Shown here piece after piece: positions 1 to 53,205 of a DNA stretch of 53,205 bases. Every line of letters begins with the position of its first letter. Positions within the stretch are counted from its first letter, which is position 1. Both the position numbers and the translations under genes were made by a program. The notes beneath the pieces were generated by a model, which was not told where the DNA came from, did no database searches, and was given only the letters and a program-made list of their open reading frames with translations. Source of the stretch: Lentisphaerota bacterium (lineage in GTDB: Bacteria > Verrucomicrobiota > Kiritimatiellia > JAAZAB01); the NCBI GenBank assembly GCA_016188985.1, contig JACPGM010000024.1, forward strand, positions 1 through 53,205, given 5' to 3'.

Positions 1-2
1 GC

Positions 3-701
3 TGGGCTTCAAGGGTGCTTGCCAACAGGCATAACCTGACCAATCTCCGGGATTTTTCCGCCGTGGCGATTCCGCTTCGCGGTCAAGGGGTCAGCGGAAT
101 GATGAACACGGTCTGGTGCCCCTGGCGCTATCTTCCGGGCGCCATGGATTGGCCCATGGCCTTGGCCGGACACCTCTTTTCGGCGGCGGAAGAGGATCCC
201 GCGTTCTGCCGCGATTTCTGCGGGAACTTTTACGGGCTTTCTCCCGCGGCGGCGGACCTGGCGGCGCGGTCCATTCAACGCCTTCATGAGCGCGCTCCGG
301 AATACTGGTTTTATGATCGGGTCATTGCCCTGTCTGCGGCAAATGGGCCGCTTGCCCAGGGCGACGCGGCGAAAGGCAACCCGGTTCCGCCGTATCACCG
401 CGAAGACCGGCGGAAATGCCGGCTGCTGTTGCAAAGTTTTAAGGAAATCTCCGCTGCCTTAAAAATATCCGTTCGCCGGGCGCGCCGGAATCAGGCGCGC
501 CTGGCCGATGTCGCGCGCTCCTCCCGGATTCTTGAGCGCTGGGCCTGCCGCGGCGCCGGCGCGCGCTATGGCGCCGAAAAAGAACTGGCCCGGGACTGCG
601 CCGGAAGCTGGAACCGTCAGCGCTATGAGTCCTGGGCCCGGCGCGCCCGCGGCGGCAAAGACCTCGATGAACTGTCGGTGGCGTTTCTCCGGACACGCTG
701 A
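3..701 (+). CDS. C-terminal part of a glycoside-hydrolase-like protein (cut by window start)
   Basis: The frame is already open at the first bases, so the gene starts upstream. About 232 residues are visible. The stretch around residues 30-60, with NTVWCPWRYLPGAMDWPMAL followed by a GHLFS segment, resembles the end of the TIM barrel in GH20/hexosaminidase-like proteins. The remainder is a helical, Arg/Ala-rich C-terminal tail. Substrate and catalytic residues lie outside the window. Its neighbour downstream is an independent TA pair with its own promoter. The family assignment is tentative; that the reading frame is a real gene is more likely. Confidence 0.5.
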   Translation, partial: WASRVLANRHNLTNLRDFSAVAIPLRGQGVSGMMNTVWCPWRYLPGAMDWPMALAGHLFSAAEEDPAFCRDFCGNFYGLSPAAADLAARSIQRLHERAPEYWFYDRVIALSAANGPLAQGDAAKGNPVPPYHREDRRKCRLLLQSFKEISAALKISVRRARRNQARLADVARSSRILERWACRGAGARYGAEKELARDCAGSWNRQRYESWARRARGGKDLDELSVAFLRTR

Positions 702-749
702 TAAAAAACAGGTGCTTTGTATTATTAACGAAATCGCCTAAAAATCGCG

Positions 750-777
750 TTGACAAAAACGCGCTGCCCGCTAATAT
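750..777 (+). promoter_or_regulatory. Sigma70-type promoter of the DUF433/DUF5615 pair
   Basis: A consensus -35 TTGACA (750-755) is followed after 16 bases by TAATAT (772-777), in a locally AT-richer stretch 62 bases before the ATG at 839. A G-rich run (about 817-826) precedes the start and may act as the ribosome binding site. Seen in sequence; function inferred. Confidence 0.6.
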
Positions 778-838
778 GCTTTTATGGTTTTTGAGACGAT
801 TTTCAGAATAACAAAATGGGGGGGGAGTATAACCAAGC

Positions 839-1099
839 ATGAGCACAATTGAACAAGCCTACCGGCACATTGCCTCGGTTGATGGTGTACGGTCAGGTCG
901 CGCGGTTGTGGCCGGAACACGGATCGCCGTTCATGACGTGATCGGGTTGATCCTCAACGGGGCCAGCGTGGATGACGTGGTGGAGAGCTTTCCATCGTTG
1001 ACTCGGGCGCAGGTCTACGAATGTTTGGCCTACTACGAGGAGCATAAAGCCGAGATTGATTACGCCGCGGCCCAGCAAATGGCGGAGACCGAAGCGTGA
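839..1099 (+). CDS. DUF433 domain antitoxin-like protein
   Basis: An 86-residue protein with the DUF433 pattern: an N-terminal segment with GRAVVAGTRIAVHDVIGLIL, then a helix-turn-helix-like part (SVDDVVESFPSLTRAQVYECLAYY). DUF433 proteins are winged-helix-like and usually sit directly upstream of DUF5615 PIN-like toxins, as here. The stop overlaps the next start by 4 bases (GTGA), so the two are translationally coupled. It probably neutralises the downstream protein and represses the shared promoter at 750-777. Family assignment is good; the specific antitoxin function is inferred. Confidence 0.82.
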   Translation: MSTIEQAYRHIASVDGVRSGRAVVAGTRIAVHDVIGLILNGASVDDVVESFPSLTRAQVYECLAYYEEHKAEIDYAAAQQMAETEA

Positions 1100-1416
1100 G
1101 ATTCATATTGGATCAGGATGTCCCCGCGGAGATTGGGAGGGTGCTTGCGCATGCCGGGCATGAGGTAGTTTGCGTCAGAGATGTATTGGCGGCTTCGGCG
1201 GCTGACGATGAGGTCTTTGAGTATGCCGTAGAACACGGCCTTGTGTTGGCAACCTGCAACCGCGATGATTTTATTGGTTTGGCGGGAACACGCCGTCATG
1301 CGGGTCTTATCGTGGTGATCCGTAGAAAGACAAGGATCATGGAGTGCGCCAAGCTGCTGCGTCTGCTTAATGCGGCCGGTGAGACCGGAATTGCGGGCAA
1401 TATTAACTTCGCTTAG
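1096..1416 (+). CDS. DUF5615 PIN-like toxin-family protein
   Basis: A 106-residue protein starting at GTG 1096, within the stop of the DUF433 gene. It begins MRFILDQDVP, with the first acidic residue of the PIN-like fold, and contains the VLATCNRDDF motif with the second acidic cluster near residues 51-58. DUF5615 is a Mut7-C/PIN-related putative RNase family paired with DUF433. The length is complete for the family. The role as a ribonuclease toxin is inferred from family and operon layout. Confidence 0.8.
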   Translation: MRFILDQDVPAEIGRVLAHAGHEVVCVRDVLAASAADDEVFEYAVEHGLVLATCNRDDFIGLAGTRRHAGLIVVIRRKTRIMECAKLLRLLNAAGETGIAGNINFA

Positions 1417-1494
1417 AGGCGACACATCGAAGTGGTGAAAAACCGAATAATGTAATTTGCGTCAACGCCGTGCGCTCGACTTATCCGCCTTGGT

Positions 1495-1731
1495 TCAAAT
1501 TTCCGCATCAACGACCAAATCTGTCACCTTGCATTTCAGTGCCTTTGCCACTTTAACCCGACTTTCAATCGGAATGTTCTGTTCACCCCGTTCGATCAGC
1601 CCGATATAATTCCGATGGACATCGGCATGGTCCGCTAGTTTTTCCTGAGAGAGTTTACGGGCTTTACGACGATGCCGGATGGCGTCACCCAGTTTCCGTC
1701 TATAAATGGGCCTTGGTATGCTTGATTTCAC
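1495..1731 (-). CDS. XRE-family helix-turn-helix regulator
   Basis: A 78-residue protein that is almost entirely one HTH_3 domain: residues 12-40 (LGDAIRHRRKARKLSQEKLA) form the first helices, followed by the recognition helix in HRNYIGLIERGEQN. It has no fused effector domain, and its stop lies about 80 bp from the convergent DUF5615 gene. It is divergent from nifJ across about 170 bp of non-coding DNA and could regulate itself or nifJ. Small XRE proteins of this type are often restriction-modification controllers or antitoxins; no partner is visible beside it. Confidence 0.78.
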   Translation of the reverse strand: MKSSIPRPIYRRKLGDAIRHRRKARKLSQEKLADHADVHRNYIGLIERGEQNIPIESRVKVAKALKCKVTDLVVDAEI

Positions 1732-1901
1732 GCCTGTTCGTGCCTGTTCCCATTATTGGCTTGATCTTGCCGTAAGGCTTCTGTATTTTGTCAGCGGCGC
1801 TTTGCGGAGGGAACGGTCGGCTCCCGACTGGGCAAATAATCCTCCGATTAGGGCCTCTTCCCGCGACTTTCAGGTGATCATAAGAAAGGAATAATTCTGT
1901 C

Positions 1902-4900
1902 ATGGCTACTAAGGAAATGATGGATGGTAATACCGCGGCGACCACGGTCGCTTATGCGCTCAGCGAAATCTGTGCCATTTACCCAATTACGCCTTCCACG
2001 CCCATGGGGGAATTGGCCGACGAGTTCCAGGCCGAGGGCCGCAAGAACATCTGGGGCACGGTGCCGCAGGTGGTGGAGTTGCAGTCGGAAGGCGGCGCCA
2101 GCGGCACGCTGCACGGCGCCCTGACCGCCGGCGCGCTGGCGAGCACCTTTACTGCTTCCCAGGGCCTGCTGCTGATGATGCCTAACATGTTCAAAATCGC
2201 CGGGGAACTGACCAGCACGGTCTTCCACGTCGCCGCCCGCTCGCTGGCCTGCCAGGCCCTTTCCATTTTTGGCGACCAGTCGGACGTTATGGCGGTGCGC
2301 GCCACGGGCTTTGCCTTGCTGGCCTCCAACAGCGTGCAGGAAGTCATGGATTTGGCGACAATTGCGCACGCTGCCACGCTGGAAGCCCGTGTGCCATTCC
2401 TGCATTTTTTTGATGGGTTTCGCACTTCGCATGAGGTCCAGAAAATCGAGGAAGTTAGCCCCGACATCCTGCGCAAGATGATCAGCGATGAACTCGTGCT
2501 CGCTCACCGCCAGCGCGGGCTTTCCCCCGACCGGCCTGTGTTGCGCGGCACGTCCCAGAATCCGGATGTCTATTTCCAGGGCCGGGAAACGGTTAATCCC
2601 TATTACCTGAAAACTCCCGGCATTGTACAAGAGCAGATGAATAAATTCGCCGGGCTGACCGGCCGGCAATACAAACTCTTTGATTACGTAGGCGCGCCCG
2701 ATGCCGAGAAGGTTATTGTGATCATGGGCTCCGGCGCGGAGACCGTCCATGAGACCGTCAACACCCTGGTTGCCCAGGGTAAAAAAGTCGGCTTGGTGAA
2801 AGTCCGCCTTTACCGGCCCTTTGACGTCAAAGCCTTTGTGGCGGCGCTGCCGCCGACGGTGAAAGCCATCGCCACGCTGGACCGCACCAAAGAGCCCGGC
2901 GCGATCGGCGAGCCGCTCTACCTGGATGTCCGCACGGCTATCGGCGAAGCCATGAACGAGAAGTGGATGGCAAAGCGCCGCTACCCGATGGTGCGCGGCG
3001 GGCGCTACGGCCTGGGCTCCAAGGATTTTACGCCGTCCATGGCCAAAGCGGTGTTCGACAACCTCGCCGGCAAAAAAGGAATTAACCACTTTACCGTCGG
3101 CATTACCGATGACGTTACCAAGACCAGCTTGAAGGCGGATCAACGTTTTTTCATCGTTCACCCCGGCCGCATCGAGTGCAAATTCTTCGGGCTGGGCTCG
3201 GATGGCACCGTCGGCGCCAATAAGAACTCCATCAAGATCATTGGCGACGAGACCGAGAACTATGCCCAGGGCTATTTTGAGTACGACTCCAAGAAGGCCG
3301 GGGCCGTCACCATTTCGCACCTGCGTTTCGGGCCGACTCCGATCCAGAGCCCCTATCTCTGCCGGCGCGCCGATTTCGTGGCCTGCCATCAATTTTCGTT
3401 TCTTGAAAAGTTCGACTTGCTATCCGGGGCGAAGGACGGCGCTGTGTTTCTGCTCAACAGTCCTTACAGCGCCACGGAGGTCTGGGACCACATGCCGGAC
3501 GACCTTGAGCGCCAGATCATCAAGAAAAAAATCCGCTTCTACGTGATTGACGCCGCCAAGCTGGCCAAGGAGCTTAAGTTGGGGGCGCGCATCAATACGA
3601 TCATGCAGACCTGCTTTTTCAATATTTCCGGGGTTCTGCCCAGCGACAAGGCCATCGCCGCGCTTAAAAATGCGATTGAGAAAACTTACAGCCGCAAAGG
3701 CGCCGAGGTGGTGGCCATGAACTTCAAGGCGGTGGACTCGGCCGTAGCCGCCCTACAGGAAGTTAAGGTGCCCGCGCGCCCGGCGGGCAAGATTAAGAAG
3801 CGTCCGGTGGTCGCGGCCGATGCGCCCGAGTTTGTGCGCAACGTAACCGCCACGCTGATGAGCCAGAAGGGCAATGAGTTGCCGGTCAGCGCCATGCCGG
3901 CCGACGGCACCTGGCCGACGGGCACGACCAAATTCGAGAAACGCAACATTGCCACCGAGATTCCCCACTGGGATCCGGCGCTCTGTATTCAGTGCGCGCA
4001 ATGCTCGCTGGTCTGTCCCCATGCTTCCATCCGGGTTAAGCTCTATGATGCCGCGCAACTGGCTAAGGCGCCCTCCACGTTCAAGTCGGTGGATGCCAAG
4101 GGCAAGGAATATGAAGGCCGCAAATATACCGTCCAGGTCGCGCCGGAAGACTGCACCGGCTGCAGCATGTGCGTGCAGAATTGTCCGGGCCGCGAGCGCG
4201 ATCCGAATACCAAGCAGGAAACCGGCCGGCGCGCCATCATGATGCAGCCCCAACTGCCCTTGCGTCAGCCGGAGGCGGAGAATTTCAAATTCTTCCTGGC
4301 GATTCCGGACACCGATCCGCAGCTCTATAACCGCGCCACGATCAAGGGCAGCCAGTTTGTGCCGGCCATGTTCGAGTTCTCCGGCGCCTGCGCCGGCTGC
4401 GGCGAGACGCCTTATCTAAAACTGCTCACCCAGCTTTTCGGCGACCGGGCCCTGATTGCCAACGCCACGGGCTGTTCCTCGATCTATGGCGGCAACTTGC
4501 CGACGACGCCTTATACTACGCGCGCCGACGGGCGCGGGCCGGCCTGGTCCAACTCGTTGTTTGAGGATAACGCCGAGTTCGGCTATGGCATGCGGCTGGG
4601 AGTGGACAAATTCCGTCAGGTGGCCCTGGAACTGATGGAACAGCCCTGCGACTGTCCCGCCTGTGGCGACCTGAAAGGGCTGTTTGCTGAATTGCGCCAG
4701 GCGGACCAGTCCACGCCTGCCGGGATTGAGCAACAGCGCGCGCGGGTGGCAAAGTTGAAGGAAGCGCTGGCGAAGTGCGCTAAGCCGGAGTGGGCTAAGC
4801 GCTTGCTCTCCGTAGCGGACTATTTAGTGAATAAATCCGTATGGATTGTCGGCGGCGACGGCTGGGCCTATGACATCGGCTATGGCGGGCTCGACCACGT

Positions 4901-5540
4901 GCTGGCCTCGGGCTGCAAGGTTAACGTGCTCGTGCTGGATACCGAAGTCTATTCCAATACCGGCGGCCAGTCTTCCAAGTCAACGCCGATGGGGGCGGTG
5001 GCCAAGTTTGCCATGGCGGGCAAACCGCTGATGAAGAAGGACTTGGGCATGATCTGTATGACCTACGGCAATATCTATGTGGCGGCCATCGCGCTGGGCG
5101 CCAACCCGGCGCAGACCGTCCGGGCCTTTGTGGAGGCCGATGCCTACCCGGGGCCTTCGATTATCATCGCCTATTCGCACTGCATCGCTTTTGGCATTGA
5201 CATGGGCAAGGGCCTGACGGAGCAGAAAGAAGCGGTGCAATCCGGACATTTCCCGCTTTACCGCTACAATCCGGAGTTGCTCAAGCAGGGCAAGAATCCC
5301 TTGACGCTCGACAGCAAGCCGCCGGTAATGAAATACAGCGAAGCGGTGATGAAGGAAAACCGGTTCGCCGTTCTTAAGCAGACTCATCCGGAAAACGCCA
5401 AGCGGCTGATGGAGCTGGCCGATAAACTCGTGGCCGCCCGCGCCGACCTCTACCAGAAACTGGCCAGCCTGCCGCCCTGCACCGGCGAACCCCCGCCGGC
5501 GGCGCCGGCCACCCCTGCCGCGCCGGAACAAAAAGCCTAA
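1902..5540 (+). CDS. nifJ: Pyruvate:ferredoxin (flavodoxin) oxidoreductase
   Basis: A 1212-residue single-chain enzyme that decarboxylates pyruvate to acetyl-CoA and reduces ferredoxin or flavodoxin in the cytoplasm. The order is that of the family: domain I from residue 1 (NTAATTVAYALSEICAIYPI), domain II/III to about 640, then two [4Fe-4S] motifs (CIQCAQCSLVCP near 695, CTGCSMCVQNCPG near 750), and the TPP domain with GACAGCGETPY near 830 and GDGWAYDIGYGG near 985. AAAGGA sits 11 bases before the ATG. The Pro/Ala-rich tail ends APEQKA. The last ~160 bp are duplicated downstream (6281-6439), flanking a TA cassette. Confidence 0.97.
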   Translation: MATKEMMDGNTAATTVAYALSEICAIYPITPSTPMGELADEFQAEGRKNIWGTVPQVVELQSEGGASGTLHGALTAGALASTFTASQGLLLMMPNMFKIAGELTSTVFHVAARSLACQALSIFGDQSDVMAVRATGFALLASNSVQEVMDLATIAHAATLEARVPFLHFFDGFRTSHEVQKIEEVSPDILRKMISDELVLAHRQRGLSPDRPVLRGTSQNPDVYFQGRETVNPYYLKTPGIVQEQMNKFAGLTGRQYKLFDYVGAPDAEKVIVIMGSGAETVHETVNTLVAQGKKVGLVKVRLYRPFDVKAFVAALPPTVKAIATLDRTKEPGAIGEPLYLDVRTAIGEAMNEKWMAKRRYPMVRGGRYGLGSKDFTPSMAKAVFDNLAGKKGINHFTVGITDDVTKTSLKADQRFFIVHPGRIECKFFGLGSDGTVGANKNSIKIIGDETENYAQGYFEYDSKKAGAVTISHLRFGPTPIQSPYLCRRADFVACHQFSFLEKFDLLSGAKDGAVFLLNSPYSATEVWDHMPDDLERQIIKKKIRFYVIDAAKLAKELKLGARINTIMQTCFFNISGVLPSDKAIAALKNAIEKTYSRKGAEVVAMNFKAVDSAVAALQEVKVPARPAGKIKKRPVVAADAPEFVRNVTATLMSQKGNELPVSAMPADGTWPTGTTKFEKRNIATEIPHWDPALCIQCAQCSLVCPHASIRVKLYDAAQLAKAPSTFKSVDAKGKEYEGRKYTVQVAPEDCTGCSMCVQNCPGRERDPNTKQETGRRAIMMQPQLPLRQPEAENFKFFLAIPDTDPQLYNRATIKGSQFVPAMFEFSGACAGCGETPYLKLLTQLFGDRALIANATGCSSIYGGNLPTTPYTTRADGRGPAWSNSLFEDNAEFGYGMRLGVDKFRQVALELMEQPCDCPACGDLKGLFAELRQADQSTPAGIEQQRARVAKLKEALAKCAKPEWAKRLLSVADYLVNKSVWIVGGDGWAYDIGYGGLDHVLASGCKVNVLVLDTEVYSNTGGQSSKSTPMGAVAKFAMAGKPLMKKDLGMICMTYGNIYVAAIALGANPAQTVRAFVEADAYPGPSIIIAYSHCIAFGIDMGKGLTEQKEAVQSGHFPLYRYNPELLKQGKNPLTLDSKPPVMKYSEAVMKENRFAVLKQTHPENAKRLMELADKLVAARADLYQKLASLPPCTGEPPPAAPATPAAPEQKA

Positions 5541-5541
5541 T
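5380..5541 (+). repeat. nifJ 3'-end direct repeat, copy 1
   Basis: The last 162 bases of nifJ, including its stop codon, recur at 6281-6439. The first 80 bases are identical in both copies, the central Pro-rich part has substitutions and a net 3-base difference, and the final 22 bases are again identical. The 740 bp between the copies hold a VapBC-like pair. Confidence 0.93.
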
Positions 5542-5555
5542 GGACAAATATTACG

Positions 5556-5576
5556 TGAACACTTATTATGTGTTCA
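5556..5576. promoter_or_regulatory. Perfect inverted repeat, candidate VapBC operator
   Basis: TGAACAC-N7-GTGTTCA, with 7-bp perfect arms and an AT-rich 7-base spacer, lies 30 bases upstream of the antitoxin start and just after the nifJ stop. VapB-VapC complexes commonly bind such palindromes to autoregulate. The assignment is by position and symmetry only. Confidence 0.5.
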
Positions 5577-5605
5577 AACAACTATCCACTAGAAGGATGG
5601 CAATC

Positions 5606-5836
5606 ATGAAAAATGTTACCATCGCCCTCGACGAAAAGACGCTTGCGGCTGGACGCAGTTATGCCCAATCGAGCGGCACTTCGTTCAATGCCCTGATCCG
5701 GAGCTTGCTTCGCCAAACCGTGGTGAACCCTGATTCGGCCAGCCGTTTGCGCGAGTTTTTCAGCGTCGCCGACCGAGCGCGACCCAATGCGCACGGCCGC
5801 CGATGGAGTCGGGATTCCTTGTATGCTAACCATTAA
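5606..5836 (+). CDS. Ribbon-helix-helix-type antitoxin (VapB-like)
   Basis: About 76 residues: MKNVTIALDEKTLAAGRSYA at the N-terminus is a typical short beta strand plus helix of RHH antitoxins (DUF6364-like), followed by SGTSFNALIRSLLRQTV. The frame is open back to 5540, but AAGG at 5593-5596 favours ATG 5606 (or 5597). The C-terminus, rich in Arg, would contact the toxin. It overlaps the PIN gene by 14 bases. The start is uncertain by three codons. Confidence 0.75.
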   Translation: MKNVTIALDEKTLAAGRSYAQSSGTSFNALIRSLLRQTVVNPDSASRLREFFSVADRARPNAHGRRWSRDSLYANH

Positions 5837-6239
5837 GACGTTTATTGACACCAACATGCTGGTCTACAGTATTGACCGGCACAATCCGCGCAAGCAACGG
5901 CAGGCGCGCATTCTACTCACCCAGCTTGAACGCGAGCGGACCGGCGTTATTTCCACTCAGGTGATGCAGGAATTTTACGTCGCCGCCGTAAAAAAACTCA
6001 ACGTTGAACCCCTGAACGCAAAGGCCATGCTGGAGGCGTTGACTTTTTTCGAAATCGTTATCGTTGACATTGGCCAGATCCGCAACGCCATTGATTGCAG
6101 TATCCTGAACCGTATTTCATTCTGGGACAGCCTGATCATTGCCAGCGCCGAAAGATCCCGATGTTTCCGGGTGTGGTCCGAGGACTTCAACCACGGACAA
6201 ATTCTGCGCGGCGTTACCATCGTTAATCCGTTTATTTAA
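5823..6239 (+). CDS. PIN-domain toxin (VapC-like ribonuclease)
   Basis: A protein of 138 residues from ATG 5823. It shows the PIN acidic residues in order: D in FIDTNMLVYSID (near residue 8), E in STQVMQEFYVAA (near 50), D in ISFWDSLIIASA (near 100) and D in WSEDFNHGQ (near 121). It ends with IVNPF, typical of this PIN subfamily. PIN toxins are Mg2+-dependent RNases that cut tRNA or rRNA. It is translationally coupled to the upstream antitoxin. The whole pair lies between duplicated nifJ 3' ends, which suggests recent insertion. Confidence 0.85.
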   Translation: MLTIKTFIDTNMLVYSIDRHNPRKQRQARILLTQLERERTGVISTQVMQEFYVAAVKKLNVEPLNAKAMLEALTFFEIVIVDIGQIRNAIDCSILNRISFWDSLIIASAERSRCFRVWSEDFNHGQILRGVTIVNPFI

Positions 6240-6280
6240 CCGATGCGGCAAAGAAAGTCCGCGAATCGCCAAGGAATTGG

Positions 6281-6439
6281 AGACTCATCCGGAAAACGCC
6301 AAGCGGCTGATGGAGCTGGCCGATAAACTCGTGGCCGCCCGCGCCGACCTCTACCAGAAATTAGCCAGCCTGTCGCCCTGCACCGGCGAAACCCCGCCGC
6401 CGGCGGCCGTCCCTGCCGCGCCGGAACAAAAAGCCTAAT
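6281..6439 (+). pseudogene. Duplicated nifJ 3'-end fragment
   Basis: A headless copy of the last ~53 codons of nifJ (THPENAKRLMELADKLVAAR through APEQKA and the stop). It has no start codon of its own. Just upstream, a weak in-frame resemblance to nifJ (KESPRIAKEL against KENRFAVLKQ) suggests that homology once extended further. Either this is the original gene end, displaced and replaced when the TA cassette arrived, or a duplication caused by the insertion. Confidence 0.85.
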
Positions 6440-6532
6440 AGGAATTGCTCTTTCGGCGTGGATTCTTCCGCGGCTAAATGAAACAGTTGCCGCTCCTGCG
6501 GCCTAAGTAAATGCCTAGGAATTTCAATCTTT

Positions 6533-6593
6533 TGTAGCCGCGCCACATAGGGGCGCGTTTTCTGGTGCGTCGGCCTGACGTCCGACGGCTACA
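6533..6593. repeat. TGTAGCCG-type palindromic element (plus a half copy at 6611-6636)
   Basis: Outer stem TGTAGCCG (6533-6540) pairs with CGGCTACA (6586-6593), with inner hairpins between. A half element, TGTAGCCGCCCC-ACTCAGTT-GGGGCG, follows at 6611-6636. Together they fill most of the 6440-6709 gap; no gene is seen there. Confidence 0.8.
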
Positions 6594-6709
6594 GTAAGAA
6601 CATTCCAAAATGTAGCCGCCCCACTCAGTTGGGGCGTTGTAAAAGTTGTGGTTTTGCCGGCATAATTAAAATTTTCCAGAAATGCCCAGTCTCGTAATAT
6701 AGGGTTTTT

Positions 6710-6961
6710 ATGAACCAACTATTGTTGATTGGAATAGCGGCGCTCTGGCTGGCCGGATGCGCGCCCGCGGTAAAAAAAGCTGCGCCGAGAGGTCAACCGC
6801 CGGCGTCATCCAACGCGGCGCCACTGGAAAAAACGGTGGCTCGTCAGGCGCTCGAGGGATTCACCGGTAAAACTTCCGTGGACGCCGGCGAACGCACCAA
6901 AGCGAAAATCAAGGACATCAACACACAGCGCCGACAAAACTTCGGGGAAATCCCTCCTTAA
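6710..6961 (+). CDS. Small lipoprotein
   Basis: An 83-residue protein with a signal peptide of hydrophobic residues LLLIGIAALWLAGC, where LAGC is a lipobox with the lipidated Cys near residue 17. The mature part is Ala/Pro/Lys-rich and then polar, with no recognised domain. It lies 32 bases before a short secretin-like gene and is probably co-transcribed with it. A pilotin-like or periplasmic partner role for the secretin-like protein is possible but is only suggested by position. Confidence 0.7.
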   Translation: MNQLLLIGIAALWLAGCAPAVKKAAPRGQPPASSNAAPLEKTVARQALEGFTGKTSVDAGERTKAKIKDINTQRRQNFGEIPP

Positions 6962-6993
6962 CCTGGAAAACACCCCACCCGCGGAGAAACATT

Positions 6994-7986
6994 ATGAAAT
7001 CCATCGGCAGTATGATGGTATTGCTCGTAATCGGGAGCCTTGCAAGTTCCGGCTGGAGCGGGGCACAAAGCCCATCGGCTGATTCAAACCAGGTGGCGGC
7101 AAGCAATGCGCCGGTTTTTATCGAGGTGGAGGCTCGAATTGTAGAATTGAACCAGGAAGATCTCGGCGAGCTCGGTGGCGAGTGGAATATCGGATCAAAA
7201 CAGGCAACAACGAATAGCCGCTCAATCACTCCAAAAGATAAGCAGATAGACAGCAATTCCCTTGCGAGCCGTATTTCCGGACTGTTAACAGACTCAAGCG
7301 TGTTAACCGATTCTGAAGTGTCGTTGATCTTGCATGCCTTAGAACAGCGCGGCGGATGTAATCTGCTGTCAGCGCCCAAGGTGACTACGCGGTCAGGCGA
7401 GAATGCGGAAATCAAAGTTGTCCGGGAAATCAGATATCCCGCGGCGTATGAAATGCGGACGGTGGTGCTCGATAAAAAGTCGGGGCAAATCAGCCTGCTC
7501 GCCACGAATGAATCCGTCTCGACCTCGAATCGAGTGATGGTGGCAGTAGCTGTTCCGGAATTTAAAACCCGCGATACCGGTGTTATCTTGAATGTCACGC
7601 CGACAGCAGCTCGGGATGGCAAAACAATCTATTTAACACTGAAGCCCGAGGTTGTCGAGTTGGTCGAATGGATTGATTACGGCTACACCCTGTCTTCCGC
7701 GGACGGATCGTCTCAACAGGTAAAAATGCTTCAGCCGGTGTTCCATAGCCGGAACGCATCCTCCCAAATTGCCATCTGGGACGGGCAAACGGTGGTTATG
7801 GGCGGGTTGATCACCGAGACCCGGGTTGATGATCAATCCGGCGAGGGGCCATGGTTTAGCCGATGGTTGGGAAGCAAGCCGGAGCGGAAAACGATTCGGA
7901 CAAACTTGCTGATCCTGGTTACCGCCCGGCGAGTGGATGGCGCCGGCAAACCCATAGATGATGGCGCCAAAGAGAAAAAGAAATAG
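6994..7986 (+). CDS. Short secretin-domain protein (type II/III secretin family)
   Basis: A 330-residue exported protein (signal peptide residues 1-24, ending near SGWSGAQ). The region from VFIEVEARIVELNQ through LLSAPKVTTRSGENAEIKVV to DTGVILNVTPTA and QTVVMGGLITE has the conserved order of the secretin C-domain (IEV..I.EV, APKI.T..G, G..L.V.P, GG), but the N0-N3 domains are missing. It is distinct from gspD at 23838. It may be a bacterial type IV pilus or Tad-related secretin, or an orphan outer-membrane protein. GGAG precedes the ATG at a normal distance. Confidence 0.75.
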   Translation: MKSIGSMMVLLVIGSLASSGWSGAQSPSADSNQVAASNAPVFIEVEARIVELNQEDLGELGGEWNIGSKQATTNSRSITPKDKQIDSNSLASRISGLLTDSSVLTDSEVSLILHALEQRGGCNLLSAPKVTTRSGENAEIKVVREIRYPAAYEMRTVVLDKKSGQISLLATNESVSTSNRVMVAVAVPEFKTRDTGVILNVTPTAARDGKTIYLTLKPEVVELVEWIDYGYTLSSADGSSQQVKMLQPVFHSRNASSQIAIWDGQTVVMGGLITETRVDDQSGEGPWFSRWLGSKPERKTIRTNLLILVTARRVDGAGKPIDDGAKEKKK

Positions 7987-8101
7987 GGTTTGGAAGCGAT
8001 GGGAACACGTCGCGAAATTATTAAAGCTATTTTAGAGCGCCTTAGGCCAGTCGCAGGAACGGGGTCATGTCGCAATAACTAATTCCGCTGAAAAACCCAG
8101 C

Positions 8102-8121
8102 GGACGACACGGAGGTCGTCC
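8102..8121. repeat. Small palindrome GGACGAC-N6-GTCGTCC
   Basis: Seven-base perfect arms (8102-8108 and 8115-8121) lie between the secretin-like gene and the ATPase gene. There is no T-run on either side, so it is not a standard terminator. It resembles the other interspersed mini-hairpins of this window. Confidence 0.6.
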
Positions 8122-8140
8122 TTCCAAAAAACAATATATG

Positions 8141-8169
8141 GCGGATTAAAACTTTGACTTTTAATCCGC
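8141..8169. repeat. Inverted repeat upstream of the AAA_14 ATPase
   Basis: GCGGATTAAAA (8141-8151) and TTTTAATCCGC (8159-8169) form an 11-bp perfect inverted repeat with a 7-base spacer, ending 21 bases before the chosen ATG at 8190. It could be an operator or an RNA hairpin controlling that gene. Confidence 0.6.
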
Positions 8170-8189
8170 AACAGGTTATTTTCGTGCGC

Positions 8190-9410
8190 ATGTTCACCAG
8201 AGTTATAGAACAAACCATACGGAGAGCTTGCCGCACTTTCCCGGCGGTTCTCGTAACCGGGCCGCGTCAGTCCGGGAAGACAACCTTGCTCCGAATGGGC
8301 TGGGGGGCAACCCATCGCTTGCTGTCATTGGAGAATCCGGATTTGCGCGCAAGGGCTTTAAGCGACCCCGTCGGGTTTCTGCGTGATAATCCGCCGCCCG
8401 TTATTTTAGACGAAATTCAGTATGCGCCCGAACTTCTGGCCTATATCAAAACCCGCATTGACGCCAAGCGGCGGCCGGGACAGTGGCTGTTGCCGGGCTC
8501 GCAACATTGTCCCATCATGCAGGGAGTCGGTCAGTCTCTGGCCGGCCGAGTTGCGGTGCTGACGTTATTGCCTTGTTCCTTGGACGAGATTGGCGGGCAT
8601 TCAAAAAAAGCCGGTTCTATCAAGTATTTATTGGAAAGTATTTTTAACGGCAATTGTTGCGCGCCACGGCCGGACTTTGGACTTGATGCCTGGCTTCTGC
8701 GCGGGGCTTACCCGGAGCTTTGGGCAAACGCGGCGGTTGACCGGGATTTATGGTGCGCAAGTTATATTCAGACTTATCTTGAACGCGACGTGCGCCAACT
8801 TCTGAATATCGGCGATCTGAACTCGTTTGCGCGATTTCTGCGATTGCTGGCGGCCAGGACCGGGCAACTCCTGAATTATTCCGATCTTGGACGCGATGCC
8901 GGCGTCTCAGCCCCGACCGCCCGCAAATGGGCATCGGTGCTTGAGGCGAGCGGACAGATTTATCTGTTGCCGCCTTATTTTAAAAACTTCGGCAAAAGGC
9001 TGATTAAAAGCTCAAAAATATATTTTCTCGATACCGGACTTGCCACGTTTTTAACCGGACTGCATTCCCGGGAGCCGATCATGCGGGGACCATTCATTGG
9101 CTCATTGCTGGAAACCGCAATTGTGTCCTCGTGGGTCAAGACTTTTTATCACCGGGGATTGCCGCCGCCGCTCTACTTCTGGCGTTCTCGTGACGGACTG
9201 GAGATTGATCTGGTCATTGAATATGACGGTCGCCTGTATCCGATTGAAATCAAAGCCACGGCTACGGTAACTCCGCATCATGCGGCAGGTTTGCGCAAGT
9301 GGAACGAGTTGACGGGCGCAAATGAAACGGCCGGCATCATTATGGCCAATATTGATGGGCCGATGTCCGTCGCGCCCGGTATTCGCGCCGTTCCATGGTG
9401 GTGGGTGTAA
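8190..9410 (+). CDS. AAA_14 / DUF4143 ATPase
   Basis: A 406-residue protein. The Walker A is in VTGPRQSGKTTLL (residues 19-31) and the Walker B in PVILDEIQYAP (near 71). The C-terminal half is DUF4143 with a PD-(D/E)xK-like signature: FWRSRDGLEIDLVIE followed by YPIEIKA. ATG 8190 is chosen because the family usually begins just before this strand; the frame is open to 8154. These archaeal/bacterial ATPases are common in accessory regions and often mobile; the substrate is unknown. It stands alone here, beside TA-like genes. Confidence 0.85.
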   Translation: MFTRVIEQTIRRACRTFPAVLVTGPRQSGKTTLLRMGWGATHRLLSLENPDLRARALSDPVGFLRDNPPPVILDEIQYAPELLAYIKTRIDAKRRPGQWLLPGSQHCPIMQGVGQSLAGRVAVLTLLPCSLDEIGGHSKKAGSIKYLLESIFNGNCCAPRPDFGLDAWLLRGAYPELWANAAVDRDLWCASYIQTYLERDVRQLLNIGDLNSFARFLRLLAARTGQLLNYSDLGRDAGVSAPTARKWASVLEASGQIYLLPPYFKNFGKRLIKSSKIYFLDTGLATFLTGLHSREPIMRGPFIGSLLETAIVSSWVKTFYHRGLPPPLYFWRSRDGLEIDLVIEYDGRLYPIEIKATATVTPHHAAGLRKWNELTGANETAGIIMANIDGPMSVAPGIRAVPWWWV

Positions 9411-9681
9411 TTTCAGTCCAAAGTGGGCTGACGTCCACAACCCAATTCCTCAAGAGATAAGTTAACAAAATTGGGTGGATTGAGGAAGTTCCGGGCGTCA
9501 ACTGCCAGGAAAAAAACCCGCAAAGCATTAATGGAAAGTCTCCGGGTTGCCTTCAAGGAAGCGCTTAAGGACCCGGGAATTCCCTTCGTGAAATAGACGC
9601 CAACGCGGTTTAGCGATTAGTCGGCCGCCGCGCCGGAACAAAAACGATCCCGGCCGGTGAACCGGATTCGTAAGTCTTATT
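9411..9681. other. Non-coding stretch with gene remnants
   Basis: No intact gene is seen. A 38-codon reading frame at 9480-9596 (plus strand, TTG start) ending EALKDPGIPFVK looks protein-like and may be an antitoxin remnant. At 9627-9644 there is an exact 18-base match to the nifJ 3' end (GCCGCGCCGGAACAAAAA), a possible third fragment. The part near 9670-9710 reads as an AT-rich tail into the truncated nucleotidyltransferase. Confidence 0.45.
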
Positions 9682-10071
9682 TTATATTTTACGGTTTGAC
9701 CCTGATTCCCCCTCGATCTTGGCGTGGCAAACGGACTTCTGGGCGTCGGTATAGGAAACTTTCCAAGCGCGGCGACTGATATCCACTTCCACTTCATCAG
9801 CCACCTTGACGACCACGTTGTCTTGAAAGTCCTTTGGCGTCAGCTCCCGGGCGGCCCCGTCTTCCAGTTGGGATAAGGCCGCAATGACGCGCCGGTAATT
9901 ATCCTCGGATTCTTCCACCAGAATATCAACGTCTTCGGTTGTCCGAATCAACCCGTGTAAAATACAGGCGTGGCCGCCCACCACCAGGTAGTGCGCACCG
10001 TGCTGATTGAGCAAAGCACAAACACGTGCCAGAGGATCGGACGGAGTAGAATGGATCGAAGCGGCCGTCAT
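9682..10071 (-). CDS. Nucleotidyltransferase-fold protein, probably C-terminally truncated
   Basis: 129 residues from ATG 10071. It has the NTase-fold signature YLVVGGHACILHG (GG..) followed by TTEDVDILVE, whose two Asp residues would bind metal, as in DUF6036/AbiEii-type proteins. After residue ~115 the family-like sequence (AWKVSYTDAQKSVCHAKIEG) changes abruptly into ESGSNRKI and stops, where family members usually continue with a further helix bundle. A sequence reading GGGGAATCAGGGTCAAACC sits at this junction. The start is chosen 4 bases after the stop of a small upstream gene. Function unknown; a toxin or defence role is possible. Confidence 0.7.
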   Translation of the reverse strand: MTAASIHSTPSDPLARVCALLNQHGAHYLVVGGHACILHGLIRTTEDVDILVEESEDNYRRVIAALSQLEDGAARELTPKDFQDNVVVKVADEVEVDISRRAWKVSYTDAQKSVCHAKIEGESGSNRKI

Positions 10072-10075
10072 CGAA

Positions 10076-10324
10076 TTACCATAAGCGCGGGTTGGATTGC
10101 CGTTGTTTCCAGGCTTCATAAGCTTCCCAGGATACGGCCTTGAAAACAAAGCCGCGCGGTTGCGGGAATGGGTTCAGGCGGTCTACCCGTTGCTGCAAGG
10201 CCGGGGCGCGCTGATGATATTCAGCCGGCGAGGAGACTGTGGGCGGCTGACGGCGCCCAACGACTTTTACTTGAGTTTGCCGTTTGGGTTTTGCGTTTAT
10301 TCTTTTCCCCTGATCCGAATCCAA
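10076..10324 (-). CDS. Small hypothetical protein upstream of the nucleotidyltransferase
   Basis: 82 residues; the C-terminal half (LNPFPQPRGF, then SWEAYEAWKQRQSNPRLW) looks like a conserved small protein with aromatic and charged helices. Such short reading frames often precede DUF6036-type nucleotidyltransferases. Its stop lies 4 bases before that gene's ATG, so coupling is likely. The N-terminal 35 codons overlap the 3' end of the pseudoprotease in another frame and may not be original. The start is uncertain. Confidence 0.5.
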   Translation of the reverse strand: MDSDQGKRINAKPKRQTQVKVVGRRQPPTVSSPAEYHQRAPALQQRVDRLNPFPQPRGFVFKAVSWEAYEAWKQRQSNPRLW

Positions 10325-12089
10325 GCAATCTTGAAATTCCGAGATAATTATAAGACCAATCGCGCCAACGGTGTGGCGCTCCTACAATCGTGATTTTTCT
10401 GATTTTCTGGTAACGCAGACGGGGAATGCGGTACTGGGCGGCAATCCGCCGGTTAGCTTCGGCCAGGGCGGTTTCATCCAGCGCCAGGTCCACGCCGTAG
10501 CCTAAGAGCGAGATGCTCCGCAGGCCGCCGGAGGCGTCTACGAGCCGGAAGACATCGGCCATATTGCGCACCCCAAGGCCATTGACCGCCGTAACCACCT
10601 GGTCGCGGAATTCCTGGTAGCCGATATTGATGGAATCCGGCAGGACCATGGAAAGCACCACGACGTGGTCGCCGGGCTTTTCCATGATTTTATCCTGGTG
10701 GAGATAGTAATAAACCAAACGCGGATTCATCTTGAGTTGCCAGTTCTCGCCGGCAGCGCGCAGATATTCGCCGGTCAGCTCCTGCAGAACCAGTCCGCCC
10801 TCCACCAGGTATTCCACCGGCGCGTCGGCCTGCCCAGGCCCGGCCAGTGTCGCCTGTTCGGGAATAAGTTCTTCGGCATCGCGCTGGCGCTTGAGCAGCA
10901 CCTCGGTGCGGATAGTTTTTTGCGCGCGGACAAACTCAACCGGAACGCGCTCGCCCGGCGCGCGCCGACCGCCAATGAGATAAGGCAAGCGCAATCGGCC
11001 GAAATCTTGATCGGCATAATAACCCTGGGTGTCAACGGCAACTCCGTCCCAGGCGGTGATGACATCGCCGGCTTGCAGAACCGTGGCGGCGCCGGAGCCC
11101 GGCGACGTTTTCGTGACCAATATGCCGCCTTGCTCCTGGGGCACGCCCAAAAAGCGGCGCTTGACGGGGTCCATGAGCGGCTCGAATTGGAAGCCGGCCC
11201 AGGCCATGCCTTTATAAGGCGGCGCATTGGCATCGGCCAGGAAACGGCTGAGCGTAGTGCAGGGAATGAACAAACCCGTCTGGGTTTTCGGGTCGTAGTC
11301 CACGCTCAACCCCGCCAACCGCCCGTCAATGAACGCGGGCGTGCCGTGCTGCTCGATGCTTAATTGCGTCAGAACCTTGAGCGCCAGCGGACGTAAGGCC
11401 GCCGAGGCAGAAAGCTCCACCACTTGCGCCTCGCTGGTCTGAAACTCTCCGGAATGCTCCAGCTTTACGATGGTCAGCCGGTCATCGCGCCGAATGATGT
11501 CGGCCAGCGCCAATGGGACGGGCGCATTGGCGCCGGGCAAGTTGGTAAATCCCGTCTGGGGCGGGATGAAAGTGAGGATGGCGGTATTGAGCTGGTCATC
11601 GGCTTCGCGCACGGCTGCGGCGAGTTTACTGCCGCTTTTGGCCCGACGCAGTTCCACCTGGGTATGATTACGCACCAGGTCCTCAGTGGTCAGAACTTGT
11701 CCCGGAGCGATAACCACGCCAAAACCCTGGCGGACTTGAGCGGCTTTTTTGCGCCAGGGGATATGCGGGTCAAAATCCTGGTAGGTGACGGTAATTTCCA
11801 GCACGTTGGCGTCATAGTCTGGGGTGGGCGCGGCCAGCATCGGCAAGGGCTGGGCGAGCAGGCCGGCCAGTAGGAATCTCGAAGCAATACAAATTCTGGA
11901 TTCCCGCTGGAGTTTACCCCGTGCTTTGACACGGGGCGGGAATGACAGAGCGTGGAGTCGTTGTTTGTCATTCCCGACCTGTAGCCGCGCCCGTGAGGGC
12001 GTGGATTCTTCCGGCGGCCACGGCGTCACCGCCGCGGCTACATGAAATAGCTGCCGCCTTTGTCGGCCTGATTTAAGAACATTTCTCAT
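10221..12089 (-). CDS. Catalytically degenerate trypsin-like/PDZ protein (pseudoprotease)
   Basis: A 622-residue paralogue of the adjacent serine protease. The trypsin-like fold is recognisable (GFGVVIAPGQVLTTEDLV, then LNTAILTF, then HGTPAFIDGRLAGLSVDYD), but the His is replaced in TTEDLV and the Ser motif GNSGG is replaced by HGTPAF, so it should be inactive. A PDZ-like domain follows (GGILVTKTSPGSGAATVLQAGD). The ATG overlaps the upstream stop (ATGA), yet the signal peptide (FLLAGLLAQPLPMLA) starts only near residue 70. The intervening codons include palindromic elements at 11980-12042 and 11898-11976. The last ~55 residues begin with half of another repeat (10361-10386). It probably acts as a non-catalytic partner. 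Confidence 0.8.
   Translation of the reverse strand: MRNVLKSGRQRRQLFHVAAAVTPWPPEESTPSRARLQVGNDKQRLHALSFPPRVKARGKLQRESRICIASRFLLAGLLAQPLPMLAAPTPDYDANVLEITVTYQDFDPHIPWRKKAAQVRQGFGVVIAPGQVLTTEDLVRNHTQVELRRAKSGSKLAAAVREADDQLNTAILTFIPPQTGFTNLPGANAPVPLALADIIRRDDRLTIVKLEHSGEFQTSEAQVVELSASAALRPLALKVLTQLSIEQHGTPAFIDGRLAGLSVDYDPKTQTGLFIPCTTLSRFLADANAPPYKGMAWAGFQFEPLMDPVKRRFLGVPQEQGGILVTKTSPGSGAATVLQAGDVITAWDGVAVDTQGYYADQDFGRLRLPYLIGGRRAPGERVPVEFVRAQKTIRTEVLLKRQRDAEELIPEQATLAGPGQADAPVEYLVEGGLVLQELTGEYLRAAGENWQLKMNPRLVYYYLHQDKIMEKPGDHVVVLSMVLPDSINIGYQEFRDQVVTAVNGLGVRNMADVFRLVDASGGLRSISLLGYGVDLALDETALAEANRRIAAQYRIPRLRYQKIRKITIVGAPHRWRDWSYNYLGISRLLGFGSGEKNKRKTQTANSSKSRWAPSAAHSLLAG
10361..10386. repeat. Half of a TGTAGGAGC-type element inside the pseudoprotease 3' end
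   Basis: GCGCCA-ACGGTG-TGGCGC followed by TCCTACA matches the right half of the element at 17691-17797. It lies in frame, encoding about residues 568-576 of the pseudoprotease, after the last family-like segment. This suggests that the insertion removed the original stop codon. Confidence 0.65.
11898..11976. repeat. Compound palindrome within the pseudoprotease N-terminal coding region
   Basis: GATTCCCGC near 11899 pairs with GCGGGAAT near 11943 and encloses CCCCGTG-CTTTGA-CACGGGG (11917-11936). Two further AATGACA/TGTCATT arms follow to 11976. The stretch is translated in frame, upstream of the signal peptide. Confidence 0.65.
11980..12042. repeat. TGTAGCCGCG cloverleaf element, 63-bp copy
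   Basis: A 10-bp outer stem, TGTAGCCGCG (11980-11989) with CGCGGCTACA (12033-12042), encloses hairpins CGCCC-GTGA-GGGCG and CGGCG-TCAC-CGCCG and a GTGG/CCAC stem. Its length (63) is a multiple of three, and it lies in frame as residues 16-37 of the pseudoprotease. The copy at 50446-50544 is the same element with 36 extra bases. Confidence 0.88.
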
Positions 12090-13654
12090 TTCCGCTTTCC
12101 TGTCGGTTCACTTTTGCCAGCGGCGGGCTCACTCCCGCGCGACGCGGGATAAATCCACTTTGCTTCGGGAACGGCGTAGCGTTGGAGGATTGTCGCATCG
12201 GCCGGCTGTGCTTCCGCGGCATCCAAAACCAAAGGGTCGGAATCGTCGAGAAAGCGGACGACGTGAAAACCATTAGTCGGCTGACCGAAAGCTTTCGGCA
12301 GGTCATTCATGTCGCGGATGGCCAGTCCGTTGATTTCCCGGACAATTTTATACAGGTAGGCTTCGTCATAGGCGTTTACCGGGTGGGCCAGCCGATTCTG
12401 CAGGATGACGAACTGGTCGCGGCCGGCAATCAAGCCATCGGTCTTGGCAAAGGTGGCATAGTATAAGAGATGCTGGGCATGTCCTTGGATCAGCTCGCCG
12501 CCGGCGGCCATCAGCAGGCCACGGCTTAAGGGCGCAAAAACCAGCCCGGAAATAATAAAATACTCCGGACGGCGCTCATAGGCGTAGCGTAAGGCAAAAG
12601 GATCATAGCGGTTGACCAGCGGCACGGTGATATTCAAGACCTGGGCATTACGCCAGACCTTGAACGCCACGCTTTCGCCGCACTGCTTGCGCTCCAGGAG
12701 TTCGATATATTCGACGGTCTGGCGGTCCAGGCGGACGGTGCCGTCGCTGGCGATGGCGTGGCCGTCTATGGCCAGGAGAGTGTCATTGGTCGCAAGGATG
12801 CCGGCGGCGCAGCCAAAGGGGTCAATGAAGGCAACGACCACGCCGATATCTTTGACCGGCAAATTCAACCGGCGGCGCATGGCCGGATTCGGTGTTTCCA
12901 GATGGGTGATGCCCAGTTCCGGGTAGCCGTCATAAACACCATCGGCAATGTCGGTCAGAAAATGCTGGATGACCGGCAGGGGAATGGCATAGCCCAGGTT
13001 CTGGGCGTTGGGAATACCCTGGAACGCCACGCCCACCACGCGATTCTTGAACAGCACCGGCCCGCCGCTATTGCCGGGATTGATGGCCGCATCCACTTGC
13101 AGCACCAGGTGGCTGTCCACCTGGCTGTGCGTATACAGGCGATAGTCAATGCGCGAGACCACGCCGCGGGTCAACGACAAGCGTTCGCCGCCGATGGGGT
13201 AGCCCAGCACAGTCACTTCCTCGTTCAGGTCCGGCAACAGCACGCCCAATTCCATGGGCGCGGCCTCGGCGAAAAATTCCGGGTCGCTGACCGTCAGGAC
13301 CGCCAGGTCGCAGTCATGGCCGATGAAGGCCACCTGGGCCGGGTAGCGGCGGGATTGGCCTTCGCGCTGGACTTCGATGAAGCGCGCGTCGGAAACGACG
13401 TGCGCATTGGTCAGAATGCGTTTGCGGCTGTTTCCGCCGCGGGCGGAATAAATAATGAAACCGGAGCCGCTGCCGGAGTAGGGCGCGGAAGGTTGCCAGG
13501 GCCAGGCGTAGTCTTCGCGCTGGATGGTGGCATAGACCTTGACCACCGACTCGCGGAATTGATGGCGGCCAAGCCACGCCGCCTGCACCTCGAGTGCCGC
13601 CATGACCGCAAGAAGCGTAGCGCCTGATAGAACTCTGTAGCGCCTTGTCCTCAT
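12086..13654 (-). CDS. S1C serine protease (HtrA/DegP-like) with PDZ domain
   Basis: A 522-residue exported protease (signal peptide about residues 1-25, ending EVQAA). The catalytic triad is visible: His in LTNAHVV (near 83), Asp in CDLAVL (near 114) and Ser in NPGNSGGP (near 195). PDZ-like segments follow (GVVVAFIDPFGCAAGIL). HtrA proteins degrade or refold misfolded envelope proteins in the periplasm. ATG 13654 is preferred to the GTG at 13666. The stop overlaps the ATG of the degenerate paralogue by 4 bases, giving an active/inactive pair. The last ~20 codons include a CCCGCG/CGCGGG hairpin and may be repeat-derived. Confidence 0.9.
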   Translation of the reverse strand: MRTRRYRVLSGATLLAVMAALEVQAAWLGRHQFRESVVKVYATIQREDYAWPWQPSAPYSGSGSGFIIYSARGGNSRKRILTNAHVVSDARFIEVQREGQSRRYPAQVAFIGHDCDLAVLTVSDPEFFAEAAPMELGVLLPDLNEEVTVLGYPIGGERLSLTRGVVSRIDYRLYTHSQVDSHLVLQVDAAINPGNSGGPVLFKNRVVGVAFQGIPNAQNLGYAIPLPVIQHFLTDIADGVYDGYPELGITHLETPNPAMRRRLNLPVKDIGVVVAFIDPFGCAAGILATNDTLLAIDGHAIASDGTVRLDRQTVEYIELLERKQCGESVAFKVWRNAQVLNITVPLVNRYDPFALRYAYERRPEYFIISGLVFAPLSRGLLMAAGGELIQGHAQHLLYYATFAKTDGLIAGRDQFVILQNRLAHPVNAYDEAYLYKIVREINGLAIRDMNDLPKAFGQPTNGFHVVRFLDDSDPLVLDAAEAQPADATILQRYAVPEAKWIYPASRGSEPAAGKSEPTGKRK

Positions 13655-13765
13655 GTCTGAGCACAATAACCGGAAAGCTCACCGAGGCAAAGTAACAAAT
13701 TAGCGCCGGTTCTCCGAAGAAAGAATAACAGCGGGCGCCGTGTGGGAGTGTTGCCGGGAGAGGCC

Positions 13766-13783
13766 CACACTTTTTAAAGTGTG
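13766..13783. repeat. CACACTTT/AAAGTGTG palindrome
   Basis: CACACTTTTTAAAGTGTG, with 8-bp arms, lies in the 13655-14062 intergenic region. Close relatives are at 37667-37684 and 37825-37842. It is followed by other repeat material; no gene is seen in this ~400-bp gap. Confidence 0.75.
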
Positions 13784-13856
13784 AGCCTATGACCGGCGGC
13801 AGGCCAGCCCGAGCCAAACAGTCCGTGGCGGTAAGTCTTGTTGGTGGGTATCCTGT

Positions 13857-13977
13857 TGTAGGCCCGCATAGCCCGCCTGCAGCGCTATGCACAGCATTGC
13901 GGGCAGGCATGCGGGCATCCGCGCCACACCCGTGCTTCGTCCAGATGACTTCGCAGGGCAGGCTGTGGCGCGCTACA
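13857..13977. repeat. TGTAG dumbbell element carrying two nested hairpin insertions (121 bp)
   Basis: This matches the 51-bp element at 37721-37771 except for two insertions: 36 bp at 13871-13906 in the loop of hairpin 1 (GCCCGCAT/ATGCGGGC) and 34 bp at 13930-13963 in the loop of hairpin 2 (GCGCCACA/TGTGGCGC). 51+36+34 gives exactly 121. Flanks (GTGGGTATCCTGT before, GTTGGCACCCC after) are shared with the other copy. Confidence 0.93.
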
Positions 13978-14022
13978 GTTGGCACCCCCAATGGCTGACG
14001 GGCCCATGGCGTGTCCGCAGCG

Positions 14023-14051
14023 TTGACAGGCGTCCTGGCATGAGATAGACT
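14023..14051 (+). promoter_or_regulatory. Candidate sigma70 promoter of the gsp operon
   Basis: TTGACA (14023-14028), a 17-base spacer and TAGACT (14046-14051) precede gspE. Transcription would start about 7 bases after the -10, only about 5 bases before ATG 14063. No Shine-Dalgarno sequence precedes that ATG, which fits a leaderless or nearly leaderless message. Confidence 0.5.
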
Positions 14052-14062
14052 TATGCTTATCT

Positions 14063-15766
14063 ATGACGGCACCATCTTCAACGCGGCTGGCCGAGCTGCT
14101 CAAGCGCACGGGATTGTTCCAGGACGAGCAAATTAAGGCGTTGCTTGAGAAAACTGAAGGCGGCGCCTCGATTACCAGGCGGGTGGTTGAGTCGGGCTAC
14201 GCCTCCGAAGAGGCTTTTCTGGAGGCCATCGGCAAGGAACTCGCTTGCCCTTTTATCCGGTTGAACGAGGTTAAAATCGAGCCTGCCGTGATCGCGCGCC
14301 TGCCGGCCAAGGTCGTCTTTCAGTACAATGTCATTCCCTTGCAACTCGATAACTCCATTCTGCGCGTCGTTACCAATGACCCCTTTAATTCCAACCTGGC
14401 CGATGCGCTGCGGCTGGTTTCCGGCCTGCGCATCCGCCTGAGCCTGAGCCTGGCCGATGATATCGGCAAGGCCATCAACAAGTTTTATGGCGTGGGTGCC
14501 GACACCATGGAACGGCTGGTTGCGGACAAGGGCGTCGAATTGCCGCCGGAAGAAATCATGGCCAAGGTGGATTTAAGCGAGCTGGACCAGGAAGCCTCCA
14601 TCGTCAAGTTCGTCAACCAGATTATCTGGGAGGCCTACAAGGACCGGGCCACCGATATTCATTTCGAGCCCATGGCGGATGAACTGCGCATCCGCTACCG
14701 CGTAGATGGCGTCCTCCATCAAACCTCCATGCCGCCCCAGCTCAAGCGGTTTCAGGCGGCCATCGTTTCGCGCATCAAGGTCATGGCCAATATGGATATC
14801 GCCGAAAAGCGTTTGCCGCAGGATGGCCGCATCGGGCTGGGCATCCACGGCGAAGACCTCGATATCCGTGTTTCCACCATTCCGACCGTCTATGGCGAAA
14901 GCGTCAGCTTGCGGCTGCTGACCCGCAAAAGCGAGCTGCTGGGCCTGGAGAGCGTAGGGATGAATAGCCGCGATGAGGCCATTATCCGCAAACTGATTGT
15001 CAAGCCCAACGGCATTTTGTTGGTAACCGGCCCGACCGGCTCTGGTAAATCCACGACGCTCTATGCCTGCCTGCATACGATCAACTCCATCGAGCAGCGC
15101 ATCATCACCGTCGAGGAGCCGATTGAATATGAGATGGCCGGAATTAACCAGATCCAGGTCCGCCCGGAGATCGGGCTGACTTTTGCCACGGGCTTGCGCC
15201 ATATCCTGCGGCAGGACCCCGATGTGATTATGCTGGGCGAAATCCGCGATTTCGAGACGGCCGAAATCGCCATCCGCGCGGCGCTGACCGGCCACCTGGT
15301 GTTAAGCACGCTGCACACGAACGATTCGGCCGGCGCGATTACGCGGCTGATTGATATGGGGGTCGAGCCTTTCCTGGTGGCCTCCTCCGTGGAGGCCATC
15401 ATCGCCCAGCGCCTGGTGCGCATCCTTTGCAAGGAGTGTAAGCGCGAGCTTAAGCCCGACAATCCCGTGCGGAAATCCATTGCGTCGGTTAGCCAATTGG
15501 CCGGCGCCAAGGTCTATGGCGCCATAGGTTGTGACCAGTGCCGGCGGGGCGGTTACCGGGGGCGCATAGGCATCTTCGAAAACCTGCTGGTGACCGATGC
15601 CATCCGGCGCCTGATTGTCGAGCGCGCCGCCGCCAACGTGATTAAGCAAAAAGGGCTGGAGCAAGGCATGCAAACCCTGCGGGACGATGGCTGGGTAAAG
15701 GTCCGCGAGGGTACGACCACCATTGAGGAAGTCTTACGCGTAACCGAGGAAGAAGAAAATGGCTAA
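14063..15766 (+). CDS. gspE: Type II secretion / type IV pilus assembly ATPase GspE
   Basis: A 567-residue cytoplasmic hexameric ATPase powering pseudopilus assembly. It has an N-terminal MshEN/T2SSE_N domain (residues ~1-150), Walker A in GPTGSGKSTTLYA (near 323), Asp box and Walker B in IMLGEIRD (near 388), and the His box in HLVLSTLHTNDSAG (near 413). A zinc site is formed by CKEC (near 456) and CDQC (near 490). It is the first gene of a ten-gene gsp cluster and overlaps gspF by 8 bases. All catalytic motifs are intact. Confidence 0.96.
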   Translation: MTAPSSTRLAELLKRTGLFQDEQIKALLEKTEGGASITRRVVESGYASEEAFLEAIGKELACPFIRLNEVKIEPAVIARLPAKVVFQYNVIPLQLDNSILRVVTNDPFNSNLADALRLVSGLRIRLSLSLADDIGKAINKFYGVGADTMERLVADKGVELPPEEIMAKVDLSELDQEASIVKFVNQIIWEAYKDRATDIHFEPMADELRIRYRVDGVLHQTSMPPQLKRFQAAIVSRIKVMANMDIAEKRLPQDGRIGLGIHGEDLDIRVSTIPTVYGESVSLRLLTRKSELLGLESVGMNSRDEAIIRKLIVKPNGILLVTGPTGSGKSTTLYACLHTINSIEQRIITVEEPIEYEMAGINQIQVRPEIGLTFATGLRHILRQDPDVIMLGEIRDFETAEIAIRAALTGHLVLSTLHTNDSAGAITRLIDMGVEPFLVASSVEAIIAQRLVRILCKECKRELKPDNPVRKSIASVSQLAGAKVYGAIGCDQCRRGGYRGRIGIFENLLVTDAIRRLIVERAAANVIKQKGLEQGMQTLRDDGWVKVREGTTTIEEVLRVTEEEENG

Positions 15767-17000
15767 GTTCAGTTATACCGCCCGCGCGCGCACGGGCGAA
15801 AAGGTTGAAGGCACGCTCGAAGCTCCCGACCGCCGCGCCGCGCTTCTGCAGATTGAGCGGCTGGGCCAGATCGCGGTCAAGGTTGAGGAAAAGTCGGTGG
15901 CGCCGCCCCCCAGCGCGGCCGGCGGCTGGCGGGCGCTGTTTTCCCGCCGCGCGCGGCGCCAACGGATGGGCGCCCGCGACCTGCTCAACTTTACCAGCGA
16001 GTTGAGCGACTTGCTGGCGTCCGGCATGAAGCTGGGCAACGCGCTCAACACGCTCTCGCGCCGGCGGACTTCCGACGCCACCGACTATGTCGTGCGCGAG
16101 CTGCGGGATGAAATTATCCGGGGGGCAAGTCTTTCGGAAGTGATGGGCCAGTTCAAAGACACTTTTCCGACTTTGTATGTCAGTCTGATTCGCGCCGGGG
16201 AAGCCAGCGGCAACCTTTCGGAGGTTATGGGGCGAATCATCAAACATTACGAGCGGATCCAGGAAGTCAAGGAGAAGGTCATCATGGCCCTGGTGTATCC
16301 GGTCATTGTAATGGTCGTGGGCATTGCCACGCTGATCTTTGCCATGACGTTTGTGATTCCGCGCTTCACCCTGATTTTCAAGGACCTGGGCAGCACCCTG
16401 CCGGTGCCAACGCGTCTCCTGATCGGCCTGAGCGCGGTCCTGATTCATTATGGCTGGCTGATCGTGATCGGTCTGGTCGTGGGCGTGATCCTGTTCCGCC
16501 GCTTTCTGCGCACGGAAGCCGGGCGGGTCTGGTGGGACGGGTTTCAACTGCGCGTGCCGCTGATTCGGGATATTATCACCGCCAGCGCGTTTGCCCAGTT
16601 TGCCCGTACGCTGGGCATGCTGATCGGCAATGGCGTGCCCGTGCTGGACGCCTTGCACATCGGCGAACATACCGTGGCGAACTCGGTTATTGCCGCCGAA
16701 ATTCATAATGCCCGCGACCGCGTGACCGATGGCACGACGATTTCCGGCCCGCTGGCCGCCGGCAAGGTGTTTCCGCCCATGCTGACCGACATGCTGGCCA
16801 TCGGCGAGGAGACCGGCGACATGAGCGGCGCCCTGGCCCACATTGCCCGGCGCTATGAGGCTGACCTGGACCGCGGCGTGAAAATCTTTACCACGGTGCT
16901 GGAGCCGATTCTGATCGTGCTGATGGCCGTCATCGTCGGGTTCGTGGCGATCAGTATTCTGCTGGCGGTCTTTGATTTAACCAGTGGCCTGCGGGCCTAA
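15759..17000 (+). CDS. gspF: Type II secretion inner-membrane platform protein GspF
   Basis: A 413-residue protein with an N-terminal cytoplasmic segment (AKFSYTARARTGEKVEGTLE, typical of GspF/PilC) and two T2SSF domains. Membrane segments are visible near residues 175-200 (ALVYPVIVMVVGIATLIFAM), 225-245 and 385-410 (ILIVLMAVIVGFVAISILLA). It binds GspE and forms the assembly platform. An 8-base overlap with gspE indicates coupling. The gap to gspG contains repeat elements. Confidence 0.95.
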   Translation: MAKFSYTARARTGEKVEGTLEAPDRRAALLQIERLGQIAVKVEEKSVAPPPSAAGGWRALFSRRARRQRMGARDLLNFTSELSDLLASGMKLGNALNTLSRRRTSDATDYVVRELRDEIIRGASLSEVMGQFKDTFPTLYVSLIRAGEASGNLSEVMGRIIKHYERIQEVKEKVIMALVYPVIVMVVGIATLIFAMTFVIPRFTLIFKDLGSTLPVPTRLLIGLSAVLIHYGWLIVIGLVVGVILFRRFLRTEAGRVWWDGFQLRVPLIRDIITASAFAQFARTLGMLIGNGVPVLDALHIGEHTVANSVIAAEIHNARDRVTDGTTISGPLAAGKVFPPMLTDMLAIGEETGDMSGALAHIARRYEADLDRGVKIFTTVLEPILIVLMAVIVGFVAISILLAVFDLTSGLRA

Positions 17001-17017
17001 GCACATGCTAAGGAATT

Positions 17018-17053
17018 TCCCGCCCGATGGCGGGCCTGCCTATGGCGTGACAA
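17018..17053. repeat. Double mini-hairpin TTTCCCGCC...GGC.TGAC
   Basis: Two abutting hairpins, CCCGCC-GAT-GGCGGG and GCCTAT-GGC followed by GTGACA. Closely related sequences occur near 50557-50592 and 34683-34722. It sits between gspF and the dumbbell element at 17057. Confidence 0.55.
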
Positions 17054-17056
17054 AAA

Positions 17057-17117
17057 GGTAGGGCCGCACAGCCTGTGCGGCCGAAAAGACGGCTGGACAA
17101 GGCTGTCCAGCCCTACC
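17057..17117. repeat. GGTAGGG/CCCTACC dumbbell element
   Basis: Outer stem GGTAGGG (17057-17063) with CCCTACC (17111-17117) encloses CCGCACA-GCC-TGTGCGG and GGCTGGACA/TGTCCAGCC. The arms differ from those at 18642, 23659, 41208 and 44914 but remain complementary. It interrupts the gsp cluster between gspF and gspG. Confidence 0.88.
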
Positions 17118-17213
17118 ACATGAATAGTTGCCGAAGGCCTAATTGAGTGGAGCGTAGAGCGTGTAGCGATGGAGGCCGAATTAAACAATGCTTTGCACGA
17201 AAGGAGCCGAATC

Positions 17214-17639
17214 ATGAAAGTCATTAACAAACACGAATTACATTCCGGCGCAGCATTTATTCCACGCCACGCGGGATTTACGCTGATCGAAGTTCTGCTG
17301 GTGGTGGTCATCATCGGCATTCTGGCGGCCGTTGTGGTGCCGCGTTTGTCGGGACGGGTGGGGCAGTCGCAGGCCTCCGCCGCCAAAACCAGTATTGCCA
17401 GCATCAGTCTGGCCCTGGACCTGTATGAAACCGATAACGGCAGTTATCCGGGGAGCTTGCAGTCCCTGCTTACCAAGGGCGGCGAGGATAACTGGCGCGG
17501 GCCTTACCTGAAAAAGGCGGAGATTCCGCTCGACCCCTGGGGCCGGGCGTTTGTCTATGCACCCAGGGAAAATGGCTATGAGCTCAGGTCCGGCGGCCCC
17601 AACGGCTCGACCGGCGACGGCGATGACATCACCAACTAA
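17214..17639 (+). CDS. gspG: Major pseudopilin GspG
   Basis: 141 residues. The class III leader ends at G21 before FTLIEVLLVVVIIGILAAVV, with the Glu at +5 needed for methylation and assembly. The C-terminal T2SSG domain has the expected WGRAFVYA and GGPNGSTGDGDDITN (calcium-site type) features. AAGGAG lies 7 bases before ATG 17214, deciding this start over an upstream one. It is processed by a prepilin peptidase not present in this window. It forms the body of the pseudopilus. Confidence 0.96.
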   Translation: MKVINKHELHSGAAFIPRHAGFTLIEVLLVVVIIGILAAVVVPRLSGRVGQSQASAAKTSIASISLALDLYETDNGSYPGSLQSLLTKGGEDNWRGPYLKKAEIPLDPWGRAFVYAPRENGYELRSGGPNGSTGDGDDITN

Positions 17640-17690
17640 CATGGGCTTTGCCCGTAACCGAAAATACGTGTTGTCCGCCTGTGGTGAAAA

Positions 17691-17797
17691 TGTAGGAGCC
17701 TCGCCCCGTCGAGGCGATCTTATCGCGCCAGCGGCTCGTGCTTCGTAGCGAAGGCAGCCTTCGCTGACTTCGCAGAGTAGTAGGTGGCGCTCCTACA
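17691..17797. repeat. TGTAGGAGC/GCTCCTACA element with a nested insertion
   Basis: The outer stem is TGTAGGAGC (17691-17699) with GCTCCTACA (17789-17797), and inner hairpin 1 is CCTCG-N6-CGAGG. The second hairpin, GCGCCA/TGGCGC, is split at its apex by an insert of roughly 50 bp containing GTGCTTCG, an AGCGAAGGC/GCCTTCGCT stem and CTTCGCAG. It lies between gspG and gspH. Confidence 0.82.
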
Positions 17798-17842
17798 ATT
17801 TTCTTGTTATTTATGACGGTATCGGGTGTTCAGGTTACCAAA

Positions 17843-18388
17843 ATGTGCCCTAAACTTTCCCGCGCGCTTGCCCCGTGCTTGCCTCGGCGTAGCCTTCGGC
17901 GGAGCCTGGGTAGTCCGGCGCGGCCGGACGAAGCGGGGTTCACCCTGATCGAAGTGTTGCTGGTCGTCCTGCTCATGGCCATCGCCGTGGCGATTGCCTG
18001 GCCGTCCTTCGTGCGTTCCTTTCAGGGCCAGCGCTTGAGCACGGCGGCGCGAACGCTCGTCACGGTTACACGCTATGCCCGCAGCATGGCCGTGCTTAAG
18101 CAGAGCGACCTGGTTTTGACTTTCAACCTGGCCAACGGCCAGATTGACCTGGTCTCTTCCAATACGAGCCTGCCGAGTTTTTCGCGGGTGGTTTCCGGCG
18201 TCCGCCTGCAGGAAGTTGCCATCGAGGGCGCCGAGCCGCTGACGGAGGGCGTGGGTCGCGTGCAGTTTCTGCGCAACGGCGTCTGCAACCCGTTTGTAGT
18301 TACGCTCGCAGATCGCAGCGGCAACCAGGTGCGCCTGAGCGTTGACGCCCTGGGCAGTGTAAAGTCGAAAGTGTTTGGGACGCAATAA
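17843..18388 (+). CDS. gspH: Minor pseudopilin GspH
   Basis: 181 residues from ATG 17843 (ATG 17813 is also possible; neither has a clear ribosome binding site). The cleavage site is G32 before FTLIEVLLVVLLMAIAVAIA. The rest is a small beta-rich GspH domain. The 32-residue leader is Arg/Leu/Pro-rich, and about 17880-17914 encodes a hairpin-containing repeat (CCTCGGCGTAGCC, TTCGGCGGAG), so part of the leader is repeat-derived. It primes the pseudopilus tip with GspI, J and K. Confidence 0.88.
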   Translation: MCPKLSRALAPCLPRRSLRRSLGSPARPDEAGFTLIEVLLVVLLMAIAVAIAWPSFVRSFQGQRLSTAARTLVTVTRYARSMAVLKQSDLVLTFNLANGQIDLVSSNTSLPSFSRVVSGVRLQEVAIEGAEPLTEGVGRVQFLRNGVCNPFVVTLADRSGNQVRLSVDALGSVKSKVFGTQ

Positions 18389-18454
18389 CCGCTCAGGAGC
18401 CGAAATTCAGAATTCGGTCTTCTATACATGACGACACAAATGTTGCGGCACTCT

Positions 18455-18529
18455 GTCATTCCGAGCGAAGTCGAGGAATCTAAAGCCGTGCCACAGGAAC
18501 TAGAGATCCCTCGACAGGCTCGGGATGAC
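18455..18529. repeat. Imperfect inverted repeat GTCATTCCGAGC ... GCTCGGGATGAC
   Basis: Twelve-base outer arms with one mismatch enclose GTCGAGGAATC and GATCCCTCGAC arms. The left half recurs inside the gspK leader (20249-20292). It lies in the 18389-18725 gap, which also holds the dumbbell at 18642 and no gene. Confidence 0.7.
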
Positions 18530-18641
18530 CCACTCTCCGACATGCTGCATTATTTATGACGCTGTGTATAAAATACTCAATCAGGCATATCTGATGTTCA
18601 AATCTAAAATTGAAAGTTTAGCCAAAAATATTTGAAATTTT

Positions 18642-18695
18642 GGTAGGGCGCTCTCGCCGAGAGCGCCGCGGACGGCTCGGCGAGCCGTCCCTACC
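18642..18695. repeat. GGTAGGG/CCCTACC dumbbell element, uninterrupted 54-bp copy
   Basis: Read in order: GGTAGGG, CGCTCTCG-C-CGAGAGCG, CCGCGG, ACGGCTCG-G-CGAGCCGT, CCCTACC. Every arm is perfectly complementary. It is a reference copy for the interrupted ones at 23659-23782 and 44914-45054. Confidence 0.92.
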
Positions 18696-18725
18696 ACGGA
18701 ACAACCGGATCACACAACAGGAAAA

Positions 18726-19145
18726 ATGTTCAACACGAATTCAACACATTTTCAGAAAGAAGAACCGAAAATCCCGGTTTCCCGGGGTTTTACGCTGATG
18801 GAAGCCGTGATCGCCCTGGCGATCCTGAGTATCGGCATTTTTGTGATCATCGAGACCACCGCGCGCTGCCTGGCGGTGATCCGCTCCTCGCGCAATTATC
18901 AGACCGCGCGCGCAGTGCTTGACCAGGGCGAGGCCGAATTCCCGCTGCAGAGCACCAATGCGGTGGAGGATAATCAAGTCTCGGAAACGGAATATGAGAG
19001 CGGCTACAGCTTCGCGCGGGAGTTGCAGGAAGTTAACGGCGAAAAGAAACTTTACGTGGTCAAGACCCGCGTAACCTGGTCGGAATCCGGCCAGGGCGCG
19101 GTGGAAGAAGTGGTCAGCTATCTCTATTTTCCGAATGAGGAATAA
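18726..19145 (+). CDS. gspI: Minor pseudopilin GspI
   Basis: 139 residues with cleavage at G21 before FTLMEAVIALAILSIGIFVI and Glu at +5. The remainder is a short soluble domain (LYVVKTRVTWSESG, then VVSYLYFP), as in GspI, which nucleates the tip complex with GspJ and GspK. The leader has a normal length and shows no repeat, unlike its neighbours. It is followed by a heptanucleotide array leading into gspJ. Confidence 0.9.
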   Translation: MFNTNSTHFQKEEPKIPVSRGFTLMEAVIALAILSIGIFVIIETTARCLAVIRSSRNYQTARAVLDQGEAEFPLQSTNAVEDNQVSETEYESGYSFARELQEVNGEKKLYVVKTRVTWSESGQGAVEEVVSYLYFPNEE

Positions 19146-19167
19146 GCACGGCAGTGCGCAGTTAAAC

Positions 19168-19216
19168 AGTTCACAGTTCACAGTTCAGAGTTCACGGTTC
19201 ACGGTTCAAGGTTATT
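19168..19216 (+). repeat. Heptanucleotide array AGTTCAC/GGTTCAC, 7 units
   Basis: Units in order: AGTTCAC, AGTTCAC, AGTTCAG, AGTTCAC, GGTTCAC, GGTTCAA, GGTTATT; the gspJ ATG follows after one base. The AAGG formed where units 6 and 7 join lies in Shine-Dalgarno position. The reverse-complement family (TGTGAAC) occurs at 35925-36038. Confidence 0.93.
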
Positions 19217-19217
19217 C

Positions 19218-20162
19218 ATGATTTCCCAACGAAGAACGACTATAGCCAGAGACCAGAAGTCAGAGGTCAGAGGTCAGAGGTCAGAAGTCCGTTGCTTGCC
19301 CTCCGTAGCGCTCGGGCGAAGGAGGGTTCGTCGTCTGTCTTCTGTCGTCCCTGCTTCGCCCTTCGGGCTTCGCAGGGCAGGCTGTTGTCTGTCTTCGGGC
19401 GCCTTTATCCCGCGCCGCGCGGGATTCACGCTCATTGAGCTGCTCGTGGCGGTGGCGCTGATGGCGATGGCCATGGCCATGACCTTCACGACTTTCTACA
19501 GTGTGATCAAGGCCTGGCAGCGGGGCAGCGCCATGGCCGCCGACCTCGATCACGGCGAATTTGTGATGCAGCAGATTGCCTACGGCCTGCGCTCGGCTTT
19601 CTTTCCACCCGCCTCTGCCGCCACGACGGCCACCAATGTTGCCGCGACCAACGCCGTGGCCACTAATGCCGCGGCGGCCACGCCGACGGCCGGCAGCGGC
19701 TACGGGTTTGTGCTGGAAGACCATGGCGAAGGCGTTGGCGCCGAGGATTTGATCAGTTGGGTTAAAACGGGCGCCACCCTGCTGGGCTTGAACGATCCCC
19801 TCGTCAAGGGCCTGCATCGCGTGCAACTCTCGATGGAGGACGATGGCGAAGGCGGCCGGGCCATCGCCGCGCGGGCTTGGCGCCCCTACGCCAATCTGCT
19901 GGATTTTGATCCGGCTGATATTCCGCCGCGTTTTATTTCCAGTAAAGTGGTGGGCTTGAACTGCCGCGTCGCCAAGGAAATGAAGGATGGCCAGTGGGAC
20001 TGGCTGGATGTCTGGGAAGATGAGGCTACCAACTGTCTGCCGCTGGTAGTGGAAATAACTCTGTATCTTGAGCCGCTGGAGCCCGACGAGCCGCCCGTGG
20101 AAGTCCGGCGCACCACGGATATTCCCGTTGCGCCTTTGTCGTGGAGTAAAGCTAAACCGTGA
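19218..20162 (+). CDS. gspJ: Minor pseudopilin GspJ with a 69-residue repeat-derived leader
   Basis: 314 residues. Prepilin cleavage is expected at G69 before FTLIELLVAVALMAMAMAMT, so the leader is several times the usual length. Leader codons run through a heptad array (19248-19289, giving the repeated RSEVR), hairpin inserts near 19291-19324 and 19351-19383, and further GTCTTCT-type heptads. The frame stays open throughout. An Ala/Thr-rich insertion (AATNAVATNAAAATP) follows near residue 137. The fold after that is GspJ-like. It overlaps gspK at GTGATG. Whether such a leader is tolerated, or a non-ATG start nearer the hydrophobic segment is used, is unknown. Confidence 0.87.
   Translation: MISQRRTTIARDQKSEVRGQRSEVRCLPSVALGRRRVRRLSSVVPASPFGLRRAGCCLSSGAFIPRRAGFTLIELLVAVALMAMAMAMTFTTFYSVIKAWQRGSAMAADLDHGEFVMQQIAYGLRSAFFPPASAATTATNVAATNAVATNAAAATPTAGSGYGFVLEDHGEGVGAEDLISWVKTGATLLGLNDPLVKGLHRVQLSMEDDGEGGRAIAARAWRPYANLLDFDPADIPPRFISSKVVGLNCRVAKEMKDGQWDWLDVWEDEATNCLPLVVEITLYLEPLEPDEPPVEVRRTTDIPVAPLSWSKAKP
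19248..19289 (+). repeat. Heptanucleotide array AGAGGTC, 6 units, inside the gspJ leader
   Basis: Units: AGAGACC, AGAAGTC, AGAGGTC x3, AGAAGTC. Three heptads equal seven codons, so the translation repeats with a 7-residue period in any frame. The array is followed by hairpin inserts and GTCTTCT/GTCGTCT heptads. Confidence 0.92.
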
Positions 20163-21421
20163 TGCCTTATAGCAACTCAAGCCCAGATGTCTCGACTTCG
20201 CTCGACATGACACGCACCTGTGATGAGCGCAGTCGAACCAGAAACGGTCATTCCGAGTCCCAACTCCCCAGGAGGTCGGGACGAGGAATCTTACTCGCCC
20301 TGCGTAGCCCTTGGGGCGAAGCGGGGTCCGGTGTCTGGCGTCCGGCGTCCGGTGTCCGGCGTCCGGTGTCCGGTCCGCAAGCTGGCGCGGCCCTGGTGGT
20401 GGTTTTGTGGGTCGTGGGACTCTTATCTCTTTTTGTCATGGCGTTTGCCTTCGATATGCACATTGAGACCCGGATTACCTCCAGTTGGCGCAAGAAACTT
20501 AAGGCCCAGTATCTGGCCAAGGCCGGTATCGAGCTGGCCCGGATGATTCTCATGGAAACCGCCGACCCGGATGTCAATAACCCGGACACCTCCATTTACC
20601 TGGGTAAAGGTTCGGACGAGGCGGTGCGCGGCGCGGCCATCTCGCTCGCCCGGGGTGGCGTGGCCGAAATGACGCGCGAGTTGGGCGCCGGCACGCTCTC
20701 CCTGAGCGTCCGCCCCGAAAATGCGCGGATCAACTTGAACAGCATGATTTTCGTCAACGACCGCGAGCGGACCTATACTACCTGGCAGCCGCTCTTCGAA
20801 GCCGCCGGGGTTCCCTGGGAACAGTGCGATGCCCTGATTGACTGCCTGCTCGACTGGGTGGACATGGACGAGCTTACCCATCTCAACGGGGTGGAGTCTT
20901 CTTATTACGAGAGCCTGGATCCGCCCTATAAATCTAAAAACGCCGCGCTGGACACCGTGGACGAGCTCGCGCTTATCAAGGGATTCGACGAGAAACTGCC
21001 GGAGTCGGAAGTCAGCATTTACCAGGCCGTCTCCGGGTTCCTGACGACCTATGCCACTGACGAAAAAATCAACATCAATGCCGTTGATCGCAACACCATC
21101 ATGGGTTTTCTGGGAATTGATGGCGCCTTGGCTGATGAGATTATTGCCGAACGCCAGGGGCCGGATCTCAAGGATGGCACCGATGACGATCTGCCTTTCA
21201 AGAGCCTCGCTGATTTCCTGGCGCGGGTCCCGGCTTTTCCGCAGAGTCTGTCTGACCGCGTCTCGTTCACCGCCATGGGCCGTTTCTCGATCCTGGCCCG
21301 CGGCCGGGTCGGCGACCTCGAACATGCCGCGGCCTGTGTGGTGTCGCTCTCGGGCAAGAACCTGACCGTTTTACATTTTATTGAAGGCGACGCCCTGCGC
21401 GAAGACCTGATCAGCCATTGA
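20162..21421 (+). CDS. gspK: Minor pseudopilin GspK with a 75-residue repeat-derived leader
   Basis: 419 residues from ATG 20162 (GTG 20159 overlaps the gspJ stop). Cleavage is expected at G75 before AALVVVLWVVGLLSLFVMAF, the GspK type that lacks the +5 Glu. GspK helical-domain features follow (LLDWVDMDELTHLNGVESSY, later KININAVDRNTIMGFLGI). The leader comprises an ATGTC/GACAT hairpin near 20188-20212, a GTCATTCCGAG element interrupted by a TCCC/GGGA insert (20249-20292), a GTAGCCC-type hairpin and a heptad array (20330-20371). GspK caps the pseudopilus tip. Confidence 0.89.
   Translation: MPYSNSSPDVSTSLDMTRTCDERSRTRNGHSESQLPRRSGRGILLALRSPWGEAGSGVWRPASGVRRPVSGPQAGAALVVVLWVVGLLSLFVMAFAFDMHIETRITSSWRKKLKAQYLAKAGIELARMILMETADPDVNNPDTSIYLGKGSDEAVRGAAISLARGGVAEMTRELGAGTLSLSVRPENARINLNSMIFVNDRERTYTTWQPLFEAAGVPWEQCDALIDCLLDWVDMDELTHLNGVESSYYESLDPPYKSKNAALDTVDELALIKGFDEKLPESEVSIYQAVSGFLTTYATDEKININAVDRNTIMGFLGIDGALADEIIAERQGPDLKDGTDDDLPFKSLADFLARVPAFPQSLSDRVSFTAMGRFSILARGRVGDLEHAAACVVSLSGKNLTVLHFIEGDALREDLISH
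20330..20371 (+). repeat. Heptanucleotide array GGTGTCC/GGCGTCC, 6 units, inside the gspK leader
   Basis: Units: GGTGTCT, GGCGTCC, GGCGTCC, GGTGTCC, GGCGTCC, GGTGTCC. Only positions 3 and 7 vary. It encodes the Val/Arg/Pro/Ser-rich stretch GVWRPASGVRRPVSG just before the prepilin cleavage site. Confidence 0.93.
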
Positions 21422-21587
21422 CAACATTGCTCGGCGCGCATGCGCGCCCAGCGGCAATGGTAAATGGTTGCTGATTAGCTGAGTAGAGGCTATGGTTAAC
21501 AGGAAATGGTGAATCGAGTACTGAACTGTTGCCGGTGTTCTTCATCAACCATCAACTATTGATCAGCGACCATTCCAAGCGACTGCC

Positions 21588-22991
21588 ATGGCCCGTAATT
21601 ACATAACCGGCGTGCGTTTAGGCGATACCTTTCTGGAATTGACCACCCTAAGTTCCAGCAAGAAGGGAATGGCAGTGCTGGCTTCCCGGCAGGTGAAGCT
21701 CCTGGGCGAGACCACCGCGCTTGCGGACTTCGAGAAGCGCGCCGCGGCGATCCGCCAGCAATGCCCCGAGCTGGCCGGGCAAGTAGTCATTGGCTTGGCG
21801 CCCAACCGGATGCTCATGCGGGTTGTGGAACTTCCCACCACTGATCCGGCCGAAATGGCCGCGATGATCCAGTTGCAAGTGGATCAGTTTTCGCCGTTTC
21901 CGGAGGAACGCATGGCGGTTTCCTACGAGGTCCTGCGCGCGACGGAAACGTCCTGCCGGGCGCTGATCACGGCCGTGCCCAGGGAGCAGGTTGATTCATT
22001 GGGTGAATTATTCCGCCGGCTGGGACTTCCGATCCGGCGCATTGATGCTGAGATTATGGGCTGGTGGCGGCTGCTGGCGGATTACAGCGCTTTTGCCGCG
22101 CAAGGCAGGCAGTTGCTGCTCTTGCTGGAACCTTCTGGCGGAGCATGGCTGGCGATTCAGGACGGCCAGCCGCAGGCCATCAAAGCAGTCAGTCCCCGAG
22201 GAGACCTGTCCCCGGAAGAATACGCCGCGGAACTTGCCGGCGACCTGGGGGCTTTGATCGTGGCACTGGACCTGGAGCATGGCGCGATGCCGCTCAAGGG
22301 CTTGGATTGCTGGAGCCGCGACATGGAGATGAACTTGATCGTGCCGCGCCTGCAGCGGGAATTGGGCAATGTCGCCGTGCGCGTGCAGTCGCTGGAAAGT
22401 CTCCCGCCTTTAAGCGAGGGGCTGGCGCGGCGCGCGCTTGCGCCGGGATTCGTCCAGGGCCGGCCCGGCGCACTGGATCTGGTGCCGCCGGCTTGGCGCC
22501 TTGAGGTCGCCGGCCGACTTTTTCGGCGGCGTCTGGTCATCGCCGCGGGCGCGGCCCTTGGTCTCTGGGTGGCGGCCGTCGGCGGATTTTTAATCGGGTT
22601 TCAGTGGAACCGCTTGCAGCTTAAGCGCCTGGAGACGCGCCTGGCCGAGCTGCAGCCCGCCGCGGACGAAGTGCGGCGTTTGCAGCGGCAGGTTCATTCC
22701 TTTGAGACCTATCTTGACCGCCAGTATTCAGCGCTGGAATGTCTGCGGGAAATCAGCACGCTCTTGCCCACCAACGTGGATCTTACCGCTTTCCAGTTCA
22801 AGAAGGGCAAGACCATTTCGCTGCGGGGCGAGGCTCTGGCGGTGGAGCCGATTTATGATTTCAAAAAGGTCCTGGATCAATCAGCGCTGTTCAAAAGCAT
22901 AGAGATGGGCAGCACCCAGCCCAGTAAGCGCAAGGAGGTTACGGCCCAGACCTTTCAGATGAATGTGCGGCTCAAGGGGAACCAACCATGA
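21588..22991 (+). CDS. gspL: GspL-type assembly protein with PilM-like and PilN-like parts
   Basis: 467 residues. The N-terminal ~300 residues have the actin-like PilM/GspL cytoplasmic fold (GQVVIGLAPNRMLMRVVELP and later LLLLLEPSGGAWLAI). One membrane helix lies near residues 323-342 (LVIAAGAALGLWVAAVGGFL), followed by a coiled coil (LKRLETRLAELQPAADEVRR) and a PilN-like periplasmic domain (LPTNVDLTAFQFKKGKTISL). It links the ATPase to the platform. The stop overlaps the next ATG by 4 bases. The 166-bp gap upstream holds degenerate ATGGTTAA/TCAACCAT-type repeats. Confidence 0.85.
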   Translation: MARNYITGVRLGDTFLELTTLSSSKKGMAVLASRQVKLLGETTALADFEKRAAAIRQQCPELAGQVVIGLAPNRMLMRVVELPTTDPAEMAAMIQLQVDQFSPFPEERMAVSYEVLRATETSCRALITAVPREQVDSLGELFRRLGLPIRRIDAEIMGWWRLLADYSAFAAQGRQLLLLLEPSGGAWLAIQDGQPQAIKAVSPRGDLSPEEYAAELAGDLGALIVALDLEHGAMPLKGLDCWSRDMEMNLIVPRLQRELGNVAVRVQSLESLPPLSEGLARRALAPGFVQGRPGALDLVPPAWRLEVAGRLFRRRLVIAAGAALGLWVAAVGGFLIGFQWNRLQLKRLETRLAELQPAADEVRRLQRQVHSFETYLDRQYSALECLREISTLLPTNVDLTAFQFKKGKTISLRGEALAVEPIYDFKKVLDQSALFKSIEMGSTQPSKRKEVTAQTFQMNVRLKGNQP

Positions 22992-23593
22992 AACTATCTT
23001 CCCGGGAGGCGGCCCTGGCGGCCGGCACCGGTTTTATCCTGCTCTTTGGTCTGACCTACGTGGTGGGCGCGCCGCGGATTAAAGTGTGGCAGGAACGGAT
23101 CGCCACCGGCCAAACCCAGGCGCAGCGGATTGAACTTTCGGAGGCGCTTACCCGGAATCGCGTGCACTGGGACCAAAGACTCGCCGAGGTGCGCGGGCGG
23201 CTCTCGCGCTATCCGGCCGCCACCGATGTCACCGCCGATTACCTGAAAATTCTGGAGCGGGTGGCCAAGGAAAACAATATTACTCTGATTCAGCGCAAGC
23301 CGCAGAAGGAAAAGCGCCAGGGCGATTGCTATGAAATGCCGATTGAATGCACCTGGGAGGGCGAGCTGAACGGTCTGGTGCGCTTTCTTTTTGCCCTGGA
23401 TCAGGAGTCGGTGACCATGGATGTTGAGGAGCTTAGCGTCTCGCTTGTTTCGGGCGGCAAGGGGCGGCTCAAAGGGAACTTTACGCTGATGGGCATTTAC
23501 ACCCGCGAGGGCGATAAAGCCCCCGCGCTCTCGACCAATGCGCCGGCCAAGAGCGCCGCCGGGTCGGAGCTTGCCATCACGCCGGCGATGTGA
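22988..23593 (+). CDS. gspM: GspM/PilO-like inner-membrane protein
   Basis: 201 residues with one N-terminal membrane helix (residues 9-29, LAAGTGFILLFGLTYVVGAP), a coiled-coil stretch and a ferredoxin-like periplasmic domain (DYLKILERVAKENNITLIQR, later LNGLVRFLFALDQESVTMDV), as in PilO/GspM. The ATG overlaps the gspL stop (ATGA). It would stabilise GspL beneath the secretin. The Ala/Ser-rich tail is low complexity. Confidence 0.82.
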   Translation: MKLSSREAALAAGTGFILLFGLTYVVGAPRIKVWQERIATGQTQAQRIELSEALTRNRVHWDQRLAEVRGRLSRYPAATDVTADYLKILERVAKENNITLIQRKPQKEKRQGDCYEMPIECTWEGELNGLVRFLFALDQESVTMDVEELSVSLVSGGKGRLKGNFTLMGIYTREGDKAPALSTNAPAKSAAGSELAITPAM

Positions 23594-23658
23594 AATACTG
23601 TTCTTGGCTGGGTTTGGCAAGCCCTTTGATAGATGTCTCAGTCTTGTGGGTGGCCACA

Positions 23659-23782
23659 GGTAGGGCGCGTTCGTCCAGCCTTCGTAGCCAGTAGGCTTTC
23701 CGCCCTTGCGGATCCGCTAAGGCGGAACTACGGCGGAGTAGGCCCGAACGCGCCGCGGACGGCTCGGCGAGCCGTCCCTACC
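23659..23782. repeat. GGTAGGG dumbbell with a two-level nested insertion (124 bp)
   Basis: The outer element matches the 54-bp plan: GGTAGGG, CGCGTTCG/CGAACGCG, CCGCGG, ACGGCTCG-G-CGAGCCGT, CCCTACC. In hairpin 1 the loop base is replaced by 71 bp (23674-23744) starting TCCAGCCTTCG and ending GGAGTAGGCC. That insert matches the reverse complement of the 43-bp insert at 44997-45039, except for about 28 bp centred on GGATCC, itself a near-perfect palindrome. It lies between gspM and gspD. Confidence 0.92.
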
Positions 23783-23837
23783 ATCGCGCGACCACCTCGT
23801 AACTGAGATTACGAGATAAGCTCCGGCAAACGGTTGA

Positions 23838-26483
23838 ATGCGTTTTAAGAAAATGGCTCGTTCAAAATCAGAATTAATGTTGGGGCTGATCCTGGGATTG
23901 GCCTGCGGCTTGGGGCCGCACCTGGCCTGGGGCCAAGCGGATGTCCCGGCGGCCAAGCCGGGACAGAATCCGTTTGCGGCCTTTGCTGCCATGACTACGG
24001 GAACGGCCGTTAAGGCCGGCCAGAACCCGTTTGCCGGGTTTTCTCCGGTAACAACGGCCACCATCCCCTTGGCGGTAACCGAAAGTATAGCATTGGAGGA
24101 GGAAGAAGAGCCTGAAGAACAGATGGAAGCGGCGGAGGCCGTCGCGGCCGCTGATACCAACGGAGCGGCATTGATGCCGGCTGAGCCGGAGTCGCCGTCC
24201 ATGGATGCGCTGGTTGGGTTGAAGTATGAGAACATGGATGTCGAGGAAGTCCTCAGCCAGTATAGCGCCTGGACCGGCCTGGCGCTCATGCGCGCGCCGG
24301 ATGTGCCCGCCGCTAAAATAACCCTGAAGTGCCCCAAGCGCCTGCCCAAGCGCGAAGCGCTGCTGGCCATCGAGGGCGTGCTGGCCATGCACGGCATCGC
24401 CCTGGTGCCTATGGGCGACAAGTTCCTGAAGGTTGTGCCGATCGGCGCCGCCCGCCAGCAGGGCATGGCCACCGGCACCGGCGCCGTGGAAAAGGAGATT
24501 GAGGATACCGACCGCCTGGTGAGCCGGATTGTTGAGCTTAAACACCTCGAAATTGCCGAAGCCCAGGCTACGATCCAGAACCTGATTCACACTTACGGCA
24601 AGGTCACGCCGCTGGAGCGGGTCAACTGCCTGATGATCACGGAAACGGCGCTGAACCTCAAACGCATCCAGGAAATCCTGGCGATTATTGACCAGCCGGT
24701 GGAATCGCGCGAGGAGCTGAAGATCTTTCCCATCATCTATGCCAAGGCCTCGGAGATTCAGAGCAAGATTGAATCCATCATTGCCGATGTTCAGGCCAAG
24801 GAAGCCCAGCGGCGTACCGTTCGCCCGCAGCTTACCTCGCGCATGCCATTTCAGCCGCTCCAGCCCACGCAGCCCACGCAGCCTTCGCAGCCGACCACGG
24901 TGGAAGTTAGTCCCTCATCTCTGGAGCGGGGTTTGATCAAGAGCAAAGTCAAGATGGTGGCCGATGACCGCATCAATTCGCTGATTGTCATTACCCGGCC
25001 GGAGCAGTTTTCGTTCTTTACCAACATCATCAGCGCGCTGGACCGCAAGATTGAGCCGGAAGTCAGCATCAAGGTCTTTGCCCTGGAATATGCCGATTCC
25101 AAGGACGTGGTCAGCGTGCTGAATAATCTCTTGAGCGGCGCGACCACGAAAACAACAACGCCCCAACCAACGACGCCTACCGCCCGAACAACCACGCCGG
25201 CAATTTCGCCGTTTATGCCGACCCCAACGGAATCGGGCGCGAGCGCCACGACCACGGCAGGCGCCGGTGAAATTCAGCTTTCCGGCAAGTTGTCCTCCGA
25301 TGTGAAGATCATCGCCGATACGCGCATTAACTCGCTGCTGGTGCTGGCCAGCCGGGTGGATATGGCCGTCATCGAGGATGTCTTGCGCCAGCTTGATATC
25401 ATGCTCTCGCAGGTGCTGATCGAGGTGGCGATCATCGAGATCGGCTTGAGCGATAAGATCAGGGTGGGCATTGACTGGCTGCAGCGCTCAATGATCGCCT
25501 ATAACGAGAAGCGCTCCGGCGGCCGCAAGGCCGTCGTCGGCTTTGGCGGCGCCAGCCGCGCCGGGACCGAGGGCAGCTTGGCGGATGCCGATGCCATCAA
25601 TATGATCTCCGACCTGCCCGCGGCCCAAGGCTCGGGCTTGACCTATTATTTCAAGCTCTTTGATTACAACATTGATGCCGTTATTAATATGTTGGCGTCC
25701 GCATCGGAGGCCAAAATCCTCTCCACGCCTATTATTCTGACCATGGACAACAAGCAAGCCAAGATCATGGTCGGCGAGAAGCGCCCGATTGTAACCTCTA
25801 CCAGCATTTCCGGCGGCGGCGTGCAGCAATCGGCCTACCAATACACCGATATCGGCATTCAGCTCGACGTCACGCCGCGGATCAACAAGAAGGGTTTCGT
25901 GAACATGGATATCAAGCAGAAGATTGATAACACCGGCGAAGACGTCATCATTGACGGCAACGCCGTGCCGATCATCACCACCCGTGATTTTACCGCCTCC
26001 ATTGCGGTTAACGACGGACGCACCATCGTGATCGGCGGGATTGTCACCACCGAAAAGAAAAAGGGGCGCACCAAGATTCCCTTCCTGGGCGATATCCCGC
26101 TCTTGGGCGTGCTCTTTCGCTCCGACAGCGCCGGCGAGACCCGGCGGGAATTGATCGTGCTGATGACGCCCTACGTGCTCAACACCCCGGAAAAAGCCTA
26201 TGCCGAAACCGCGCGGCGCCATGGCTATATTACCGCCGCCTCTAACATGTTGGCCGAAAGCTGGTCGGGAAGCGCGCTCTCAACGCCGAACGCCGCTGCG
26301 GAGCAGGAGCTCAAAAAGCAACAAGATGCGCTTGAACCCGAAGGCAAGCTGGCGCCGCCGGGCTCTGCCAAATCCCTGGATATTAACGTGGTGCTGGAAT
26401 CGCCGACCGGCGGGGTCCAGAATGTTCCGATCACCGTGCGGGAGCAAACCGCGCCGTCCATGCCGCCGAAGGATTCACCTTGA
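23838..26483 (+). CDS. gspD: Type II secretion secretin GspD
   Basis: An 881-residue outer-membrane channel protein. Signal peptide residues ~1-34 (ending AWGQA); the start could also be ATG 23853. An Ala/Glu-rich linker with two NPFA.F motifs precedes the N0 domain (LKYENMDVEEVLSQYSAWTG), then N1-N3 repeats (SRIVELKHLEIAEAQATIQN; FPIIYAKASEIQSKI; FALEYADSKDVVSVL) separated by Thr/Pro-rich linkers. The secretin core begins near VLIEVAIIEIGLSDKI and includes GIQLDVTPRINKKGF and IVIGGIVTTEKKKGRTKIPF. It is the last gene of the gsp cluster. No gspC-like gene is recognised. Confidence 0.95.
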   Translation: MRFKKMARSKSELMLGLILGLACGLGPHLAWGQADVPAAKPGQNPFAAFAAMTTGTAVKAGQNPFAGFSPVTTATIPLAVTESIALEEEEEPEEQMEAAEAVAAADTNGAALMPAEPESPSMDALVGLKYENMDVEEVLSQYSAWTGLALMRAPDVPAAKITLKCPKRLPKREALLAIEGVLAMHGIALVPMGDKFLKVVPIGAARQQGMATGTGAVEKEIEDTDRLVSRIVELKHLEIAEAQATIQNLIHTYGKVTPLERVNCLMITETALNLKRIQEILAIIDQPVESREELKIFPIIYAKASEIQSKIESIIADVQAKEAQRRTVRPQLTSRMPFQPLQPTQPTQPSQPTTVEVSPSSLERGLIKSKVKMVADDRINSLIVITRPEQFSFFTNIISALDRKIEPEVSIKVFALEYADSKDVVSVLNNLLSGATTKTTTPQPTTPTARTTTPAISPFMPTPTESGASATTTAGAGEIQLSGKLSSDVKIIADTRINSLLVLASRVDMAVIEDVLRQLDIMLSQVLIEVAIIEIGLSDKIRVGIDWLQRSMIAYNEKRSGGRKAVVGFGGASRAGTEGSLADADAINMISDLPAAQGSGLTYYFKLFDYNIDAVINMLASASEAKILSTPIILTMDNKQAKIMVGEKRPIVTSTSISGGGVQQSAYQYTDIGIQLDVTPRINKKGFVNMDIKQKIDNTGEDVIIDGNAVPIITTRDFTASIAVNDGRTIVIGGIVTTEKKKGRTKIPFLGDIPLLGVLFRSDSAGETRRELIVLMTPYVLNTPEKAYAETARRHGYITAASNMLAESWSGSALSTPNAAAEQELKKQQDALEPEGKLAPPGSAKSLDINVVLESPTGGVQNVPITVREQTAPSMPPKDSP

Positions 26484-26539
26484 ACCAAACCCTAATAAGA
26501 CACGCCGCTGGAGAGCGTTGATGAGTATGAAACAAATTT

Positions 26540-26800
26540 CTAACGATAGGCATCCTTGCGATGGCGGATAACTGACACATCCACGAACCGCGCCTGCTCA
26601 TTAATGCAATAGACTATTCGATAATCTCCCACACGTATACGCCACAAATCTGATGAGCCTTGCAACTTGCTGCATCCCGATGGCCGAGGCTGTTGCGCCA
26701 AAGCCTCGATATGCCAGATGATCCTATGCGCAAGCCGGACCTCCAGCCGTTCCAGTTCCTTACGCGCGGAACGGGCCATGACAACTTCATATGGTTGCAC
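26540..26800 (-). CDS. RelE/ParE-family toxin
   Basis: 86 residues with the compact RelE fold: VVMARSARKELERLEVRLAH at the N-terminus, LQGSSDLWRIRVGDYRIVYC in the core beta sheet, and the C-terminal VIRHRKDAYR carrying the basic residues used for mRNA cleavage on the ribosome. The length and motif order are complete. It overlaps the upstream antitoxin gene by 14 bases. Confidence 0.88.
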   Translation of the reverse strand: MQPYEVVMARSARKELERLEVRLAHRIIWHIEALAQQPRPSGCSKLQGSSDLWRIRVGDYRIVYCINEQARFVDVSVIRHRKDAYR

Positions 26801-26984
26801 GAAGTTTATCCTGCCGTCGCAAGAGCTTCTTGACTTCAGCTAAATGCTCGCGCGGTTCATGTGCCCGCTCCTGGACCAGCAGGCGATCGTAAAAATCCTC
26901 CCATATGTTCCGATTTTTGCGTAAGTCAATTACCACCGCCGTCTTCCGGCCATGGTCGTCAACCACAAATTGTACTCCGCTCAT
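26787..26984 (-). CDS. Antitoxin of the RelE-type pair
   Basis: 65 residues from ATG 26984 (MSGVQFVVDDHGRKTAVVID), a Phd/YefM-like or RelB-like N-terminal strand region, followed by a charged helix (QERAHEPREHLAEVKKLLRR) that would wrap the toxin. The frame is open to 27014, but MSGVQF is the family-like start. It is placed before the toxin with a 14-base overlap, so the pair is translationally coupled. Confidence 0.78.
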   Translation of the reverse strand: MSGVQFVVDDHGRKTAVVIDLRKNRNIWEDFYDRLLVQERAHEPREHLAEVKKLLRRQDKLRATI

Positions 26985-27020
26985 GATGCTTTTCCTGTTC
27001 TCGGCGCCTGGCAAGGCCGG

Positions 27021-27578
27021 TTAATTCGTCTGCGAGAGTTTTTTCAGCTCATCCCGCAGGGCGGCGGCATCCTCGTAGCGTTCCTCGGCCACGGCCTTGG
27101 CTAAGCGCTGCTTGAGGGCCTCGGCCGGCGTAAGCCGGTGGGTGGGCTTTTCCTCGTGCGCCGCCGGTTTAGCAGTTGCGGCTTCATCGAGCAGAACTCC
27201 CGCGGCTTCCATAACATCTTCCGCAATGTAAATGGGCGCCGCGAAGCGCAAGGCCAGGGCAATGGCGTCGCTGGGTCGAGCGTCAATCGTTGTTTCCACG
27301 CCGTTCCATTCCAGAACGAGATTGGCAAAGAAGGTGTTTTCCCGTAAGGCGCAGATTTCAACCCGCTTCATGCGGCACTCGAGATTGTCCATGATGGTTT
27401 TCAGCAGATCATGGGTCAGGGGCCGCGGCACGGCCACGTGGTCCAAGTGCAGGGCTATGGCCTGAGCTTCCGGCGCGCCGATGAAAATCGGCAGCGTCCG
27501 CTTGTCCGTTCCGCCCTGCAGCATGACGACAAAGCCCATGTTGGAGAGCGATACGTGCGTTACCCGCGCGAGAATCAT
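27021..27578 (-). CDS. Bifunctional nuclease domain (DUF151) protein with UVR motif
   Basis: 185 residues. Residues 1-130 match the BFN/DUF151 family (FVVMLQGGTDKRTLPIFIGA, then RPSDAIALALRFAAPIYIAE). A C-terminal UVR-type helix pair follows (LAKAVAEERYEDAAALRDEL). AAGGAAG just before ATG 27578 decides the start over the upstream one at 27611. BFN proteins have reported DNase/RNase activity in plants, and related bacterial proteins are widespread but poorly characterised. It lies next to hflX on the same strand. Confidence 0.9.
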   Translation of the reverse strand: MILARVTHVSLSNMGFVVMLQGGTDKRTLPIFIGAPEAQAIALHLDHVAVPRPLTHDLLKTIMDNLECRMKRVEICALRENTFFANLVLEWNGVETTIDARPSDAIALALRFAAPIYIAEDVMEAAGVLLDEAATAKPAAHEEKPTHRLTPAEALKQRLAKAVAEERYEDAAALRDELKKLSQTN

Positions 27579-27635
27579 TAGTTCTTCCTTTCGACGCCCG
27601 CAATATAGCACGGCCGACCAGCCATGACAAGCGGT

Positions 27636-28883
27636 TCAAGTGCGCGATTTGAGCAACTCGGCGATGCGCTCCTGTAAGCAGTCCAGGCCTTTTTGTTCCA
27701 AGGCGGACATGACCAGGGCCGCGGGATATTCGCGCTGGAGCGCCGCTAAACTCTGCCGCGTTTCCGGCCGGTCGGCCTTGTTGAGCAATAGCAAGGATGG
27801 AATCCTCTCCGCGCCCATTTCTTGCAGCGTGGCGCGCACGACGCGGATATGCTCGCGCACGTAGCGATGCGAGCAATCCGCCACGAGCAGCAGGAGATCG
27901 GCGGCGACAATTTCCTCCAGTGTTGAGCGGAATGAAGCCACCAGCCCATGCGGCAGATGACGGATGAAACCGACCGTATCCGTCAGTATGACCCGGCGCC
28001 GCGGGGAGAAGCCCGCGCGTAATTCCGGTATTGGCACCGGTGTAGCCGCGGTCCGGCGGTCGCCGGATTGCTGCGTTTCCAGGTCGCTGAGATCGGCCGC
28101 TAACGCTTGCGGCGCCACGGGTAGACCCGCCTGCAACGCTGGAAGCGTAGCGACTGCGGGCAGGTAAAGCAAGCGGCTCTTGGTATCCAGGGTGGCAAAG
28201 AGCCGATCGTCCACGTAGGCCTGGGCGTCGGTCAGCGCGTTAAGCAGGGTGGATTTACCCGCGTTGGTATAGCCTACCAGGCAGACTACCGGCCAGGGGC
28301 GACGCGCGCGCGTCAGCGCGCGGCGTTGCTGAATTTCCTTGAGCTTACGTTTCAGAATCTTGATGCGCGCGGCTATTGGCGCGCGGCGCAACTGGAATGG
28401 GCTTTCGCCCGGTCCGCGCATGCCGATGCCGCCGGAAAAGCGCGCCTGCCGGACCGAGACCGGGATGCGCGCGGCCAGGTATTGCAGTTGGGCGAGTTCC
28501 ACCTGAATCTGGGATTCGGACGTGCTGGCGCGCCGCGCAAAAATTTGCAGGATCAGTTCAGTGCGGTCAATAACCTTGATGCCCAGCGCCAGGTCGAGGT
28601 TGTTGACCTGGACGGGTGAAAGGTCGCAGTCGAAAATCAGCAGGTTGGCTTTGGCTTCGCGGCCGGCCAACTGGATTTCGGCCAGCTTGCCTTGGCCGAT
28701 GAAGAAGGCCGCGTCGGGGCGGTGGCGCCGTTGGGTAATGCTGCCCAGCACCACGGCGCCGGCGGTGTCGGCCAGGCGCTCCAGTTCGGCCAGGGAATCG
28801 TCGGCTTCTTCCGCTGCTTGCGGTCCAAGAATCACCTGGATCAGCAGGGCGCGCTCCTGGGGCATGGCGGGCTGTGGTTTCAT
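27636..28883 (-). CDS. hflX: Ribosome-associated GTPase HflX
   Basis: 415 residues. An N-terminal HflX domain (LERLADTAGAVVLGSITQRR, FIGQGKLAEI) and coiled coil precede the GTPase domain with G1 GYTNAGKSTLLNAL, G3 DTVGF and G4 NKAD. HflX splits stalled ribosomes. Between switch I (LFATLDTKSRLLYL) and G3 there is an insertion of about 50 residues not found in typical family members. Part of it is encoded by a 39-bp hairpin repeat (28125-28163) that also occurs in intergenic elements. The ATG overlaps the stop of the Cys-rich gene upstream. Confidence 0.94.
   Translation of the reverse strand: MKPQPAMPQERALLIQVILGPQAAEEADDSLAELERLADTAGAVVLGSITQRRHRPDAAFFIGQGKLAEIQLAGREAKANLLIFDCDLSPVQVNNLDLALGIKVIDRTELILQIFARRASTSESQIQVELAQLQYLAARIPVSVRQARFSGGIGMRGPGESPFQLRRAPIAARIKILKRKLKEIQQRRALTRARRPWPVVCLVGYTNAGKSTLLNALTDAQAYVDDRLFATLDTKSRLLYLPAVATLPALQAGLPVAPQALAADLSDLETQQSGDRRTAATPVPIPELRAGFSPRRRVILTDTVGFIRHLPHGLVASFRSTLEEIVAADLLLLVADCSHRYVREHIRVVRATLQEMGAERIPSLLLLNKADRPETRQSLAALQREYPAALVMSALEQKGLDCLQERIAELLKSRT
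28125..28163. repeat. 36/39-bp mini-hairpin, in-frame copy inside hflX
   Basis: CCCGCCTGCAACGCT at the start and GACTGCGGGCAG at the end match the 36-bp inserts at 50459-50494 and 13871-13906. This copy is 3 bp longer, so the hflX frame is kept. It encodes the segment LPAVATLPALQAG, about residues 240-253, in a surface region between switch I and G3. Confidence 0.88.
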
Positions 28884-29152
28884 CGGCGACGCCGGGCGAC
28901 GGTCTTGCGGAAACGGTGGACGCGCGCCACAGAGGGGTTCTGGCGGAAGACCTCGCGGCGCAGTTGCTTGGCCGTTTTAACGTGCGGGGCTTCCAGCCAC
29001 TCGCGGAATTGGCGGTAAAGCTCCTCATTCTCGAAACCCTGACAGCGCCCGCGTTCCCACTCGCGGCGCGGACAGGCAAATTTCCAGCAGGTTTTTCCAA
29101 GGTTCAGCAGGCAGGTGTAACAGCGGTGAATCGGCTTCGGCGTGTAGCGCAT
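28880..29152 (-). CDS. Cys-rich small conserved protein, function unknown
   Basis: 90 residues with a cysteine pattern CYTC-(8)-CWKFACP-(8)-C that could bind zinc, followed by a basic helix and an Arg-rich tail (RFRKTVARRRR). It overlaps hflX by 4 bases (ATGA), so it is probably co-translated with it. The Cys/Trp spacing and basic tail suggest a nucleic-acid- or ribosome-binding protein. I do not recognise a named family. Confidence 0.7.
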   Translation of the reverse strand: MRYTPKPIHRCYTCLLNLGKTCWKFACPRREWERGRCQGFENEELYRQFREWLEAPHVKTAKQLRREVFRQNPSVARVHRFRKTVARRRR

Positions 29153-29290
29153 GGGCTTATTTATAGCATTTTGCGCTTTCGTAGGAAAATGAAAAACCTT
29201 GATCGCGGGAGCAGGTTGGTTATAGTTGCCTTTCGAGGGTTTGGCTCATTTTTTTGGTAAAAAAAGTTTTGCGGAGGGAGCAGTTCTCAT

Positions 29291-29364
29291 TGCCGGATGG
29301 TGTAATGGTAGCACAACAGACTCTGGATCTGTTTGTCCAGGTTCAAGTCCTGGTCCGGCAACCA
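29291..29364 (+). tRNA. tRNA-Gln (anticodon CTG)
   Basis: The acceptor stem TGCCGGA (29291-29297) pairs with TCCGGCA (29354-29360), followed by A and CCA. The anticodon arm is ACAGA-CTCTGGA-TCTGT, with loop CTCTGGA giving anticodon CTG (codon CAG). The T arm contains GGTTCAAGTCC. The last 43 bases before the discriminator are repeated at 34626-34668, marking an insertion site. Confidence 0.95.
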
Positions 29365-29741
29365 CTTGTGCAGTCCTGTCCTTATGGAGCAATTTGTGTT
29401 GTTGCCCCCTTCTTGCCCGCCGTAAGTCGTGTCTTGATATACGATTTGCTACGGCTTTTACCGTATGCTACCGTCTGCAACAAAGGGCAACATCGAATTC
29501 GGGAGAGGGAATCAAACTCTTTCCTCAAGACCGGAGATCTACCGCGGGTCAAGGAATCCTGGAGAAACTGAAACCACACGTTGGAGAGTGGATGGGAATG
29601 CTTGCCTGGTTCAGCGATCATCTTCTTGAGTGCTGGCCTTCGATTCTTCATGAAGTAGCTTGGAGGTCTGAACGCGATACTGGAATCCAGGGCGCTTCTT
29701 ATATCGTTCGCGTAAGGCTTCCACTCGTTTCCGGAAGGCAA

Positions 29742-29912
29742 CCGGACCAGAACCGTCCGAGCGTCATGTTTGAAATCGCCCCAGTGGTAGGTCACAACGG
29801 CCCGGCTGGACGACACGTCAATGTGGCTGGACAGACGGCTGACAGCTTCTTGCTCTTTTTCGGTCAGAAGCCGATCTATCGTCTGCCACTCGTAGTACTG
29901 GTATTCGCTCAT
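29742..29912 (-). pseudogene. N-terminal fragment of an MSEYQYYE-type hypothetical protein
   Basis: The first ~57 codons (MSEYQYYEWQTIDRLLTEKE to YHWGDFKHDA) match the start of a widespread bacterial hypothetical family whose members are much longer. After that the similarity ends, and the remaining open frame towards 29382 looks non-coding. The ATG overlaps the stop of the 58-residue gene upstream. It is truncated near the tRNA end of the island, probably by a deletion that may also have removed an integrase. Confidence 0.65.
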
Positions 29913-30085
29913 CGTGTGTCACCTGGCCTCTTTAGCCGGAGGCTGTTCACATCGAGGTGTTGTCGGGCGAGCTTGTCCAGTTTGGCTGGCGGCATCATTT
30001 CGATAGCGTCATCGAGCACGTAGTAGATGTGCTGGTTTCCGAGGCGTCGAATCGCGACGCGGAATTTGTCGCGGTCAATTATCAT
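29909..30085 (-). CDS. 58-residue conserved small protein
   Basis: MIIDRDKFRVAIRRLGNQHI opens the protein, followed by YYVLDDAIEMMPPAKLDKLA and a polar tail. It is a small, mostly helical protein of a type I recall next to CcbP-like and MSEYQYYE genes. Its TGA overlaps the ATG of the MSEYQYYE fragment (ATGA), and it starts 13 bases after the CcbP-like stop. This is a likely three-gene operon; function unknown. Confidence 0.68.
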   Translation of the reverse strand: MIIDRDKFRVAIRRLGNQHIYYVLDDAIEMMPPAKLDKLARQHLDVNSLRLKRPGDTR

Positions 30086-30097
30086 TTGGTATGTCTT

Positions 30098-30379
30098 TCA
30101 CTTTCCACGCACCCATCGTCTGTAGGCGGCGATCCACTCCGCGCCGGCCGGTCTTGGGGTCGGTAGCGGCAGATCCAGCAGGGGAACCCGCTGCCGATGG
30201 CCTTGACGGCAACACACCGCCACGACTTTGTCGGAGTCGGTCAATTCTATGCGATCAATCGTGACCTCCATGCCCAGCACGGTGGTGAATGGCAGGGCAA
30301 GATTCTCTTCCAACATGGTGAAGATGCCGGTGATCTGTTCGGCCTTGTTGTAGCAGTCCATCGTCGCCTCCTCAATCAT
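30098..30379 (-). CDS. CcbP-like calcium-binding-family protein
   Basis: 93 residues from ATG 30379 (MIEEATMDCYNKAEQITGIF); the frame is open to 30469, so an extended N-terminus is possible. The core TVLGMEVTIDRIELTDSDKV followed by VPLLDLPLPTPRPAGAEWIA matches the family named after cyanobacterial CcbP. The acidic calcium-binding character of CcbP itself is not strongly conserved here, so calcium binding is uncertain. It is the first gene of a small operon in the island. Confidence 0.72.
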   Translation of the reverse strand: MIEEATMDCYNKAEQITGIFTMLEENLALPFTTVLGMEVTIDRIELTDSDKVVAVCCRQGHRQRVPLLDLPLPTPRPAGAEWIAAYRRWVRGK

Positions 30380-30458
30380 CCCGTCCAAACGCGCCGAACT
30401 TAACTTTTGAGGGCGGGCTAGGGATGATCTATACTTTCCTACAGGCATGACTGTGTCC

Positions 30459-31886
30459 TCAGCGCCCAAGCAGAGCGCTGCCGCGGGCCGTGAGACGATA
30501 CTTCTGAAGACGGCTGTTCGGCTTGTCTGGGATAATCATCTCGAGGAGACCGGCCTCAAGCAGAGGCCTGACGAACCGGACACGGAATTTGGTGCGGTCA
30601 GAACGTCCGACTACCCTCATCAACTCCACAAGCGATGCGTCGGCTTGGCACAACCGCAATATGGCGACTTGGTGCCGACTTAGTGCCGACTTGGTGCCGA
30701 CTTGGGTCCTGACTGGGGCGACTGACCGTGCTTCTGACGGCGGCTGTGCGGAGAACAGCGGCGATAGCTGTCTCAGGCGAACAATGAACGTGTTTGCCTC
30801 ATTTTCAAACTCCACCTTGATGTTGTGTTCCCTGCAAGCATCGATGATTCGCAAGGTGCCTGTGCCCCAATGCTCAATAAGCCGTGCCCGGAAAAGGGCG
30901 CCGGCAATCAACACGTTCCGCGGCGAGGAACGATGCTGATGGTAGAGCGATTGAACGGAAATGCCATGCGGCAAGGAACCTGGATTCCAGACTTCCAGGC
31001 AGTCATCGGAGATGCGCACCTGAATAGTGCCTGCGTCGGCGTAGTTGCGATGGCATAGGGCATTGGTAATGGCTTCGCGGACGGCTTCCTCAGGATACTC
31101 CGGAACAACGTCATGGGCAGGTTTGCCTGTGATGACGATAGCCTGACGCGTGTTGCGGGTGACGAAGTCCATGGCGTTGTCAAGTTGTTCCAAGATAGGT
31201 CCTTCAAAAGTCCGTTCATCAATGAAGTGCACGGAAGTTGTGCCCTTGAAACGAGCGCATTTGGTTTGAGCTTCGACATGAAACCGCTGGGGGCGTTTGC
31301 CAAACAGCAAGGCGGCGGCATGGGTATATCCATGGTGAGAAAGAAGCTTCAGGTTCTTTATGACATCGTCAACGGGCGTGGATATCTTCATTCCGGCACG
31401 TCTGAGGAAGTCTTTAACGGCCTTCTTGTGGATATCCTTGTCGGTAAACCCTTCACACGCATATGAATCCCAAGTGCGACCGGTAGATACTTCCAGAAGG
31501 CGGTGGGCTTCATCCCGGTGCAAGAACTGGTTCGTTCTGCCGACTCGCTTTATCGGCCGTCCAAAGCCCCAGACCGGTTTTACTGTGCTCTGGTCCACGC
31601 GAATCTCAAGGATGGACCTGTTTGCGGCCCCAGTAATTACGATGGACGGGAATTGAGGCGGATCGGTGTTGACTTTGATCTTGTTGGCGAGATCCTCCAG
31701 CGAACCTTGTCCGATTTGGACGCCGACACGTTCTCCTTTTGGGCTGACACCAACATATATGGTTCCACCCTTCGCGGTGGCAAATGCGGCACAGGTCTCG
31801 ACGATTTCTCTCCATTCGCTGAGCGACTGCTTCCACTCCACCATTTCGCTCTCCGGCAGAATGCCCTTGGGAAGTGTTCTCTTCAT
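30459..31886 (-). CDS. AlbA_2 (Schlafen-like) / HATPase_c_4 ATP-binding regulator
   Basis: 475 residues from ATG 31886. The N-terminal AlbA_2 domain (ESEMVEWKQSLSEWREIVET, then AKGGTIYVGVSPKG) is followed by a GHKL-type ATPase module (EEAVREAITNALCHRNYADA, later GIQ-like segments and EHWGTGTLRIIDAC) and a C-terminal winged helix (RHQVAILRLCQADASLVELM). Such proteins are linked to transcription control and to defence islands. It is divergent from the primase-helicase gene with about 90 bp between. The open frame continues upstream across that gene but is antisense there, so the internal start is chosen. Confidence 0.87.
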   Translation of the reverse strand: MKRTLPKGILPESEMVEWKQSLSEWREIVETCAAFATAKGGTIYVGVSPKGERVGVQIGQGSLEDLANKIKVNTDPPQFPSIVITGAANRSILEIRVDQSTVKPVWGFGRPIKRVGRTNQFLHRDEAHRLLEVSTGRTWDSYACEGFTDKDIHKKAVKDFLRRAGMKISTPVDDVIKNLKLLSHHGYTHAAALLFGKRPQRFHVEAQTKCARFKGTTSVHFIDERTFEGPILEQLDNAMDFVTRNTRQAIVITGKPAHDVVPEYPEEAVREAITNALCHRNYADAGTIQVRISDDCLEVWNPGSLPHGISVQSLYHQHRSSPRNVLIAGALFRARLIEHWGTGTLRIIDACREHNIKVEFENEANTFIVRLRQLSPLFSAQPPSEARSVAPVRTQVGTKSALSRHQVAILRLCQADASLVELMRVVGRSDRTKFRVRFVRPLLEAGLLEMIIPDKPNSRLQKYRLTARGSALLGR

Positions 31887-31976
31887 AGCAAGAGGAAGAT
31901 ACTCTCCGCGCGCACGGATGTCCACTTCCAACGTTGGCTTTGGTGTCTGTCTTTTCCGGTATAGACCTTTCCCCCC

Positions 31977-34472
31977 ATGCGTGGTATGTATCCGCACATG
32001 TCCAACAGCACTCATGGCAACATTCAACAGGTCCGAGAGCGTCTCCTGCTGGTGGAGAAGGAGCGTAAAGAGCTTCTTCTCCAGCTCGACACGCTCGAGA
32101 GGCAGGCCTTTCTCGAATCGCCCCCCGTCATAGGGTTGCCGTTGGGGCAGCCGGCTTGCGGATCCTTTCCGGCGACGCCCGATGAGCGAGTGGCACTGTT
32201 TCTCAAGCTTTTCCGCTGCCGCACTTCCGTCTATCCCAAGATGTGGGAAAACAGGAAGAAAGGTGCCAAAGGGTATGCTCCCGCCTGCGACAATGAATGG
32301 CAGCACAGCGTTTGCGAAAAGCCGCGCGTGAAATGCTCCGAATGCCGCAATCAAGCTTTCCGTCCTCTGGACGAGAGCGCAGCAAGGGAACATCTGCTCG
32401 GACACATTACCATTGGAACCTACGCCATCAGAGAGGACGATACATGCACGTTTCTGGCCTGCGATCTCGATGAGACAAACTGGGCTGATGACGTCACAGT
32501 CTATCGGCGTTCCGGCATGGAAGTTGGAGTTGATGTTGCAGTGGAACGTTCGCGTTCAGGCAACGGTGCGCATGCATGGATCTTCTTCTCTGAAGCTGTG
32601 CCGGCTCGCCTTGCCCGGTTGCTGGGGACCATGCTCCTCTCTCGGACTGCAGATCATCGACAGGCACTCGGTGTAAAGTCTTTTGATCGGTTCTTCCCAA
32701 GCCAGGACACCCTGCCGACCGCTCGCCATGGCTTTGGCAACCTCATTGCATTGCCACTCCAGAAAACCCCGCGCGAGAACGGTAACTCGGTCTTTGTGGA
32801 CGAACACATGCAACCCCATGCCAACCAATGGGCCTACCTTGCGAAGGTCCGATGCCTGTCGCTACAGGATCTGCGATCTCTTGTTCGCGGAGTACTGGCG
32901 GCGATAAAGGACAGTGACTCTGCGGCGGACCGAGCCCTTGAAACGGACCGCACCATCATCGAGAATGAAGAACGGGTTATCAACTTGCCGGTGCCAATGG
33001 AACTCGCTTTGGTCCGGGACGAGCAGATTCACATGCCGACTTCAGGTATGCCGGGCGGGCTTATCACGATGTTGAAACGCCTGGCCACGTTCCCCAATCC
33101 GAAATTCTACGAGCGCCAGCAAATGCGCCTTCCCACCTACCCGGAACAACGATTCGTCTTTTCCGGCGAGCTTCGTGAAACCGAGTTGGTTTTGCCGCGT
33201 GGCCTGATCGACAAGGTAACCGCGCTTCTCGAAAAGGCAGGCGCATGCCTATCCATCGAGGATCGGCGCACGGCACGAAAGGGATTGAAAGTCACTTTCA
33301 CTGGCACTCTCACAGCGGAACAGCAAGCTGGCCTCATCGGCTTGAAATCGCATGATATTGGGATCGTTGTCATGCCTCCGGGTTCGGGCAAGACCGTTCT
33401 CGGGTGTGCCATGATTGCCCAGCGCAAGGCGCCAACTTTGATTCTTGTCCATCGGAAACCGCTTCTTGATCAATGGAAAGCGCGACTTCAGCAGTTCCTG
33501 GATCTCGGGGACATCGAAGTCGGAGTTATCGCCGGCACCAAGCAGAAGCCGGGCGGCAAGATAGATATCGCCATGATCCAGTCGCTGGCCAAGAATCCGG
33601 AGTTGCCGAGCCTCGCTGCTCGCTATACCCACGTGATTGTCGATGAGTGTCACCGGATTCCCGCTCCGTCATTCGAGGGTGTCCTCAAGACATTCAAGGC
33701 GCGTTATGTTCTTGGCCTGACCGCAACACCGTATCGAAAAGACGGGATGGAAAGGATCCTGTTGCACCAATGCGGGCCGATTCGATACAGCTCCGATGCG
33801 GACGCAGCGTCGCTCGGCAAGTCGGTGCTCGTTCGTGAGACCAGTTTCAATATCCCTTCGGAACACGGAGACAGACCCGCGTACCACATTTTGGCCGAAT
33901 CTATTGCCCATAACGACGCACGAAATACAATCATTGCGGCCGACATTGTAGCGGCGGCGGTGAAGAACCGGCGCATTCTCATTCTCGCGGACCGGACGGA
34001 TCAGGTTCTGGATCTGCAAAAACGCGTCGTGGAGGAACCGCAACGGATGTCCTGCCCCGCGCAGCACTTCAAGCTCGACAGTCAAATGGGAATCAAAGCC
34101 CGGCGTGAAGTCCACGCCGCAATCGCCGCCGCCTGTCAGGGCGACCGAGGCGTTTGTATTTTCGCCACGGGTTCGCTGATTGGTGAAGGCTTCGATCTTC
34201 CTGCTCTCGATACCCTCGTCTTGGCGAGTCCGGTTTCTTTCAAGGGGCGGCTTGTCCAGTATGCTGGCCGCCTACTTCGAGCATCGAAGGGCAAAGCGGA
34301 TGTGAGAATTCACGATTACCTCGATGCTTCTTCGCCCGTAATGCTCAAGATGTACCGCAAGCGGCGAAAGGCATACGAAGACATGGGCTACAGCGTGGAG
34401 GAGATCACGCCGAAGGGCGTCGACGTTCAGTGCATGTTCGCTGACCGTATCTTCGCCCCGGCATCCGTTTGA
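31977..34472 (+). CDS. TOTE conflict-system primase-helicase (AEP-TOTE + SF2 helicase)
   Basis: 831 residues (ATG 31998 is an alternative start). After a coiled coil (ERLLLVEKERKELLLQLDTL) comes an archaeo-eukaryotic primase domain with the metal motif FLACDLDE (near residue 160), SRSGNGAHAWIFF (near 190) and GNLIALPLQ (near 258). The SF2 helicase shows Walker A MPPGSGKT (near 465), DECH box VIVDECHR (near 552), motif III LTATPYRKDG and motif VI QYAGRLLR. TOTE systems are predicted mobile-element conflict modules. All key residues of both enzymes are present. The gene is less GC-rich than its surroundings, consistent with transfer. Confidence 0.9.
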   Translation: MRGMYPHMSNSTHGNIQQVRERLLLVEKERKELLLQLDTLERQAFLESPPVIGLPLGQPACGSFPATPDERVALFLKLFRCRTSVYPKMWENRKKGAKGYAPACDNEWQHSVCEKPRVKCSECRNQAFRPLDESAAREHLLGHITIGTYAIREDDTCTFLACDLDETNWADDVTVYRRSGMEVGVDVAVERSRSGNGAHAWIFFSEAVPARLARLLGTMLLSRTADHRQALGVKSFDRFFPSQDTLPTARHGFGNLIALPLQKTPRENGNSVFVDEHMQPHANQWAYLAKVRCLSLQDLRSLVRGVLAAIKDSDSAADRALETDRTIIENEERVINLPVPMELALVRDEQIHMPTSGMPGGLITMLKRLATFPNPKFYERQQMRLPTYPEQRFVFSGELRETELVLPRGLIDKVTALLEKAGACLSIEDRRTARKGLKVTFTGTLTAEQQAGLIGLKSHDIGIVVMPPGSGKTVLGCAMIAQRKAPTLILVHRKPLLDQWKARLQQFLDLGDIEVGVIAGTKQKPGGKIDIAMIQSLAKNPELPSLAARYTHVIVDECHRIPAPSFEGVLKTFKARYVLGLTATPYRKDGMERILLHQCGPIRYSSDADAASLGKSVLVRETSFNIPSEHGDRPAYHILAESIAHNDARNTIIAADIVAAAVKNRRILILADRTDQVLDLQKRVVEEPQRMSCPAQHFKLDSQMGIKARREVHAAIAAACQGDRGVCIFATGSLIGEGFDLPALDTLVLASPVSFKGRLVQYAGRLLRASKGKADVRIHDYLDASSPVMLKMYRKRRKAYEDMGYSVEEITPKGVDVQCMFADRIFAPASV

Positions 34473-34625
34473 GTGAGCATTGCCTCGCATCATCTGGATG
34501 ATCGCGGCGACATAGCCTGCAAGGAACGATTCTACTGATACGGCTTTTATAACGTAGCTGGGCGTTGCATGGTGTTGAAATTTGCTGAAAGGCCAACAAT
34601 CCCAGCATTTTGATGGGTTGAGAGG

Positions 34626-34668
34626 AGACTCTGGATCTGTTTGTCCAGGTTCAAGTCCTGGTCCGGCA
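34626..34668 (+). repeat. Partial tRNA-Gln direct repeat (putative attR)
   Basis: A 43-bp exact copy of 29318-29360, from the anticodon stem to the acceptor stem. It lacks the 5' half, so it cannot make a tRNA. Immediately after it, a mini-hairpin stretch (34683-34722, GCCGGAGGC and GTCCGCC/GGCGGG parts) separates it from a second TCCGGCA and CTTGTGC, which resemble the sequence following the intact tRNA. Confidence 0.9.
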
Positions 34669-34768
34669 GTTAAGCGGAAGGTTCCCAGCCGGAGGCTGGT
34701 CCGCCTTTGGCGGGAAATCCTAGTCCGGCAATGCTTGTGCTTTTTGTGGCAATATGTCTTTACCGGCA

Positions 34769-35854
34769 ATGAACTCAAAGACACGCGTAATTACCGCGCT
34801 GGAGCATAAAGAAGCCGATCGAGTCCCTTGTGATTACTGGGCGGTAGCGGCGCTGACCGAGCGGTTAAAGACCAGGCTGGGTTTTACTGATACCGAGCAA
34901 CTGTTAAAGTATTTCCAGGTTGATCTGCGGGTTGTAGCCGGGGCGCAATATATTGGCCCGGAATTAAAGACATATCCGGATGGTCGGACGGAAGATGTGT
35001 GGGGCGTAGTTCGCAAGCCAGTTACGGTTTCCGGCCCTGGTTTCCAGCAAACCTATCTGGAGTTGGCCGAGTCGCCCTTGGCCGCTATGCAAACGGTCCG
35101 GGAGATTGAGCGGTATCAGCACTGGCCTTCACCGGACTGGTGGAATTACGCGGGCATTGCCGCTGACTGCCGGCGACACTCCGGCTATGCCGTGGTGAAC
35201 GCCGGCGACCGGCTGGATCGCACCGCCCAATTAAAAACCGCGATGTACCTGAGAGGCGTAGAGCAGATTATGCTCGATTTGGCGGAAAGACCGGCCCTGG
35301 TGGAAGCTATCATCCGGAAAATCGTTGCCTATTTTGTCGAGTATAACCGGCGCGTGTTTCAGGCAGCGGAGGGCAACATTGACATCTTCATGATGGGCGA
35401 CGATTTCGGGACGCAACAAGGCTTGCTTTGTAGTGTGGCCATGTGGCGGAAATTTTTCAAGCCGGGATTCAAGCAATTCGTCGAGGTTGCGCACCGCTAC
35501 GGTATCAGGGTCATGCACCACACCTGCGGGAGCGTGCGCAAACTGATCCCCGATTTTATCGAGTGCGGGCTGGATATTCTGCAGTCGCTCCAGCCGCGCG
35601 CCGCCGGCATGAACTTAAGCGAGCTTAAGCGCGAGTTTGGCAAGGATCTCTGCTTCCATGGCTCGATAGATATCCAGCGCACTTTGCCCTATGGCACAAC
35701 TGAGGATGTCAGGAACGAAGTCAAGGACCGGATGGAAGCGGGCAAGCCGCAGGGCGGCTTCATTATCGGCACGGCCCACAATATCCAGGCCGATACGCCG
35801 CTCGAAAATGTGCTGGCATTGTTTGACGCCTATGGTGAATATGGGCAGTATTAG
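34769..35854 (+). CDS. Uroporphyrinogen decarboxylase (URO-D/MtaA) family protein
   Basis: 361 residues. The start MNSKTRVITALEHKEADRVP is typical of the non-haem URO-D branch that includes cobamide-dependent methyltransferases (MtaA/CmuA type); ATG 34754 is an alternative. The barrel motif VMHHTCGSVRKLIPDFIECG and the C-terminal GGFIIGTAHNIQADTPLENV are conserved. The Cys/His in HHTCG could bind zinc in methyltransfer, but the substrate is unknown. A distant relative lies at 46167. It is the first gene after the tRNA island. Confidence 0.87.
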   Translation: MNSKTRVITALEHKEADRVPCDYWAVAALTERLKTRLGFTDTEQLLKYFQVDLRVVAGAQYIGPELKTYPDGRTEDVWGVVRKPVTVSGPGFQQTYLELAESPLAAMQTVREIERYQHWPSPDWWNYAGIAADCRRHSGYAVVNAGDRLDRTAQLKTAMYLRGVEQIMLDLAERPALVEAIIRKIVAYFVEYNRRVFQAAEGNIDIFMMGDDFGTQQGLLCSVAMWRKFFKPGFKQFVEVAHRYGIRVMHHTCGSVRKLIPDFIECGLDILQSLQPRAAGMNLSELKREFGKDLCFHGSIDIQRTLPYGTTEDVRNEVKDRMEAGKPQGGFIIGTAHNIQADTPLENVLALFDAYGEYGQY

Positions 35855-35924
35855 GCCGCCTTTCAGCCATTTGAGTGTCACTTTCAGCCATTTGAGTTGC
35901 TTGGGTGGTGTGGATGCGGTTAAC

Positions 35925-36038
35925 TGTGAACTTTGAACCCGTCTTCGCCAAGGCTTCGCCGGGCAAGCTGTGAACTTTGAACTCTGAACTGTGAACCTTG
36001 AACCACGCTATGAGCGTGACAGGCCGTGAACGCTGAAC
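35925..36038 (+). repeat. TGTGAAC-type heptanucleotide array interrupted by two hairpin inserts
   Basis: Heptads TGTGAAC, TTTGAAC; a 30-bp insert (35939-35968); TGTGAAC, TTTGAAC, TCTGAAC, TGTGAAC, CTTGAAC; a 21-bp hairpin segment with CACGCT-ATG-AGCGTG (36004-36024); then CGTGAAC, GCTGAAC. The array runs into the acyl-CoA ligase gene, whose GTG start lies inside the penultimate heptad. The family is the reverse complement of 19168-19216. Confidence 0.9.
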
Positions 36039-37612
36039 TGAAAATAGCCGACCGTTCCCTGCCGGACATGCTGCGTGAGAGTGGCCGGCGGTTTCAGGCT
36101 CTGCCGGCCATCGTGTTTGCCGGCCGCCGGTTGGATTTTGCCGCAGTGGATTCCATTAGCGACCAGGTGGCTGGCGCGCTCAGTCAGCGCGGCATTCGTA
36201 AGGGCGACCGGATCGGACTTTATTGCATTAATTCCGACTGGTTCGTTCTGGCCTATTTCGGCATCCTCAAGGCCGGCGCCGTAGTTGTGCCGATTAACCT
36301 GCTGCTGAATCCCAAGGAAATTGCCTTTATCCTGAACGATGCCGGCGCGCGGGCTTTGCTTTACCACGGCGCCTTCGCTCCGGCGGTCGCTGCCCTGCGG
36401 CCGTTGACGCCGGGCTTGGAGTTTTATGTTTGCATCGGCGCACCGGCAGTGGCGCCGGACCTGCCCTGGACCGCATTGGCCGAGGCCGGTCTCGCGCCGC
36501 CGGAAGTTGCTATCGCCCCGGCTGAAGACCTGGCGGTTATTTTATATACCTCCGGCACAACGGGGCGCCCCAAGGGCGCCATGCTGACGCATCGCAATCT
36601 GGTCAGCAATTGCTGGAGCACCCAGCAGGCCCTGCAGATTGCGCCGGGCGCGGAGCGTTTCCTGGTGGTCCTGCCCATGTTTCATGCCTTTGCCGCGATG
36701 GCCTGTATGCTGGTGCCGCTTTTTACCGGCAGTGCGATTGTGCCGCTGCCGCGTTTTGATCCGGCGCAGGTGGCCGAACTGATCGCGCAGGAACGCATCA
36801 CCATCTTCATGGGCGTGCCCAGCATGTACATTGCGCTGCTGCACCTGGGCGCGGAGTTTACGAAAAAATTCGCCTCGCTGAAGTTGTGCGTCTCCGGCGG
36901 CGCGGCCCTGAACGTGGCGGTCATGGAGCAATTCGAGCGCCGGTTCGGCCAGAAAATCTACGAGGGCGATGGGCCCACCGAATGCTCGCCGGTTACCTGC
37001 GTCAACCCGATTGGCGGGCAGATCAAGCCCGGCACGGTCGGCCGGCCGGTGCCGAGGGTGGAAATGAAAATAGTGGATGAGGAGGGCCGCGCGGTGCCGG
37101 ATGGCGCCATCGGGGAAATCTGCGTGCGCGGACCGAATGTGATGAAAGGCTATTGGAAGCTGCCGGACGAGACGCGCGCGGCGTTTTTTGGCGACTTCTT
37201 CCGCACCGGCGACTTAGGGCTGAAAGACGCCGACGGCTATTTCAGCATCGTGGACCGCAAGAAGGACATGATAATCGTCAACGGCATGAATATCTATCCG
37301 CGCATAATCGAGGAAGTTTTGGCCCGCTGTGAAGGCGTCCGCGAGGTCGCGGTCATCGGCGAACCCCACGAACTGCACGGTGAGATTCCCGTGGCCTACG
37401 TGGCGCTTAAAGAAGGCGCCGTGGTGACTGATGTTCAACTGCGGGCCTGTTGCCGGGAAAGCCTTGGCCGGCATGAGGTGCCGCGCAAGTTCTTTTTCTT
37501 GCCGGAACTGCCCAAGAACGCCGCCGGCAAAATCATGAAACGCGAATTACGCCAGCACGGCGAATTGGAGCGCGGCGTGAGCGGCTCAGGAAGCGTAGAA
37601 CGTGGAGCGTAA
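36026..37612 (+). CDS. AMP-forming acyl-CoA synthetase (FadD-like)
   Basis: 528 residues of the ANL superfamily, activating a carboxylic acid to its CoA thioester through an acyl-AMP. Motifs: YTSGTTGRPKGAMLTHRNL (P-loop, near 173), YEGDGPTECSP (near 312), TGDLGLKDADGY (near 393), the hinge KDMIIVNGMNIYP and the C-terminal catalytic Lys in NAAGKIMKREL. Substrate (long-chain fatty acid or other acid) is not decidable. The GTG start lies inside a heptad array, so the first five codons are repeat-derived. The 3' end and downstream gap contain AGCGTAGAACGTGG-type degenerate heptads. Confidence 0.92.
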   Translation: MNAELKIADRSLPDMLRESGRRFQALPAIVFAGRRLDFAAVDSISDQVAGALSQRGIRKGDRIGLYCINSDWFVLAYFGILKAGAVVVPINLLLNPKEIAFILNDAGARALLYHGAFAPAVAALRPLTPGLEFYVCIGAPAVAPDLPWTALAEAGLAPPEVAIAPAEDLAVILYTSGTTGRPKGAMLTHRNLVSNCWSTQQALQIAPGAERFLVVLPMFHAFAAMACMLVPLFTGSAIVPLPRFDPAQVAELIAQERITIFMGVPSMYIALLHLGAEFTKKFASLKLCVSGGAALNVAVMEQFERRFGQKIYEGDGPTECSPVTCVNPIGGQIKPGTVGRPVPRVEMKIVDEEGRAVPDGAIGEICVRGPNVMKGYWKLPDETRAAFFGDFFRTGDLGLKDADGYFSIVDRKKDMIIVNGMNIYPRIIEEVLARCEGVREVAVIGEPHELHGEIPVAYVALKEGAVVTDVQLRACCRESLGRHEVPRKFFFLPELPKNAAGKIMKRELRQHGELERGVSGSGSVERGA

Positions 37613-37720
37613 AGCGAGCCCAGCGTATCGGTGCAAGCGGACAACGTAGCCAAGGCAGCAATCTATCACACTTTATAAAGTGTGGGAGTAAGGCCTTAGT
37701 CTGGTGGGTGGGTATCCTGT

Positions 37721-37771
37721 TGTAGGCCCGCATAGCATGCGGGCATCCGCGCCACACTGTGGCGCGCTACA
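37721..37771. repeat. TGTAG dumbbell element, uninterrupted 51-bp copy
   Basis: TGTAG outer stem with CTACA, hairpin GCCCGCAT/ATGCGGGC and hairpin GCGCCACA/TGTGGCGC. It is the uninserted counterpart of 13857-13977. It lies in the 37613-37898 gap with two CACACTTTATAAAGTGTG palindromes and no gene. Confidence 0.92.
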
Positions 37772-37820
37772 GTTGGCACCCCAAATAATTGAGACATTAC
37801 AACGCAGCCAGAAAATCAAT

Positions 37821-37846
37821 CTATCACACTTTATAAAGTGTGATAG
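37821..37846. repeat. 26-bp perfect palindrome around CACACTTTATAAAGTGTG
   Basis: A perfect 26-bp palindrome (CTATCACACTTTA and its complement). A partial copy at 37663-37684 shares the same left flank (CTATCACAC), and a variant is at 13766-13783. It lies 53 bp upstream of the Calx-beta gene. No T-run follows, so a terminator is unlikely. Confidence 0.85.
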
Positions 37847-37898
37847 AAACCTTCCCGGGACACAGTTTGGCAGGGAAGTGTAAAACAAGGAGGACGAT

Positions 37899-39299
37899 AT
37901 GAAAGATGCTGAGCCGCGCGTGATTTTGACGGTTCTGGCAGTGATGCTTGGTTTGGGATTGGCTTGGGCCGGTAGCAGCGCGAACTTCACGACGCTTGCG
38001 CCAGGCACGCTGCAATTCAGCGCCGCGACGACCAGCGTGGCCGAAAATGCCGGAAGTATTATTCTTGGCGTAACTCGCGCGGGCGGCAGTGACGGCACGG
38101 CCTCAGTTCACTATGCCACGGCGGACGGCACCGCCCTGGCCGGCAGCGATTATATCGCCGCCTCCGGAACGCTGGACTGGCTGGATGGCGATGCCACCAA
38201 TAAGACCATAACCGTGGACATCCTGGATAACAACGTCTACGAAGGGGACCGAACCTTCAGTGTGAGTTTGAACAATCCCGGCGGAGCCGTCTTGGGCGCG
38301 TCAGCCACAGCCATGGTAACGATCGCGGAAAATGAAGCGCCGCCTAATCCGCCCACGGGCGTTTCGGCCAGCGACGGCGACTACGTTGACCGGATCAGAG
38401 TAACCTGGAGCCCGGTTACTAACGCGTCCTATTATGAAATATGGCGAGGAACCAACCTGGACCAATTAACCTTAATCAAGCATCAGTTTATCCTGGCCGG
38501 CACGAAGATTGACGACACCAATGCCGAGGCTCTTGTTACTTATTACTATCGGCTTAAATCCTCGAATAATGTGGGCAGCGGCAGTTTCAGCGCGGCCGAT
38601 ACCGGCTGGCGGCGAGTGAATGCGACCAGGTTGGCCGCGGATTTTGACGGCGACCGCCTCGCCGATCCCGCCGCCTACGTCAGCGGCGACTGGTATGTAT
38701 GGCTTTCCATTGCCGGCTATCAGAGGGTGGGCCCTGTTGCGCTTGGTTCGGCCGGCGCCACGCCGGTGGCCGCGGATTTTGACGGCGACCGGTTGGCTGA
38801 TCCGGCGGTGTATGACGGAACCAATTGGACGGAATGGCTCTCGGGGTCGGACTATGCGGCCGCCGGCCCTTATCCCTATAGCGTGAGCGGGATGTCCGCC
38901 CTGGCTGTGGATTTTGACGAAGACGGCAAAGCTGATCCGACCGGCTGGGTTCTCGGCGAATGGTACGTGTGGCTTTCCAGCCTCGGTTATGACCGGCTTG
39001 GCCCGATCCCCTTGGGTGCGGCCATGGCCGCGCCGATTGCGGCCGACCTTGATGGCGATGGCATTGGCGATGTTGCCGTATATTCGCCGATGAACTGGAG
39101 TGAGTGGCGCTCAGGGTCAGTTTATGCCGAGAGTGGTCCATATCCTTACGGGGTGGGGGGCGGCATACCGCTGGCGGCTGATTTTGACGGCGATGGCCTG
39201 GCGGATCCGGCGGCCGTGGTGACCAATGACTGGACCGTCTGGCTTTCCACAGCCGGCTACACCAAGTTCGGACCGTATTCCTTGCCGGTTACACCGTGA
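37899..39299 (+). CDS. Secreted Calx-beta / FN3 / FG-GAP-like repeat protein
   Basis: 466 residues: signal peptide (residues ~1-25, LGLGLAWAGSS), a Calx-beta domain (about 30-145; SVHYATADGTALAGSDYIAA), an FN3-like domain (about 150-245) and then five ~48-residue modules each starting with DFDGDRLADPA or a variant (a calcium-binding DxDxDG-type loop). The modules alternate between WYVWLS..GY and NWTEWLSGS types. It is probably a cell-surface or extracellular calcium-binding structural protein. It has no sortase or anchoring motif. Confidence 0.85.
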   Translation: MKDAEPRVILTVLAVMLGLGLAWAGSSANFTTLAPGTLQFSAATTSVAENAGSIILGVTRAGGSDGTASVHYATADGTALAGSDYIAASGTLDWLDGDATNKTITVDILDNNVYEGDRTFSVSLNNPGGAVLGASATAMVTIAENEAPPNPPTGVSASDGDYVDRIRVTWSPVTNASYYEIWRGTNLDQLTLIKHQFILAGTKIDDTNAEALVTYYYRLKSSNNVGSGSFSAADTGWRRVNATRLAADFDGDRLADPAAYVSGDWYVWLSIAGYQRVGPVALGSAGATPVAADFDGDRLADPAVYDGTNWTEWLSGSDYAAAGPYPYSVSGMSALAVDFDEDGKADPTGWVLGEWYVWLSSLGYDRLGPIPLGAAMAAPIAADLDGDGIGDVAVYSPMNWSEWRSGSVYAESGPYPYGVGGGIPLAADFDGDGLADPAAVVTNDWTVWLSTAGYTKFGPYSLPVTP

Positions 39300-39326
39300 C
39301 TTACATAAGGCGATGCGCGCGGCCGG

Positions 39327-40232
39327 TCAAGCCCACAGCTTTTTCGGATACACGCCGGCGGCGACCAGTTCGCCAATGCCGGCCTGAACGAGCTGTTTAT
39401 CTTCCTGATAAGTGATGCCCAGCCATTTTTCCGGAGTGGTCAGCACGCGCATGGTGATTTTGCGCTCGCCGATCAGTTCGTCGGCGATGGCCGGAATCAG
39501 GAACTCGGCCTTAAGGTTGCCGGCGGCCTTTTTCAGAAAAGCCGGGAACTTTGCGCTGAGGAAATCGAACAGGCTTGGGCCGAAGCCGAACATGTTCATG
39601 GAGGCCGTTTCGTAGCCTTGGAGCGGCACCCATTGACCGTGCTCATCTTCGTAGCGGGCGCCGCTGGGCGTCTTCTCGACCTTAAAGCGCTCGCGGACGC
39701 CGATGAGCATGCGCTGAGCATCCACCTCGCAGATGCCGCGCGTAACCGAGCCATGCGCGGAGAGCGTATTGACCAGCCGGAAGCCGACCAGCGCATAGCT
39801 CGTAGCGCTCGGCGCTGACTTTTCCAGGAAGCGAGCCAGCACCTCGTAGGACTTGGCGCCGTAGAAATCGTCGGCATTGATGACCGCAAAGGGTTCGTGG
39901 ACCGCATCCTTACAGCACAGGATGGCATGGGCGGTGCCCCACGGTTTGGCGCGCTCCGGGGGCAGCGCGAAACCCTCCGGCAGATCGCTCAATTCCTGGT
40001 AGATGTATTCGACAGGAAAGCGCCCGGCAAAATGCGAGCCAATGATGGTCTTGAAATCCTTTTCAATATCGCGCCGGATGATGAAGACCACCTTGCCGAA
40101 CCCGGCGCGCCGGGCGTCATAGACCGAGTAGTCCAGCATGATTTCGCCGGAAGGTCCCACCGGCTCAATCTGTTTCAATCCGCCGTAGCGGCTGCCCACG
40201 CCGGCGGCCATGACGACTAAAGTTGGTTTCAT
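39327..40232 (-). CDS. Sugar nucleotidyltransferase-family protein
   Basis: 301 residues with the NTP_transferase signature AAGVGSRYGGLKQIEPVG at the N-terminus and the metal/substrate motif FAVINADDFYG near 116. It resembles proteins annotated as glucose-1-phosphate thymidylyltransferase/GalU-like, though the specific sugar and nucleotide are not decidable. It overlaps the AraC-type gene by 4 bases and is transcribed with it. Confidence 0.86.
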   Translation of the reverse strand: MKPTLVVMAAGVGSRYGGLKQIEPVGPSGEIMLDYSVYDARRAGFGKVVFIIRRDIEKDFKTIIGSHFAGRFPVEYIYQELSDLPEGFALPPERAKPWGTAHAILCCKDAVHEPFAVINADDFYGAKSYEVLARFLEKSAPSATSYALVGFRLVNTLSAHGSVTRGICEVDAQRMLIGVRERFKVEKTPSGARYEDEHGQWVPLQGYETASMNMFGFGPSLFDFLSAKFPAFLKKAAGNLKAEFLIPAIADELIGERKITMRVLTTPEKWLGITYQEDKQLVQAGIGELVAAGVYPKKLWA

Positions 40233-41089
40233 TTCGTTCCCCGTCGGCGCGCAAAGTCGCGGATCAAGTCGGATGGCGCGACCCCAAAGGCATTATGGAA
40301 GACGCGCGAAAAATAGAGCGGATCGGCAAAACCCACGGCTTGCGCCACCATCCCGACGGTCAGCGGCGAGGATACTAGTAATTTTCTTGCCCGCTGCATG
40401 CGCAACTGCAAGCGATAAGCGACTGGCGTCACCCCAAAGGCTTTTTTAAACAGCAAGGTGGCATGGGCGGCCGAAACCGCGAGCTCGGTGTAGAGTTCTT
40501 CCAGCGCTCGATCATTGAACGCCCACTTTTCAATCAGTTCCTTCAGGCGCGCTGCCTCGCGGTGGATAGAGCCGGCCGGGGAAAATGTTTCCATGGCGCC
40601 GTATTCGGCAATGGCGCGGAAGAGCAGCGTCGTGCGCCGCATCTGGCTGACCAGGTCCGTGCCGCGCACCTGGGCAATCTCGCGCAACAGCGCTTCAATG
40701 AGCAGCGCCTGAGCGGTGGAGACGGCTTTGAGCATGGGAACCTCCAGGGACTGTTTCCCCCACGCAATGACGACCGTGCTGCCATATTTCGTTTTGGGTT
40801 TGATCAGGCCGTGGCCCTGGAACAAGACGTAGATTCCGCGGATCGTGCCGACCTGGAGATCAAAGTCAAGGGTTCCGGCCGGAATCAGGATGGCCACGGG
40901 CGCTCGGAACTTGAACGTATGCCGGTTCAGGCGGTAGCGCGGCCCGCCCGCGAGATAACAAGAGAGAATATCGCTGCGGCTGGCACTGTCGCGGCAGGCG
41001 AGTTGCAGAGCTTGTTTGCGGCCCGTGACTTGCTGGCGGTCTTCCCGGACTGCCAGAATATCAGGAAGCCTGAAGCGCGGTTGGGACAT
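40229..41089 (-). CDS. AraC-family transcriptional regulator
   Basis: 286 residues from ATG 41089 (an upstream ATG at 41110 is possible). A cupin-like N-terminal sensor domain (about 20-150) precedes two helix-turn-helix motifs at the C-terminus, the second with AQAVGFADPLYFSRVFHNAF. AraC proteins of this form usually control sugar utilisation genes. It is divergent from the cupin/aminotransferase genes and overlaps the nucleotidyltransferase gene. The ligand is unknown. Confidence 0.88.
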   Translation of the reverse strand: MSQPRFRLPDILAVREDRQQVTGRKQALQLACRDSASRSDILSCYLAGGPRYRLNRHTFKFRAPVAILIPAGTLDFDLQVGTIRGIYVLFQGHGLIKPKTKYGSTVVIAWGKQSLEVPMLKAVSTAQALLIEALLREIAQVRGTDLVSQMRRTTLLFRAIAEYGAMETFSPAGSIHREAARLKELIEKWAFNDRALEELYTELAVSAAHATLLFKKAFGVTPVAYRLQLRMQRARKLLVSSPLTVGMVAQAVGFADPLYFSRVFHNAFGVAPSDLIRDFARRRGTK

Positions 41090-41207
41090 TGGAAAAATCC
41101 ATATAATCAAATTTCATTCTTATTGCCGGAGCTTATCCTATGATCTTACAGTAGCGCCATCAAGCAATAACTGGGCAGGAATGTGCCCCCTCAGCCATCT
41201 GGTAAAA

Positions 41208-41261
41208 GGTAGGGCGGTTTCGCCGAAACCGCCGCGGCGCGCTCGGCGAGCGCACCCTACC
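41208..41261. repeat. GGTAGGG/CCCTACC dumbbell element, uninterrupted 54-bp copy
   Basis: GGTAGGG, CGGTTTCG-C-CGAAACCG, CCGCGG, CGCGCTCG-G-CGAGCGCA, CCCTACC. One terminal mismatch is present in arm 2. It sits in the 41090-41367 intergenic gap between the divergent AraC and cupin genes; no gene is seen there. Confidence 0.9.
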
Positions 41262-41367
41262 ATTTTCGAAGAAATCGCACTGGGTAGGGCAAACCGTCCC
41301 TGGTGAGCCGCGAGAATTACGTAGCCCTTGGGTACCAGCCTAGCGACCTGGCAAGCGAGCGCAATTC

Positions 41368-41781
41368 GTGCAACAATCCCAAAGTTTAACAGCAGCCCTG
41401 TGCCGCGACCTGACCCCGCGGATGTTTGCGGTTAATCATGGCGCCGGTGAAAAACTCGCCGCCGAAATTCAGCGCTTGCTCGATCCCATTCAAAGCGACT
41501 CTTTTCATTGTTGGGTTCTGACCAAAGATCGCGCGACGACGCTGCACTACCATGATCGGGACGAATACTGGGCCTGGCTGAAAGGCCGAACGCTGCTGCA
41601 AATCCGCCTGCCAGATGGACGCAGCGAGGAATTTGAAATTGGCCCGGGCTGGATCGTCTATTGTCTGCGCGGCGTGGAACATGGGCACACGCCGCTGGAG
41701 GATTGGGCTTGCTTCGAATGGGTGGGGAGGGAACAGGTAGGCGCCCGGCCCGGTCACTTAACGCGGACATTTGATTCATAA
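41368..41781 (+). CDS. Cupin-domain protein
   Basis: 137 residues from GTG 41368 (an in-frame ATG at 41422 is the alternative). Cupin motif 1 appears as TLHYHDRDEYWAWLKG and motif 2 around EFEIGPGWIVYCLRGVEHGH, with His/Glu residues suited to metal binding. Small single-domain cupins include sugar isomerases and dioxygenases. It lies 27 bases before the DegT-family gene, which starts after AAAGGAG, so the two form a likely operon. Confidence 0.8.
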   Translation: MQQSQSLTAALCRDLTPRMFAVNHGAGEKLAAEIQRLLDPIQSDSFHCWVLTKDRATTLHYHDRDEYWAWLKGRTLLQIRLPDGRSEEFEIGPGWIVYCLRGVEHGHTPLEDWACFEWVGREQVGARPGHLTRTFDS

Positions 41782-41808
41782 TGCGAGTTAACCCAAAGGA
41801 GATCAGTC

Positions 41809-43182
41809 ATGCCTACATTCGGAAAAGAGGAAATCAGGAACTTGGCGCAGGTCATCAAAAGCGGACGCTTCTGCGACAAGCGCGGCGGGTTCATGGACCA
41901 GTTCCGCCGGGACTTTGCGCGTGATTTGCAGGCCAAACACGCCATCACAGCCGGATCGGCCATGCTGCTGATGCACGCCATCCCGGGCGCAATCGGCGCC
42001 GGGGCCGGCGATGAAATCATCGTGGACCCGGTTGTGCAGTTTCATGCCATTGCCTGCCTCCATAATAATATTGTCCCGGTATGGGCGGACGTCCGGCCGG
42101 ACGATTTTTTGATGGACCCTGCCTCCGTAGAAAAACGGATCACGAAGCGGACCAGGGCCATCTGGGTTACCCATCTCTGGGGCTTTCCCGCCGCGGTGGA
42201 TAAATTGCGCCGCATTGCCGATAAGCACGGCATCTATTTGCTGGAAGATTGCGCCCATGCCCTGCTGGCGAAATATAAAGGCAAATACGTTGGCAACTGG
42301 GGGCACATTGGCACGTTTTCCTTTAACATGGGCAAACAACTGCCCACCGGCGAGGGCGGCATGGCAATCACGAACGATGATCGGCTGGCTGCCGAGCTGA
42401 ATAGGCGCATCATTTTCGGTGAGAGTCCCGAAGTGCTATCATCGAATTACCGCATGACGGAATTCCAGGCGGCAGTCGGCGTTGCCCAGTTGAAAAAAGT
42501 GCCGGGGTATCTGAAGATTTATCGGGAAGGCCGGAAAATTCTGGACGAGGCCATTGCCGATTGTGCCTGGCTCGATCGCCGCAAGGAGCTTCCCGGAAGC
42601 GTGGTGGCGCCCTATAACTGGGCTTGCCTGTTTCATGGCGAACGGCGAAAGATCAGCCGCGCCATATTCCAGGCCGCGCTGCACCAGGCGGGCGGCTATT
42701 TCGGGATGGGCTTTACCCAGCAGCCGGGTTACCTGTATGAAATCTTCCGCAAGCCGAACGCTTATGGCAATAAGGGCTGCCCGTATAATTGCCACCTTTA
42801 TAAAGGAAAGGTGGACTGGAAGAAAGGCTTGTGCCCCGTGGCGGAAGACGTCATTCCGCGGCTGGTGGCCACCAATAATATGCAGCCGTTGACCGTCATT
42901 CGCGCCCAGGCCAGGGTCTTGCGCAAGGTCATCCGGCTGGCGGAAAGCGGCCAGGTTGCGCCGTTAACTTATTCCCCGGTTGAGAAAAAAATACTGGAAA
43001 TTGTGAAACGGCGCGGCCCGCTGGAGGCCATGGAAGTAATTACCCATTTTGACCAACGGCGCCTGGGGCACTACGATGAACATAGCATGCTCGTCATTAT
43101 GGAAAGTCTGCGCGACCGGTTCCCGCTGAAGTTGTCGCATGCCGGCCCGCGCAAGTTCGCCTTTCACGATTTGAGCGGCTGA
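41809..43182 (+). CDS. DegT/DnrJ/EryC1/StrS-family PLP aminotransferase
   Basis: 457 residues. The PLP-binding features are present: SAMLLMHAIPGAIGAGAGDE, LLEDCAHALLA and the Schiff-base Lys in FSFNMGKQLPTGEGGMA (near 183). A C-terminal extension of ~70 residues (SPVEKKILEIVKRRGPLEAM) resembles a winged helix and is not part of the usual fold. Family members aminate keto-sugars or cyclitols. AAAGGAG precedes the ATG. The stop codon overlaps the start of a 31-bp palindrome. Confidence 0.9.
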   Translation: MPTFGKEEIRNLAQVIKSGRFCDKRGGFMDQFRRDFARDLQAKHAITAGSAMLLMHAIPGAIGAGAGDEIIVDPVVQFHAIACLHNNIVPVWADVRPDDFLMDPASVEKRITKRTRAIWVTHLWGFPAAVDKLRRIADKHGIYLLEDCAHALLAKYKGKYVGNWGHIGTFSFNMGKQLPTGEGGMAITNDDRLAAELNRRIIFGESPEVLSSNYRMTEFQAAVGVAQLKKVPGYLKIYREGRKILDEAIADCAWLDRRKELPGSVVAPYNWACLFHGERRKISRAIFQAALHQAGGYFGMGFTQQPGYLYEIFRKPNAYGNKGCPYNCHLYKGKVDWKKGLCPVAEDVIPRLVATNNMQPLTVIRAQARVLRKVIRLAESGQVAPLTYSPVEKKILEIVKRRGPLEAMEVITHFDQRRLGHYDEHSMLVIMESLRDRFPLKLSHAGPRKFAFHDLSG

Positions 43183-43212
43183 ATAAATTTTTCGCCGGGC
43201 GAAAAATTTATT
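43182..43212. repeat. 31-bp perfect palindrome overlapping the DegT-gene stop
   Basis: Fifteen-base arms (AATAAATTTTTCGCC and its complement) around one central G, with a T-run on the left arm and an A-run on the right. The polarity (T before, A after the GC core) is opposite to an intrinsic terminator. It lies between the aminotransferase and the broken kelch gene. Confidence 0.8.
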
Positions 43213-43232
43213 ACTGCCTAAAGGTACCTAAC

Positions 43233-44146
43233 ATGGCGCAATCAACCCCAACCGCTCCCTATCAATGGATCAAGGTAACGGAGGCCGCGGCCTTTCCCGG
43301 CCGGGACGGCGCCGGTGCCCTAGTGTACGCCGGCAAGCTGTGGCTGATCGGCGGCTGGAATCCGGCGGATAAAAAAACAAATCCCATTCACTCGAATTGC
43401 AACAACGAGGTCTGGAATTCCGCGGACGGCCTCAACTGGTCGCTGGTCAAGCCCAACACGCATCTTGATGAAAGCTTCGACCCTTGTTGGGTCATTACCA
43501 GTACGACGTCTGGAATTCCTCCGACGGCCAAACTTGGACCTGGGTTAACCCGGGGAAGCCCGTGCCCTGGGGACCGCGCGTCCTGCATTATACGGCTGCG
43601 TTCCATGATCGTCTGTGGGTCATGGGCGGGCATACCCTGCCGCAATTCGCGCCGGCCGACGAGATTTTTTACAATGATGTCTGGTGCTCCGCCGATGGCG
43701 CGAATTGGCGTAGAGTCCTGGCGAATGCGCCTTGGGCGCCGCGCGGCCTCATCGGCGGCAGCGCCATTTTTCGGGATCGTCTCTGGCTGCTCGGCGGCGG
43801 CACCTATGCGACGGCCAATCGTCCCTACCGCGGGTATGGCGAAGTCTGGAGTTCTGCCGACGGACTTGCCTGGGAATGCCACACCAAGGCTGCTCCCTGG
43901 ACGCCGCGGGTATATCATGACGTGGCCGTCTTTGACGACCGGCTCTGGCTTATGGAGGGCTCTCGTGTGCCCGGTGGCAATGGCAACGACGTATGGTTTT
44001 CCGCTGATGGCGCGCACTGGCAGGAATTGCCGGACACGCCTTGGGCGCCCCGCCATGCCGCCAGTGTCTTTGTTTTTCAGAACGCGCTCTGGATGATGGC
44101 CGGCAGCTACATGGGGCGGGATGTCTGGAAACTGGTGCGGAAATAA
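43233..44146 (+). pseudogene. Kelch-repeat (galactose-oxidase-like) protein, frame broken
   Basis: Frame 1 (from ATG 43233) has kelch blades to about 43480 (GKLWLIGGWNPADKK, NNEVWNSADGLNWSLV, NTHLDESFD). Similarity then jumps to another frame, starting about 43490 (GHYQYDVWNSSDG), and continues as full blades to 44146. Between the two parts a stretch expected in intact relatives is missing, about 25-30 residues that would contain a GRH.A motif and an IVGG strand. This is a deletion with a frameshift, or an assembly error. An intact protein would be a beta-propeller; enzymatic activity is unknown. Confidence 0.8.
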
Positions 44147-44442
44147 CGGCGGAATCTTTGTAAAAACAATGTTGACTGCTCAGGTCGTCAAGAAATGAAA
44201 CTACGAAAAAACGCGTCATGCCTTAGGCAGATCCGCCTCAGGCGGAAAAGGCGCGAATCTCGCTCGGCAGTCTTGCTAGACGAGAATGGGAATGGAAATT
44301 GTATTCAACTTTCGCGTATTTCGCGCATTTTGTAGTTAATTATTTTCTCAGAAGCTAAGTAGTTGCAAACAATGTTGATCGTCTGACGCTGAACGTAATT
44401 CTTAGCGAGGGATCAAAGGAGCAACCGGAAAGGAAGGTTTCG

Positions 44443-44892
44443 ATGGCAAAACAATTCGAAATTGTTTTTGAGCAAAGTAACATCACGGTGGTCGCCGACC
44501 TGCTGGATGAGGCTGCGCCAATCACCTGCGAAAACTTCTGGGAAGGAATCCGCGCGCCGGTGCGCCAGGAGTTGCGTCACGGCGGAGAAACCGGGCCGGA
44601 GATGTGGTGTTTCGTGCCGCCGCCGAAGGAGGAACTGCCCTATGAAAACTCCACGGTTTTCCCGGAGCACGGCGATATTCTCTATTATCACTATCGCCAG
44701 CCGCCGACGCGCGCGGGCGTGATGGTCTATGATATCGGGATTTATTGGGATCGCGGCCAGAGCAAGCTGCGCCAGGGCTGGATACCGGGCAATCTCTTTG
44801 CTCATACGCGGCAAATTAAAGAGTTGCGCCTGGTGGCGGGCCGCCTGCTCCTGGGCGAGAAGGAGACCGTCATTCTGCGGAGAAAACCATGA
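44443..44892 (+). CDS. DUF3830 family protein (cyclophilin-like fold)
   Basis: 149 residues. The pattern EIVFEQSNITVVADLLDEAA, then CENFWEGI and YENSTVFPEHGDILYYH, matches DUF3830, a family of small cyclophilin-like proteins often found in catabolic operons. GGAAAGGAAGG precedes the ATG. It lies upstream of the phosphotriesterase-family gene; the gap between them is occupied by a repeat element. Function unknown. Confidence 0.8.
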   Translation: MAKQFEIVFEQSNITVVADLLDEAAPITCENFWEGIRAPVRQELRHGGETGPEMWCFVPPPKEELPYENSTVFPEHGDILYYHYRQPPTRAGVMVYDIGIYWDRGQSKLRQGWIPGNLFAHTRQIKELRLVAGRLLLGEKETVILRRKP

Positions 44893-44913
44893 TTTCAGAA
44901 GGGGTCGCGTGAT

Positions 44914-45054
44914 GGTAGGGACGGCTCGCCGAGCCGTCCGACTTCGCGACGCGGCAACGCGCCGCTACGGCGCGACGACGGTCCGCGGCGCGTTCGGGCC
45001 TACTCCGCCGTAGCAAAGCCTCTGGCTGCGAAGGCTGGACGAACGCGCCCTACC
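44914..45054. repeat. GGTAGGG dumbbell with two nested insertions (141 bp)
   Basis: Plan: GGTAGGG, ACGGCTCG-C-CGAGCCGT, then a ~45-bp insert (44938-44982, GCGGC/GCCGC-rich), CCGCGG, CGCGTTCG, a 43-bp insert (44997-45039) and CGAACGCG, then CCCTACC. The 43-bp insert lies at the apex of the second hairpin and is the reverse complement of the core of the insert at 23674-23744. Confidence 0.92.
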
Positions 45055-45094
45055 TCTTGCCCCCTTAAGGCTGAGAAATTACAGAGGTGTTTTC

Positions 45095-46123
45095 ATGTTA
45101 GCCCAGGAAAAGGGCAAAGTGATTACGGCTGGCGGTTTGCTTGAGAGCGCCGAACTCGGCCGGGTCATGATGCACGAGCATCTGTATTGTGATATTTACG
45201 ATTGGGCTGCCCAACGACTGATTACCGAGGAGCAGCCCATTACGCCGGAACGGCGCGAGCTTTTAATGACCGCGGCGGTTCCGCCGCTGAAAGAATGTAA
45301 TCAGCACGGCTGCCATGCTTTGGTGGACGCCACGCCGGCGCCTTGGCGCGCCTGGCCGACCTTCTATCAGGAAATCTCCCGGGCCGCGAACATGCATATT
45401 ATCCTCTGCACCGGCTTTTATCGGGAGGTGGAACTTTCCTCATATTGGGCTAAAACCCCGGCCACACAGATCTGGCCTTTTGTGCGCGAAGCCACGGTGG
45501 AGCAACTGGCCGAGTTCTGCGAACGTGAAATCATGGAGGGGCTGTGCGGCACCGCCGTGCGCGCCGGTGCCATTAAGTTGGGCTCGAGCCAGAGTGTGAT
45601 GACTGCGGCCGAAGAAAAAGCCTTTCGCGCCGGCGCCCGCGCCCAGAAAGCCACGGGGGTCCATATCACGACCCACTGTACGCGCCTGGGCGCCGAGACC
45701 AGCCAGCTTGAATTGTTCGACCGCGAAGGTGTGGATTTGAGCCGGGTGGTGATCGGGCATACCGCCTGGCACTTGACGGATGCGAATTGCCGCAAGGTAT
45801 GCCTGGGCTGGATGAAGCGCGGCGCCAATTTCCTGCCCACCAACTTGGGCATCAGCGAGGACGGCGGCAAAGCCTGGCAGCCGCTCGTGGATGCAATTCA
45901 CGCGGTATTTGACGCCGGGTTGGGTTCCTGCTTGGTGCTGGGCCTGGATTGGGCTTTCACTTCGGAGTCGGGGCCGTTTGCCCCCTGTGGTTTTGTGCCG
46001 CCGCCGCCATTTCTCCATCTCTTTACCCATACCTTGCCGGCCTTCCGCGCCATGGGCTTGACCAGCAGCGAGGAAGAAATAATGATGCAAGTTAATCCGC
46101 AGCGGATTCTGCCGGTGCAATAG
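45095..46123 (+). CDS. Phosphotriesterase-family (PTE-like) metal-dependent hydrolase
   Basis: 342 residues of the amidohydrolase superfamily. Metal-ligand motifs: HEHLYCD (HxH, near 26), the carboxylated Lys in AIKLGSSQ (near 165), His in ITTHCT (near 195) and IGHTAWH (near 224), and Asp in GLDWAF (near 285). Family members hydrolyse lactones, phosphoesters or similar bonds. In this context a sugar lactonase is plausible but unproven. It is followed 43 bp later by the URO-D-family gene. Confidence 0.88.
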   Translation: MLAQEKGKVITAGGLLESAELGRVMMHEHLYCDIYDWAAQRLITEEQPITPERRELLMTAAVPPLKECNQHGCHALVDATPAPWRAWPTFYQEISRAANMHIILCTGFYREVELSSYWAKTPATQIWPFVREATVEQLAEFCEREIMEGLCGTAVRAGAIKLGSSQSVMTAAEEKAFRAGARAQKATGVHITTHCTRLGAETSQLELFDREGVDLSRVVIGHTAWHLTDANCRKVCLGWMKRGANFLPTNLGISEDGGKAWQPLVDAIHAVFDAGLGSCLVLGLDWAFTSESGPFAPCGFVPPPPFLHLFTHTLPAFRAMGLTSSEEEIMMQVNPQRILPVQ

Positions 46124-46166
46124 CAAGGCGGCGGACGCTCGTTTAACCAAGAGGGAGTTTTCTATC

Positions 46167-47336
46167 ATGACCCAGCGCGTGCCAGGACCGTTTTACGATT
46201 ATTCTCCCGCCCAGTGGGCGCAGGTGCGCCAAACGCACCGCCGTTTCTGCGAAACTAAGGACTTGGGGCGTCCGCTCTTTTTGCCTTCGTACTTTAATCG
46301 TTTGTTGTTCGGGAAAGTCGAAGACCCGCCGGAAGACGCTATTGTGCTGCCGGGCCCGCGCAAGCGGCATCCCGAGATGGACAAGGCCATCCGCTATCTG
46401 ATCGCGCACGCCGGGGCGCTGGGCAACGCCAAACGACCTCACGATCGGTTTCCCTGTCTGTTCATTGATCGCAAGCATTACGGTCATTCGCAGCGGCTGG
46501 CTGAGCCGTTCGGCACCCAGACCTTGATCGAAGGCCACCATGCCCAAGCCATGCCGGTGATTGCCTCCCTGGCCGACGTCGCTCATCTGCGCCTTAAACC
46601 GCTCAAGGAGTGCCGCTACCTCAAGCGCAGTCTCGAGGTGCTGCGGTATTATTACGAAAGCACCGCGGGCCGTTATTATATCCCCCACATGGTTACCACC
46701 GGCGCATGCGACACGGTCAATTACGCCACCGGCAGCACGCTCCTCTTGGAGGGCTTTTACACCAACCCCAAAGCCGTGCATCAGCTTCTAAGAATGGCCA
46801 CGGAAATAATTATCGAACATATCCGCGCCTGCAAAGCCATTGCCGGCGACCGCCTGATTTCTGATCATACCCAGCTGCTCGACGGCTGCTACTGCATCTG
46901 CTCGGAGTTGCGCAGCCAGTTCAGTCCCGAACACTTCGCGGAATTTGAGGCCCCATATCTCAAACAGATCGGCGATGCCATAGGGCCGCTGCATATTCAC
47001 GTGTCCGGCCCGATAGAGCATTCGATTCCCGCCACGCTGCGGGATGCAAATATCCGGCACGTCAAATTCTGGCTGCGCGATTCGGATTTGGCCAAGGTGG
47101 TGGCCTTGGCGGGCGATCGCCTTTCAATGGCTTTCTTTGAGAACACCTGCATGCCGGCTTTGGCGTTCCCCGACAAAAAAGCCTATTATCTCCATATTTT
47201 CGAGCGCATCCGGCCCGAAACGCGCTGGGTGATTGCGGAGTACGAACCGGAAGGTTGGAATCAGGCCTACGACGCCATGGAGCGCGATGGCCGTCTGCCG
47301 GAGCAGATTCTCCGAGTGGGGCGCATGCCGGGGTAG
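46167..47336 (+). CDS. URO-D-family protein, divergent
   Basis: 389 residues. The C-terminal barrel features of the URO-D/MtaA superfamily are seen (GPLHIHVSGPIEHSIPATLR, later RWVIAEYEPEGWNQAYDAM), but the N-terminal half is distinct from the protein at 34769. A Cys/His cluster (LLDGCYCIC) near residue 245 could bind metal. It is encoded between the PTE-like and Gfo/Idh genes on the same strand, so a shared catabolic pathway is likely. Reaction unknown. Confidence 0.75.
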   Translation: MTQRVPGPFYDYSPAQWAQVRQTHRRFCETKDLGRPLFLPSYFNRLLFGKVEDPPEDAIVLPGPRKRHPEMDKAIRYLIAHAGALGNAKRPHDRFPCLFIDRKHYGHSQRLAEPFGTQTLIEGHHAQAMPVIASLADVAHLRLKPLKECRYLKRSLEVLRYYYESTAGRYYIPHMVTTGACDTVNYATGSTLLLEGFYTNPKAVHQLLRMATEIIIEHIRACKAIAGDRLISDHTQLLDGCYCICSELRSQFSPEHFAEFEAPYLKQIGDAIGPLHIHVSGPIEHSIPATLRDANIRHVKFWLRDSDLAKVVALAGDRLSMAFFENTCMPALAFPDKKAYYLHIFERIRPETRWVIAEYEPEGWNQAYDAMERDGRLPEQILRVGRMPG

Positions 47337-47357
47337 GCCAAAGAAGGAAAAACCATC

Positions 47358-48422
47358 ATGAAGCGAAAACCAGTCATCAATTTGGGCGTCATTGGCATGG
47401 GACTTTCCAACATGGCCTCTACCCTGGCTTTGTTGAAAGACGCGCCGGATTTGCGCTACCGGCTGCGGGCGGTCTGCTCGCGGCGACCGGAAATAGTGGA
47501 TCAATGCGTCCGCCAATTCGGCGCTGAGTTCGGCACAACGGATTACCGTGAGTTGGTCGAACGCAAGGACGTGGACGTCGTTTGTGTGTACTCTCCCGAC
47601 CATCTGCATGCCGATCACTGTCTGGCCGCGCTGGCCGCCGGCAAACACGTCGTCTGCACCAAGCCCATGGTCACTTCCCTGGCCGATGCCCGGAAACTCG
47701 TCCGGCTTGTGCGCCGGACCGGCCGGAAATTCCTGGTGGGGCAGACCATGCGCTTTGACCGGCAGTTTCTGATGGCGAAGAAAATGTTTGACGATGGCGA
47801 CTTGGGAAACCTGATTGCCCTGGAAAGTTATTATGTGCATGATATGCGGCCGGTTTTTCCATTCACGCCCTGGCGCCTGAATGCGCCGCAGGATTTGATG
47901 TTCGGCGGCTGTGTGCATTCCATTGACGTCATTCGCGCTTTTGGCGGCGATGTTGAGACGGTCCAAGCCAATGCCATCAAGGGCAACCTGACGAAGCAAT
48001 ATCCCATGGCGGACAATTTCTTCCTGAACCTGAAATTCAAGTCCGGCGTCATTGGGCGGGTCTCCGGGCTTTACGGCATTGTTCATCCTCCGACGCCCAT
48101 GATGCAGTTCGGCATTTATGGGACCCAAGGCAGCCTGCAAGCTGAGTTCACCGACAACGAACCCGGCCAGGTGCGCGTGGTCCTGGACAAGTTTCCGGCC
48201 AAGAAGCCGTTGGTGTCTGTTTTTGAGCCGGAGCGCGACTTGAGCGCCTACGGTCACGGCGCCACCGTGATCAGGTATATGCGCCATTTCCAGGAGTGTC
48301 TGGAGCGGGATCGCGAGCCATCGCCCAGCGTTCTGGATGGGGCCAAGTCCGTGGCCGTCGGCGTGGCCGCCTGGGAATCGGTCAAAACCGGCAAAGTAAT
48401 TAAAGCCTTTAACCGGTTTTAA
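47358..48422 (+). CDS. Gfo/Idh/MocA-family NAD(P)-dependent oxidoreductase
   Basis: 354 residues. The N-terminal Rossmann fold starts INLGVIGMGLSNMAST; CTKPMVTSLADARK is the usual EKP-like motif, and HSIDVIRAFGG is the catalytic His/Asp region. Members oxidise or reduce sugars, inositols or glycosides. It starts 22 bases after the URO-D-family stop, so it is part of the same operon. The substrate is unknown. Confidence 0.9.
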   Translation: MKRKPVINLGVIGMGLSNMASTLALLKDAPDLRYRLRAVCSRRPEIVDQCVRQFGAEFGTTDYRELVERKDVDVVCVYSPDHLHADHCLAALAAGKHVVCTKPMVTSLADARKLVRLVRRTGRKFLVGQTMRFDRQFLMAKKMFDDGDLGNLIALESYYVHDMRPVFPFTPWRLNAPQDLMFGGCVHSIDVIRAFGGDVETVQANAIKGNLTKQYPMADNFFLNLKFKSGVIGRVSGLYGIVHPPTPMMQFGIYGTQGSLQAEFTDNEPGQVRVVLDKFPAKKPLVSVFEPERDLSAYGHGATVIRYMRHFQECLERDREPSPSVLDGAKSVAVGVAAWESVKTGKVIKAFNRF

Positions 48423-48514
48423 TGCCGAGCTCACCACCTTAAACGGATAAAACAAGCCTCACCACGGAGACACGGATAGAGGAATTCCTCTCCCGTGTTC
48501 TCTTCCAACCAATC

Positions 48515-48565
48515 GTTGCGCGCATTTGGCGCAGGGCGCTGCGCCCTGCGCCAAATGCGCGCAAC
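48515..48565. repeat. 51-bp perfect palindrome (25-bp arms)
   Basis: A 25-bp arm (GTTGCGCGCATTTGG... to GGGCGC) is followed by a single T and its exact reverse complement. It is nested inside a larger, imperfect inverted repeat whose arms contain CACCACGGAGACACGGA (near 48459) and TCCGTGTCTCTGTGGTG (near 48617). The 48423-48736 gap contains only this repeat and a GGCGGATACGCCTTCGGCGG mini-hairpin. Confidence 0.9.
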
Positions 48566-48736
48566 ACTCTTGTGGGGAGATAGAGGAGACCAAGGAGACG
48601 GATCATTCTCCGTGCCTCCGTGTCTCTGTGGTGTCCTCCATAGGCGGATACGCCTTCGGCGGAAATCCCATATTGCTTTAACAACATCTTGTTTGTTAGC
48701 ATATACGCAAAAAAGTGTATCTTTACGGGAAACCTA

Positions 48737-49537
48737 ATGCGCGCCACGCAAGAAATACCCGATCTGACGAGCCTGCGGCTGTTCGATAGCTGCGTGACCA
48801 TGGGCCGGATTGTGCACTCCGGCTTGCCTTCGCTGACCAGCGCTAATATCCTGGCCATGCTTGACCGTTATGGCATCGCCGAGGCGCTGGTCCACGAGCA
48901 CCATGCGCGCACCGTCTATCCGCGCGAGCACGGCAACCAGCGGCTGCTGACGGAAATCAGCGGTCTTGAGCGTTTGCATCCCGTATGGGTCCTGGAACCG
49001 CCGGCTCAACCCGGTCTGGCCGCGGCGCGCGCCGCCGTCTCAGCCATGCGTTCGGCCGGCGTCCGCGCCGCCCGGTTTCCCTTGAACCGCGCGCCGCTGC
49101 TCGCCTGGCTCTGGGAAGACCTGTGCGCGGCGCTGGAGGAGCGGCGGGTTCCCTGTTTCCTCGATTTTGGCGCGGATTCCACCCGCGGCAGCCTGCGCGA
49201 CGACCAGGCCAATGAACTGCGCAACCTGGCCCTGGCTCATCCCAGGCTGCCGCTGATTCTTTCCCACGTTATGGGAGGCTTGGGGCTTCACTATGCTGTC
49301 GTGCCCTTGATCCGCCGCGTGAGCAACCTTTATCTGGATATTACCGGCATTCTGGAGTTTTGGCGGACCGTAGCTTACGAAGTGGGCGCGGAACGAGTGC
49401 TTTTTGCCACCGGCGCGCCTTTTACTGACCCCGGCATCCTGGTTTCCAACGTCCAGTATGACGCGCGTTTAACGCTGCCACAGAAAAAATTAATTGCCGG
49501 CGATAATCTCCGGCGTCTGCTCCAGAGCGTGCAGTGA
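48737..49537 (+). CDS. Amidohydrolase-2 family protein lacking the N-terminal HxH
   Basis: 266 residues from ATG 48737. The fold is amidohydro_2-like (ILSHVMGGLGLHYAVVPLIR near 180 and RVLFATGAPF near 235), but where the metal HxH is expected the sequence reads LFDSCVTMGRIVH, so the usual metal site is absent. Its stop overlaps the next gene's GTG by 4 bases, and that gene encodes a related protein with the HxH. It may be a non-catalytic or differently active subunit. Confidence 0.78.
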   Translation: MRATQEIPDLTSLRLFDSCVTMGRIVHSGLPSLTSANILAMLDRYGIAEALVHEHHARTVYPREHGNQRLLTEISGLERLHPVWVLEPPAQPGLAAARAAVSAMRSAGVRAARFPLNRAPLLAWLWEDLCAALEERRVPCFLDFGADSTRGSLRDDQANELRNLALAHPRLPLILSHVMGGLGLHYAVVPLIRRVSNLYLDITGILEFWRTVAYEVGAERVLFATGAPFTDPGILVSNVQYDARLTLPQKKLIAGDNLRRLLQSVQ

Positions 49538-50364
49538 ACGATATAAAAATCCAGTGGCTCTCCGGCCAGGGCCTGAGCGATACGCTGGTTATTGACGGCC
49601 ATGTGCATATCGGCGACTGGCCGCACGCGGCCACCTTCCAATCCGTGGATCAGGCCCTCAGCGAATCGCAGAAGCTGATGGATGCCAACGGGGTGGACGC
49701 CTTCTGCGCGGTGTCCGGCGGTTATATTTTCGGTGAAGCCGATTACCGGCTGGGCAACGATTTCCTTCTTCAAGTCTGGCGCCGGATGCCGGAACGCCTG
49801 ATTCCATTTCTGGGGATCAACCCCAACGATTCCCGGCAGGAAATGCGGCGGGAATTGGACCGGATGACTTCCGAAGGCGTGCGCGCCATCAAGCTGATCA
49901 ACGCCTACCAGAACAACTACCCTGGCGACGGTCCGAACCTGATGGCGCTTTATGCCTATGCCGCCGAACACCGGATGCTGGTGTTTAATCATGCTTGGTC
50001 CTATGAGGTGATTACGAAAATTTCCCAGCAGTTTCCCGAAACCGATTTTATTTTTGGACATTATGGCAGTTGGCAGGATTCTATTCTGCGCGACCGCCCG
50101 AACGTCTACGCCAATATCTGGAGCTACGGCCCTTGGGGTTCCCTGGATCAGGGCGTCCGTGAGGTCGGCGCCGGCAAATTCATCCTGGGCTCGGATGGAT
50201 TTCTGAACGCGCTCTCGGTGGGAATAGGTCCGGTGGTCTTTGCCGAGATTCCCGACGCCGACAAGCGCCAGATTCTCGGCTTGACCATGGCGCGCTTGCT
50301 CGCGCGGATTGGCGCCTTGCCCAAGGCGCTGCTCGAGAAATACCAGCGCTTAGCCCCGGGATAA
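49534..50364 (+). CDS. Amidohydrolase-2 family metal-dependent hydrolase
   Basis: 276 residues, GTG start in a 4-base overlap with the preceding gene. Metal motifs: DGHVHIGDW (HxH), FNHAWSYE (near 153), FGHYGSW (near 177) and LGSDGFL (catalytic Asp, near 218). Members of this family are decarboxylases or hydrolases acting on aromatic or sugar acids. Paired with the upstream paralogue, it may form a hetero-oligomer. Substrate unknown. Confidence 0.87.
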   Translation: MNDIKIQWLSGQGLSDTLVIDGHVHIGDWPHAATFQSVDQALSESQKLMDANGVDAFCAVSGGYIFGEADYRLGNDFLLQVWRRMPERLIPFLGINPNDSRQEMRRELDRMTSEGVRAIKLINAYQNNYPGDGPNLMALYAYAAEHRMLVFNHAWSYEVITKISQQFPETDFIFGHYGSWQDSILRDRPNVYANIWSYGPWGSLDQGVREVGAGKFILGSDGFLNALSVGIGPVVFAEIPDADKRQILGLTMARLLARIGALPKALLEKYQRLAPG

Positions 50365-50445
50365 TGAACGCGCTCTCCTGCCGGAGTTGCCGGCGTTGCT
50401 CGACCAATATATTCCGATGCATAGACCCTGCTTTGAGCGTAAGTT

Positions 50446-50544
50446 TGTAGCCGCGCCCGCCCGCCTGCAACGCTGTGCGTAGCACTGCGGGCAGGTGAGG
50501 GCGTGGATTCTTCCGGCAGCCACGGCGTCACCGCCGCGGCTACA
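50446..50544. repeat. TGTAGCCGCG cloverleaf element with a 36-bp nested hairpin (99 bp)
   Basis: Same as the 63-bp element at 11980-12042 except for 36 bases (50459-50494) between CGCCC and GTGAGGGCG, at the apex of the first hairpin. The insert differs from the one at 13871-13906 at 5 of 36 positions. Confidence 0.93.
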
Positions 50545-50598
50545 TGAATGCATAGGAATTTCCCGCCTGAGGCTGGTCTGCCTACGGCATGACAATGT

Positions 50599-50647
50599 TG
50601 TAGCCGGGGTCGTTGACCCCGGACCGGCCTCAACGAGGCCGGCTACA
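50599..50647. repeat. TGTAGCCG dumbbell element, 49-bp copy
   Basis: TGTAGCCG/CGGCTACA outer stem around GGGGTC-GT-TGACCCC (overlapping) and GGCCTC-AAC-GAGGCC hairpins. Between this and 50544 lies a double mini-hairpin near 50557-50592. No gene is seen in the 50365-50697 gap. Confidence 0.9.
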
Positions 50648-50697
50648 GTTGCCGCCTGTGGCGGCCTAATTTATTATGCATAGACCCCGCAAAGAGC

Positions 50698-52854
50698 ATG
50701 AACATGAACTTTAGTTTCGGCGTTGCCAAACCGCTATACGCTAAGGCCCGCCATCCCCGCCTGCTTATCGGGGAGAACGATCTGCCCGCCTTGCGGCGGT
50801 TGATCCACGGCGCGCCCGGGCGAACGCTGGCGGCCGCCATCCGCAAAAAGACCGAGCCGTGTGTCCGTCAGATTCTGGAATGTCGGGATCTGCCCGCTTT
50901 GATCGAGCGGAACCAGACTTGTTTCTGGCCCCACCCGCAGGAGTGGTTTCTCTGGACCTTGCACGATATGGCGCTCCTGGGTCGGCTGGAAGATCGCGCC
51001 GAACTGGTGGAAGCCGTTGTGCGCGTGTTCCTGGCGCTGCCCGGACTGCCCGGCAAAGTCGGCGGCAGTGATCAGTTTTATTACCTTCCGCCGCTCTTTA
51101 TTCCCCTGGCCTATGATCTGATCGCCGAGGGTTTGCCGCAGGAAGACCGCGCGCGCTTTGCCGCCTGGGCGCTGGAGCGCTATATCCGCCCCGTGCTTGC
51201 TGCCTACCGCGCCAACTACCTGAAAAACGCCGGTGGCAACGGAACCATCGGCGCTATGCAGATTGCGCTGACCACGCTCCTGTGCATCACGGGCGAGCCG
51301 GGAGCGCCGGACCTTGCGGCCCAACGGGAGGAACTGCTGCAATGGTTCGAGGCCACGCTCCACACCGCCATTGGTCCCGACGGCTATCCCGAGGAGGATA
51401 CCGGCTACGGCAACGTGGTGGCGGGAAACCTGGCACTGGTGGCGGAAATGGTCCGGCGCGCCGGCCTCTATGACGTCTATCGCGCCTGCCCGCGCTTCGC
51501 CCGCTATGGCCGCTCCATGTTGCATTTTGCCCTGCCGTGGGGCGACTCCCTCATGGCTACCGGTGATCATGGCGACCAGATGCGCGACCGCGAGTTCGTG
51601 CTGGCGCGGCTGGCGGTGGAAACCCGCGATCCGGCGCTGCTCTGGTTGCTGGGTTCGCTCTCCTATGCTCACAACCGCACCTTTATCGCCGACTTCATGC
51701 CGGGTTTCGAATTTGAAGTTCGCCTGCGCAAGGGCTTCCAGGCGCCGCCTACGGCGTTGTCGCTGCTGACGCTCAACGATATGCGCGGCGCGGCGCATCC
51801 GGCCAAGGTTGGCACGCCGAGGGCCTTTCGCGATCGTGGGCGTGGTATTGTCAGCTTCCGCAGCGGTTGGGATGCCGATGCCACGCTGGCGATTTTCGAT
51901 GGGTCCCAGCGCTCGCCGTCGGGGCAGGGGCACGCCCACGACAGCGCTGGCCATTTCAGCATCGCGGCGCTGGGCGAATACTTTGCCATCCATGCCGCGC
52001 GATACAATATCGAGCAGAACTGCCACAACGTTGTGCTGGTTGACGGCCAGAGCGGGCGCTCCACGGACGGCGAGTGGCGTATGAGCTATTACCACGGCCT
52101 GTTGATCGCCTATCAGCCGGACCCATTCTGCGATTTTGCGGCCGTGGACAGTTCCCACCAGCATAACTGTTACTGGGCGCGCCGCTATCTCGGCCTGGTC
52201 AAAGGGCCGGGCGCGCCGGCCTATGTCTGGACGGTGGAAGACATCAACAAGGCCAATGACTGGGCCGAGTTCTGGTGGCAATTGCATACCTGCCCGGAAA
52301 ACACGATTGCCTTGCGCGGCGCGGAGGCCACGATCACCGGCTGGCGCCACGGCAACCACCTGGACGTAGCCTTTGCGCTGCCTGATCCCGCCAGCTTTTC
52401 CCCTGCCCACACGCTGGCGCTCGCGCAGGATGTCGCCACGTCCAGTTCGTATAAATATGTCAGTCCTCCGGAGCACTACGTCAGCCGGTTCGCCCGTCCG
52501 GCGGATATGGTGCATGGTCCCGTGTTTATGCGTCCGCGGCTGTTAGCGAAGGTGGGCGGCTACAACGGCCGCTTCATGGCGCTCATGATTCCGCGCCGGA
52601 AGGGCGATCAGCCGGCGCAGGTGGAACGGCTGGCTTCGCTCGACAATTCGCTGGCGGTGCGGATTACTTTTAGGGACGTGGAGGACACGCTCATCTTCGC
52701 CTATGAGCACAATTTGTTGGAAGCGGGCGATGTCAAAGGCCGCGGCCAGTGGTGCGTCGTGCGCCGCGCCCGCCGGTCAAGACGCGTCCTGGCCCGCACT
52801 CTTGGCCAAGGGACTGCCTTGCGCGCCGGCGGACGCCACTTGGCGGGCCGCTGA
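50698..52854 (+). CDS. Heparinase II/III-family protein
   Basis: 718 residues. The N-terminal half is an alpha/alpha toroid (LPALRRLIHGAPGRTLAAAI to about residue 360, with YPEEDTGYGNVVAGN), and the C-terminal beta-sheet domain carries GQGHAHDSAGHFSIAALGEY (near 405), typical of heparinase II/III lyases acting on uronate-containing polysaccharides. No clear signal peptide is seen; it starts MNMNFSFGVAKPLYAKARHP. It is likely involved in glycosaminoglycan or alginate-type polymer degradation. The last ~35 residues are Arg/Gly-rich and may be poorly conserved. Confidence 0.88.
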   Translation: MNMNFSFGVAKPLYAKARHPRLLIGENDLPALRRLIHGAPGRTLAAAIRKKTEPCVRQILECRDLPALIERNQTCFWPHPQEWFLWTLHDMALLGRLEDRAELVEAVVRVFLALPGLPGKVGGSDQFYYLPPLFIPLAYDLIAEGLPQEDRARFAAWALERYIRPVLAAYRANYLKNAGGNGTIGAMQIALTTLLCITGEPGAPDLAAQREELLQWFEATLHTAIGPDGYPEEDTGYGNVVAGNLALVAEMVRRAGLYDVYRACPRFARYGRSMLHFALPWGDSLMATGDHGDQMRDREFVLARLAVETRDPALLWLLGSLSYAHNRTFIADFMPGFEFEVRLRKGFQAPPTALSLLTLNDMRGAAHPAKVGTPRAFRDRGRGIVSFRSGWDADATLAIFDGSQRSPSGQGHAHDSAGHFSIAALGEYFAIHAARYNIEQNCHNVVLVDGQSGRSTDGEWRMSYYHGLLIAYQPDPFCDFAAVDSSHQHNCYWARRYLGLVKGPGAPAYVWTVEDINKANDWAEFWWQLHTCPENTIALRGAEATITGWRHGNHLDVAFALPDPASFSPAHTLALAQDVATSSSYKYVSPPEHYVSRFARPADMVHGPVFMRPRLLAKVGGYNGRFMALMIPRRKGDQPAQVERLASLDNSLAVRITFRDVEDTLIFAYEHNLLEAGDVKGRGQWCVVRRARRSRRVLARTLGQGTALRAGGRHLAGR

Positions 52855-52867
52855 GGGAGAAAACGCC

Positions 52868-53205
52868 ATGACCACAGAACTGCCGCCCCACACGCTTGAA
52901 CGATTGACCAACGACCTGCGCCAACTGGGCGTCGCAGCCGGCGATATTTTATTCATTCACTCGTCGTTCAAAAGCCTTGGACCAGTCGTTAACGGCGCTG
53001 AAACGGTCGTGCGCGCCCTGGAGGCGGCCGTCGGCCCGCAGGGCTTGGTTCTGATGCCGTCCTTTAATCTGACCGAGGGCGATCGCACTGCCACCTGGAA
53101 AGGCATTGAGACAACGCCGGCGACCACCGGCTGGCTGACCGAGTATTTCCGGCTGATGTCGGGGACGCGCCGCTCCTACCACTACGCCCATCCCGTGGCC
53201 GCGCG
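52868..53205 (+). CDS. AAC(3)-family N-acetyltransferase, N-terminal part
   Basis: The gene starts at ATG 52868, 13 bases after the heparinase stop, and is cut by the window end after ~112 codons. MTTELPPHTLERLTNDLRQL is followed by FIHSSFKSLGPVVNGAETVV and GLVLMPSFNLTEGDRTATW, the signature of the antibiotic_NAT (AAC(3)) family. Although named for aminoglycoside resistance, most members in polysaccharide loci probably acetylate amino sugars. Same-strand context with the heparinase supports this. Confidence 0.85.
   Translation, partial: MTTELPPHTLERLTNDLRQLGVAAGDILFIHSSFKSLGPVVNGAETVVRALEAAVGPQGLVLMPSFNLTEGDRTATWKGIETTPATTGWLTEYFRLMSGTRRSYHYAHPVAA

Follow-up and report, generated by a model that had tools for sequence, protein, structure and literature searches.

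In a 53,205-nucleotide stretch of the genome of a Lentisphaerota bacterium (hereafter the window), the spacer between a gspM-like gene and gspD contains a composite repeat whose core of 124 bp begins with GGTAGGG and ends with CCCTACC. Inspection of the sequence places this core at 23659-23782, exactly where the earlier note had located it. A 144-bp query recovered dozens of copies from the same genome, the best second copy with an E value of 1.6e-62. The window copy is built of four levels, with L0 arms enclosing L1 (54 bp), which holds L2 (42 bp), which in turn holds L3 (28 bp) (Table 1). The earlier note had recognized the nesting of the three inner levels but had overlooked the outer L0 arms. 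Taking 70 bp (23674-23743) out of the window copy restores an intact L1, GGTAGGGCGCGTTCGCCGAACGCGCCGCGGACGGCTCGGCGAGCCGTCCCTACC, the insert being situated between GGTAGGGCGCGTTCG and CCGAACGCGCCGCGGACGGCTCGGCGAGCCGTCCCTACC. L2 occupies the loop of hairpin A and reads TCCAGCCTTCGTAGCCAGTAGGCTT followed by ACTACGGCGGAGTAGGC, with L3, TCCGCCCTTGCGGATCCGCTAAGGCGGA, at the joint between them. The inserts at the hairpin apex had been described as 71 and 43 bp long; both are present, but they measure 70 and 42 bp, the central C of the hairpin having been counted with them. Relative to the clean form of L2, defined by the 42-bp version of about 30 other copies, the window copy contains exactly 28 additional base pairs (23699-23726) between GGCTT and ACTACGG, in agreement with the proposed 28-bp difference centred on GGATCC. 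The reverse-strand copy at 44997-45039, previously taken as the short form, indeed carries L2 without these 28 bp, but it belongs to a diverged subtype (44914-45054) and is not a clean reference.

Table 1. Components of the composite repeat in the window, its flanking genes and further L1 copies.
Feature	Position	Strand	Sequence or evidence
L0 left arm, outermost level	23632..23658	+	GATGTCTCAGTCTTGTGGGTGGCCACA, degenerate form of GTAANNNCTCAGTCTTGTGGGGGCAACA; alignment with about 40 copies
L1 left part: outer stem and 5' arm of hairpin A	23659..23673	+	GGTAGGGCGCGTTCG
L2 left part	23674..23698	+	TCCAGCCTTCGTAGCCAGTAGGCTT; left boundary same in tolQ (C80) and in hairpin GTTGACGGCCGC
L3, 28-bp tandem hairpin pair joined at GGATCC	23699..23726	.	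TCCGCCCTTGCGGATCCGCTAAGGCGGA; four empty/occupied site pairs
L2 right part	23727..23743	+	ACTACGGCGGAGTAGGC
L1 right part: hairpin A 3' arm, GC junction, hairpin B (GGACGGCTCGGCGAGCCGTCC), outer stem CTACC	23744..23782	+	
L0 right arm	23783..23812	+	ATCGCGCGACCACCTCGTAACTGAGATTAC, TTAC at end
gspM-like gene, upstream	22988..23593	+	T2SSM_b slightly under Pfam cut-off; tblastn match in congeners
gspD (secretin), downstream	23838..26483	+	Secretin 9.3e-47
Second L1 copy, L2 at about 44998-45039, without L3; 45-bp insert at hairpin junction; inside L0 arms	44914..45054	-	
Empty 54-bp L1, in different host repeat	18642..18695	+	Stem CGCTCTCG; host repeat ATTTGAAATTTT...AAAATGTTCAA
Empty 54-bp L1 relative	41208..41261	+	Other hairpin sequences

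The genes gspM and gspD adjoin in congeners too, and the orthologous spacers of three of these (G002, G003, G004) lack the whole element. The surroundings of the window copy are thus secured by synteny instead of by a target duplication, none being recognizable at this copy, whose left L0 arm is degenerate. Because the genome is a fragmented metagenome bin (3.09 Mb in 173 contigs, 86% complete) with many near-identical copies of the repeat, misjoining of repeats during assembly was considered as an explanation. Such misjoining would not, however, preserve the 8-bp matches found on both sides of 19 copies (see below), the window copy lies between genes that are neighbours in congeners as well, and the read-through of an L2 insertion in tolQ matches the orthologs except for 42 bp; we regard an artefact as highly improbable. 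The spacer RNA has a strong predicted fold (z -2.9), and Rfam returned no RNA family across the element. The composite would seem to have no dedicated host function at this locus beyond adding strong hairpins to the spacer.

L1 consists of two hairpins in inverted orientation, separated by a 2-nt spacer and bearing GTAG at both outer ends, and the 54-mer is predicted to fold as DNA into a three-way junction (z -4.2). A half-L1 pattern matched 113 times in the genome and was present in 16 of the 146 genomes of the class, the reversed control pattern matching nowhere in either search. Copies are dispersed over many contigs, and the main ones in the window are intergenic. Empty L1 occurs in the same genome (C105, C79, C60, C99 and, with one base changed, C4), and members of other families of the class have an L1 of the same architecture with an unoccupied hairpin A (L063, L068, L077); L1 is old. 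Within the genome it is enclosed by outer repeats of no fewer than three kinds, the stems being CGCGTTCG, CGCTTTCG or CGCTCTCG, and L2 occurs in the loop of all three. Independent and recurrent entry of L2 into three L1 stem variants (GTTCG, TTTCG, TCTCG) is likely, although local gene conversion may also have produced this distribution. At 17057-17117 lies a further double hairpin, GGTAGGG...CCCTACC, the two hairpins of which differ considerably in sequence from those of L1.

As the earlier note had suggested, each layer was searched singly, and L1, L2 and L3 were all recovered outside the context of the window copy. For L2, a pattern search gave 45 copies in the genome, one in G001 and two in G008, the form without L3 being the commoner. 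A solitary L2 is found at the 3' end of a tolQ/exbB-like gene (L133; G000:C80:28984-29011), where the orthologs of four congeners (G001-G004) lack exactly those 42 bp between GAGCGG and CACAGT. The occupied site reads GAGCGG, the 42 bp, then CACAGTCTGCGGGCG, and the empty sites read GAACG(T/C)CACAGC. The insertion alters the end of the encoded protein from ...ERHSLR(A/K) to ...ERSSLRSQ, and a second copy of the gene on contig C155, 92% identical, is without L2. Two additional L2 copies reside at the apex of an unrelated hairpin, GTTGACGGCCGC...GCGGCCGTCAAC, for which an empty sibling exists (L103). The L2 ends, TCCAGCC...GTAGGC, are constant across these unrelated sites, and no target duplication accompanies the L2 insertions. 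In view of the tolQ orthologs and of the empty L1 copies across the class, deletion in place of insertion was rejected. To judge from these sites, L2 appears to move on its own.

L3 folds into a tandem pair of short hairpins, with GGATCC at their meeting point. Its pattern matched 50 times per strand in the genome and 9, 49, 13 and 29 times in four congeners, the reversed control giving no match in any of them, and most copies lie outside nested contexts of the window type. Four pairs of empty and occupied sites could be assembled, all of them precise and without target duplication: between GGCTT and ACTACGG within L2; between ACACGC and AAAAACGTG in a hairpin loop (empty in L021 and L225, filled in L050 and L052); between AGGGAGGCTT and ACTTCGCAGAG (empty in L207, filled in L035); and between GGGAT and AAACTCGG within an insert of hairpin B. 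The ends of the module, TCCGC...GCGGA, are constant. From these sequence comparisons L3, too, appears to move on its own.

We also considered that L2 and L3 are not themselves mobile, the nested unit having arisen once and spread only as cargo of L0, with the other forms representing deletion or recombination derivatives. L3 is identical in sequence in all nine L2+L3 copies found by pattern, so that its entry into L2 was probably a single event followed by amplification, and the target duplications of L0 surround finished composites, in keeping with spread as cargo. Such a scheme does not accommodate the solitary L2 in tolQ, at a site empty in four congeners, or the L2 copies in the GTTGACGGCCGC hairpin with its empty sibling. 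Nor does it account for the precise presence of the same L3 and its relatives in hosts without L0 or L1, or for the occurrence of L3 throughout the genus in genomes lacking the L1 pattern. The scheme is already refuted in large part by the tolQ and GTTGACGGCCGC sites, and we consider it improbable.

Separate mobility of the inner modules is consistent with the proposal in the earlier note of an insertion into an insertion into an element, which the empty and occupied sites bear out. The note had named two observations that would speak against this proposal, namely modules never found outside the composite and a 71-bp form that is ancestral. Instead, L3 is present in about 50 places and in four congeners, and L2 lies outside L1 in tolQ and in a further hairpin as well as in G001 and G008. 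The long form (70 bp) is derived, because the 54-bp form is empty in other families and L2 more often lacks L3 than carries it. Every inner layer also occurs by itself, the insertions are precise, and the order is L1, L2, L3. We limit the order to these three layers and leave out the relation of L0 to L1 because L1 was never seen removed from L0; the joined L0 arms were never matched as one piece.

In all, 55 L1 copies were parsed from stretches of the genome, a sample of the copies present. Perfect 8-bp repeats lie just outside the L0 arms in 19 of the 55 copies, one of which (L062) is situated within an L3 repeat and could be due to chance, compared to 11 of 2970 re-pairings of flanks (0.4%). 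Most copies with target duplications start with GTAA and finish with TTAC, and those flanked by 8-bp repeats include empty L1, L2 and L1+L2+L3 forms (L003, L006). Because target duplications accompany L0 only, L0 would have carried finished composites, with L2 and L3 arriving by another route. GTAA ends and 8-bp duplications are hallmarks of IS66 elements (PMC11946415, PMC12888890), and L0 resembles an IS66-type MITE in both respects; in contrast to such a pairing of MITE and parent, no IS66 transposase (PF03050) was detected in the assembly, and at five loci of relatives the ends of IS66 did not resemble those of L0. A search for the IS66 parent of L0 was thus negative in the genome itself, and the ends were unmatched in the relatives checked.

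The architecture of L1 recalls GTAG REPs, BIMEs and REPINs. GTAG REPs form head-head dimers, are present in the verrucomicrobial Opitutus terrae, and in some cases lie as dimers within longer palindromes (Di Nocera et al., PMC3733652), and REPINs have been defined by Bertels and Rainey (PMC3116915). L1 is likewise a head-head hairpin doublet with GTAG at both outer ends, which raises the question of whether L1, L2 and L3 are REP/REPIN elements moved on single-stranded DNA by a RAYT (TnpA-REP). Insertion without duplication fits HUH enzymes, and Y1 genes (PF01797) occur in the genome and in all ten relatives tested. However, when about 1.5 kb of flanking sequence was checked, GGTAGGG hairpins of the L1 family bordered neither of the two Y1 loci in the incomplete assembly of this genome nor any of the 30 loci in the relatives. 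Moreover, the loops of L1 host other modules, unlike those of REPINs, and L2 and L3 lack a 5' GTAG tag. A RAYT as mover of all three layers is unlikely on this evidence. Because a cognate RAYT with the same REPs was not found, L1 is REPIN-like but is not classed as a REPIN. The hairpins of L186 (G006) have a related GTAGGGCGGC start, but they form regularly spaced repeats on both strands and are not L1. In the relative G009, contigs C420, C419, C382 and C165 contain tandem arrays of the hairpin GGACGGCTCGGAGAGCCGTCCCTACC with a period of 36-40 bp.

The parsed copies also document how the slots of L1 are used. In 13 copies nothing is inserted in the loop of hairpin A; 32 copies have L2 there and 8 have L2+L3, and an unrelated palindrome of 36 or 22 bp takes this place in one copy each. 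Inserts of 33, 27 and 45 bp are found at the junction of the two hairpins, a 30-bp insert in the loop of hairpin B, a complex 42-bp composite insert (42B), at times with an L3 relative inside, in the stem of hairpin B, and an insert of about 30 bp in the right L0 arm. The 55 copies display 32 module combinations in fixed slots. All four combinations of presence and absence are represented for 25 module pairs, and still for 11 pairs among copies with matching 8-bp flanks; the copies would therefore also recombine or receive repeated hits. Thus, the ordered nesting claimed previously holds along the chain L1, L2, L3, but modules reassort in the other slots, and the element as a whole is a mosaic produced by recombination or recurrent insertion. 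The window contains a second composite repeat family (13834-13992 and 37698-37786) with L0-like arms and a different core; the first of these copies has an extra palindrome related to the 36-bp module of loop A and the second lacks it, giving a nested presence/absence pair. The 37698 composite is bracketed by 51-bp direct repeats (37641-37691 and 37799-37849), each with the palindrome CACACTTTATAAAGTGTG.

Loops and junction account for 11 of the 53 possible sites in the predicted L1 fold, and seven of the eight different inserts can be placed there, a placement with a probability of about 1e-4, though the choice was post hoc, certain inserts can be placed in more than one way and insertions into stems could have disappeared. 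Indeed, the loop preference could be a survival bias, since insertion into a stem would kill the host hairpin. The 42B insert in the stem of hairpin B counts against loop targeting, and the tolQ site of L2 has no obvious hairpin. Widespread GTCATTCCCGA...TCGGGAATCCAG repeats (L035, L056, L112, and 18454-18481 and 20185-20212 in the window) host other palindromic modules.

Replication errors offer a route for the inner modules that involves no transposase, namely template switching between hairpins, short homologies and gene conversion. The lack of target duplications at L2 and L3, the concentration of sites in hairpin loops and junctions, the 25 four-combination module pairs (11 among copies with matching flanks), which imply conversion or recurrent hits, and the failure of the search to find a cognate transposase would all fit such errors. 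Against them stand the constant ends of L3 and those of L2, which are identical at unrelated sites, one of them coding and showing no visible homology; this constancy favours end recognition. We judge replication errors alone to be rather unlikely, if somewhat less so than movement by a RAYT.

We consider it probable that the gspM-gspD spacer contains a four-level composite of non-coding mobile elements, in which an L0 MITE carries a REPIN-like L1 with the separately mobile L2 and L3. L0 would be a non-autonomous transposon (MITE) with GTAA-type ends that generates an 8-bp target duplication and, for that reason, is most likely mobilised in trans by an IS66-type DDE transposase. Its cargo would be L1, a pair of GTAG-tagged hairpins arranged as in a REPIN. 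L2 and L3 would constitute separate miniature mobile hairpin modules, L2 entering the exposed loop of hairpin A precisely and L3 then entering L2 in the same manner, both without target duplication. Entry into single-stranded loops may proceed via an HUH/Y1-type enzyme or via replication-coupled template switching. Finished composites would be copied onward by L0, and the contents of the slots may later be rearranged, whether through recombination among copies or through repeated hits. A broader reading, which we offer tentatively, is that L1 acts as a platform whose loop A, junction, loop B and outer flank are fixed slots into which about eight different hairpin modules of 22-45 bp insert precisely and recurrently by a single-strand process, the combinatorial composites being spread by an IS66-like MITE. 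If this is true, such loop-homing mini-elements would be among the smallest mobile DNAs known.

Elhai et al. are said to have described in 2008 the SDRs of Nostoc punctiforme and relatives, hairpins of 20-30 nt that insert precisely, occur inside minitransposons and are nested in one another. We know of no mover for these cyanobacterial elements. The nesting described here is real and ordered, and similar tiny nested elements are already known in other bacteria; the statement that such nesting is rarely described is fair, but nested SDRs and the REP dimers within longer palindromes mentioned above keep it from being unprecedented. As tiny, nested, precisely inserted hairpin modules, SDRs appear to be the closest match for L2 and L3, which are 20-45 bp units with empty sites. 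The likeness is one of description, and it spans different phyla. Unlike for SDRs, the present case includes an orthologous site lacking the insert in four species, a chain of four levels and an outer transposon that leaves target duplications, and its sites are mostly hairpin loops. For SDR5, precise insertion into HIP1 is mentioned in PMC4390886. Mobile elements inserted in palindromic repeat units are also exemplified by IS1397 and other insertion sequences that target REP hairpins (PMC1525189). Those are full insertion sequences with transposase genes, whereas the modules here are gene-free and 22-45 bp long.

Copy number is the usual ground for regarding gene-free elements shorter than 50 bp as mobile. 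Here, orthologous genes of five species differ precisely by the presence or absence of a 42-bp module, and four different hosts contain a 28-bp module, most landing sites being loops. With ends, targets and empty sites defined to the base, the movement of tiny hairpins becomes directly testable. The composite also illustrates a layered build-up of intergenic repeats from REP-like hairpins, MITEs and smaller modules.

Further repeats in the window are a 61-bp repeat with an CCACGGCGTCACCGCCGCGG hairpin at 11986-12046 and 50488-50548 (93% identical), which represents another dispersed family, and a perfect inverted repeat at 48515-48565 (25+25 bases with a 1-base gap). In addition, the 43-base 3' part of a tRNA-Gln (CTG) gene at 29291-29364 is exactly repeated 5.3 kb downstream (34626-34668), an arrangement that resembles the ends of an integrated element.
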